Of a stretch of 25,242 nt of DNA, positions 1 to 25,242 are shown in pieces. How positions within the stretch are numbered: the stretch's first letter is position 1; every line of letters starts with the position of its first letter. The notes under the pieces are model-generated. The model had not been told where the DNA came from. It saw only the letters and a list, made by a program, of their open reading frames with translations, and did no database searches. Source of the DNA: a virus. The translations under genes were made by a program, and so were the position numbers. Location of the stretch: IMG/VR virus record IMGVR_UViG_3300031658_000106, positions 1 through 25,242 of that record, one strand, 5' to 3'.

Positions 1-727
1 GCATCATTGCAACTCCAACCGACTTCATACCCTTTCGCAACACACCAATATCTTCTGGGGAAGGTGCAGGGTCATCACTTGGAGAGGCAAAGGAATCATG
101 TTCTCCAGCCTCACTACCTAACATATGCAGTGCTTCTTTCCAGTGATGAATGCGATCTTCTAGTCCAATGTAACCACCATTGATACGTTTAGTCATGGTT
201 TTGATATCACCACTATCTGCATAGCGATTCAATCCATTCTTGTTCCAGTACCAAATGGCTGACATGAGTGCAACCTCTTTGTCTTCTGAAACCATGTCTG
301 GATTATCCACAACATCAACATCCATATCTTCGGCAAAGGAACTATAGTTCTTTTTGCCTGTCAGTTGAATTGGGCCTCTACCACGATACTTCCAACCATC
401 ACCACTATCAGTGTCACCATTATCCATACGATTCGCATAGACTACGTTAGCAATCTTCTCTGGTTGACGATGGTAGGGTTCTGAGTCCCTTGCAGCACGT
501 TTAAAGTACTTACCAAAGATTGCATCAAGTGCCTTTGCACTATAATTTAAGTTCTCAGAGAATACTCTCCAACCACCACTTTCATGTCCACACTGAGCAA
601 TGAAAGATGCAATACGTTCTGGTGTATTGATTTCATACTTAGGGAACACCTCATTCATTGCATCAACCCAACCTTCTGGGTCTTTGCAATTAGGGAATAG
701 TTCTTTGAATTGATTTGATGTAATCAT
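1..727 (-). CDS. GH19-family endolysin, 3' end outside window
   Basis: Peptidoglycan-degrading lysozyme of glycoside hydrolase family 19. The 242 codons in the window begin MITSNQF. Residues 44-52 read AQCGHESGG, with the likely catalytic Glu49. ENLNY follows at 58-62 and carries a second conserved Glu. The substrate-groove signature YRGRGPIQLTG lies at 114-124, and NGGYIGLEDR lies near 183-192. After a Pro/Ser/Asp-rich linker (about 211-227), LRKGMKSVGVAMM at 230-242 looks like the start of a peptidoglycan-binding domain that is cut by the window edge. The start codon overlaps the upstream stop (ATGA), so translation is probably coupled. No signal peptide is visible, so release to the periplasm would need a holin. 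GH19 phage enzymes are usually annotated as chitinase-like, but in this context murein is the expected substrate. Confidence 0.9.
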   Translation of the reverse strand, partial: MITSNQFKELFPNCKDPEGWVDAMNEVFPKYEINTPERIASFIAQCGHESGGWRVFSENLNYSAKALDAIFGKYFKRAARDSEPYHRQPEKIANVVYANRMDNGDTDSGDGWKYRGRGPIQLTGKKNYSSFAEDMDVDVVDNPDMVSEDKEVALMSAIWYWNKNGLNRYADSGDIKTMTKRINGGYIGLEDRIHHWKEALHMLGSEAGEHDSFASPSDDPAPSPEDIGVLRKGMKSVGVAMM

Positions 728-1209
728 TGGGCATCTTTCCATGCCTGATGTTTATAATCTGATAACTTTTGATAAGCATCATCCCATCCAAAGGCTTCTT
801 TCACTACGTTGTCAGAAAGTCCTTTGAATAACTTATGTAAAGATTTGTCTTTAGCAGAGACAAGCACTTCAGCCTCTGAATTATGCAATCCTTCTAACAT
901 CTGGATGAACATGTTTTCCTTTTTAAACAAGGGAACATTGTTACTAGCACCCTCAATAAAATGATAAAGTTTCCTTGCTTCCCTACGCAATACTGTATGT
1001 TCAGTACCATCAGGCGCTGCATTAGGTGTGTATGGAACATCTCCATCTGGAAACACCCATTTGATAGCAGGGTCGAAAGATGATTTTATAATCATTCGTA
1101 ATTGTTCACAATCATGTTCTTTGAGAATTGCAATCTTCTCAGCTTTAGTTTTAGCGTTATGCACTTTCTTTAATACCTCAGAAAGTAAAGGTGTATAAGT
1201 TCTTGACAT
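724..1209 (-). CDS. Conserved T4-like phage protein, DUF6433-like
   Basis: A 161-aa soluble protein of unknown function. From memory it matches a family common in T4-like cyanophages and pelagiphages (DUF6433). The family traits I see are the opening RTYTPLLSEVL, IKSSFDPAIKW near residues 41-51, FIQMLEGLH near 101-109 and VVKEAFGWDD near 135-144. There is no signal peptide, membrane segment or recognisable active site. It starts two bases after the RNase H stop and overlaps the endolysin start, so it sits in one transcript with rnh and the lysozyme. The family name is recalled rather than searched, and no biochemical role can be read from the sequence. Confidence 0.75.
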   Translation of the reverse strand: MSRTYTPLLSEVLKKVHNAKTKAEKIAILKEHDCEQLRMIIKSSFDPAIKWVFPDGDVPYTPNAAPDGTEHTVLRREARKLYHFIEGASNNVPLFKKENMFIQMLEGLHNSEAEVLVSAKDKSLHKLFKGLSDNVVKEAFGWDDAYQKLSDYKHQAWKDAQ

Positions 1210-1211
1210 AA

Positions 1212-2072
1212 TTAAAAGTCTCCAATGTCGTTCATAAGATTTTTCAATCTTTTCTGTATAAAGTAATTTAGCAGTTTACTCCTGTTACCTTTCGGTGGCA
1301 TCTGGTAAGCATCCATAATGCGTCCTACAAGTTCTTCTGGAATACACTCTAAATCTATTAGTATTTTGTTTCGTTGATAATTACGCATCATCTCTTCAGT
1401 GAAGACATCCTCTGGCTTGGATTCAATCCAATCAGCAATTTTCTTCTTAGACATAGGTTTCTGACGCAATTCATCTACGAATGTATTATCAGGAGATAAG
1501 AAGTTTGGTACACCATCACTCCTATCGCCCTTTAATACATGTTCTCGTATATATATAGACGGATCAATACCATTGATAAATTTCTTTAGTACTGGACTAT
1601 ACTGTTTAACGAAATGATGTTTTTGTAACTGGATGAAGTCTTTGTCACCAGACAGAATAAGAACATGTTCAAACTCAGTTGGTGTTACAGCAATGTGTTG
1701 TACTATTGCAGCGATACAGTCATCTGCCTCTGCACCTTCAACTTCGACTACCTTGTATGGGAAAGTCTCACGGATTTCATCACGGATTGCGTTTAAGGCT
1801 TGGAAGATAGAATTCCAATCAAAGTCTGACTTGGCCCTATCCTTCTTACGATTTGCTTTGTAGTTGGGAAAGTAATCACGCCTCCAATACTTCTTACTAT
1901 CATAGGTAAGAACAAGTTCACCAAAGGCCTCTCCAAACTTTGTGCGATACCCACGCAAAGAATTCAAAACCATATGGCGTACTAAGTTCTCATCAACTGA
2001 TTTGGTCTTAGATTGACTTATTTGTACCATCAAGTTACTGATGGTAACTTGGTTCATATCCACTAGAATCAT
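1212..2072 (-). CDS. rnh: RNase H, T4 Rnh-type 5'-3' exonuclease (FEN family)
   Basis: A 286-aa flap/RNase H nuclease that removes RNA primers and adjacent DNA from lagging-strand fragments. The FEN-family acidic residues are all present: Asp5 in MILVDMN, Asp58 in LTYDSKK, Glu112/Glu115/Asp117/Asp118 in VEGAEADD, Asp143/Asp145 in SGDKD, and Asp183/Asp186 in GDRSDG. The basic arch stretch (YWRRDYFPNYKANRKKDR, about 62-79) is also present. Length is close to T4 Rnh (about 305 aa). A sigma-70-like promoter lies just upstream (2101-2129), giving a leader of about 22 nt that includes AAGTGAGAAAATT before ATG. Its likely partners in replication are the phage ssDNA-binding protein and polymerase, which are outside this window. 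Confidence 0.95.
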   Translation of the reverse strand: MILVDMNQVTISNLMVQISQSKTKSVDENLVRHMVLNSLRGYRTKFGEAFGELVLTYDSKKYWRRDYFPNYKANRKKDRAKSDFDWNSIFQALNAIRDEIRETFPYKVVEVEGAEADDCIAAIVQHIAVTPTEFEHVLILSGDKDFIQLQKHHFVKQYSPVLKKFINGIDPSIYIREHVLKGDRSDGVPNFLSPDNTFVDELRQKPMSKKKIADWIESKPEDVFTEEMMRNYQRNKILIDLECIPEELVGRIMDAYQMPPKGNRSKLLNYFIQKRLKNLMNDIGDF

Positions 2073-2100
2073 AATTTTCTCACTTTATTTTGTTACCACT

Positions 2101-2129
2101 ATAATAACACATAACAAGTCTATTGTCAA
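2101..2129 (-). promoter_or_regulatory. Sigma-70-like promoter for rnh
   Basis: On the minus strand, -35 TTGACA (2129-2124) and -10 TATTAT (2106-2101) are separated by exactly 17 bp. The predicted start is near 2094, 22 nt before the rnh ATG. The site fills the 62-bp gap between 2072 and 2135. Overlapping upstream sequence also contains ATATAAATC, which is close to a T4 late box. Confidence 0.7.
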
Positions 2130-2134
2130 TAGAT

Positions 2135-2566
2135 TTATATTTTATACTCAAAGTTCTGACAAGTGTCGTGCTTGGCTAATAGTTTAGCACCATTCCTTGT
2201 ATGAAACAGTTCTGCCATAGTTGTTAATGGACTTAATGTTACATAACGCACTACGTCTTTGCGGTTATGTTTAATATGATTTGCTGATGCAAATACAATA
2301 TCTCTACCAGCACCCTTATCGTAACTCCATACAGTATAAAATACTGCTGTTTTTTGTCCGATAATATTCATATCTGTTTCGTTTGCAGGAATTTCATCAG
2401 TATATGCTACACAAATAACACTTCGCAATGTTTCAAAACTTTCGTCTTTGTATAGTCCAAATACTTCGCGACCCTGTTCGGTTCGCCACGTTGCTTTAAT
2501 ATGCGGTCGGACAGGATCGTCTTCAATTATATCGTTAACAACATACTCATTTAACTTTAATAACAT
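2135..2566 (-). CDS. Hypothetical protein, 143 aa
   Basis: I do not recognise this gene. The protein is mixed alpha/beta in appearance, soluble and without signal peptide. The C-terminal part contains VRYVTLSPLTTMAELFHTRN and NGAKL followed by NFEYKI. This faintly resembles the last strands of acyltransferase folds, but not strongly enough for a call. The start is supported by TTAGGTAAGAATA just before ATG. It lies upstream of the rnh promoter, so it ends the preceding transcription unit. Confidence 0.6.
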   Translation of the reverse strand: MLLKLNEYVVNDIIEDDPVRPHIKATWRTEQGREVFGLYKDESFETLRSVICVAYTDEIPANETDMNIIGQKTAVFYTVWSYDKGAGRDIVFASANHIKHNRKDVVRYVTLSPLTTMAELFHTRNGAKLLAKHDTCQNFEYKI

Positions 2567-2610
2567 TATTCTTACCTAATTTCTTGAAAAAGAACATAAA
2601 CTCGAAGCAT

Positions 2611-2982
2611 CTATTCGTCTTCGAAGTCGTTCATCTCCTCAGTGATTTCTTGAATCATTTCAAGATCAATATCCATATACGACTCACCGCTTTCTTCTTC
2701 TACTATTCCTACGAACAACTGTGTAAAATTGTGCAATGGATGAGGCAACCCACCTCCTCTGTATATCATGCTCTTAACCAGTTCAACTAAGAATGCAGCA
2801 TCTCTTAAAAAGTCTGGACTGTGTATATCAATACCATTCTCTTCCATATTCTGAATCATGTTACCAACAAGAGCTTCTACCAAGTTCTCAGTAAAAATCT
2901 CATGTTCATGGTCCATCTCAGAATCTCCATTATCATTTTTTTTAGATTTTGGAAATTGTAATATATTATCCTTCGCCATCAT
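2611..2982 (-). CDS. Acidic hypothetical protein
   Basis: Up to 123 aa, strongly acidic, especially in the tail (EMIQEITEEMNDFEDE). It has a short basic N-terminus (NILQFPKSKK) and a predicted helical middle. Two tandem ATG codons exist (2982 and 2979). AAGGGG lies 4 nt before the first and 7 nt before the second, so 2979 may be the true start (122 aa). The N-terminal style (basic LQFPK then acidic) recurs in small T4-like marine phage proteins, but I assign no function. Its 5' end overlaps the small membrane ORF 2966-3061 in another frame. Confidence 0.65.
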   Translation of the reverse strand: MMAKDNILQFPKSKKNDNGDSEMDHEHEIFTENLVEALVGNMIQNMEENGIDIHSPDFLRDAAFLVELVKSMIYRGGGLPHPLHNFTQLFVGIVEEESGESYMDIDLEMIQEITEEMNDFEDE

Positions 2983-3061
2983 GGGGCCCCTTAGCTATTA
3001 ACCACACATACGTCAGTGCAGTCCAAACAACAAATAATACTAACCATTCGTAAAAGTTCAC
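2966..3061 (-). CDS. 31-aa membrane micropeptide (GTG start)
   Basis: A short ORF opening with GTG, whose start overlaps the stop of the 172-aa gene (GTGA). It encodes one hydrophobic, Trp-rich segment (FYEWLVLFVVWTALTYVWLI, residues 3-22) followed by a short polar tail AKGPHDGEG. It otherwise fills the gap between 2982 and 3058, and its end overlaps the next gene's start out of frame. One transmembrane helix with N-out or N-in topology is likely. Function is unknown. Similar single-helix micropeptides occur in T4-like phages, so I think it is real, but no upstream Shine-Dalgarno stands out and coupling must be assumed. Confidence 0.5.
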   Translation of the reverse strand: MNFYEWLVLFVVWTALTYVWLIAKGPHDGEG

Positions 3062-3576
3062 AACCCCTCATCACCAGCTCTAAATTTACCTGTCCACTCG
3101 TAACCAAGGTCTTGGTAGTACACTCCCATAGTACGTTTAGGACTTCCTTCTGAGTCGTAAGCCATTGCAATACATGCATACTTAATTCTACTCTCTTGAA
3201 ACTCTCCGTACATACAGTCCACATAGACACCATATTTCAAAAACCTTTGAAGGTTTCTAATGTATGCTTCATGGTTTGCAACCTTACCTTCTGCACCCTT
3301 AATCTTATCTCTAAGACTGCGTTTAGCAGAAGACAATAAATTCTTCTGGGATTTAATCCAGATTTGAATATTTTTCATATTCAGTGGATCGTCCTCACCA
3401 CGCTCAACCACACTTGGGTGAATACTTTTATACTGGGGTGGGTTTTCCAGTAGACGTTTTTCTCTTGCTTTTGCAAGACGTTCCCCTGCTGCCTGTTTCT
3501 GTTCGGCAGTCATTGGTTTCCTCTTCTTGCGAGGTTTAATTACATCTTTCTGCATTGTCTTCGGCTGGCGTGCCAT
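3058..3576 (-). CDS. Basic hypothetical protein, 172 aa
   Basis: Conserved-looking T4-like marine phage protein of unknown function. The first 45 residues are Lys/Arg-rich (VIKPRKKRKPMTAEQKQAAG, then ERLAKAREKR). A helical, probably coiled-coil stretch follows (WIKSQKNLLSSAKRSLRDK, about 74-92). The C-terminal half is a beta-rich segment with YGVYVDCMYGE and YYQDLGYEWTG. The basic N-terminus suggests nucleic-acid or ribosome contact, which would suit its neighbour bS21, but this is only inference. It starts 11 bp after bS21 and probably shares its transcript. Confidence 0.65.
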   Translation of the reverse strand: MARQPKTMQKDVIKPRKKRKPMTAEQKQAAGERLAKAREKRLLENPPQYKSIHPSVVERGEDDPLNMKNIQIWIKSQKNLLSSAKRSLRDKIKGAEGKVANHEAYIRNLQRFLKYGVYVDCMYGEFQESRIKYACIAMAYDSEGSPKRTMGVYYQDLGYEWTGKFRAGDEGL

Positions 3577-3587
3577 AAATCACCTTA

Positions 3588-3845
3588 TTAATAATCACGT
3601 TTTTCTTTGGACTTTTCTATGTTCCGTTTAGACCTTCTCGTTGCAGCCTTCCTAGACTCTCTACGTTTAGTGCTTTTGGATTCAAAGTGAGTCCTGCTTC
3701 TAAGTTCTTCAAAGAAGTTATCATTTTGCAATTTCTTCTTCATAATGCGTATTGCACCTTCGATGTTTCCATCACGAACTTCTACAGTCAAACCGCCAGT
3801 AGGTGGTTTCTTTTCAGTTTTTTTGTTGTACTTGTTAAATCCCAT
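3588..3845 (-). CDS. rpsU: Ribosomal protein bS21, phage-encoded
   Basis: An 85-aa homologue of the small-subunit protein bS21, which sits near the anti-Shine-Dalgarno end of 16S rRNA and helps mRNA recruitment. The core signature is clear: GLTVEVRDGNIEGAIRIMKK (residues 18-37), then ELRSRTHFESKSTKRRES (48-65) and a very basic tail (KAATRRSKRNIEKSKEKR). It is longer than typical bacterial bS21 (about 70 aa) because of an N-terminal extension rich in Lys. Start support: GAGGAAAAT before ATG. It lies 13 bp after tRNA-Arg(UCU), and its tail uses AGA and AGG codons. Phage bS21 genes are known from SAR11 phages. The likely role is replacing host bS21 on ribosomes to favour phage messages. Confidence 0.92.
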   Translation of the reverse strand: MGFNKYNKKTEKKPPTGGLTVEVRDGNIEGAIRIMKKKLQNDNFFEELRSRTHFESKSTKRRESRKAATRRSKRNIEKSKEKRDY

Positions 3846-3858
3846 ATTTTCCTCAAAT

Positions 3859-3935
3859 TGGCCTGCCCTGTAGGATTCGAACCTACGACCTACAGCTTAG
3901 AAGGCTGTTGTTCTATCCAACTGAACTAAGGGCAG
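3859..3935 (-). tRNA. tRNA-Arg (anticodon UCU), CCA encoded
   Basis: Folds as a full cloverleaf by eye: acceptor CTGCCCT/AGGGCAG (7 perfect pairs), D-stem GTTC/GAAC, anticodon stem ACAGC/GCTGT with loop CTTCTAA (anticodon TCT), T-arm GTAGG/CCTAC with TTCGAAT loop, discriminator G and encoded CCA. It reads AGA codons. It lies between the glycine-zipper gene (15 bp) and bS21 (13 bp) and must be cut from a shared transcript. Confidence 0.95.
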
Positions 3936-3949
3936 AAGTTTTTCAATCG

Positions 3950-4420
3950 TTAATAACGATTAAACCTAACCCTATGCTTCTTACCATCTAGATAAAAAGT
4001 TACATAACTGTGAGAGTAAACTTCACTTGTCTGTACAGTATATGTAGTGTTCTGTTGACACTGTTGCTGTTTATTATAACCAACAATGCCTTGTTTACCT
4101 TTGCCTTTCTTGTTGGCAATGTCTGCACCAGCAATCGCTCCAAGTAAGGTCGTTGCATCTTTACCCTTGCCACCACCGACTGCGTTACCTAGTAATCCAC
4201 CGAAGATTGCGCCAGCAAGAACGTCAGCAGTGGAGGATTCTTTCCCTCCCACAGTACCATATATAGGTACATCGACTGTCTGACAGACGTTTTGGGTGCG
4301 TGGCGTCTGTGTTTCAATGGTTTTATAGACATCTTCAGTATTCCCATTGACATTCTGAGCTGACGCTGATGATGCAAGTAGAACTGATGTGATGACAGTT
4401 CCTATCAAAATATTTTTCAT
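3950..4420 (-). CDS. Exported glycine-zipper 2TM protein
   Basis: A 156-aa secreted or outer-membrane-associated protein. Residues 1-21 form a signal peptide (MKNILIGTVITSVLLASSAS, then A|QN). The centre, about 67-105, is a glycine zipper of the Rickettsia 17-kDa antigen type (VLAGAIFGGLLGNAVGGG, then TLLGAIAGADIANKKGKG). Single cysteines lie near 46 and 121, and the C-terminus is a beta-like YVTFYLDGKKHRVRF. There is no lipobox cysteine directly after the signal peptide. The family usually sits in the bacterial envelope. In a phage it could alter the infected cell's surface, for example in exclusion or stabilisation, but that is inference. AAAGGATAATT precedes the ATG and overlaps the upstream stop. 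Confidence 0.8.
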   Translation of the reverse strand: MKNILIGTVITSVLLASSASAQNVNGNTEDVYKTIETQTPRTQNVCQTVDVPIYGTVGGKESSTADVLAGAIFGGLLGNAVGGGKGKDATTLLGAIAGADIANKKGKGKQGIVGYNKQQQCQQNTTYTVQTSEVYSHSYVTFYLDGKKHRVRFNRY

Positions 4421-4422
4421 AA

Positions 4423-4593
4423 TTATCCTTTAATTTCCATTACCAATTCCCCTGTTCCAAAAAGTTCATAACCTTTGTTTTCTGGGGCAACTGTAATTTT
4501 AACATGGGTTTCAAGTGCTTCGCACATTTCTTCGGCAGCCTCAACTGCCTCTTCTATAGTTCCATACATAATATATTCAAATTCCTTGGTCAT
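4423..4593 (-). CDS. Small acidic hypothetical protein, 56 aa
   Basis: The reading frame runs from ATG at 4593 to TAA. The protein begins MTKEFEYIMYGTIEEAVEAA and continues as an acidic helix, then short beta segments (HVKITV, GYELFGTG). It fits exactly between neighbours, two bases before the glycine-zipper start, and its own promoter lies at 4602-4630. I see no known family. The predicted transcription start falls only about 2 nt before the ATG, so the message may be near-leaderless. Confidence 0.6.
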   Translation of the reverse strand: MTKEFEYIMYGTIEEAVEAAEEMCEALETHVKITVAPENKGYELFGTGELVMEIKG

Positions 4594-4601
4594 TAAAACC
4601 T

Positions 4602-4630
4602 ATAATACCATAATTAGTTTAGTTTGTCAA
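4602..4630 (-). promoter_or_regulatory. Sigma-70-like promoter, -35 inside upstream gene
   Basis: TTGACA (4630-4625), a 17-bp spacer and TATTAT (4607-4602) on the minus strand. The -35 box is part of the last codons of the 67-aa gene (Leu-Asp-Lys-Leu-Asn-stop). The predicted start is near 4595. It would drive the 56-aa gene, the glycine-zipper gene, the tRNA and bS21. Confidence 0.65.
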
Positions 4631-4817
4631 GTGGTATTAACTCTTTTTCTTTAGTTTCTTTGTTGTATCTAAATTTAATGAAGTTACCTTTCTCCAATGT
4701 GTCTAAGGTAAATTCCACGGCATCTTCTAATCCCTTTGTCTTGCCAAAGTGAACTCCTATGTAATAGGACATTGCAAGCAAAGATGTGCAAATAAATGAT
4801 AATTCAATCGGGGTCAT
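4614..4817 (-). CDS. Small membrane-anchored protein, 67 aa
   Basis: Residues 3-22 are hydrophobic (PIELSFICTSLLAMSYYIGV) and look like one N-terminal membrane anchor. They are followed by a soluble charged tail with FTLDTLEKGNFIKFRYN and a final Lys/Glu-rich stretch. It is a small conserved-type phage protein with no function I can assign. It starts five bases after the preceding stop, with AGAGAGGTAGTACCT upstream. Its 3' end carries the -35 element of the next promoter. Confidence 0.65.
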   Translation of the reverse strand: MTPIELSFICTSLLAMSYYIGVHFGKTKGLEDAVEFTLDTLEKGNFIKFRYNKETKEKELIPLDKLN

Positions 4818-4822
4818 AGGTA

Positions 4823-5035
4823 CTACCTCTCTAAGATAACGTAATTGCCAAAGTATTTATCGAACACCAAAATCAGGTTTTCATAGTCACCAGACTTCAT
4901 TTCAGTAATGATTGACAACTTATTGAGTCCATGATGCCGAGCTAAACGACTTGCCATACTTAAAAGAGAGTATGCATTACCATCAGGGCCTGTCAAGTCA
5001 ATGATAGGAGTTCGTTGTTTTTTCTCAATTATCAT
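4823..5035 (-). CDS. Conserved small phage protein, 70 aa
   Basis: A soluble alpha/beta protein. After a short charged start, PIIDLTGPDGNAYSLLSMAS (9-28) is followed by RLARHHGL, then EMKSGDYENLILVFDKYFG near 46-64. This pattern (IDLTGPDGNA ... SGDYENL ... FDKYFG) recurs, as I recall, across T4-like and other phage genomes as a conserved hypothetical. No catalytic motif is evident. It lies two bases after its upstream neighbour in the small-gene operon 5783-4614. Confidence 0.65.
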   Translation of the reverse strand: MIIEKKQRTPIIDLTGPDGNAYSLLSMASRLARHHGLNKLSIITEMKSGDYENLILVFDKYFGNYVILER

Positions 5036-5037
5036 CG

Positions 5038-5244
5038 TTACTCCTCGTAGGGTAGATGGGGTTCAAATTCAGACTCAAACTGTGCGGCAATTGTCTTCTT
5101 TTCTCTGATTAACGACTTTACGTTTTCTAGAGGAGTAAGGTTCAACTTGGGCATGTTGGCCACATCATATGGCATAAGAAACGTGACAGTCATCATCTCT
5201 ACTATTTTTTCCAAGACTTCGATGTCCTTCAATAATTCATTCAT
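5038..5244 (-). CDS. Small hypothetical protein, 68 aa
   Basis: I place the start at ATG 5244, because GAGGAG lies 9 bases upstream. A GTG at 5253 would leave no spacing to that site. The ATG shares one base with the upstream stop (TAATG). The protein is mostly helical (MNELLKDIEVLEKIVEMMTV) with an acidic end (FESEFEPHLPYEE). No known family is visible. Confidence 0.6.
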   Translation of the reverse strand: MNELLKDIEVLEKIVEMMTVTFLMPYDVANMPKLNLTPLENVKSLIREKKTIAAQFESEFEPHLPYEE

Positions 5245-5783
5245 TAAACACACTCCTCATATTTTACAATACTTTTGATTTTGGAGACTAGCTCCTTGCC
5301 GTAATTCGTGAATAGGATACCATGTTCCCAAACAAAAGATTCCACACACTGTCCACTATAGAACTTTGTACCATCCATTAACCAGCGTAATGCAGTTTTT
5401 TCATCACCAGCACCACTGGAGATATATTGGTCGAGAATAGACTTGAAGGTAACTACACACTTCTCTTCCCACTTGGCCTGTTCCTTTAAATCATACTCAA
5501 CAATTGCAGAGTACTGGTCACACAAGTCTTCCAACTTGGCATTAGTCATCATTGCAAAATTCATAGAACGAGCAAAAGACTTAGAGTATGCATCAGCACA
5601 CATCTCATATACAGTGGTTTCCAACATACCACGCTTATATGACTTGAGTGTTGTCCACCCATTACTTTCAAAGAAAGCAGGGTCAGTTGGAATGAATCCA
5701 GCGAAACGCCCCTCTTTGGCGTCAACCCATGCTTGGGTATCTGCGTTGCGTGATGTGATGTAATCAATAAGTTTTTGTTCCAT
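5244..5783 (-). CDS. Hypothetical protein, 179 aa
   Basis: First gene behind the promoter at 5820-5848, with a leader of about 30 nt containing AAGAGAG. The protein is soluble and largely helical, rich in aromatic and acidic residues (for example GFIPTDPAFFESNGW near 29-43 and WLMDGTKFYSGQ near 134-145). It ends with a basic/helical ELVSKIKSIVKYEE. I recognise no domain. As the head of a unit with a near-consensus host-type promoter, it is a candidate early-expressed, host-directed gene, by inference from context only. Confidence 0.65.
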   Translation of the reverse strand: MEQKLIDYITSRNADTQAWVDAKEGRFAGFIPTDPAFFESNGWTTLKSYKRGMLETTVYEMCADAYSKSFARSMNFAMMTNAKLEDLCDQYSAIVEYDLKEQAKWEEKCVVTFKSILDQYISSGAGDEKTALRWLMDGTKFYSGQCVESFVWEHGILFTNYGKELVSKIKSIVKYEECV

Positions 5784-5799
5784 AATATGTACTCTCTTG

Positions 5800-5825
5800 T
5801 TTCTTTATCTTATGTAACCATTATA
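5800..5825. repeat. 26-bp direct repeat, copy 1 (leader plus -10)
   Basis: Identical to 6815-6840. It covers the -10 box and the first transcribed bases upstream of two unrelated genes. The similarity continues, with small changes, through the spacer and -35 box. Confidence 0.9.
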
Positions 5826-5848
5826 CCCTGTTATCACAACAAAGTCAA
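5820..5848 (-). promoter_or_regulatory. Consensus sigma-70 promoter (unit 1)
   Basis: TTGACT (5848-5843), a 17-bp spacer and TATAAT (5825-5820), followed by GGTTACATAAGATAAAGAAA. The same -10 plus leader sequence recurs at 6815-6840. A palindrome (5847-5867) touches the -35 box. Confidence 0.85.
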
Positions 5849-5867
5849 GTGTTTTGTTAGAACACTT
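5847..5867. promoter_or_regulatory. Inverted repeat at the -35 of the 5820-5848 promoter
   Basis: AAGTGTT and AACACTT (7 perfect pairs) around a 7-base centre, overlapping two bases of the -35 box. It could be an operator or the 3' hairpin of the gene ending at 5884. No T-run follows, so it is not a typical terminator. Confidence 0.45.
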
Positions 5868-5883
5868 TGTTATAAGTATATAA

Positions 5884-6222
5884 CTAACCTTCGAACCTGT
5901 CGTGAATAGGGATAGCGCCGATAAACGCTTCTGGTTGTTCTAACATCTTACGAGCAGCCTCACCGAAGCGACTGTCTGAAGTTGAGGCGTAGTTTCCACC
6001 AAACATATGATGTCCCTTGAAGTTTTCTTCTGGAACAATCGACAGTACAGAACCGAACCCAAAATGACGAACTACCAATATAGCGGCAGGGTAATCATCA
6101 GAAGGATTGAAGGGGCCTGACACATTTGTCAAGCACAACCCTTTAATATCTTTAGAAGAAACTCCACCATTGGTGCAGTCTGTTCCACTTGAATCTTTGT
6201 AAACACTAACTAATAAACCCAT
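5884..6222 (-). CDS. Conserved phage hypothetical protein, 112 aa
   Basis: The N-terminus is GLLVSVYKDSSGTDCTNGGV, followed by GPFNPSDDYPAAILVVRH. The C-terminal half has STSDSRFGEAARKM and FIGAIPIHDRFEG. I recall a family of small phage/prophage proteins with this exact layout (CTNGGVSS ... GPF.PSDD.PA ... ATSDSRF ... IHDR). Its function is unknown. The start is supported by TTAGGAGAATATATT before ATG. It is second in the unit that begins at the 6547-6575 promoter, 15 bases after the 92-aa gene. Confidence 0.7.
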   Translation of the reverse strand: MGLLVSVYKDSSGTDCTNGGVSSKDIKGLCLTNVSGPFNPSDDYPAAILVVRHFGFGSVLSIVPEENFKGHHMFGGNYASTSDSRFGEAARKMLEQPEAFIGAIPIHDRFEG

Positions 6223-6237
6223 AATATATTCTCCTAA

Positions 6238-6516
6238 TTAATACAATTCAACGTCATATTTGTCAATCAAAATGGCTGCAACACGTTCACGATCTAACGA
6301 GTCTCCATCACCCCAAGTCATTTCATCATACGTTCCAGTGATACGCATGGTGGCAGCTGGTGTAGATTCACTACAGGCAACGCAATAGTCAAAAATAGCA
6401 GATTGAATTTGCGTTTCAGTAGCAAACTCTTTCTTTGCATAACATCCACCCTCACCATAAAAATCTTTCAGATAGTTCTTAAAATCGACTAGTTGTTTAA
6501 CAATAACTTCATTCAT
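6238..6516 (-). CDS. Hypothetical protein, 92 aa
   Basis: A small acidic soluble protein, first gene behind the promoter 6547-6575, with AGAGAGAGAAATT before its ATG. Two cysteines in YCVACSES (near 44-51), plus Cys25, might bind a metal or form a disulfide, but the spacing is not a recognised motif. The C-terminal half (TYDEMTWGDGDSLDRERVAA) is negatively charged. I recognise no family. Confidence 0.6.
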   Translation of the reverse strand: MNEVIVKQLVDFKNYLKDFYGEGGCYAKKEFATETQIQSAIFDYCVACSESTPAATMRITGTYDEMTWGDGDSLDRERVAAILIDKYDVELY

Positions 6517-6546
6517 AATTTCTCTCTCTTCTCAATTCTATAACTC

Positions 6547-6575
6547 ATTATACCATCGTTTTCATAACAAGTCAA
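6547..6575 (-). promoter_or_regulatory. Consensus sigma-70 promoter (unit 2)
   Basis: TTGACT (6575-6570), a 17-bp spacer and TATAAT (6552-6547) on the minus strand. The predicted start is near 6540, about 24 nt before the 92-aa gene. Confidence 0.85.
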
Positions 6576-6579
6576 CTGT

Positions 6580-6614
6580 TTAGTTAGAACATTTTGTTCT
6601 ATGCATATAACTAA
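6580..6614. promoter_or_regulatory. Nested palindrome upstream of the unit 2 promoter
   Basis: The inner arms TAGAACA/TGTTCTA (6585-6601) flank a 3-base centre. The outer arms TTAGTTA/TAACTAA (6580-6586 and 6608-6614) include the stop of the preceding gene. It has the same position and related sequence as the palindrome at 5847-5867. It could be an operator or a transcript 3'-end hairpin. Confidence 0.5.
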
Positions 6615-6802
6615 ACTTTACCAAAACTGTAATAGTTCTTGTACTTCTCAACATTTGATGGAGCGTACAAACCAACCAATCCACGCACTTCATTATAAAC
6701 ACGAACCCGTTTGGCAGTGACTCCAACAACCTCACCCCAAGCCCAAACATCAGTCCCAGCACACTTAACTCCAACTCTCTCGCCAACTTTATAATCTTCC
6801 AT
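6611..6802 (-). CDS. Small beta-rich hypothetical protein, 63 aa
   Basis: The sequence MEDYKVGERVGVKCAGTDVW followed by AWGEVVGVTAKRVRVYNEV suggests a small SH3/KOW-like beta barrel: alternating hydrophobic strands and a glycine-rich turn, ending YKNYYSFGKV. This is a fold impression rather than a family match. It is the only gene of its unit. It has its own consensus promoter (6835-6863) and the leader it shares with the 179-aa gene (AGAGAGAGAAGCT before ATG). A small binding protein aimed at a host target is plausible from context but unproven. Confidence 0.65.
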   Translation of the reverse strand: MEDYKVGERVGVKCAGTDVWAWGEVVGVTAKRVRVYNEVRGLVGLYAPSNVEKYKNYYSFGKV

Positions 6803-6814
6803 AGCTTCTCTCTC

Positions 6815-6840
6815 TTTCTTTATCTTATGTAACCATTATA
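6815..6840. repeat. 26-bp direct repeat, copy 2 (leader plus -10)
   Basis: Identical to 5800-5825, about 1 kb away. It places the same -10 and early leader sequence in front of the 63-aa gene. Confidence 0.9.
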
Positions 6841-6863
6841 CATGTTATTACAACAAAAGTCAA
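6835..6863 (-). promoter_or_regulatory. Consensus sigma-70 promoter (unit 3)
   Basis: TTGACT (6863-6858), a 17-bp spacer and TATAAT (6840-6835). It lies directly after the terminator at 6873-6913, so the 63-aa gene is insulated from the operon upstream. Confidence 0.85.
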
Positions 6864-6872
6864 GTGTTTTAT

Positions 6873-6913
6873 AAAAAAAAGACAAAAAAAAGTCCTTGTG
6901 AAAACAAAGACTT
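6873..6913 (-). terminator. Rho-independent terminator
   Basis: Minus-strand stem AAGTCTTTGT/ACAAGGACTT (10 pairs with one G-U) around a TTTC loop, followed by a run of T residues interrupted by GTC. It lies 30 bases after the stop of the 33-aa ORF and ends the DUF1127 micro-operon. Confidence 0.85.
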
Positions 6914-6942
6914 AGGATTTATTTTAAATATTTACAGAAAAT

Positions 6943-7044
6943 TTACAAACCTTCAAGTGTTAAAAATCCTGCAAACGAGCGACATTTTGCTTGTTGCGAT
7001 TTTCTCCACCGATTTAATCCTTCCATTAGAAATGCATCTTTCAT
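6943..7044 (-). CDS. 33-aa micropeptide coupled to the DUF1127 gene
   Basis: The ORF starts at an ATG sharing one base with the DUF1127 stop (TAATG), with GGAG 10 bases upstream. It encodes MKDAFLMEGLNRWRKSQQAK and then a 13-residue end, CRSFAGFLTLEGL. It is a short basic amphipathic helix-like peptide. It is the last gene before the terminator, and its frame fits the operon's overlap pattern, so I judge it probably translated. No family is recognisable. Confidence 0.5.
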   Translation of the reverse strand: MKDAFLMEGLNRWRKSQQAKCRSFAGFLTLEGL

Positions 7045-7256
7045 TATAAGTCTACTCCTCTACTTGGGATACTTTTTCCTCTCGCAATATTTTCAATATC
7101 ACCACGGGTGACACCAATGTCTTGCAAGTCTCTATCTGTTAATTTGCTTAATTCACCATACACTTTAGCGTTGTATGGATTTTTTGATGTGACGGCTTTG
7201 AACAAATCATATAAGGTTGTACAAATCGCACAATAAGTTGAGGTCAAACTATTCAT
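7044..7256 (-). CDS. DUF1127 (YjiS-like) small protein
   Basis: A 70-aa protein whose residues about 34-60 match the DUF1127 signature: GELSKLTDRDLQDIGVTRGD, followed by IENIARGKS. DUF1127 proteins are small Arg-rich proteins common in proteobacteria, especially alphaproteobacteria. Some have been linked to RNA turnover and phosphate or stress adaptation, but their mechanism is not settled. The N-terminal half here (about 1-33) has two cysteines and resembles no family. It overlaps the upstream 66-aa gene by ATGA. Capture from a host genome is the simplest origin, and the function in the phage could be to mimic or divert a host regulator. Confidence 0.85.
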   Translation of the reverse strand: MNSLTSTYCAICTTLYDLFKAVTSKNPYNAKVYGELSKLTDRDLQDIGVTRGDIENIARGKSIPSRGVDL

Positions 7257-7453
7257 AGCTCTTTCTCCGTCATTAGTTTCTTCGCTTCTTCGTGATAGCC
7301 CATATTGACTAATTCACTTGCAGCTCTGGCTCTTCCAGATGATTCTGTTATTGAGATACTTAATTCAAGCATCTTTGTCATTGCTTTTTTCAATGACTTA
7401 CAAACCCCACACGCAAGTTGTGTGTTATGGCTCATAATTAGGCCTAGCGACAT
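7253..7453 (-). CDS. Small helical protein, 66 aa
   Basis: Start ATG at 7453 shares one base with the upstream stop. AAGGAG lies 8 bases before it. The C-terminal half, SSGRARAASELVNMGYHEEA followed by KKLMTEKE, is a helical Arg/Ala pattern reminiscent of small alphaproteobacterial proteins often seen with DUF1127-type peptides. I cannot name a family. Two cysteines (CGVC) near residue 15-18 form a CxxC that could bind metal. It is coupled to the DUF1127 gene downstream. Confidence 0.6.
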   Translation of the reverse strand: MSLGLIMSHNTQLACGVCKSLKKAMTKMLELSISITESSGRARAASELVNMGYHEEAKKLMTEKEL

Positions 7454-7623
7454 TATTGAGTTCTCCTTTTAGTTAACATCGTATTATAAAAAGCAAGTAC
7501 ATCTTCGTCATGTAAATGCTGTACTTCTTTACCATATTCCATTCTAATGAATCTAACGACATCCATCTTATGTTTTGGTATCGGATTTGGCTTAAACAAA
7601 TCCAGTATGCTCCATCCTATCAT
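7453..7623 (-). CDS. Small hypothetical protein, 56 aa
   Basis: I choose ATG 7623 (protein MIGWSILDLFKPNPIPKHKM, then a basic/acidic helix ending LTKRRTQ) over a TTG further upstream, because AGAAGAG precedes it and the TTG has no ribosome site. A 6-bp hairpin (7648-7664) lies upstream and would be in the leader. It is the first full-size gene of the micro-operon ending with DUF1127. The function is unknown. Confidence 0.55.
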   Translation of the reverse strand: MIGWSILDLFKPNPIPKHKMDVVRFIRMEYGKEVQHLHDEDVLAFYNTMLTKRRTQ

Positions 7624-7647
7624 CACTCTTCTTTCTCTTAAATGATT

Positions 7648-7664
7648 GGGATGCAATACATCCC
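7648..7664 (-). promoter_or_regulatory. Leader hairpin before the 56-aa gene
   Basis: GGGATG and CATCCC pair perfectly around a 5-base loop. There is no T-run, so it is not a terminator. It sits between the 17-codon ORF and the next gene and may act on message stability or translation. Confidence 0.4.
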
Positions 7665-7718
7665 CTAATTAATATTATGCGATACGCACAGTATCACCTT
7701 GGCCTGATTATAGGTCAT
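7665..7718 (-). CDS. Putative 17-aa leader ORF
   Basis: ATG at 7718 is preceded by a strong AAGGAG seven bases upstream, and encodes MTYNQAKVILCVSHNIN before TAG. It is the first ORF after a TATAAATA box, and a hairpin follows directly. The good ribosome site argues for translation, but length alone makes it uncertain. It could be a leader peptide or a remnant gene. Confidence 0.35.
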   Translation of the reverse strand: MTYNQAKVILCVSHNIN

Positions 7719-7749
7719 TTTCGATTCTCCTTGGGGGGGTCTTCGCGTA

Positions 7750-7757
7750 TATTTATA
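7750..7757 (-). promoter_or_regulatory. T4-type late promoter TATAAATA
   Basis: An exact TATAAATA box in the 171-bp gap between 7638 and 7809, with the predicted start near 7744. Nothing else but the 17-codon ORF and a hairpin is visible in this gap. It would drive the DUF1127 micro-operon late in infection. Confidence 0.6.
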
Positions 7758-7808
7758 ACAACTGTAATGACTTATTCTACGAAAGATTAAGTTATTTACA
7801 CATACTTA

Positions 7809-8237
7809 CTATTGCTTTGATGTATACTCTTCTCTCAATATCTTAGAACTACCAACCCTAACATTGATGATACCATTATAGTATGTGTCACTAATAAGTA
7901 CCTCTCTGTCGAACTGTTCCTTTGCTTCTAGATAACTGAGCATTCCTCTACTCCTACAATAATGTAGGATTACTCTGGTGAATTTATCTTCACCGAGTTC
8001 CTTGACATCAGCGTTCAAGTAATCAGAAGAACCCCAATAGGTTTTCCAATCACTTTCTTTTGTTGAACGCCTCTTGTTCTTTTTTCCTTTTAATGGGGGT
8101 TTCGTAACCTTGAAACGTGCTAGTTTCTTACCAACATACATCTTACCATTAGTAAGATTAGTTATCAAGTATACGAACCCTTCACACTCTTCTGGCAGTT
8201 CTTCAACAGGCCTGCCATCAAAAGTCCAGTTTACCAT
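7809..8237 (-). CDS. GIY-YIG nuclease-like protein
   Basis: A 142-aa protein with the N-terminal GIY-YIG pattern: GFVYLI at about 20-25 and MYVGKK at 33-38. It then has a Lys-rich insertion, WKTYWGSSDYL near 64-74 (the conserved Arg/Tyr-Gly-Ser region), and a Glu in SYLEAKEQF near 100-108. T4 has GIY-YIG homing enzymes (Seg proteins), and this size is close to the bare catalytic domain. No DNA-binding tail is attached, so it may be a resident repair or host-DNA nuclease rather than a mobile homing enzyme. The start directly follows the upstream TAA (TAAATG). Activity cannot be judged from sequence alone. Confidence 0.75.
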   Translation of the reverse strand: MVNWTFDGRPVEELPEECEGFVYLITNLTNGKMYVGKKLARFKVTKPPLKGKKNKRRSTKESDWKTYWGSSDYLNADVKELGEDKFTRVILHYCRSRGMLSYLEAKEQFDREVLISDTYYNGIINVRVGSSKILREEYTSKQ

Positions 8238-8405
8238 TTAATAGTCTTCGTCTTCTGGTTCATCAAACAATTCATCCTGTTCTTCCTTGTTCAATTTATC
8301 AGAACAAAAGGGACAATAGGTTACACTATAATTCCATTCGTCCATGTTATGTGCTATACGAAAAACTGCATCACACCCATCACATAGAATTTCTTTTCTA
8401 CTCAT
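8238..8405 (-). CDS. Small zinc-ribbon protein, 55 aa
   Basis: Starts MSRKEILCDGCDAVFRIAHN. Cys8 and Cys11 pair with a second knuckle CPFC (31-34), which gives a standard two-knuckle zinc ribbon. The tail is very acidic (LFDEPEDEDY). Comparable tiny zinc ribbons occur beside nrd genes in T4-like marine phages, as I recall. Its role is unknown, perhaps in protein or nucleic-acid binding. It ends exactly where the GIY-YIG gene starts. Confidence 0.7.
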   Translation of the reverse strand: MSRKEILCDGCDAVFRIAHNMDEWNYSVTYCPFCSDKLNKEEQDELFDEPEDEDY

Positions 8406-8429
8406 AGTTATACCTGTCCCTTGTTATCA

Positions 8430-9635
8430 TTATGCAGCGTAGACATCATCCCACTTGCCTGTTAATCCAGCAACCTCATATTCAGTCACTTTATTCTCAA
8501 AGAAGTTGGTATGGTCTGCGCCATTCAGCACCCACTCCAACCACGGCAGAGGATTTTCTTTTACTTTGTAGTTTCCTTTGAGTCCAAGTTGAAGAAGCCT
8601 TCTGTCAGTAATGTATCTAACATACTGTTTGACTTCCTTTTCACCTAGTCCCTCAATGTCACCAAGCTTGTACGCCAAGTCAATAAACCTGTCTTCCAAC
8701 TTAACAGCGTTCCTTGCCATCTCATATATATGTCCCTTGAATTCATCGTCTACGATACGGGGGTGTTCTGCACAATATGCCTTGAATAGTTTTGCATTAC
8801 CTTCAACATGGATAGATTCATCACGAATACTCCACTCAACAACCTTACCCATACCTTTCATCTTACCATAACGCTGAAAGTTTAACAGCATTACGAATGA
8901 TGCGAACAAGGCGACACCTTCATTCATTACTGACTTTGCAAGACACAATCCAAGTCCACGAACTGTATTCGGGTCACTGTCCATCATAAATTCAATCTTG
9001 TCAGCCATCTCTGTGTATTCCAAGAAAGCATGATACTCTGCGTCTGACAATCCAAGTGTTTCATTAAGTAGTGCATATGCACGTTGATGAATACCTTCCC
9101 TAGTTGCAAAAGAACCAAGCATGTTCCGTACTTCGTTGTTCTTAAACTTAGGAATAAATTGGTCGTAGTAGTTCTGTCCTACTGCAACATCTGACTGTGT
9201 GAATAGTCTAAGGATGTTTGTGACGTATTCCTTCTCGACTGCATTAACCTTACCAGATTTCCAATCAGCAACATCTTCAGACAAGTCAAGTTCATCTTCA
9301 ATCCAATGGACTTTCTCATGTCTTGTTGTGATTTCAACTGCCCAAGGGTAGTGAAATGGTTTGTAAGCTTCTGAGAACTCCAACAACCCTCCACCTTGCT
9401 TTTTCACAAAAGTATCTGCAACTGCAATAAACTGGTCGTATGAACCAACCAACTTATCATCAATAAAGATTTGTGGTACTGATCGAGCAGTGGGGTTTAT
9501 TTTTTGATAAAATGCAAGACGTTCTTCTTCGTTGTCCATCTTAATCTCTGTGTACTCATACCCATGCGAGTCGAACCAATGTTTCGCCTTCTCACAGAAT
9601 GGACAATGTGACTTACTGTATATTTCTACTTTCAT
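8430..9635 (-). CDS. nrdB: Ribonucleotide reductase beta fused to N-terminal glutaredoxin
   Basis: A 401-aa fusion protein. Residues 1-80 are a glutaredoxin: active site CPFC at 11-14, and RSVPQIF near 51-57 as the cis-proline loop. Residues 85-401 are a class I R2 subunit with all diiron ligands visible: Asp117 (WIEDELDLS), Glu180 and His183 (REGIHQRAY), Glu239 (NEGVALF), and Glu273 and His276 (IRDESIH). The radical tyrosine is Tyr187. R2 supplies the radical to NrdA for making deoxyribonucleotides, and the fused glutaredoxin would re-reduce NrdA's cysteines without a separate partner. I place the start at MKVEIYSK (9635), where AAAGGAAAAAAGAA precedes ATG. The open frame further upstream overlaps nrdA and is not needed. 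Confidence 0.95.
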   Translation of the reverse strand: MKVEIYSKSHCPFCEKAKHWFDSHGYEYTEIKMDNEEERLAFYQKINPTARSVPQIFIDDKLVGSYDQFIAVADTFVKKQGGGLLEFSEAYKPFHYPWAVEITTRHEKVHWIEDELDLSEDVADWKSGKVNAVEKEYVTNILRLFTQSDVAVGQNYYDQFIPKFKNNEVRNMLGSFATREGIHQRAYALLNETLGLSDAEYHAFLEYTEMADKIEFMMDSDPNTVRGLGLCLAKSVMNEGVALFASFVMLLNFQRYGKMKGMGKVVEWSIRDESIHVEGNAKLFKAYCAEHPRIVDDEFKGHIYEMARNAVKLEDRFIDLAYKLGDIEGLGEKEVKQYVRYITDRRLLQLGLKGNYKVKENPLPWLEWVLNGADHTNFFENKVTEYEVAGLTGKWDDVYAA

Positions 9636-9654
9636 TTCTTTTTTCCTTTTTTGA

Positions 9655-11478
9655 TCAGCCCTGGCAGGCTGTACACTCGTCTTGTGATTCCATTGTTTGT
9701 GTTTCAAAATCTTGTAATGCATCACGCGAAACTTTCATTGATACATTTTCTGCCTTTTGTGAACTTTCTGTTCTTAGGTAGTACAGACCCTTAGTTCCTA
9801 ACTTCCATGCAGCAAAGTGACTTCTATGTAAGTCTTTCTTGTCTGCGCCTGATGGGAAGAATAGGTTTAATGATTGTCCTTGACAAAGATACTCTTGTCT
9901 ATCTGCGGCCTGTTCCACTAACACCATCTGATCAATCTCAATTGCTGTTTTGAAAACATCTTTAACCTTTTGTGACAAAAACTCAAGATGTTGGACTGAA
10001 CCACCATGAGTAATAATATCTGACCAAACTTCGTCTTGGTTCCTACCAATCCTTCTTAGTTCTTGTTCTAAGTACTTGTTCTGCACTAAGTGAGAACCAG
10101 CGCGTGTACGATGCGTATATGCATTCGCCTTTGATGGTTCAATAGATGGAGAAGTTCCTACAATGATACTAGAGTTTGCATTAGGAGCAATCGCAAGTAG
10201 ATGTGCATTACGTCTACCAGTACCTCTCATATCAGGAGCCTCACCCTTCTCTGAACCTATGTTAACAGTTTCCTTGACTGCGCTGTCTTTGATATACTGG
10301 AACACCTCACGATTCAGTTCTCTTGCTTCTAGTGAATCAAAAGGAACTCTCTTCTTATGTAAGAGTGAATGCCAACCCATTGCACCTAGTCCAAGACTAC
10401 GTTCTTGAGTTGCAGAATATCTTGCACGACTAATCTCATCACCAGCATTGTCAATAAAGAATTGCAATACATTGTCTAAGAATCGAATGAGGTCTGCAAC
10501 AAGATTTGAATCTTTCCACTCATCATATTTCTCTAAGTTAAGAGAAGATAAACAACACACGGCAGTCCTGTCTTCTGATGTAGGAAGATGTATTTCATTG
10601 CACAAGTTAGAACCATGAATCTTCAATCCCTTGGCTCTCATCGTATGCGGTAACGCACGATTAGCTGTATCAATGAAGTTAAGGTATGGTTCACCTGTAC
10701 GATAACGCACTTCCAAAATCTGTTGCCACAAACTTCTGGCAGGCATACTTTCACGAACAGTATCTTCATGTGGGTCTTTAAAGTCCCATATCTCATTTCG
10801 TTCTACTGCTCGCATGAAGTTATCTGTGATATTGATTGCATGGTGCAAATTTAAGTTCTTACGATTGACATCACCTGTAGGTACTCGCATGTTAAGGAAC
10901 TCTATCAGGTCGGGGTGTGAGACATCCATATACGCCGCGTAAGAACCTTTACGAGTTCTACCCTGTCGATATGCCGTCATATCTGCGTCTACAGTATGTA
11001 AAAACGGCATTGGGCCGGGGGCCTTGTCAGAGATGGCACGAATGTCACTCCAATGTCCACCAACACCACCACCCTTAACAGACAACCATCGTAACTCTGC
11101 TGAGTGGTCGATTAGTCCTTCAAGTGAATCAGGTACATAAGTTAAGAAACATGAGATTGGTAACGCCTTTGCTTTAGTGCCAGGCATAGGAGCGTTTGAT
11201 AATACTGGGGATGCAAACATGAAGTGACCTTTAGACACTGCATCATAGATACGTTGTGCAAGGTCTAAGTCGCCATTACAATATGCAACTGACGCCCGTG
11301 CATATGCTTGTTGGGGTGATGCTTCTTGTTCTGTACAATAATAATCTTTTAGAAGTTTATACGCTTGTTCACTTAAATCCTTATCTCTTGTTTTATCTAT
11401 TCTTATACCAAGGTGGTCATGACCATTGTCTACCTCAGTCTTTGGGAAGGGTAGTATAACTTCTGCAAGACTTTTCAT
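9655..11478 (-). CDS. nrdA: Ribonucleotide reductase alpha, no ATP cone
   Basis: A 607-aa class I catalytic subunit that reduces ribonucleotides. Redox cysteines are Cys110 (LPISCFLTY) and Cys308/309 (VCCLSSLN). The radical site is N291-L-C293-N-E295 (SNLCNEI). Tyr-Tyr of the radical path appears in GLYYLRT, and the C-terminal shuttle pair is CTAC (602-605). E. coli NrdA has about 760 residues. Here the N-terminal ATP-cone is missing and the protein begins close to the catalytic barrel. Loss of that domain normally removes inhibition by dATP, which suits a virus that floods the cell with dNTPs. GGAG lies about 10 bases upstream of ATG, and nrdB follows after 19 bp. Confidence 0.96.
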   Translation of the reverse strand: MKSLAEVILPFPKTEVDNGHDHLGIRIDKTRDKDLSEQAYKLLKDYYCTEQEASPQQAYARASVAYCNGDLDLAQRIYDAVSKGHFMFASPVLSNAPMPGTKAKALPISCFLTYVPDSLEGLIDHSAELRWLSVKGGGVGGHWSDIRAISDKAPGPMPFLHTVDADMTAYRQGRTRKGSYAAYMDVSHPDLIEFLNMRVPTGDVNRKNLNLHHAINITDNFMRAVERNEIWDFKDPHEDTVRESMPARSLWQQILEVRYRTGEPYLNFIDTANRALPHTMRAKGLKIHGSNLCNEIHLPTSEDRTAVCCLSSLNLEKYDEWKDSNLVADLIRFLDNVLQFFIDNAGDEISRARYSATQERSLGLGAMGWHSLLHKKRVPFDSLEARELNREVFQYIKDSAVKETVNIGSEKGEAPDMRGTGRRNAHLLAIAPNANSSIIVGTSPSIEPSKANAYTHRTRAGSHLVQNKYLEQELRRIGRNQDEVWSDIITHGGSVQHLEFLSQKVKDVFKTAIEIDQMVLVEQAADRQEYLCQGQSLNLFFPSGADKKDLHRSHFAAWKLGTKGLYYLRTESSQKAENVSMKVSRDALQDFETQTMESQDECTACQG

Positions 11479-11499
11479 TTTTTGTAATTCTCCATTTAT

Positions 11500-12516
11500 C
11501 TAATTTGTGCGTTTCCATGAACTGAAAACAGTTTGTGCTTTTAACCCCTGATGGGAGTTACTATGTATAATACCTAAAATCTCGCCTGACGTTTTGCCAG
11601 AGAGAATCATATCGTTTATGTCCTTTTCTTTTATCGTACTTGGCCACAAACATACCTTATATCCCTCTTCTATAAACTTTTCAATTTGTTTACAAATTTC
11701 TGGATTTCTAGGTTCGTTGTCTGGTACAAGTACTGCTTTATTTTTGAACTGAGGTACACGCAAGTCACTCTGCGCGACTGCAACAGAGTTTTCTAGGAAC
11801 ATAGAATCAAATGGCCCTTCAGTAACATAGATGGTACTGTTAGGGTCAACCTTATTCATCCCAAAGATTTTGGGATATTCTGTGTCCAGAATGATTGTAA
11901 TGTACTTCTGCTTTTCGTCACCAAATGATCTACCTTGAAAGGCAAATATTTGTCCGTTCTCCTTACGAAAGGGGATAATCATTCTAGGATGATCTCCGTC
12001 CAATACAGGGAACTTATTGTGGACTTGGGTGTTGACGAACTCATAAAACTTAGGACTGAAATATATATCATTCCAAGCATCTCTAGGCAGTGATCTTTCC
12101 TCTAAAAACGCAATAGCTGGATGATTATTTTTCAATTCTGCAAAAGTTTTTAAATCACCTAATCTAGATTTAAATTTAGGTGCTGTAAAATCAAATACAG
12201 GTTTGGGTGTCTTGTATGCACCCTTATATGGAGTACCATTAGTACCCTCTTTGTAGCGTTCCATCACATACTCTTTGTATAGATTTGAATCTACATACTC
12301 AATGAGTTTAGCAACAGTTGTGCCCATAGAACAGTTATGACATTTAAAGAACAAATCCTGCTTCTGAGCGTAAACAAAACCACGAGCTTTGTTCTTCTTT
12401 TTACTAGAATCCCCACAGTACGGGCAAGAGAAGTTCCACAAGTTATTATTTTTCTTGGAGAAGTTTCTGAGGCGTGAACCGATAAGGGAGACATATTTGG
12501 TATCAATGTAATTCAT
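11500..12516 (-). CDS. DNA primase, T4 gp61-like (TOPRIM)
   Basis: A 338-aa primase that makes RNA primers for lagging-strand synthesis with the gp41-type helicase. The N-terminal zinc finger is CPYC (31-34) with CHNC (59-62), followed by a linker. The TOPRIM core has YVTEGPFDSMFL (about 227-238) and VLVPDNEPRN further on. The start is MNYIDTKYVS at 12516, which matches the usual N-terminus of marine T4-like primases. A longer frame to 12633 runs into the neighbouring gene. The promoter 12523-12551 lies so close that the predicted start site coincides with the ATG. It is followed by nrdA after 21 bp, a common replication/nucleotide pairing. Confidence 0.93.
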   Translation of the reverse strand: MNYIDTKYVSLIGSRLRNFSKKNNNLWNFSCPYCGDSSKKKNKARGFVYAQKQDLFFKCHNCSMGTTVAKLIEYVDSNLYKEYVMERYKEGTNGTPYKGAYKTPKPVFDFTAPKFKSRLGDLKTFAELKNNHPAIAFLEERSLPRDAWNDIYFSPKFYEFVNTQVHNKFPVLDGDHPRMIIPFRKENGQIFAFQGRSFGDEKQKYITIILDTEYPKIFGMNKVDPNSTIYVTEGPFDSMFLENSVAVAQSDLRVPQFKNKAVLVPDNEPRNPEICKQIEKFIEEGYKVCLWPSTIKEKDINDMILSGKTSGEILGIIHSNSHQGLKAQTVFSSWKRTN

Positions 12517-12522
12517 ATGACT

Positions 12523-12551
12523 ATGATACACTAAAGACACCACCTTGTCAA
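12523..12551 (-). promoter_or_regulatory. Sigma-70-like promoter for primase, possibly leaderless
   Basis: TTGACA (12551-12546), a 17-bp spacer and TATCAT (12528-12523). Counting seven bases from the -10 places the start at 12516, the A of the primase ATG. No Shine-Dalgarno sequence lies between -10 and ATG. Confidence 0.65.
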
Positions 12552-12557
12552 GAGATT

Positions 12558-13013
12558 TTACATCATTGCAGGAAGAATTTCTGTAAGTGCAAAACCACAC
12601 ACAATGGAACCGCCGATAATGACATAACGCCACTTCTCAAGCACCCCAACTCTGGTGGATAGTTCATCACGCAAGGTCTTGAAGTAAGCGTCTGCGGTTT
12701 GATTGTGTTGATTCATTGCGTCTACTAAACGCCTTTCCATATCCAGAATACACTGTTGATTGTCTTTTGCATTAGTGGATATACGGGAGTGTAACTCTTG
12801 TACTGTGTGTTTAAAGTCGTTTTCTTGTTGTTCTAATTGGTCTTCCTGACGCATTAATTTTTCCTCATGGACTGCCATGATCGTATGCAAAGCTTGTGAT
12901 ACATCAGCTATCTTCTCTATAGCAGAATCTAACCTGAGATGTATATGTTTCATCTCAGTGACTTCTCTTTTCAGAAGTGCTACTTCTGTATCTAGACTTT
13001 TAACTGTTGCCAT
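12558..13013 (-). CDS. Coiled-coil protein with C-terminal membrane anchor (XhlA-like layout)
   Basis: A 151-aa protein. Residues about 1-120 are a long helical coiled coil (LDTEVALLKREVTEMKHIHL, then many heptad-like Leu/Ile and Gln/Glu residues). After RVGVLEKWRY comes one transmembrane helix (VIIGGSIVCGFALTEILPAM) at the very end. The order coiled coil, WRY/WRW, then membrane helix resembles haemolysin XhlA-type phage proteins, which help holins, and small T4-like marine phage proteins. Its position at the end of the lysis-like cassette agrees. A direct holin role is not shown, because a single tail anchor is also compatible with assembly at the membrane. Confidence 0.7.
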   Translation of the reverse strand: MATVKSLDTEVALLKREVTEMKHIHLRLDSAIEKIADVSQALHTIMAVHEEKLMRQEDQLEQQENDFKHTVQELHSRISTNAKDNQQCILDMERRLVDAMNQHNQTADAYFKTLRDELSTRVGVLEKWRYVIIGGSIVCGFALTEILPAMM

Positions 13014-13314
13014 TTTGCATGTTCTTTATCCGATCTTGCATTTCTACCATCTTAACTTCTTGTCGCCAAAGACGAGCTTCTAACTCATCCATCTTCTTAG
13101 TAACAGATGGATACTTCTTTCTCCAAGCATCTTCGGGTTGTCTTAACCATTTCCAGTTATATTTATCAACTAAGTAATCTACAAACTGATCTATTTTTCC
13201 GTAACACCAAATACCCATGTGGGTATCTTTGAAATATGCAAGGAATGCTGCACCAAGCAATGCGCCAATTATACTGGTATAAATCCAGAGTGTACTATCA
13301 AATATTTCCATCAT
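13000..13314 (-). CDS. Small membrane protein of the lysis-like cassette, 104 aa
   Basis: Start ATG 13314 overlaps the lipase stop (ATGA). A GTG five codons earlier has no better ribosome site. Residues 7-26 are a single hydrophobic segment (STLWIYTSIIGALLGAAFLA). They are followed by a soluble part with aromatic residues (YNWKWLRQPEDAWRKKYP) and a C-terminal coiled coil (MDELEARLWRQEVKMVEMQD). The N-terminal anchor plus cytoplasmic coiled coil could partner with the next protein, which carries its anchor at the opposite end. A holin or antiholin role is possible but unproven. Confidence 0.7.
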   Translation of the reverse strand: MMEIFDSTLWIYTSIIGALLGAAFLAYFKDTHMGIWCYGKIDQFVDYLVDKYNWKWLRQPEDAWRKKYPSVTKKMDELEARLWRQEVKMVEMQDRIKNMQNGNS

Positions 13315-14006
13315 CGTCCAAGCGTCCACTTAACATAGTTCTGTATACCATGATCTTTGATACCATCTAAGGCATCACTTCTCCAACCTCTCCACCTGTC
13401 CTTAATCATTTGCCATAATGTTAGTGTTCTTATGTTACCATAAAAATTAATGTATGTCAAGAGGCCATGGTGTTTATATCCCATTAAAAATAATGGTACT
13501 TTTGTTACAACATCATTGTTGTTCACAACTCTGTGATGTGGGGTTTTAATGTTCTTAACGAAACTCCGAGTACCAACACGGGGAGAACCAAATGTAGTTA
13601 GTAGTTCTACATCTTCCATTTCTTCAAACCTTGAACATGCAATAGTTGCCATAGCAGCACCTAATGAATGTCCAGTGATGTAGAATTTCTTTCTAGAGTG
13701 TTTACTTCTATGTGATACTAGTTGGGCGTATAACTTATTTAGTTCACCAGCAAATCCAGAATGGACTAAACCATGTGTCATGGAGAAACGGGGTATTGCA
13801 TTCAAGTCTGCTATAAGGTCAGATAGTTCATTTGGTTCTGTTCCTCTGAAACAAAGAATATACTCATTCTTATTCCATACTGCATGACATTGTGCGCCAT
13901 CTCTACTGAAGTACTTATGAGTGTACCCCATTTCTTTACACTTTACTTTTGCCTGTTTACCATCTAGGTATGCATTAGCTGCCAGTTGCGACATTAGATG
14001 TATCAT
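13311..14006 (-). CDS. Class 3 lipase-like alpha/beta hydrolase
   Basis: A 231-aa protein of the fungal lipase-like (class 3) family. The nucleophile elbow is GHSLG at 112-116 (Ser114). Asp165 (NNNDVVTKVP) and His219 (DGIKDHGIQNY) complete a likely triad. LCFRGTEP near 51-58 is the oxyanion region. There is no signal peptide. It lies between the spanins and two membrane proteins, so it is probably produced with the lysis genes and may attack membrane phospholipids once the cytoplasmic membrane opens. ATG 14006 is chosen because AAGGAG is 6 bases upstream; a GTG at 14009 is only 3 bases away. The substrate is not deducible. Confidence 0.9.
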   Translation of the reverse strand: MIHLMSQLAANAYLDGKQAKVKCKEMGYTHKYFSRDGAQCHAVWNKNEYILCFRGTEPNELSDLIADLNAIPRFSMTHGLVHSGFAGELNKLYAQLVSHRSKHSRKKFYITGHSLGAAMATIACSRFEEMEDVELLTTFGSPRVGTRSFVKNIKTPHHRVVNNNDVVTKVPLFLMGYKHHGLLTYINFYGNIRTLTLWQMIKDRWRGWRSDALDGIKDHGIQNYVKWTLGR

Positions 14007-14391
14007 CACTTTCTCCTTTAGTTGTTACTGCCTTCTCATAGTATAGAATAATCTGTTTTTGTTGTTCTATATATCGTCTTAACTCTGCAATATTTTTTGA
14101 TAAGTTCTCGTAGTCCTTTACAGATATAGCAATGTATGAATCTATTCCGTTCTTAGCTTCGAATTCTCTTTTGAATTCTTCTAAATTCTTGTCTGGTGAT
14201 ACAACATGGATAGTTATATCATTCAACTGTACTGTCTTGGGATGTGCTACAATAGGAATCTGTCTCTCAACAACCTTCGTAACAGTTACAATTTTGGGTT
14301 CTGGGATTAGTGATGAACAGCTAGTCAGCAGTACTGCTGCTGTCAGAACTAGTAATAGACACAAGGTCGTCCCATAGTTTGTCTGTCGCAT
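13975..14391 (-). CDS. Outer-membrane spanin lipoprotein (o-spanin)
   Basis: A 138-aa predicted lipoprotein. Residues 4-24 are a signal peptide ending in the lipobox L22-T-S-C25, and the mature protein would be attached at Cys25. The rest contains VVERQIPIVAHPKTVQL and a C-terminal helical stretch (NIAELRRYIEQQKQIILYYE) suited to coiled-coil contact. ATG 14391 is preceded by AGAGGA, and a TTG at 14409 is less likely. The first 71 bases overlap the i-spanin gene in another frame, as in lambda Rz/Rz1. It would bind the i-spanin across the periplasm and fuse inner and outer membranes at lysis. It is larger than most Rz1 proteins, closer to T4 PseT.2-type o-spanins. Confidence 0.82.
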   Translation of the reverse strand: MRQTNYGTTLCLLLVLTAAVLLTSCSSLIPEPKIVTVTKVVERQIPIVAHPKTVQLNDITIHVVSPDKNLEEFKREFEAKNGIDSYIAISVKDYENLSKNIAELRRYIEQQKQIILYYEKAVTTKGESDDTSNVATGS

Positions 14392-14719
14392 TTTGCATCC
14401 TCTTTTCAATTAAGCCAGGCTTCTTATTAGCTAGCAGAGTCAGATTGTGTTTGTTAAGGGTTGTTCTAAGTTGATCCCCATACTTCTCTGAAGTCTGCAA
14501 GTCCAAAGCAAGTTGATTCGTTAATTGATTCAATCTTGCAGTGTCCTCACCCATCTGTTTGATAGTCGCTTGGTTTGTTTCATTAGCAACTTCTAGTTTT
14601 GCGTTGTTCTCACGCAAACTTGCAATTGTATTTTGGGTGGTGTCATAATAGTACTTAGCACCATATGCTGCACCACCCAATAAACCAACTACAATAAGAA
14701 TTGCATATAGTTTAAACAT
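14321..14719 (-). CDS. Inner-membrane spanin (i-spanin, Rz-like)
   Basis: A 132-aa protein with one N-terminal membrane helix (LYAILIVVGLLGGAAYGAKY, about 4-23). A periplasmic coiled coil follows, rich in Asn/Gln/Glu/Leu (ASLRENNAKLEVANETNQAT and onward to about residue 90), then a Ser/Asp/Ala-rich end. This is the usual layout of an Rz-like i-spanin, and the o-spanin gene starts inside its 3' end. The start ATG shares one base with the upstream stop (TAATG). Confidence 0.8.
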   Translation of the reverse strand: MFKLYAILIVVGLLGGAAYGAKYYYDTTQNTIASLRENNAKLEVANETNQATIKQMGEDTARLNQLTNQLALDLQTSEKYGDQLRTTLNKHNLTLLANKKPGLIEKRMQNATDKLWDDLVSITSSDSSSTAD

Positions 14720-14880
14720 TACTCAGCCTTCCACATTGTCCAAATACCATACGCTACTGTTAGTCCAGCAACTAGTTTGGCAAGTGGAGCAACAAAAAGA
14801 ACCAACAGTCCAAGTGCAACACATACACCTCCATCCATTGTTGTTCTTTCCTTCAGTCGTTTATAAATCCATGCTCTCAT
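14719..14880 (-). CDS. Small membrane protein, holin candidate, 53 aa
   Basis: The frame runs from ATG 14880 to TAA. GGAGGAAAATT directly precedes the ATG, which is one of the strongest ribosome sites in the window. The protein starts with a basic segment (MRAWIYKRLKERTT). Its hydrophobic region is VCVALGLLVLFVAPLAKLVA and GLTVAYGIWTMW, enough for two short or one long membrane helix, and it ends WKAE. Coupling to the i-spanin gene makes a lysis role (small holin) plausible. Equally small conserved membrane proteins of unknown function occur in T4-like marine phages, so this is only a candidate. Confidence 0.65.
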   Translation of the reverse strand: MRAWIYKRLKERTTMDGGVCVALGLLVLFVAPLAKLVAGLTVAYGIWTMWKAE

Positions 14881-14891
14881 AATTTTCCTCC

Positions 14892-15284
14892 TTAAAATTT
14901 AAGTTTCTGATCACTGGTTTTAAAGTCTTTCTTTCGCATTACAGTCTTTGCAATTAAGTCCAGTTCTTTACCATCCCATTTCAATACAAACGGCATGTTA
15001 ACATCCGTCTGCATATCATTTAGGACTGCTTCAGCATCTGGGCCAAGTTGTGCAATCTTTTTACCATGCGTCTTACGAGACTGTTTGAACATACGAATAA
15101 GTTCTGCTACAGTGATCTGCTTCTTATTTCTTTCATCATTCACCCTATCTAAGAAGTGTCTGGTAAATTCAACATCAATACCCACACTCTTATATAGTCT
15201 ATCTGCATACTTCTCAACACCATCTAAATCTTGTTTAGTAATCTGTTGTTCTGATAACGACTTAAACTGGTTGAAACTTTTCAT
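14892..15284 (-). CDS. Conserved T4-like marine phage protein with leader-like N-terminus
   Basis: A 130-aa protein. The first 12 residues, MKSFNQFKSLSE, resemble the T4 capsid-targeting leader (MKTYQEFIAE) and end in L-S-E. The body has FTRHFLDRVNDERNKKQIT (40-58) and KKIAQLGPDAEAVLNDMQTD, then MPFVLKWDGKELDLIAKTVM. The arrangement of His, Arg and a C-terminal Lys/Thr-rich strand is faintly like small RNase (RelE/BECR) folds. I recall the family as a conserved hypothetical in cyanophages and pelagiphages. If the leader is real, the protein would be packaged in the head. Function unknown. Confidence 0.7.
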   Translation of the reverse strand: MKSFNQFKSLSEQQITKQDLDGVEKYADRLYKSVGIDVEFTRHFLDRVNDERNKKQITVAELIRMFKQSRKTHGKKIAQLGPDAEAVLNDMQTDVNMPFVLKWDGKELDLIAKTVMRKKDFKTSDQKLKF

Positions 15285-15285
15285 G

Positions 15286-15822
15286 TTACTTTACCTTAGA
15301 CATTGCAAAACTAGCAATCTTCATAAAGTCGGCTTTGCTTCCGTTTATAAGTTTACTTATTTTATCTTTGTTAGATTTACTTACCGCATCAAAAACCTGT
15401 GTTACAGCAGATGCAGTATATAAGTCAACTTTCATAGAACCATCTTTAAACTTAATAGACTTGTTCTGTTTGTTTTTTACAATGTTCTTTAAAACATCCA
15501 CGTTGTCTTCAGCAAGAAGATATTCGTGTTCTCTGTTAAGAGTGTTTTCTTGTACTTTTGCGGCAAGTTTAGATTGAGCTCTTGCTTCTCTTTTTGCCTT
15601 CAACTCACTCATACGACTGTAGAACCCTCTTGCTCCTTTAGTTCTAGCATCATATGGTGACTTTTCTTTCTTCTTTTTCTTTAAGTCTTTCTGATAACGT
15701 ACATCTGGTGGCATTGAAACTCCACCACCACCACTATTGTTAGCTGGTGCATCTTCGTTCTTGATACCCAATAATGGGTCATCATAAAACTTCTTCATTA
15801 TTTTATTGAATTCTAATGGCAT
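15286..15822 (-). CDS. Basic T4-like marine phage protein, likely virion-associated
   Basis: A 178-aa protein. It has a glycine-rich linker (NNSGGGGVSMPP), a Lys-rich patch (DLKKKKKEKSP) and a helical basic middle (SRMSELKAKREARAQSKLAA). The C-terminal domain contains KSIKFKDGSMKVDLYTASAV and NGSKADFMKIASFAM. That C-terminal module (FKDGSMK ... TASA ... V.DAV ... ADFMKI.SFAM) recurs, as I recall, in modular structural proteins of marine T4-like phages. It overlaps the upstream stop by one base. A role in the head or its core is inference. Confidence 0.7.
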   Translation of the reverse strand: MPLEFNKIMKKFYDDPLLGIKNEDAPANNSGGGGVSMPPDVRYQKDLKKKKKEKSPYDARTKGARGFYSRMSELKAKREARAQSKLAAKVQENTLNREHEYLLAEDNVDVLKNIVKNKQNKSIKFKDGSMKVDLYTASAVTQVFDAVSKSNKDKISKLINGSKADFMKIASFAMSKVK

Positions 15823-16433
15823 TATAAATCTCCTATGTCCAATTCCTTTATATCCTCAGAAGATATAAAAATCTTCTGTTTTGTTCTATTGTGAATCACA
15901 GCAAATACATCTATGCCTAGGATAGTGTCGGCTGGTGGTGTATCCTCAAATACTTCAACTTCATCTCCCTCAAGAGCGTCAAAGTCTTCCTGATCTTCAT
16001 CTGTTATAATAACATCCTGTGTTAGTGTATAAATTCCTTTCGACAACTTACCATTGTCTAGAGTAACTTCTTCTACAATAGTGTTATCAAGTTCAATATT
16101 ATTCTCTGATAAGTATTTAATGAATTCTTTCTCAAATACTTGAGGGTCTTCAATGTGTTCCTTAAATGTGTCTTTCAACAAAAATAGTGCAGCCGCATAC
16201 GTTCCTACTCTGGAGCGTAAGCCGGGCACTTTCAGAAATATTTTCTTGATGTTAAATACGAGTTTGTGCAGTATAGTATACGCACTTTGTTCACTTGCTT
16301 TATAAAGTTTTTTGTCTGTCCTGTTACCCTTCTCATCAATGATACCCATCTTAAAGGCATCAGTCTTGTTAAATGGCTGTGTTAACAGTTTAACAAAACG
16401 ATAAGTGACAAACATGTCTATTGCTCTACCCAT
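15822..16433 (-). CDS. Conserved T4-like marine phage protein, 203 aa
   Basis: The N-terminal 90 residues hold the family pattern: TYRFVKLLTQPFNKTDAFKM, GIIDEKGNRTDK, SEQSAYTILHKLVFNIKKI, and SRVGTYAAALFLLKD. The C-terminal half is acidic (DEDQEDFDALEGDEVEVFED). Members of this family travel with the 120-aa gene next door in T4-like marine phage genomes, in the virion-gene region. No enzyme motif is visible. The start shares a base with the upstream stop. Confidence 0.75.
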   Translation of the reverse strand: MGRAIDMFVTYRFVKLLTQPFNKTDAFKMGIIDEKGNRTDKKLYKASEQSAYTILHKLVFNIKKIFLKVPGLRSRVGTYAAALFLLKDTFKEHIEDPQVFEKEFIKYLSENNIELDNTIVEEVTLDNGKLSKGIYTLTQDVIITDEDQEDFDALEGDEVEVFEDTPPADTILGIDVFAVIHNRTKQKIFISSEDIKELDIGDL

Positions 16434-16795
16434 TATAGTTTCCTTAGAACTTCTTTGATGTGAACATCTTCATGGATGTCCATTAGTTCTGTCTCAGTCA
16501 ACATACCTAGAAATGCCATAAAGGTTTTCAGAGTTGGCCAGTAGACAGGTTCTATCTTAAATATTAGTAAGGTAGCACCAGCATCAGTACCGAATATATT
16601 ACTAATGACAATCATGTGATTCAGTATCAGGCGTTCCTTTAGTTCACCACCTTCGTGATACTTCCTAAACAAACGCTTTAGATACTTGAATCGTTTCATA
16701 TCATCTTCGAATTCGGGTTCACCTTCACACTGTGGATTGTTGTAATGTCGCATAGCGAACATTCTAACATTATCGTTAGTAATCTTTTCAAACAT
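16433..16795 (-). CDS. Conserved T4-like marine phage protein, 120 aa
   Basis: Begins MFEKITNDNVRMFAMRHYNN and contains FKYLKRLFRKYHEGGELKER, LILNHMIVISNIFG and IEPVYWPTLKTFMAFL. This is a very widely conserved signature in marine T4-like phages (I recall DUF7207-like entries). The protein is all-helical in appearance and soluble. Its constant pairing with the 203-aa gene suggests a shared role in virion formation. That is an inference from gene order, not a known activity. Confidence 0.75.
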   Translation of the reverse strand: MFEKITNDNVRMFAMRHYNNPQCEGEPEFEDDMKRFKYLKRLFRKYHEGGELKERLILNHMIVISNIFGTDAGATLLIFKIEPVYWPTLKTFMAFLGMLTETELMDIHEDVHIKEVLRKL

Positions 16796-16809
16796 AATAT
16801 GTTAACCAG

Positions 16810-17220
16810 TTAAACGATTTTGGTTTTTACGAAATGTGTTCCATTAGTTATAACGTGTTCAATCTCTAAAGAAAGACCACCTTCAACTTTGTGGGAAATA
16901 CCATCATCATTGATGTCATCTCCATTTCCATCTTTACCGAATCGTCCACCATACTGCGTCATTGGCATTGATTGTTTACCTGCCTCAGACAAAGTGACAT
17001 CACCAAAAGTAAGTCCCAACTTTTCTAGTCGATCTCTTACTATATTCAAAGCGTGTTCTGGCATCAGATATTCCATCTGACCCATTGCACCTAAGAATGA
17101 ATTGATTCTATCAATTGTCTTGGGGTTAGCAATATCATTAACTCCATCATCACCAGATTTAAGGTGAGCAGCCATTTGATGGTCTTGATATGACTCATTG
17201 AACTTGCTAAAGTTTTTCAT
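16810..17220 (-). CDS. Leader-bearing protein with Asp-rich calcium-like loop
   Basis: A 136-aa protein. The N-terminus MKNFSKFNESYQ resembles the capsid-targeting leader (MK-x-[FY]-x-x-F-x-E). The centre is helical (NSFLGAMGQMEYLMPEHALN). DGNGDDINDDGISH (about 99-112) is an EF-hand-like Asp/Asn/Gly loop. The end (EIEHVITNGTHFVKTKIV) is beta-like. It overlaps the upstream gene by ATGA. A capsid-internal location is predicted only from the leader, and metal binding only from the loop. Confidence 0.65.
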   Translation of the reverse strand: MKNFSKFNESYQDHQMAAHLKSGDDGVNDIANPKTIDRINSFLGAMGQMEYLMPEHALNIVRDRLEKLGLTFGDVTLSEAGKQSMPMTQYGGRFGKDGNGDDINDDGISHKVEGGLSLEIEHVITNGTHFVKTKIV

Positions 17221-17405
17221 TTAAGTTTATTCCTTTTTGACGTAGAAACTTTTGTAGTTTCTTCAACTTCAAAGTCCTCTACATTTGCATTAGGATTAAC
17301 CGATAAAATTTCTTGAAGTGTTCCATTAGATTCGCTTTGATGCTCATCCCATGTTACAATTTTCTTCGTTGTCGGCATCCCATTTGCGCCCATACGTTCA
17401 GACAT
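17217..17405 (-). CDS. Small hypothetical protein, 62 aa
   Basis: I place the start at ATG 17405 (MSERMGANGMPTTKKIVTWD), since AAAGGAGATTATT precedes it. A longer frame to 17477 would run into the preceding gene. It is acidic in the second half and ends in a short basic tail (STSKRNKLK). It is small, probably disordered, and of unknown function, and it lies between likely structural genes. Confidence 0.6.
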   Translation of the reverse strand: MSERMGANGMPTTKKIVTWDEHQSESNGTLQEILSVNPNANVEDFEVEETTKVSTSKRNKLK

Positions 17406-17416
17406 AATAATCTCCT

Positions 17417-17863
17417 TTATGCTACTGCACAACCAACATTTGATATAACTAACCAACTGCTGTTTGTAAACAGACAAGTTACTGTATCACCTACATCTTG
17501 GAATGTGATAGTTGTTGCACCAGTAAGTGCAGCAGGGGTAACAACAGAGTTTCCACCATCAGTAATCATGGTAAGAATTTTAATCTGTCCATTGGTTCCG
17601 TTTGCCATTGACCCAGCATGAGTACCAGCAGTGGTGTTGATATGCGTGATGGATTCCGCAACTGAAATTACTTCGGTTCTTCCATCACATAAATGAACTG
17701 TGTCATCCAATGCAATATATGTTGGAATGTTATTGAAAAAGTTTGCAACTGTTAACTTCTTGTTAACTGGGTTGCCACTTGGATCATCAATAACGTGTAA
17801 TAAATCTTCTGCGGCAATGCCTGCACCAAGATCAGCTAGAGCAGTGATTTTCTTATCTGCCAT
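17417..17863 (-). CDS. Virion structural protein, fibre-type N-terminus
   Basis: A 148-aa protein opening [20 protein letters not shown] followed by [19 protein letters not shown]. This is a signature I recall at the N-terminus of many marine phage fibre and structural proteins. The remainder is beta-rich with Gly, Thr and Asn ([48 protein letters not shown]). It is most likely a small virion decoration or fibre component. It has no catalytic motif. Confidence 0.75.
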
Positions 17864-17893
17864 TTTTATTCTCCTGTTTAATTGTTAAAACCC

Positions 17894-18151
17894 TCAACTC
17901 AACACCGCATTAACTGCGACATTATCGTCTTGCGAGGGAATGCTACTGTCGGGACTCGACTCGCTTAATAGGTTTAGGAACGCATCACATTGTTGGATTG
18001 CACCATTTAAGGCATTACCCTGTGAAACTACCTGTACCTTCATTTTCTCCAATTCATTCAGACGATCTTGAATCTTCTCAAGATCGTCTTTCAGAACTGA
18101 TTTCCTACTTTCAATTTCACTAACACTTAGTGTCTTTTCATTCTTTTTCAT
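17894..18151 (-). CDS. Small coiled-coil protein, 85 aa
   Basis: ATG 18151 is chosen, because AAAGGTGATT lies directly before it, and a GTG at 18157 is inside that site. The protein is a coiled coil (SEIESRKSVLKDDLEKIQDR, LNELEKMKVQV) with a Ser/Asp-rich tail (SSPDSSIPSQDDN). It is preceded by an exact TATAAATA late box. It could be a small virion assembly or chaperone-type protein, but nothing identifies a partner. Confidence 0.65.
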   Translation of the reverse strand: MKKNEKTLSVSEIESRKSVLKDDLEKIQDRLNELEKMKVQVVSQGNALNGAIQQCDAFLNLLSESSPDSSIPSQDDNVAVNAVLS

Positions 18152-18176
18152 AATCACCTTTAATTACTTACATACT

Positions 18177-18184
18177 TATTTATA
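18177..18184 (-). promoter_or_regulatory. T4-type late promoter TATAAATA
   Basis: An exact TATAAATA begins right after the TAG of the 344-aa gene. The predicted start is near 18170, about 20 nt before the 85-aa gene. It would need the phage late sigma factor (gp55 type). Confidence 0.65.
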
Positions 18185-19219
18185 CTACGCTGCGGTTACT
18201 GTTAGCGACTTCTGTGCAACAGCGGTTGTTGCCAATATTGCAGCAGTACCTACTAAGGTTGAAGTTGCTTGTTGAGCAAGTCCTGTACCAGCCAATAAGA
18301 TGTCTGGAGCAGCTTCATAACCAGTACCAGCGGCATTGACAGCAAGTGACGCAACTGCAAGTGTTAAGTTGAATGTTGCATTAGCACCAGAACCAGCACT
18401 TACTGATTGTTGGCCAATACCAGTAACACCACCAGCGATTGCAGAGTAGACGCCTGGAGCAGCAGCCTTAGGTGCTACTGTTAATACTGCACCACCAGCT
18501 ACAGTTAGGATTGTTAGTACTGCGGTAGTACCCGTACCAAATCCGTTTGCAATAGTAATTTCTTGTCCAGCAGAGTATCCTGTACCACCAGCAACAACTG
18601 TTGCGCTGAATACTTTTGCAACCAAGGTGTTAACTGTACCAGCAGTTAAAAATGCGGTATTAGTATCCACAGTAGCAGTTGGGAAGGTTGTAGAACCAGT
18701 AGTTGCAGCTGCAATCGTGATTGAACCTAACTTATCAAGGTTAGCAGAAGTAATACTACCACTATTCAATGCAAGTGCGGTCGCAGATGGCGAACCACCA
18801 CCAATTTTCAGTATATCATTTGTAGAAACAGTTTGTGACGCTTTAGTAAAGCGTATCGTGTTTGTTCCCGAACCAGCTGAGTAGTCTAGTGTATAATCAC
18901 CATCACCATCAGTAGATTGGTTGCCATTGTCAACTGTCAATCGTGGCACGCCTGCAACAATAACTTTCTCGTTGAATACTGCATCAACTGTAATAGTTCT
19001 TGATCCATTGACTAAAGCAGAAGTGATAAAAAACACTTCTGTGACATCGGGGGCATTTAGTCTACTACTTAATCCACCAATAGCACAAATGACTTCTTCA
19101 AGTCCTTTACCATTTAATTGTGTCCAACCACCAGCAGTGGCAAACACTTTTCTTTTTTGTACAGCAGTAAGCCATTTAGGTTTTGCTTCATCTGCATCTC
19201 TTGTTCCCCATAGGGCCAT
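18185..19219 (-). CDS. Repetitive virion structural/decoration protein
   Basis: A 344-aa protein opening MALWGTRDADEAKPKWLTA, a start I recall in T4-like marine phage virion proteins. After a short head domain it is beta-rich and low in charge, with Gly/Thr/Ala/Ser-rich segments. It contains two related modules, GGTGYSAGQEITIANGFGTG and AAGTGYEAAPDILLAGTG, plus a bacterial Ig-like look around residues 60-140 (TITVDAVFNEKVIVAGVPRL). Surface decoration or head-fibre is the best guess. AAAGGAGAACGATT precedes its ATG, and a GATAAATA late-like box lies upstream. Confidence 0.75.
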   Translation of the reverse strand: MALWGTRDADEAKPKWLTAVQKRKVFATAGGWTQLNGKGLEEVICAIGGLSSRLNAPDVTEVFFITSALVNGSRTITVDAVFNEKVIVAGVPRLTVDNGNQSTDGDGDYTLDYSAGSGTNTIRFTKASQTVSTNDILKIGGGSPSATALALNSGSITSANLDKLGSITIAAATTGSTTFPTATVDTNTAFLTAGTVNTLVAKVFSATVVAGGTGYSAGQEITIANGFGTGTTAVLTILTVAGGAVLTVAPKAAAPGVYSAIAGGVTGIGQQSVSAGSGANATFNLTLAVASLAVNAAGTGYEAAPDILLAGTGLAQQATSTLVGTAAILATTAVAQKSLTVTAA

Positions 19220-19248
19220 AATCGTTCTCCTTTAAGATTTTACTCTTC

Positions 19249-19256
19249 TATTTATC
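19249..19256 (-). promoter_or_regulatory. Late promoter-like box GATAAATA
   Basis: One mismatch from TATAAATA, overlapping the end of the HAD gene, with the predicted start near 19243. It leaves a leader of about 24 nt containing AAAGGAG before the 344-aa structural gene. Confidence 0.45.
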
Positions 19257-19764
19257 TAAATCCAATTCTCTTCAATTGAGAAATGGTGTTGTTGGGGGAT
19301 GTATGATGAATCCCAATACCGCCGGCGTTCTCCCATTCTTTGATATTTTTGATATAATCATCAATCAATATGTTAGGTTGATTACCAGTTGTGGCATATC
19401 TTTGCTTGTCTGCTCTCTTTACGAGATTAACTCTACCAGTAGGTTTGGCGTTTTTGGACAACCAAGCCTTCTTGCCAGGCCTACTGTTCCCATCATTACT
19501 AGAGTATGCAGATAAAATGTTTGCTTTATATTTGTTAATAAACTTCCACATCTTTTCGCTGCCGGGCATCCAAGGTAAGGTATGCCAAAAATCTTTCATA
19601 CCTCGTATGTCTTCCCAGCGCTGTTCTTTTTCAACTTTATCAAATTGTTTACCAGTAAGGTTCTTATACCCACCTAGTAAATCAACAATAACCATATCCA
19701 TGTCACAGTAAATGTCTGGCAACTCTTTTTCTGAAATTTGTGTGAGTTCCACAAGACGTTTCAT
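19252..19764 (-). CDS. HAD-family phosphatase, 5'(3')-nucleotidase-like
   Basis: A 170-aa protein. HAD motif I is at 19-25 (YCDMDMV, Asp21 nucleophile and Asp23). Motif II/Ser lies in NILSAYSSND (82-91). The Lys region is GKKAWL, and the acidic motif IV is LIDDYIKNI (Asp135/Asp136). Cap residues include WMPGSEKMW. This set fits 5'(3')-deoxyribonucleotidases, which remove phosphate from nucleoside monophosphates. It also has an 18-residue front (MKRLVELTQISEKELPDI) not needed by the fold, which resembles the capsid leader and includes I-S-E. It sits among virion genes rather than with nrdAB. The substrate is not proven. Confidence 0.85.
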   Translation of the reverse strand: MKRLVELTQISEKELPDIYCDMDMVIVDLLGGYKNLTGKQFDKVEKEQRWEDIRGMKDFWHTLPWMPGSEKMWKFINKYKANILSAYSSNDGNSRPGKKAWLSKNAKPTGRVNLVKRADKQRYATTGNQPNILIDDYIKNIKEWENAGGIGIHHTSPNNTISQLKRIGFR

Positions 19765-19766
19765 GT

Positions 19767-20411
19767 TTAATCCTTTTCTTTGACATTTACATCGACTTTA
19801 GACATTGGCTGTCCTGTCATCGTTGTTCCATCTTTATCTTCAACACATGCACCTTCATGGGCTTCTTTACCGCAATCTTCACACATGACTTTTTTCTTTC
19901 CATCAGACTTATCAGCAGCTTCGCCCCACATGGTACTGATTGCACTAGAATATCTTTGCATAATCATCGACTTCTGCATGTCATCACTACTGTAGTCAGC
20001 ATTACCTTCATCTAATGACTCTGTACCTTCAGTGTCAGCAGACTCATCTACTTGATAATCTTCTACCTTATACTTCTTGCCAGAAACTACAAAGGTCTTT
20101 TCACCCTTTTCTTTTGCAGCATTAAGTGCGCCAGTGAATGCATTACCTTCTTTTTTGGCGATTGACTTAGAGATTGCCTTACGCTTCTTGTGTAAGAACT
20201 CATCAGAACTATCAGTGTCACCATCGTTGTCGATGTCTTTGTCTTTGCGGTCATCAAACTTCTTTTTAACTGCTTTAGGTTGAACTGCGTCCAAGCCTTC
20301 ACCATCGTCAGACTTATTGTTTTTATTTGTTTCTTCCAGTGAAGCCATGCTAAGTGCGTTAGCTACAGCACTCTCAAGACTTTCTGGTTTTGTTGTGAGA
20401 TACTTAGCCAT
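19767..20411 (-). CDS. Modular virion-type protein with EF-hand loop and zinc knuckles
   Basis: A 214-aa protein. MAKYLTTKPESLESAV at the front contains S-L-E. A calcium-binding-like loop DIDNDGDTDSSD lies at 59-70, followed by KKRKAISKSIAKKEG and a module FTGALNAAKEKGEKTFVVSG. The linker EGTESLDE (128-135) is shared with the 584-aa protein. Near the end, CEDCGKEAHEGAC (177-189) has zinc-knuckle-like cysteines. These modules recur, as I recall, in shuffled order in marine T4-like phage structural proteins. A head-internal or scaffold role is likely, and its enzymatic function, if any, is unknown. Confidence 0.7.
   Translation of the reverse strand: MAKYLTTKPESLESAVANALSMASLEETNKNNKSDDGEGLDAVQPKAVKKKFDDRKDKDIDNDGDTDSSDEFLHKKRKAISKSIAKKEGNAFTGALNAAKEKGEKTFVVSGKKYKVEDYQVDESADTEGTESLDEGNADYSSDDMQKSMIMQRYSSAISTMWGEAADKSDGKKKVMCEDCGKEAHEGACVEDKDGTTMTGQPMSKVDVNVKEKD
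20008..20030. repeat. EGTESLDE-coding repeat, copy in the 214-aa gene
   Basis: DNA related to 21545-21580 and 21788-21823. It encodes the same EGTESLDE peptide on the minus strand but in a different gene. Confidence 0.75.
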
Positions 20412-20412
20412 T

Positions 20413-22167
20413 TTAATCTTCCTTATTATTTAATTTATTAAGTGTTTGTTTTGCTTTTGCAATTTGCAACTGCAACTGAGCAATACGAGTGATTTTACGA
20501 TCATCTTGATTTTGTTCAGCGTCTTCATGTTTAGCACCTTTGTTGTTAAACATACCCAGAGAAATAGTAGATTCTTCAAATTCTTCAGAACCCCATCCTT
20601 CTACGATCTTTTTCTTAGCAAAATAGTCTGCTATTGCTTGTGCAGTATTAAAAGACTTTTGTCCCTTTACACCTGTAATAGATGCGAAGAAACTATCTGA
20701 ACCACCATCAAAGTCAGCAGTTCCTATTTCCTTACCTTTGAGCATGATTTTGATATCATCACCTTTTTTGACTATCTTGTATTCTCCCTTACCAGCAAGA
20801 ACTTTTTCGTCAAGTGGCAGAGAGTGTTGTCCAGATTTCCGAACCTTCTCTGCATCCTTCATAGTCTTGTAAGGTTTGCCTACGTTTACAAACTTACCTT
20901 TAGTCATAACCTGTACTTGGAAACCTGAGTCACCGAGTTTATCAACACCTAAATTCTTACGAATTTTGTCTTGATTGCGATTACCCAAATCAATGATACG
21001 AATTGTGCCTTCTTTAGATGCTTCATCCATCTCAGAATCTTTCATTATAGAACCATCGGGCATTCTGTGATGTCCAGCTGGTACTTCATCTTTCTTAGAA
21101 TTCATTTTACCATATGATTCATTCATTGAATCCCAATAAGAGGCGACATCCTGTTCTGTACCATGTCTTTTAACGAAGTCTTTCTTTGAAATTTTGTCAT
21201 CCATACCATGAGTATATGCTTTGATAAAATCTTTCTTTGACAATTCTTTAGCAGTGCGTTTCTTATCATCTGCACGTTTGTCTTCATTAACATCATCCAC
21301 AGACTCTTTGTACATGTTTAACTCAAACGAAGTACCAGTGTTGTAAACCTGTACTTGAATGCCTTTACCATTCTTACCCTTTAATCGGTATGAGTTGGTT
21401 TTACCATTCTTTGGTTTAGCTGGGCCCATTGCAACCTTATCGTCAATTTCATTTGGGTCGATTTCGATTCCAAATTTCTTCTTTGCGTATTCATATGAAT
21501 GTTGCATAGCACCAGAGAATGTTTTGTGGTACAAGTCATACTTCTCATCTAATGATTCAGTACCTTCTTCAAATGATTCATTCTTTTGCCCTTCACTTAC
21601 TTTTCTATCAACCTGTTCCCAAATATCATTTACCTTACTAAGAAGTGCCGACATCTTCTTCATCTCTGAGTCAACCTTAACAGTTAAGTTAATAGTTTTG
21701 TTAAGAGCACTGCCTGGCTTTAAAACTTTCATTAGTGTATTTAAAGATTTGTCAGTATCCTTCCACGGAAAAGACAAAGTAACATCTTCATCTAATGATT
21801 CAGTACCCTCTTCAACTGATTCATATGTCAATCCGTCTACCAATGAATTGATTGTTTTGAAATCAAGTTTCATTATCTTTGCAATTTCTTTAGCAGACTT
21901 ACCCATCTTAATGTGGTGATGAAGTTCTTTCATCCTACCTTCTTGCATATCAACATCTTCGTTCTGTTTCTTCAGAACTGCGGCAACTTTAGGATTATCA
22001 GACAACCCACTCTTAATCTTTTCGATAGCATCAACTGCACCCGACATATTATTGCCAGCATATCGCTTATCTGAAGCGATACCAATTGCCATCTTAATTT
22101 CCTTTGCAGAGAATCCTTCACGGACTTGCTCTAGAGCCTCATTCATGCTCATACCATATCTTGTCAT
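20413..22167 (-). CDS. Modular internal virion protein with repeated LDE linkers
   Basis: A 584-aa mosaic without a known enzyme core. It begins MTRYGMSMNEALEQVREGFS. A helical module follows at 78-110 (MKELHHHIKMGKSAKEIAKI, HTH-like). The linker ESVEEGTESLDE is at 116-127, a helical module at 130-190, and a second linker ESFEEGTESLDE at 197-208. Next comes a module with YDLYHKTFSGAMQHSYEYAK, then a Lys/Asp-rich region. Two beta modules follow (RIIDLGNRNQDKIRKNLGVD, 390-409; LPLDEKVLAGKGEYKIVKKG, 450-469). The end is a Gln/Lys helix. The LDE strings match the [LI]-x-E core of T4 prohead protease sites. AGGAAAAGTAAA precedes ATG. I propose a core or cargo polyprotein, but this is inference. 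Confidence 0.7.
   Translation of the reverse strand: MTRYGMSMNEALEQVREGFSAKEIKMAIGIASDKRYAGNNMSGAVDAIEKIKSGLSDNPKVAAVLKKQNEDVDMQEGRMKELHHHIKMGKSAKEIAKIMKLDFKTINSLVDGLTYESVEEGTESLDEDVTLSFPWKDTDKSLNTLMKVLKPGSALNKTINLTVKVDSEMKKMSALLSKVNDIWEQVDRKVSEGQKNESFEEGTESLDEKYDLYHKTFSGAMQHSYEYAKKKFGIEIDPNEIDDKVAMGPAKPKNGKTNSYRLKGKNGKGIQVQVYNTGTSFELNMYKESVDDVNEDKRADDKKRTAKELSKKDFIKAYTHGMDDKISKKDFVKRHGTEQDVASYWDSMNESYGKMNSKKDEVPAGHHRMPDGSIMKDSEMDEASKEGTIRIIDLGNRNQDKIRKNLGVDKLGDSGFQVQVMTKGKFVNVGKPYKTMKDAEKVRKSGQHSLPLDEKVLAGKGEYKIVKKGDDIKIMLKGKEIGTADFDGGSDSFFASITGVKGQKSFNTAQAIADYFAKKKIVEGWGSEEFEESTISLGMFNNKGAKHEDAEQNQDDRKITRIAQLQLQIAKAKQTLNKLNNKED
21545..21580. repeat. 36-bp in-frame repeat, ESFEEGTESLDE linker
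   Basis: Differs from 21788-21823 at only about two positions across 36 bases. It encodes NESFEEGTESLDE at residues 196-208. The near-identity at DNA level argues for recent duplication or recombination. Confidence 0.85.
21788..21823. repeat. 36-bp in-frame repeat, ESVEEGTESLDE linker
   Basis: Partner of 21545-21580, 243 bp away. It encodes ESVEEGTESLDE at residues 116-127 of the 584-aa protein. Confidence 0.85.
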
Positions 22168-22196
22168 TTTACTTTTCCTATATTCATGGGTTAATT

Positions 22197-24065
22197 TTAG
22201 CCTTTCATTAAGTCTGTTACTGACTTACCAGACCAAAACTTACAAGACCAATAACCAGCGGTAGTCTTATCCTTCTTTTGATCACAATTGTGTCTAGCAC
22301 GAAATGCTTTTCTTCTTGCAGGGTCATCACGTTTTATTTCCATATTCGGATCACCAAATTCTACTTTAACGACATTTCCTTTATCGTTTCTTACATAAAC
22401 TTTGTACTTCTTAACATCACCCTTTGTTGGGTTATTTAGTTCTTTTCCACTCTTATCATCCTTTTCAGTCATTTCACCCCAAGCATTCTGAAGTTGGACT
22501 GATTCTCCCCGAACTTGTTTTGCGAGGTCGGCATCTGCCTTTCCCCAAGTTCCAGAAGATTTGGTAACAAAAGAGTTAACTCTTGCAAAGGCCCACTGTT
22601 GTGGTGTTGTGCCTGGGCGGTGTCCCGTCTTCCATGCAACCATACCCCTGTCGTATACTTTCTTGAGAATACCATATGGCATACCAGACTTTTCTGCTTT
22701 CGTAACAAGTCCTTCAATCTTCTCATCTAATTGAAACTCTTCTTTTGGTACACAGTTAGGAACAGTCTTGCCATTCTTAGTCTTTGTACCAACTTGTTTG
22801 TGAGTGTCCCAACAAGGGTCATCCTCACCAAACATCTGCTTGAACTTCTTGGTGTGCTTAGATGGTTTAGTATCTGCATCCTTATCGCCTGGCGCTGGGC
22901 CATCTTTGGATTTTGCAAAATGTGCTGCACGTTTCTTCTTAGTCGAAACAGACATCTCATCACCATCAGCATCCTTTGCATAATACTTTGCTGGTTCTGT
23001 ACCTTTTCTATCTTTAATATCTTTGTCTTGCTTTACGCCTTCGTACAACCGACTATATGTTCTTGCCAAAGTCCTTCCATCAATACCACTGAATGTTTTT
23101 GCAATCTTTGTTGCATAGTATAAAATGTCATGGGAAAGGTCGTTCTCTTTTTTCTTTCTATCAATTACTGTCTTGAGGACTTCTGCGGCCTTCTCATATC
23201 CTTTCTTCTTTGTAGTCTTTGAAATGACTTGGCGAATAAGTTCACCTGTAGACATTTCATCCAGTTCATACAACCACTTCTTATGAGTAGTTCCATCTTC
23301 TTCTGAGAAGACAAGATAATTAGTACCTCGGCGAATAATCTTACCACTCACACCACTGTATGATTCAGTAACACTATCTCCGATATTCAGTATCTCTCCA
23401 CGAATATACATATCGCGAGCAACATCTTCTTCAGTGAATGTTTCTGTTCTGGGAACAAAAGACTCACGAACTCCCATGAACTTACGAACATCTTTAAATA
23501 GAGACATTCCTTGTCCAAACCCTTTGGGAAGTCCATTCTTGAAAGAATCGTAATCATCAGATATTGCTGCGGCTCTCATCTTAGATGCAGACATACCAGA
23601 CACACCTTCTGAATCTGGGTCACGTTCACCAGCAGAGATAACTTGAATGTTTTCAAACTCGTAGTATCCGTGTCTACCTTCCATTTTGTTGTACTTCTTG
23701 AGCAATCCATCAAACTCTGATACACGATCAGAACCCACAACCATTATTACTGAGGTGTGTCCTTTGTGGTATAATGACACCGCAATCTCAAATACCTGCC
23801 TTGACTTATCAACCAAGATATTTCTAGCATGTTTTGGGAACATCTTTTTCATGTATGCGACTTTCTTCACATAGGGAAGAGGGTCTTTCTTTGCATTCTC
23901 TGAATGAGATACAAAGACATAATAAGGAGCACCAGCATTATTTGATGACTGTTTTGCAACTGCGTCCAATAACTTTTCGTGTCCTATAGTGGGCGGATTA
24001 AATCTACCGAATGTAAAAACACAAGTATCGCCACGAGCTTCCGTAATATCCTTAAAACTTCTCAT
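22197..24065 (-). CDS. Mosaic protein: nucleotidyltransferase head plus phage modules and DUF5872-like domain
   Basis: A 622-aa protein. Residues 1-9 (MRSFKDITE) are a capsid-leader-like front ending I-T-E before Ala10. Residues about 12-200 are a HIGH-type adenylyl/cytidylyltransferase: GRFNPPTIGHEKLL (20-33), VGSDRVSEF (110-118), and SGMSASKMR (156-164, ISSTxxR-like). 238-267 is a KOW-like module (GKIIRRGTNYLVF). 347-442 is a Lys/Asp-rich phage module (DIKDRKGTEPAKYYAKDADG ... CWDTHKQVG ... NCVPKEE). About 449-520 is DUF5872-like (MPYGILKKVYDRGMVAWKTG, WAFARVNSFV). The end has RHNCDQKKDK and YWSCKFW. NMN or pantetheine-phosphate transfer is plausible. LDE occurs at 268-270 and 446-448. Confidence 0.8.
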   Translation of the reverse strand: MRSFKDITEARGDTCVFTFGRFNPPTIGHEKLLDAVAKQSSNNAGAPYYVFVSHSENAKKDPLPYVKKVAYMKKMFPKHARNILVDKSRQVFEIAVSLYHKGHTSVIMVVGSDRVSEFDGLLKKYNKMEGRHGYYEFENIQVISAGERDPDSEGVSGMSASKMRAAAISDDYDSFKNGLPKGFGQGMSLFKDVRKFMGVRESFVPRTETFTEEDVARDMYIRGEILNIGDSVTESYSGVSGKIIRRGTNYLVFSEEDGTTHKKWLYELDEMSTGELIRQVISKTTKKKGYEKAAEVLKTVIDRKKKENDLSHDILYYATKIAKTFSGIDGRTLARTYSRLYEGVKQDKDIKDRKGTEPAKYYAKDADGDEMSVSTKKKRAAHFAKSKDGPAPGDKDADTKPSKHTKKFKQMFGEDDPCWDTHKQVGTKTKNGKTVPNCVPKEEFQLDEKIEGLVTKAEKSGMPYGILKKVYDRGMVAWKTGHRPGTTPQQWAFARVNSFVTKSSGTWGKADADLAKQVRGESVQLQNAWGEMTEKDDKSGKELNNPTKGDVKKYKVYVRNDKGNVVKVEFGDPNMEIKRDDPARRKAFRARHNCDQKKDKTTAGYWSCKFWSGKSVTDLMKG

Positions 24066-24457
24066 TTTGCAGTTCCCACTTCTTTAACCTTTTTCAGTCT
24101 TTCTAATTCTTTCAGTCTAAGGGAAACCATAAGCTTCTTTGCAATCTTTTTAACTGCTGCACCCTTAGTCTTCATAATCCGATTGTCAAGATTCTGTCTC
24201 TGCATTAGAGATAGATTCGCATAATCATTTGCATCCATACCAGCAAACTTTTTAATAATAAGTTGTTTTGCCGCTTTGTTCGCACGTTGTTTTATCTTAC
24301 CTTCAGGCGCTTTCTTTAATGCGTTTCTTGCCTTCTTAGCCTTAAAGGCAGAAGACTGAGCCATCTTCTTCATTCTTTGACCCATCTTACGTCTTGCCGC
24401 AACAGATAATGCCTTACGTTCAGTCAGATTTAATATTAAGTCATCAAATGTTATCAT
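24062..24457 (-). CDS. Very basic internal protein, 131 aa
   Basis: About one third of residues are Lys or Arg. Blocks include RKALSVAARRKMGQRMKKMA, KAKKARNALKKAPEGKIKQR and KIAKKLMVSLRLKELERLKK, all helical. The front (MITFDDLILNLTE) contains L-T-E before the basic body. The pattern LTERKALS...RRK...R.AARAA..KK is one I recall in T4-like marine phages beside head genes. The charge suits DNA binding inside the capsid or a core protein. It overlaps both neighbours by ATGA. Confidence 0.7.
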   Translation of the reverse strand: MITFDDLILNLTERKALSVAARRKMGQRMKKMAQSSAFKAKKARNALKKAPEGKIKQRANKAAKQLIIKKFAGMDANDYANLSLMQRQNLDNRIMKTKGAAVKKIAKKLMVSLRLKELERLKKVKEVGTAK

Positions 24458-25242
24458 TTATCCCATGCCTTGATTGCAGTAAAGTTGTTAAAACTAAACT
24501 CCATTCTGTCTACTAGTTTAACTGCATCTCCAGATACTCTATCAATTGCAACATATCCTTCTGGATTAGTAACTTTGAATCCATTTGCAGTTTTAATAAA
24601 GGTATCAGTCAATCCCTTAACACTATTTAGTTTGCTTACAACTCCCATCTTTGCGTCAACCAAGTGTCCTTGGAATGCAATGATGTTCTCTAAATTCTTG
24701 GTGTGCTTCTTTACTTCACGAAGATACTCAGTCTGAAGATTAGTGTATTTATCCTTACCCTTATCACTCTTTACTTTGTCTATTTGTTTCTGGATTGCAT
24801 CAAATACCCACTTCTCGTATCCCTTTGCATGTCCTCTAGGGTCAGTAATCTTTGCGCCTTGACGAACCTTACTATTATTGTACGTCTTTAACTGAGCACC
24901 AGCAAGTGTTCCTGAGAATACTTCTTGTAGTTTTAAGAACTTGTTCAATAATGGTGCGTTTATTTTAGCAAAGGTAGAACCAGCAGATGATAGAGATTTA
25001 GTAACGGCCGTAGTTTCACTTGCAGTCATTGTCGCCTTACCAGATACGTCCTTATAAGTTGCATCATCCATCCATACAGATGAAGGTGTAGATAGTTTAC
25101 TAATGTTTGCACCGAAGTTTGCTTTCATTGCTTGCAAGTCACTACCAGCATATGTGGTGTGCCATACGACACCAATCTTAGATGATTTGATTTTCTTACC
25201 CAAATCCGATTTAACATCAACTGCATAGACGATAGTGTTTGG
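24454..25242 (-). CDS. DUF6267-like phage protein, 5' part outside window
   Basis: The frame is open to the window edge. The TTG at 25203 is inside a longer reading frame (upstream codons give NTIVYAVDVKSDL), so the gene starts beyond 25242. The visible part has GKKIKSSKIGVVWHTTYAGS, PSSVWMDDATYKDVSG, YNNSKVRQGAKITDPRGHAK and FQGHLVDAKMGVVSKLNSVK. It ends with GYVAIDRVSGDAVKLVDRME and FSFNNFTAIKAW. I recall this as DUF6267, common in T4-like marine phages, usually next to virion genes. Its activity is unknown, and the missing N-terminal part would be needed to judge any enzyme motif. Confidence 0.8.
   Translation of the reverse strand, partial: PNTIVYAVDVKSDLGKKIKSSKIGVVWHTTYAGSDLQAMKANFGANISKLSTPSSVWMDDATYKDVSGKATMTASETTAVTKSLSSAGSTFAKINAPLLNKFLKLQEVFSGTLAGAQLKTYNNSKVRQGAKITDPRGHAKGYEKWVFDAIQKQIDKVKSDKGKDKYTNLQTEYLREVKKHTKNLENIIAFQGHLVDAKMGVVSKLNSVKGLTDTFIKTANGFKVTNPEGYVAIDRVSGDAVKLVDRMEFSFNNFTAIKAWDK

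Follow-up and report, generated by a model that had tools for sequence, protein, structure and literature searches.

A recurring small-protein gene pair in ocean virus fragments points to a virus-built control module around DUF1127

Introduction

Why should a marine phage carry a gene for a DUF1127 protein, and why does that gene overlap others as small as itself? Proteobacteria commonly encode DUF1127 proteins, and what these do biochemically is contested, with RNA binding and the binding of sensor kinases as the two proposals. That a phage can encode one is already known from GenBank, where gene 46 of Methylophilales phage Melnitz (MZ577097) is annotated as DUF1127; the main text of the Melnitz paper makes no mention of DUF1127 (PMC9004378). 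We analyzed a complete virus record of 25,242 bases (the window), in which a first-pass annotation had described a DUF1127 micro-operon captured by a phage. The window comes from a marine T4-like virus of bacteria and is a relative of the methylophage Melnitz, and its ribonucleotide reductase region is 79% identical to that of Melnitz at the DNA level. Positions 8430-9725 appear, from the sequence alone, to encode a ribonucleotide reductase small subunit with an N-terminal glutaredoxin-like fusion (CPFC motif).

Results

The cassette lies on the minus strand and consists of four ORFs of 56, 66, 70 and 33 aa with successive overlaps of 1, 4 and 1 bases (Table 1), and the first-pass annotation had placed this chain of tiny genes correctly. 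Although a plausible ribosome-binding site accompanies the 33-aa ORF, neither Melnitz nor any other three-gene relative examined has a counterpart; in these the terminator directly follows DUF1127. The ORF was seen solely in the near-identical contigs L003-L005. Because the 33-aa ORF has no counterpart in relatives, the conserved unit comprises three genes, not four. The 56-, 66- and 70-aa proteins have their collinear orthologues in Melnitz genes 44, 45 and 46 (55, 41 and 48% identity), and pairwise dN/dS values for the three genes were mostly 0.1-0.4 (0.10-0.36 for the 56-aa gene), with 0.57 for one close pair with few changes. Purifying selection acts on all three conserved genes, and the collinear orthologues together with the dN/dS values show that the cassette is no product of chance. 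Among the partners proposed as functional companions of DUF1127, the 56- and 66-aa proteins are genuine conserved ones, whereas the fourth gene is not conserved. The Melnitz cassette shares the late promoter, the terminator and the following early-type promoter; it differs from the window in having no 33-aa ORF and a leader without the GGGATGC hairpin.

Table 1. Positions in the window of the cassette genes and of the putative signals around them.
Feature	Position	Strand	Remarks
T4-type late promoter element TATAAATA	7750..7757	-	conserved upstream in relatives
Tiny leader ORF, 17 aa, MTYNQAKVILCVSHNIN	7665..7718	-	putative; after C-run and Shine-Dalgarno AAGGAG
Leader hairpin GGGATG(C/T)-loop-GCATCCC	7648..7664	-	start codon of the 56-aa gene some 25 nt downstream
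56-aa protein	7453..7623	-	Melnitz gene 44 orthologue
66-aa phage-specific partner	7253..7453	-	CGVC, then ESSGRARAASELVNMGYHEEAKKLM; Melnitz gene 45 orthologue
70-aa DUF1127 protein	7044..7256	-	N-terminal CAIC; Melnitz gene 46 orthologue
33-aa ORF, doubtful gene	6943..7044	-	1-base overlap with the DUF1127 stop; unconserved
Intrinsic terminator closing the operon	6890..6913	-	
Early-type promoter TTGACT-N17-TATAAT of the next operon	6835..6863	-	

The 70-aa protein scored 32.1 bits against the Pfam profile of DUF1127 (PF06568; cut-off 23.3, E 9.6e-8), which bears out its earlier description as a clear DUF1127 protein, and the match spanned profile positions 17-37 of 37. Its core, DIGVTRGDI, corresponds to the conserved DIG(L/I/V) and the following R.(D/E)I, and L44, D46, G48 and R51 were invariant in 21 phage DUF1127 members. 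With the small PF06568 proteins YjiS, Agrobacterium SDPs and Rhodobacter CcaF1 the window protein shares its size and a C-terminal L..LTDR(E/D)L.DIG(I/V).RGDI above the Pfam cut-off, the domain common to phage and host DUF1127 being merely about 20-37 residues long. It differs from them in being phage-encoded, in its N-terminal CxxC helix and low arginine content, and in lying under a late phage promoter in an operon with the phage-specific 66-aa partner and the 56-aa protein. Arginine made up 5.7% of the window protein, against means of 8.5% in 48 phage sequences and 13.5% in 14 cellular proteins. Since the CcaF1-type RNA-binding subgroup is marked by a high arginine content of about 14% (PMC12501420), we kept the window protein out of that subgroup; the arginine hallmark that the literature ties to RNA binding is weak in it. 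AlphaFold modelled an N-terminal helix and three short helices with a weak pLDDT of 69. No fold match with a Z of 2 or more was found when the model was compared with 35 chains of solved structures, and sequence matches in the PDB were insignificant. Kinship with SAM domains (SAM_1, 14.8 bits; CNKSR2 SAM chains, E 0.04-0.3) was unsupported, as no fold match appeared among those 35 chains.

None of the 56-, 66- and 33-aa proteins matched a family above threshold in Pfam, PHROG, NCBIfam or PADLOC, where sub-threshold noise alone was seen. The 56-aa protein, for which Pfam, NCBIfam and PADLOC gave no match, had 53 matching loci in a search of viral contigs. The PADLOC anti-phage defence models had zero matches among all four proteins, and a defence or anti-defence identity was rejected on that ground. 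The same kind of search with the 66-aa family recovered 177 relatives, and a broader profile at least 484; 80 of the 177 and 80 of the 484 were retrieved for study. Most members carry an N-terminal CxxC and a near-invariant C-terminal motif, E..GRARAA.EL...GYHEEAK.LM, and the window protein, adjacent to DUF1127, has the CxxC followed by GRARAASEL..MGYHEEAKxLM. A match to CCP_MauG in Pfam (19.6 bits, under the cut-off) was taken as spurious and due to the CxxC. In the AlphaFold model of the 66-aa protein (pLDDT 77) a long helix spans residues 3-50 and a short one residues 54-65. The maximum 19-residue hydropathy was about 1.6 or higher in roughly 15 of 42 clusters, which suggests a membrane-seeking helix in those clusters; the window member, at 0.81, is weakly hydrophobic. 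Tiny single-span-like proteins of 20-45 aa adjoin the pair after the 66-aa gene in L082, L090 and L099 and after the DUF1127 stop in L067.

The first-pass annotation had credited one partner with a CxxC. This holds for the 66-aa protein, but the feature is not confined to one protein, for the 70-aa protein has a CxxC too. Among 23 non-redundant pairs, the CxxC was present in both proteins in 8, in the 66-aa protein alone in 8, in neither in 7 and in DUF1127 alone in none; the co-occurrence was borderline (Fisher p 0.052), and the clusters are not independent. As to a possible common origin of the two proteins, their N-termini resembled each other with a permutation p of 0.015, yet a register shift of +3 scored equally well, and a profile comparison by hhalign gave a probability of 11%. 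No fusion of the 66-aa protein with DUF1127 was found among the ORFs of the loci.

We then considered the 66-aa gene and its neighbours across viral loci, which were retrieved through the 66-aa protein (some through the 56-aa protein) and not through DUF1127. After clustering at 80%, with 500 nt available on each side, 51 non-redundant loci remained, and in 47 of these a DUF1127 gene, a DUF3563-like gene or both lay within 300 nt of the 66-aa gene. DUF1127 was the partner in 34 loci, a DUF3563-like protein in 12, both in one and neither in 4. Both gene orders occur, with the 66-aa gene before or after DUF1127, and most neighbours overlap. The DUF3563 identity passes the Pfam cut-off in L020 and L088 and was sub-threshold in three other tested loci. 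DUF3563 (PF12086) fills the slot beside the 66-aa protein in other phages as DUF1127 does in the window, although its sequence is unrelated to DUF1127 and it is absent from the window cassette. In some divergent loci a clamp loader and a DnaB-like helicase were among the neighbouring genes, which points to T4-like phages.

DUF1127 also occurs in phages outside this pairing. A stand-alone 55-aa DUF1127 lies downstream of a putative structural gene, with no 66-aa partner, in another marine phage group (L006-L017), which suggests that phages acquired DUF1127 more than once. In Roseobacter phage SIO1 (AF189021) a DUF1127-like stretch (L192:2501-2590) falls in an unannotated gap just ahead of the ribonucleotide reductase gene and near a phoH-like feature, with matches in five Siovirus records.

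The 66-aa protein itself was nearly confined to phages. A strict peptide pattern run against 84,980 species genomes found one relative, on a contig with T4-like replication genes. Profile searches of 289, 398 and 295 genomes (overlapping samples, roughly 900 Pseudomonadota genomes, taken without selection for the presumed hosts OM43 and SAR11) gave convincing matches only in the Rhodobacteraceae bin to which that contig belongs and a weak one (E 0.003) in one further genome. Of the four copies in that bin, three adjoin DUF1127 on contigs with phage-like genes. The fourth (L147:1851-2015) is an orphan 66-aa motif amid ordinary bacterial transporter genes and is possibly domesticated. DUF1127, on the other hand, was present in 51 of 142 genomes of the class sample, and the DUF1127-bearing bacterial loci examined lacked the pair, save in the one bin with phage contigs. 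On these searches the 66-aa partner is essentially phage-only, and since DUF1127 is frequent in bacterial genomes we regard DUF1127 (or DUF3563) as the host-type part of the pair and the 66-aa protein as the viral one. The idea of a captured micro-operon is not supported in that form, because the DUF1127 domain alone is host-like, its 66-aa partner is not of host type and the fourth gene is unconserved.

Upstream of the cassette lies a T4-type late promoter element. Its counts within the window alone (2 against 1.74 expected, no excess over chance) were set aside as uninformative. Across relatives, 23 of 40 distinct loci in which the 56-aa gene comes first had TATAAATA no more than 250 nt upstream, against about 0.03 expected, as did 3 of 20 loci of the DUF1127-first group, so that the late promoter is clear in the 56-aa-first group only. 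In alignment A6 none of the 17 sequences lacks the aligned TAAATA core, over the length that each covers. Over the initial 50 kb of the Melnitz genome, four copies of the late motif were counted on the coding strand and none on the opposite one; of these four copies, three are intergenic, including one at the cassette. The conserved late-type promoter marks the cassette as a putative late-type transcription unit, and the late expression that had been proposed for it agrees with the promoter kept in relatives. At the other end, the early-type promoter that starts the next operon shows that the cassette forms a separate transcription unit. Near-consensus TTGACT-N17-TATAAT promoters precede small genes past the cassette at 6835-6863, 6547-6575 and 5820-5848, and the equivalent place in Melnitz has two similar early-type promoters (TATAGT and TATAAT).

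The leader between the late promoter and the 56-aa gene has a C-run and an AAGGAG, kept in 17 of 17 rows of A6, followed by a putative tiny ORF. In the window its product, MTYNQAKVILCVSHNIN, takes the same position as the MWPYTDEE microprotein of relatives and has a different sequence. Of 42 non-redundant loci, 15 encode a conserved MWPYT(D/E)EE peptide of 13-25 aa, which lies upstream in the 56-aa group (before the 56-aa genes of L020, L030, L047, L051, L075, L126, L132, L135, L139 and L140) and downstream of the pair elsewhere. In L084 it lies 484 nt after the 66-aa start and shares one base with the stop codon of DUF1127, and it was also seen in L067, L070 and L094. The hairpin that follows was paired in 119 of 119 cells in 17 sequences, compared with 40-59% when slid; its changes are all G-U wobbles, with no compensatory double change. 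A known RNA element in the leader was rejected, as Rfam returned nothing above threshold there and its one weak match (Phe_leader) falls at the terminator. The layout recalls the uORF attenuator of a DUF1127 gene in Sinorhizobium meliloti, in which a tiny, translated ORF, a C-rich element and a leader stem-loop likewise precede the DUF1127 gene (PMC12218461). In the phage leader the C-run precedes the Shine-Dalgarno sequence and the hairpin is strong; the resemblance is one of layout without homology.

Discussion

The reading that we prefer, with a probability of roughly 40%, is that the cassette encodes a late-expressed heteromeric small-protein adaptor, in which a phage 66-aa subunit and an exchangeable host-type domain act on a host target. 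We infer both the heteromeric pairing of the two proteins and their function. The overlapping genes would be translated in a coupled manner, so that the 66-aa and DUF1127 proteins would be made in a fixed ratio. The 66-aa protein would be the constant subunit of a heteromeric helical complex, and the DUF1127 or DUF3563-like protein the exchangeable head that contacts the host target; where both proteins bear an N-terminal CxxC, they may be joined through a shared metal site or a disulfide. The complex would probably sit at the inner membrane, as suggested by the hydrophobic central helix in many relatives and by the single-span tiny proteins in neighbouring slots of some, and late in infection it would bias a host regulator, for which the candidates are sensor kinases and the machinery of RNA decay and turnover. 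YjiS, a bacterial DUF1127 protein, associates with the inner membrane and has inner-membrane partners including SsrA/B (PMC11707872).

A broader proposal, which we advance more tentatively, is that a phage-specific adaptor family recruits the unrelated DUF1127 and DUF3563 interchangeably, in a microprotein operon with the MWPYTDEE peptide (13-25 aa) and a hairpin leader. In the open-access literature searched we found neither the exchange of DUF1127 and DUF3563 described, nor the conserved 66-aa partner found in these phages, nor the microprotein leader, which is weak evidence of novelty. The same literature contained no mention of DUF3563, and because of this the pairing described here is a first functional lead for that family.

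Among the alternatives, an effector of RNA turnover fares best, though we think it improbable. The DUF1127 protein would then act like Rhodobacter CcaF1, an RNA-binding DUF1127 protein that affects RNA stability (PMC10253847; discussed in PMC12501420), and would bind RNA and change how late RNA of the phage, or RNA of the host, is processed or degraded, with its partners as tethers. Late expression fits a control of late mRNA stability, and the operon's own leader has a conserved RNA hairpin. Against this stand the low arginine content of the window protein relative to its cellular counterparts and the observation of no RNA association for Salmonella YjiS (PMC11707872).

Rather less probable is a role of the cassette as a late accessory of the membrane or of lysis, in which its tiny membrane-associated proteins would serve lysis timing, superinfection exclusion or the virion and DUF1127 would be a structural helix only. 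The late promoter, the hydrophobic helix in many 66-aa relatives and the membrane-span-like neighbours would suit such a role; the window member, however, is weakly hydrophobic, PHROG gave no lysis or structural match above noise, and a conserved exchange of two host-type domains is atypical for lysis proteins.

About as doubtful is a phosphate or nutrient gene whose DUF1127 product would bind host PhoR and alter the Pho regulon. DUF1127 proteins from several bacteria do bind or act through the sensor kinase PhoR, but the Agrobacterium protein dampens phosphate uptake rather than raising it (PMC12501420), which ill suits a phage that wants phosphate. The DUF1127-like stretch of SIO1 near a phoH-like feature speaks for this role, whereas host transcription should count for little late in a T4-type infection and the DUF3563 swap would be left unexplained. 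Least probable is a loose cluster of tiny accessory genes under one late promoter with no common function: tiny genes of T4-like phages generally cluster and 4 of the 51 loci have no recognised partner, but in the other 47 the pairing is retained, whichever gene comes first and with either of two partners.

The recurrence of the pair in hundreds of ocean virus fragments and the replacement of DUF1127 by DUF3563 in some of them point to an undescribed control module built by viruses. Phages in which DUF1127 is time and again coupled to the same particular partner, and in which DUF3563 can take its place, provide a natural experiment on the disputed role of this domain, as the target that counts for DUF1127 should be the one bound by the phage module. 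If the interchangeable recruitment is true, DUF1127 and DUF3563 would have equivalent jobs in bacteria, and these phages would define a small-protein control system that is new to science.

Follow-up and report, generated by a model that had tools for sequence, protein, structure and literature searches.

In phage T4, the first ten residues of the internal head protein IPIII direct it to the prohead, with residues 4 and 7 mattering for targeting and residues 8 and 10 for cutting, and the prohead protease gp21 follows the cleavage rule L/I-x-E, with processing being blocked by an aspartate at the cut position (PMC9026906). Another kind of cargo is represented by the polyvalent proteins of phages and conjugative elements, which are multidomain, highly shuffled, and packaged or transferred with DNA, and for which the analogy to polyproteins has been drawn by the authors who described them (PMC5512222). 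The proteins described here resemble these in that one chain comprises several unrelated domains and is mosaic between phages.

The window, i.e. the whole stretch of 25,242 nucleotides that was analysed (IMG/VR virus record IMGVR_UViG_3300031658_000106), encodes mosaic proteins of 622, 584 and 214 residues on its minus strand (Table 1). An earlier note, made from the sequence alone, had read this region as a polyprotein cargo system whose modules are released by cleavage within the prohead and delivered with the DNA. The capsid-cargo part of that reading is now supported, having passed all principal indirect tests that could have contradicted it, whereas internal cutting and delivery are still inference. 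Altogether, we regard it as likely, but by no means settled, that a marine T4-like phage (Kyanoviridae), related to Melnitz and HTVC008M, here carries an island of capsid-cargo genes whose products are modular polyproteins of the prohead, separated at LxE tags by gp21, and ejected, with the cutting and the ejection being inferred.

The island, its phage and its proteins

Among isolates, Methylophilales phage Melnitz and Pelagibacter phage HTVC008M, two T4-like Kyanoviridae, are closest to the window, and the three have in common the gene order helicase, DUF6267 gene, basic protein, nucleotidyltransferase polyprotein, mosaic proteins, deoxyribonucleotidase, S-layer-like gene, primase and ribonucleotide reductase. 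The IMG/VR contig 3300027771_000023 can be assigned to the same phage, since its overlap with the window is 99.96% identical over 8249 nt and 99.3% identical over 7525 nt. The comparative set consists of about 230 related loci that were collected around the cargo island, and all counts given below refer to island loci and are not genome-wide rates. Elsewhere in the window, we noted a ribonucleotide reductase small subunit with a fused N-terminal glutaredoxin domain (8430-9725; PF00462 and PF00268), a class 3 lipase-like gene between the primase/reductase genes and the cargo island (13311-14009; PF01764, E=1.8e-21), and a tRNA gene on the minus strand (3862-3935; Rfam RF00005). The late-promoter motif WATAAATA was uninformative, with 2 matches versus 4.3 expected, one of them directly upstream of 18157.

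Table 1. Features of the candidate cargo island (window coordinates) and kinase examples from related loci. A slash marks the predicted cut.
Feature	Position	Strand	Remarks
170-aa 5'(3')-deoxyribonucleotidase-like protein	19252..19764	-	PHROG_2643 2.9e-28; possible targeting sequence MKRLVELTQISE/K
214-aa mosaic protein	19767..20411	-	KKKFDDRKDKDIDNDGD module, N2 module, C-terminal part; PHROG_22379 2.6e-16; found in relatives
EGTESLDE copy 3, aa 128-135 of 214-aa protein	20007..20030	-	
584-aa mosaic protein, candidate cargo polyprotein	20413..22167	-	modules A, B, C, D, E, F, G and C-terminal coiled helix
IVE523/G, 584-aa protein	20599..20607	-	after module G; pLDDT<50 at 521-551
LDE, aa 452-454 of 584-aa protein	20806..20814	-	between modules F and G; pLDDT<50 at 449-461
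EGTESLDE copy 2, aa 201-208 of 584-aa protein	21544..21567	-	before module D; inside pLDDT<50 segment 193-209
EGTESLDE copy 1, aa 120-127 of 584-aa protein	21787..21810	-	between modules B and C; inside pLDDT<50 segment 115-132
622-aa candidate cargo polyprotein	22197..24065	-	NMNAT/PPAT-like nucleotidyltransferase at N-terminal end; remaining modules SH3-like strand, helical, KQDK/PCW linker modules, DUF5824, DUF5754-like
LDE, aa 446-448 of 622-aa protein	22722..22730	-	before DUF5824 module; pLDDT <50 at 442-446
LYE342/G, 622-aa protein	23040..23048	-	between helical module and KQDK module; pLDDT down to 50-61
LDE, aa 268-270 of 622-aa protein	23256..23264	-	between SH3-like and helical modules; LQE, LLE, IQE in relatives
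Putative capsid-targeting sequence MRSFKDITE/A of 622-aa protein	24039..24065	-	T4-type; 9-residue form, F at position 4
131-aa basic protein	24062..24457	-	N-terminus MITFDDLILNLTE/R; relatives with canonical targeting sequence MKTFSEFINE/R
DUF6267 protein, N-terminus beyond window	24454..25242	-	PF19782 1.5e-50; relatives MMSFSEMLTE/D, MLKFSSFITE/D
Kinase examples in related loci	L065:13423-14136, L049:8152-9534, L302 and others		

The 622-aa protein matches PF01467 (1.1e-6) and PF19141 (2.3e-17) in Pfam, with a further match to PF19058 remaining below the cut-off (0.019), and cytidyltransferase in PHROG (3.7e-95). Its AlphaFold2 model has a pLDDT of 80, and the N-terminal domain retrieves PPAT and NMNAT structures in Foldseek (E about 2e-4). 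As the TxGH and SxSxxR motifs are kept in the sequence of this NMNAT-like domain, NAD or a related nucleotide may be its substrate. According to sequence and model, all five [LI]xE sites of the protein are found at module edges and none within a folded domain. The 584-aa protein, in contrast to the 622-aa protein, has no match in Pfam or PHROG, and its modules recur in other arrangements in related loci. Its AlphaFold2 model (47 sequences, pLDDT 70, pTM 0.29) consists of short folded modules joined by linkers below 50, and these predicted disordered linkers, including 115-132, 193-209, 449-461 and 521-551, contain four of the five [LI]xE sites (LDE127, LDE208, LDE454 and IVE523), with the fifth, IWE184, in a helix. 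As Foldseek found nothing below E=0.09 among solved structures with this model, the modules have to remain unnamed. The N-terminus of the 584-aa protein, MTRYGMSMNE/A, does not exactly match the targeting sequence, but a related MTRYSSTITE/A does. No peptidase domain was detected above the cut-off in the three mosaic proteins, a YgjP-like match of the 214-aa protein (0.03) being below it.

The families of the DUF6267 protein and of the basic protein have targeting sequences in relatives, and therefore the cargo island, judged from these N-termini, probably extends past the region 19767-24065 to which the earlier note had confined it. A 136-aa protein encoded at 16810-17220 begins with MKNFSKFNESYQ, and its relatives begin with MKNFSKFITE/K; in the window version, the aromatic targeting residues are kept, but an [LI]xE cut site is apparently missing.

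The starting point of the polyprotein idea was the peptide EGTESLDE, which indeed occurs three times in two adjacent genes, twice in the 584-aa protein and once in the 214-aa protein. The third copy is exactly where it had been placed, and the starts of the first two had been given one residue too late. The additional LDE sites that had been reported, one in the 584-aa protein and two in the 622-aa protein, are also present, and the [LI]xE sites MRSFKDITE/A, LYE342/G (both 622-aa protein) and IVE523/G (584-aa protein) can now be added. All six LDE tripeptides in the predicted proteins of the window (7418 aa) are in the 622-, 584- and 214-aa proteins (1420 aa), the chance of which is ~5e-5 by our own arithmetic, (1420/7418)^6. 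The near-identity of copies 1 and 2 in DNA was likewise reproduced (37 nt at 95%, 2 mismatches), and part of the repetition thus reflects a recent duplication of a linker; copy 3 matches them at 84-88% over 25 nt. A small residue after the cut had been expected, but the LDE sites of the window are followed by D, K, K, M, K and G; elsewhere in the set, G, A or S is common at this position.

Junctions, tags and targeting sequences

For the junction test, the modules of the window were searched in all ORFs of the about 230 loci, and only occurrences with unrelated distal upstream sequence were kept; as control, the same 12 upstream residues were permuted. An [LI]xE within 12 aa upstream was observed in 41 of 54 contexts of module D (shuffle mean 14.5, max 23) and in 47 of 55 contexts of the DUF5824 module (mean 17.8, max 28), and in the smaller samples of modules A, B and F in 14/21, 9/15 and 6/9 contexts (shuffles 5.6, 4.0 and 2.4). 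The preferred location is narrow, some 1 to 3 residues ahead of the module start, and the next interval upstream is almost devoid of the motif (D 3/54, DUF5824 2/55, A 1/21, B 1/15, F 1/9). The conservation at module boundaries in many relatives, which the earlier note had suggested as a check, is hence found far above shuffles in unrelated upstream contexts. Directly after the site, K is found at 55 of 120 junctions of module D and DUF5824, which is less typical of T4 sites than A. Within 162 non-redundant mosaic proteins, LDE is the top-ranked over-represented tripeptide (199 versus 33.5 expected with local composition kept), whereas in other ORFs of the same loci it is not the top tripeptide (144 versus 96 expected).

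The grammar of the targeting sequences was examined by searching the pattern M..[FY]..(0-2)[LI].E on N-termini of related loci. It was observed on 192 of 2152 distinct N-termini, as compared to 9.4 expected, and these belong to 43 unrelated mature families. Features that are not imposed by the pattern agree with T4, namely K at position 2 (24/43), Y/F at position 7 (18 of 26 ten-residue forms), and A/G/S/T after the cut (26 of the 43 families). Outside the island, a RimK-like ATP-grasp protein of Melnitz (L007:82-1131) begins with MTQKFSQFITE/E, a possible targeting sequence.

Targeting sequences and internal tags are observed at the same junction. Standalone DUF5824 genes begin with MVKFKDYITE/SEGLKNKAEKSG (an 80-aa gene), MISFKQYIEE/SKGLADKAKKSG or MNKFCQHIEE/GALADKSKKSG, and within polyproteins the same module follows QLDEK, as in FQLDEK/IEGLVTKAEKSG. 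As the module comes after a targeting sequence when alone and after an LxE tag when in a chain, the two replace each other at one junction. A broader exchange test, in which mature parts of targeted proteins were searched inside other proteins, gave 72 of 175 versus 34.9 shuffled (max 48), and is diluted by misregistered matches.

A zeta-toxin-fold P-loop kinase (PF06414, E=3e-10), which is absent from the window, occurs in relatives alone behind a targeting sequence as well as an internal module of polyproteins of up to about 1300 aa. This module provides the most powerful individual test. Its 34 distinct junctions read [LI]xE/G in 31 cases (17/20 internal, 14/14 N-terminal) against a background of 1.1% per position, the remaining three being LQA and not LxE. 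P3 is L/I in 34/34, P1 is E in 31/34 and P1' is G in 34/34, and P2 varies among 12 different residues. Such a pattern, in which L/I and E are fixed and the middle residue is free, would be expected neither from neutral hitchhiking nor from a merely acidic linker.

Could the tag be a by-product of module shuffling, resulting from an upstream stretch that travels with the module or from recombination via a shared linker, without any protease function? Shared DNA descent certainly explains part of the conservation, as the leucine codon at LDE junctions is CTT in 67% versus 24% in the background, and the long stretch in common between EGTESLDE copies 1 and 2 points in the same direction. However, the 82 LDE junctions use 11 different synonymous DNA 9-mers, indicating that the peptide is kept and not only the DNA, P3 and P1 are conserved while P2 drifts, and standalone genes do not lose the tag but replace it by a targeting sequence. 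We therefore consider a pure by-product very improbable.

It could also be that the proteins are capsid cargo indeed, but that the LDE tracts merely are flexible acidic linkers that remain uncut, resulting in one multidomain chain like unprocessed polyvalent proteins, of which the N4 virion RNA polymerase is an example that is packaged without processing (PMC5512222). The linkers are in fact acidic (consensus KEEVELDE), no cut has been observed, and no N-terminal peptide is known for any internal site, which counts against the preferred explanation and leaves cutting at these sites an inference. An uncut linker does not explain, however, that the middle residue at kinase junctions is often non-acidic with L/I and E fixed, that the enrichment of LDE exceeds local composition, and that standalone forms carry, at the very same junction, targeting sequences, which in T4 are known cut sites. 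Uncut linkers thus appear unlikely to us, though less easily dismissed than a by-product of shuffling, and separation at the tags by gp21 remains the preferred explanation.

As to the distribution of the tag, phages without gp21 served as control; Kolga, HTVC026P and CRP-901 have a DUF5754-type module without tag, but CRP-6 has a lone LEE, and these cases are too few to weigh much. In the gp21-bearing Flavobacterium phage immuto (L247:2704-3261), which is outside the Kyanoviridae, DELDE/GEYRGKDV precedes a DUF5754-type module, and the tag may therefore reach beyond this family.

Protease, virion data and a possible mechanism

Among its refuting conditions, the earlier note had named absence of the proteins from virions and of any gp21-type protease in the genome, and as far as the protease is concerned it is not refuted. 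The 25-kb fragment that constitutes the record of the window has no gp21, but the same-phage contig 3300027771_000023 encodes gp21 (PF03420, E=4e-33) together with gp22, portal and capsid protein. The N-terminal region of this capsid protein contains GAFLSE/AAPANN, and capsid proteins of relatives have SAFLSE/AAP (Melnitz) and AFLGE/I (HTVC008M). We take GAFLSE/AAPANN to correspond to LTE/A, the site at which T4 gp23 is cut. An [L/I]-x-E specificity of the protease in this clade is supported by these sequences alone, no cut having been observed.

Virion data exist for cyanophages with related islands. The record of S-SCSM1, whose paper reports virion mass spectrometry, assigns ORFs 89, 90, 91 (NMNAT), 92, 93, 95 and 97 from the syntenic island to the virion proteins (PMC9602691); ORF91 starts with MKSFLQFLKE/AAES, and ORF92 is a mosaic protein with EEVELDE/R. 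ORF154 (MKNFSSFLTE/ADEK), 155, 156 and 160 of S-CREM2 (PMC10665884) and S-SZBM1_139 and _140 (PMC9146016) were likewise detected in virions by mass spectrometry. Virions of three cyanophages thus contain homologues of the 622-aa enzyme together with mosaic proteins encoded next to it, a result that refers to these relatives and from which presence in virions of the window's own phage would follow only by homology. As the versions of relatives are inside virus particles, the window proteins probably are bundles of small proteins, which would be separated inside the head and enter the host along with the DNA.

In principle, mosaic proteins could instead be components of the scaffold or core, like T4 gp67 and gp68, that gp21 cuts into expelled peptides and that are no delivered effectors. 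In T4, the core proteins are degraded to fragments that for the most part leave the head (PMC9026906), and gp22 of the phages studied here is dense in LxE. Against such a role, the modules are folded domains, including the NMNAT-like enzyme with its signature motifs and the zeta-toxin-fold kinase, the folded modules of the 622-aa protein are free of [LI]xE, and the homologues remain in mature virions, so that we give a scaffold function very little credence.

The preferred explanation, modular prohead cargo, would work as follows. The cargo proteins would be made as strings of small modules. At the N-terminus of the chain, a capsid-targeting sequence (M-x-x-[F/Y]...[L/I]-x-E) would direct it to the prohead's scaffold core, in the manner of the T4 internal proteins; this step is inferred from the T4-register sequences and the virion data of relatives. 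The gp21-type prohead protease would then cut after [L/I]-x-E, thereby removing the targeting sequence and parting the modules at LDE tags, which is inferred from the conservation of the sites and from the protease and capsid site in the same phage. The freed enzyme and binding modules would stay in the head, a retention that is supported by the virion data of relatives, and from T4 precedent it is inferred that they may be ejected with the DNA and act in the host. Their function there is likewise inferred, with a role in NAD/nucleotide metabolism being suggested for the NMNAT-like enzyme. That interchangeable effector cassettes of marine T4-like phages each follow a universal gp21 cut tag behind one targeting sequence, and are packaged, cut and injected as a set of separate small proteins, appears reasonably probable to us.

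Comparison with known systems

We found no prior description of polyprotein cargo or of targeting sequences in marine phages in the open-licence literature. If the mechanism is true, [L/I]-x-E junctions and M-x-x-F targeting sequences constitute a readable code for finding injected proteins in abundant ocean viruses, most of whose genes of this kind have no known function. The exact mature termini of many hypothetical proteins would become predictable, the free shuffling of modules would be explained, and N-terminal proteomics could directly test which cargo is carried in the virions of SAR11, OM43 and cyanobacterial phages.

The nearest enzyme homologue is the cyanophage virion NMNAT/cytidylyltransferase, which corresponds to the enzyme domain of the 622-aa protein and for which the authors already proposed that it may enter the host (PMC9602691, PMC10665884, PMC9146016); the passages considered here do not mention a targeting sequence, a polyprotein or LxE junctions. 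The Dar proteins of P1 have an N-terminal sequence that targets cargo into the capsid (PMC9024508), but they are not modular strings with repeated cut tags. The ejected inner-head proteins of the giant phages phiKZ and SPN3US are cut after x-x-E by a gp21-like protease (PMC5694885), but have long N-terminal propeptides and an [S/A/G]-x-E or A-x-E specificity, and modular cassettes are not described. For the polyvalent proteins, release by peptidase domains within the chain has been proposed, such domains being common though not universal, whereas the tags described here fit a separate prohead protease. Closest are the T4 internal head proteins (IPI-III, Alt; PMC9026906), with which the cargo shares the N-terminal targeting grammar (aromatic residues at 4 and 7, L/I-x-E cut site), the protease family (gp21) and the type of predicted capsid-protein cut (LSE/A here, LTE/A in T4). 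Homologues of the cargo in relatives have been detected in virions. The main difference is that the T4 proteins are single proteins that lose an end peptide, whereas here modules are strung together with cut tags and shuffled between genes. On the basis of sequence and published virion data, it is supported that the cargo system is a variant of the T4 internal-protein/gp21 system that has been made modular.

Follow-up and report, generated by a model that had tools for sequence, protein, structure and literature searches.

What is a nucleotidyltransferase of the HIGH superfamily doing at the front of a long modular phage protein, and does it serve the infected cell as a metabolic enzyme or travel inside the virus particle? 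We address this question for one gene in a 25,242-base IMG/VR fragment (the window, meaning the whole stretch of DNA analysed), for which an earlier note had suggested a role inside the phage head. Virion-borne nucleotidyltransferases are already published, as cytidylyltransferase or NMNAT of cyanophages, and because those papers both report and discuss them, head packaging is not new as an observation. What we add is the leader peptide as a likely packaging mechanism, together with its presence on other virion proteins.

Results

The gene and its surroundings

The gene is a single open reading frame of 622 aa with the end coordinates of the earlier note, corrected to the minus strand (24065 to 22197); a plus-strand reading of the interval is ruled out by stops throughout. 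The nearest isolates are Methylophilales phage Melnitz (60% identity across 95% of the protein) and Pelagibacter phage HTVC008M (42%); both phages belong to the Kyanoviridae. The protein matches 545 phage records, with cyanophages predominating, and at least ~600 IMG/VR sequences, and the family is widespread among T4-like marine phages. In phage C48C1 (L190:2516) the annotated start is too late; the in-frame upstream sequence VIKNFSQYLLEE restores the leader and the first strand. Features of the window are collected in Table 1.

Table 1. Features of the nucleotidyltransferase gene and its neighbours in the window (slashes mark predicted cuts)
Feature	Residues	Position	Strand	Basis or remark
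Whole ORF: leader, HIGH nucleotidyltransferase, mosaic C-terminal modules	1-622	22197..24065	-	ORF; relatives in IMG/VR and phage isolates
Capsid-targeting-like leader MRSFKDITE/A, predicted cut after Glu9	1-9	24039..24065	-	Conservation; T4 ipII/ipIII; virion-detected orthologues
HIGH-superfamily nucleotidyltransferase domain	10-201	23463..24038	-	PF01467; AlphaFold2 pLDDT 87; Z 12.5-14.1
GRFNPPTIGH, (T/H)xGH motif	20-29	23979..24008	-	Invariance in relatives
SGMSASKMR, ISxTxxR-like motif	156-164	23574..23600	-	Invariance in relatives
Small conserved beta-rich module	214-277	23235..23426	-	phrog_4808; strands 241-264 in low-confidence full-length model
LDE between modules, possible internal prohead-protease-type site	446-448	22722..22730	-	Weak, post hoc
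DUF5824 module	457-513	22527..22697	-	PF19141, E 2.3e-17
Cys-containing C-terminal module	542-622	22200..22442	-	Occurs also in unrelated marine phages
131-aa basic protein MITFDDLILNLTE/R, 4-base overlap with nucleotidyltransferase start		24062..24457	-	Melnitz homologue MKKFSELTSELIE/R
Upstream DUF6267 gene, cut by window end		24454..25242	-	PF19782
Block protein of 584 aa, downstream, containing EEGTESLDE linkers		20413..22167	-	Sequence
HAD / 5'(3')-deoxyribonucleotidase-like block protein		19252..19764	-	phrog_2643; PF06941 sub-threshold
Block protein MKNFSKFNES		16810..17220	-	Sequence; Melnitz homologue MKNFKNHIAE/E

The gene order DUF6267, nucleotidyltransferase, nrdA is kept in Melnitz. 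What the earlier note called the virion block differs from the gp3-gp23 structural cluster of T4. It extends from primase-helicase (gp41) to nrdA and is syntenic with Melnitz; in S-SCSM1 seven genes of the gp41-nrdA segment are annotated as virion proteins. The DUF6267 protein (window 24454-25242; L006:4362-5612) carries KWDGAPA and EGFVA...VKLVDR, which recall those of covalent nucleotidyltransferases and ligases (motifs I, IV and V); since a profile search of the PDB gave no match, its reading as a ligase stays a motif-based one. It is fused to the nucleotidyltransferase in S-PM2.

Two proteins labelled as cytidyltransferases (window 19767-20411, phrog_764; L088:24422-25843, SSM1_191) show no visible HIGH motif, and their labels were probably transferred from neighbouring modules. 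The segment adjoining the block encodes a lipase-like protein (GHSLGAAMA, 13311-14009); a distant lipoprotein-lipase homologue, ORF157, is described among the virion proteins of S-CREM1 (PMC9964418). Elsewhere in the window are a phage-encoded ribosomal protein S21 (3588-3845, TIGR00030 above cut-off) adjoining a tRNA-Arg(TCT) gene (3859-3935), and a ribonucleotide reductase beta subunit with an N-terminal glutaredoxin fusion (8430-9725, NF009398 above cut-off).

The nucleotidyltransferase domain and the tail

The CTP_transf_like family PF01467 (gathering score 21) matches residues 18-124 with 29.3 bits when the whole protein is searched, and the N-terminal 215 aa score 31.5 bits. Every residue of GRFNPPTxGH (bar x) and GMSASKMR is invariant in 18 relatives, with Thr in place of the first His of HxGH. 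An AlphaFold2 model of residues 1-215 (pLDDT 87) has the fold of a HIGH-family adenylyltransferase, and its closest counterparts are PPAT (Z 14.1), archaeal NMNAT (13.5), NadM (12.9) and NadD (12.7), where rows no more than 1 Z apart were counted as ties. Profile, invariant motifs and modelled fold thus bear out the description of the first ~200 residues as a complete-looking nucleotidyltransferase, and residues ~10-201 apparently form an intact HIGH-superfamily adenylyltransferase domain, judged by motifs and predicted fold. The structural comparison with NMNAT and PPAT proposed in the earlier note recovers the family fold but does not separate NMNAT, PPAT and NadD.

The remaining ~420 residues, which had been called virion-type modules, do contain additional modules. 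Relatives share the one at residues 214-277, whereas further along, in the middle and at the end of the tail, modules are shuffled between them; we would call these shuffled cargo or linker modules rather than structural domains. For the supposed DUF5872-like domain Pfam gives DUF5824 instead, and we reject the former assignment. The Cys-containing C-terminal domain is confirmed, with Cys594 and Cys608 conserved; a DUF5754 match at residues 551-592 is below cut-off. The full-length model, for which the alignment was too shallow (pLDDT 53), was taken as a hint only. We also considered internal LDE tripeptides as protease sites and rejected them, as the Melnitz block shows no enrichment of LDE alone (p=0.38); sites of the EE-x-LDE type are weakly enriched there (p=0.018, post hoc).

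A leader resembling the T4 capsid-targeting sequence

The protein begins MRSFKDITE/ARGD, to be compared with MKTYQEFIAE/A of T4 IPII and IPIII; T4 IPI begins MKTFKEF and has ITE/A further on. In T4 the first ten residues are enough for packaging, positions 4 and 7 acting in targeting and 8 and 10 in cleavage. The leader studied here is one residue shorter (F4-I7-E9 versus Y4-F7-I8-E10), and it does not match a strict T4-derived pattern, although the aromatic residue at position 4, the hydrophobic residue at 7/8 and the Glu at the cut are found as F4, I7 and E9. M1, F4 and E9 are invariant in 18 relatives, and across the IMG/VR relatives listed the sequence drifts while M-x-x-F-x-x-(F/I/L)-x-E is mostly kept. 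Directly before the nucleotidyltransferase, phi-x-E occurs in 47 of 50 diverged relatives versus 22.2 +/- 3.3 in shuffles, and phi-x-E/A also precedes the domain in some larger ORFs that contain it internally (FLPE/A, EVHE/A, HINE/A).

The exact T4 spacing is found in the virion-detected orthologues, namely those of S-SM1 (MKKFSAFLNE/A), S-SCSM1 (MKSFLQFLKE/A) and S-CREM2 (MKNFSSFLTE/A), and in the adjacent DUF6267 gene, the full copy of which, in the identical contig L006, starts MINFNSFITE/D; the DUF6267 protein of S-CREM2 lacks a leader and went undetected in virions. The orthologues of P-SSM2, P-SSM7 and S-RIM8 carry the same leader as the virion-detected ones, and stand-alone orthologues of P-HM1, RaK2, GAP32 and PA5oct lack it. 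In S-SM1 and S-SCSM1 the leader lies ~70-100 residues from the nucleotidyltransferase, so its conservation does not depend on that of the enzyme. A review describes leaders of this kind on other basic proteins of close T4 relatives, and in the accessible parts of the literature on the capsid targeting sequence and internal head proteins we found none covering such leaders in cyanophages.

For a test on a whole proteome we wrote a leader pattern from T4 IPIII, [FYLW]..F[ILMVF].E lying in the N-terminal 30 residues, which among 55 T4 genes picks out only ipII and ipIII. In S-CREM2 this pattern, fixed only after N-termini had been looked at, is carried by 7 of the 50 proteins that mass spectrometry detected in virions and by 1 of 167 undetected proteins (Fisher p=1.6e-4), one of the seven, gp122, looking accidental; looser patterns are less specific (p=0.032 and 0.08). 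The carriers include a SAM hydrolase, an APH-like kinase, a Cas9-like nuclease and the nucleotidyltransferase, as well as two small virion-detected proteins (genes 6, 12, 13 and 14 of L089, S-CREM2 1-50000, and genes 136 and 154 of L087). Melnitz gene 2 (L002:69-1118), a RimK-like ATP-grasp protein, starts LTQKFSQFITE/E, a T4-like leader, and judging by sequence it is possibly another packaged enzyme.

Orthologues in virions

Mass spectrometry of S-SM1 virions detected a 'citidylyltransferase' of cluster T4-GC190 (PMC3037559). An NMNAT, ORF91, was detected in virions of S-SCSM1, in a paper that mentions S-CBWM1 too (PMC9602691), two peptides were detected for S-SZBM1_140 (PMC9146016), and S-CREM2 ORF154 gave three virion peptides, its authors discussing delivery to the host and cautioning about possible co-purification (PMC10665884). 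The PA5oct record flags four neighbouring genes, but not the nucleotidyltransferase, as detected by mass spectrometry. We found no virion mass spectrometry of the window phage or of Melnitz in the literature, so these data are those of orthologues.

Substrate

The NadR equivalog TIGR01526 scores 14.7 bits (curated cut-off 341) and CoaD TIGR01510 13.3 bits (curated cut-off 103.3), the phage NadR profile phrog_3462 matches weakly, and profile searching against PDB sequences yielded chance matches only. We rejected any substrate assignment from profiles or fold, where all nucleotide adenylyltransferases tie; with both cut-offs missed and the fold comparison tied, assignment stops at an intact enzyme of the HIGH-family adenylyltransferase type. 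In a published survey phage NadM is always accompanied by NadV. Five complete relatives yielded no NadV homologue (the window's own genome being a fragment), which leaves a phage-encoded nicotinamide-salvage pathway unsupported, and salvage by way of NadV was rejected.

Discussion

The T4-like tag at the front of the nucleotidyltransferase makes it probable that the protein is packaged in the particle and delivered along with the DNA, and the suggestion of head packaging in the earlier note is supported both by this leader and by the virion data for orthologues. Taken as a whole, the best explanation, to which we give a probability of about three in four, is that the nucleotidyltransferase is a capsid-targeted cargo enzyme and belongs to the internal head proteins of a phage of the Kyanoviridae. 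The leader MRSFKDITE would act like the T4 capsid-targeting sequence and draw the precursor into the prohead core, where a prohead protease of the gp21 type would probably cut after Glu9, and further cuts may occur at phi-x-E sites between modules. The freed enzyme would then lie loose in the head, enter the host with the DNA at infection and be catalytically active there.

The closest parallel is that of IPI, IPII, IPIII and Alt of T4, with which the T4-like head is shared; the internal proteins also share the short phi-x-E/A N-terminal leader, and Alt is likewise an enzyme, of NAD/ADP-ribose chemistry. What sets the present protein apart is that the cargo consists of a HIGH nucleotidyltransferase followed by mosaic C-terminal modules, that its leader is one residue shorter, and that its cleavage and injection are predicted. 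The T4-GC190 proteins of S-SM1, S-SCSM1 and S-CREM2 belong to the same nucleotidyltransferase family, and in S-SM1 and S-SCSM1 their genes have the same genomic surroundings, but they have a 10-residue leader and a linker before the enzyme and no DUF5824 or Cys modules; the accessible portions of the published accounts of these virion proteins do not read a targeting leader. Phage NadM and NadR, which occur with NadV (for example in KVP40) or in NARP1, share the HIGH fold, whereas our protein has no Nudix or P-loop kinase fusion and another module architecture, and the five complete relatives gave no NadV homologue. In phrog_455 fusions (for example S-PM2d138) DUF6267 and the nucleotidyltransferase form one ORF, whereas here each has its own gene and a small gene lies in between.

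An ordinary auxiliary metabolic enzyme for the infected cell would be expected to reach virion preparations only by co-purification, the concern raised by the S-CREM2 authors (PMC10665884), and its supposed leader would be the first helix of the nucleotidyltransferase domain. The leaderless stand-alone orthologues agree with such a role, but the protein was detected independently in virions of several cyanophages, the leader is retained across the 70-100-residue gap, and the same leader stands on further S-CREM2 proteins that were detected in virions and whose folds are unrelated; we therefore regard this explanation as unlikely. Still less probable is an inert, non-catalytic fold serving as a structural or scaffold module of the head. 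The long mosaic tail and the position of the gene within a block of virion proteins would suit such a module, yet it is the HIGH-family motifs that are all invariant in diverged relatives and the flanking modules that vary.

The alternative of a packaged enzyme with another reaction shares packaging with our preferred explanation and differs in the reaction only, which might be PPAT-like, cytidylyltransferase-like, or the processing, jointly with the neighbouring DUF6267 protein, of a nucleotide signal or modified end. PPATs top the fold comparison, though tied, the Thr replacing the first His gives a TxGH that we take to resemble PPAT, no NadV homologue accompanies the enzyme in the five complete relatives, and KWDG and EGFV...VKLVDR of the DUF6267 neighbour or fusion partner may recall nucleotidyltransferase or ligase motifs. 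Against these points stand the weak match to phage NadR and the first motif, GRF and not GTF, presumably as in archaeal NMNAT, NadM and NadR, and we give this alternative not quite an even chance. Within the capsid-cargo explanation the most likely reaction is adenylyl transfer to NMN or NaMN, boosting or repairing NAD early in infection, which we put forward tentatively, at somewhat below even odds; an NMNAT-like substrate is a guess. The cofactor metabolism or defence against NAD depletion suggested in the earlier note is accordingly a possible role.

Conclusions

A targeting leader makes testable the question whether the NMNAT-like enzymes of cyanophage virions are cargo or contaminants. 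It predicts which proteins of the abundant marine T4-like phages are packaged and where they are cut, and it predicts that an adenylyltransferase reaches the host ahead of all phage gene expression. It is conceivable, though on balance doubtful, that the Kyanoviridae use one T4-type leader as a general label for an injected kit comprising the HIGH nucleotidyltransferase, the DUF6267 ligase-like protein, the RimK-like ATP-grasp protein, a SAM hydrolase, a kinase and a Cas9-like nuclease. If so, sequence alone would suffice, through the leader, to predict effectors delivered by the virion, and the nucleotidyltransferase and DUF6267 pair would be an injected module for nucleotide or NAD repair.
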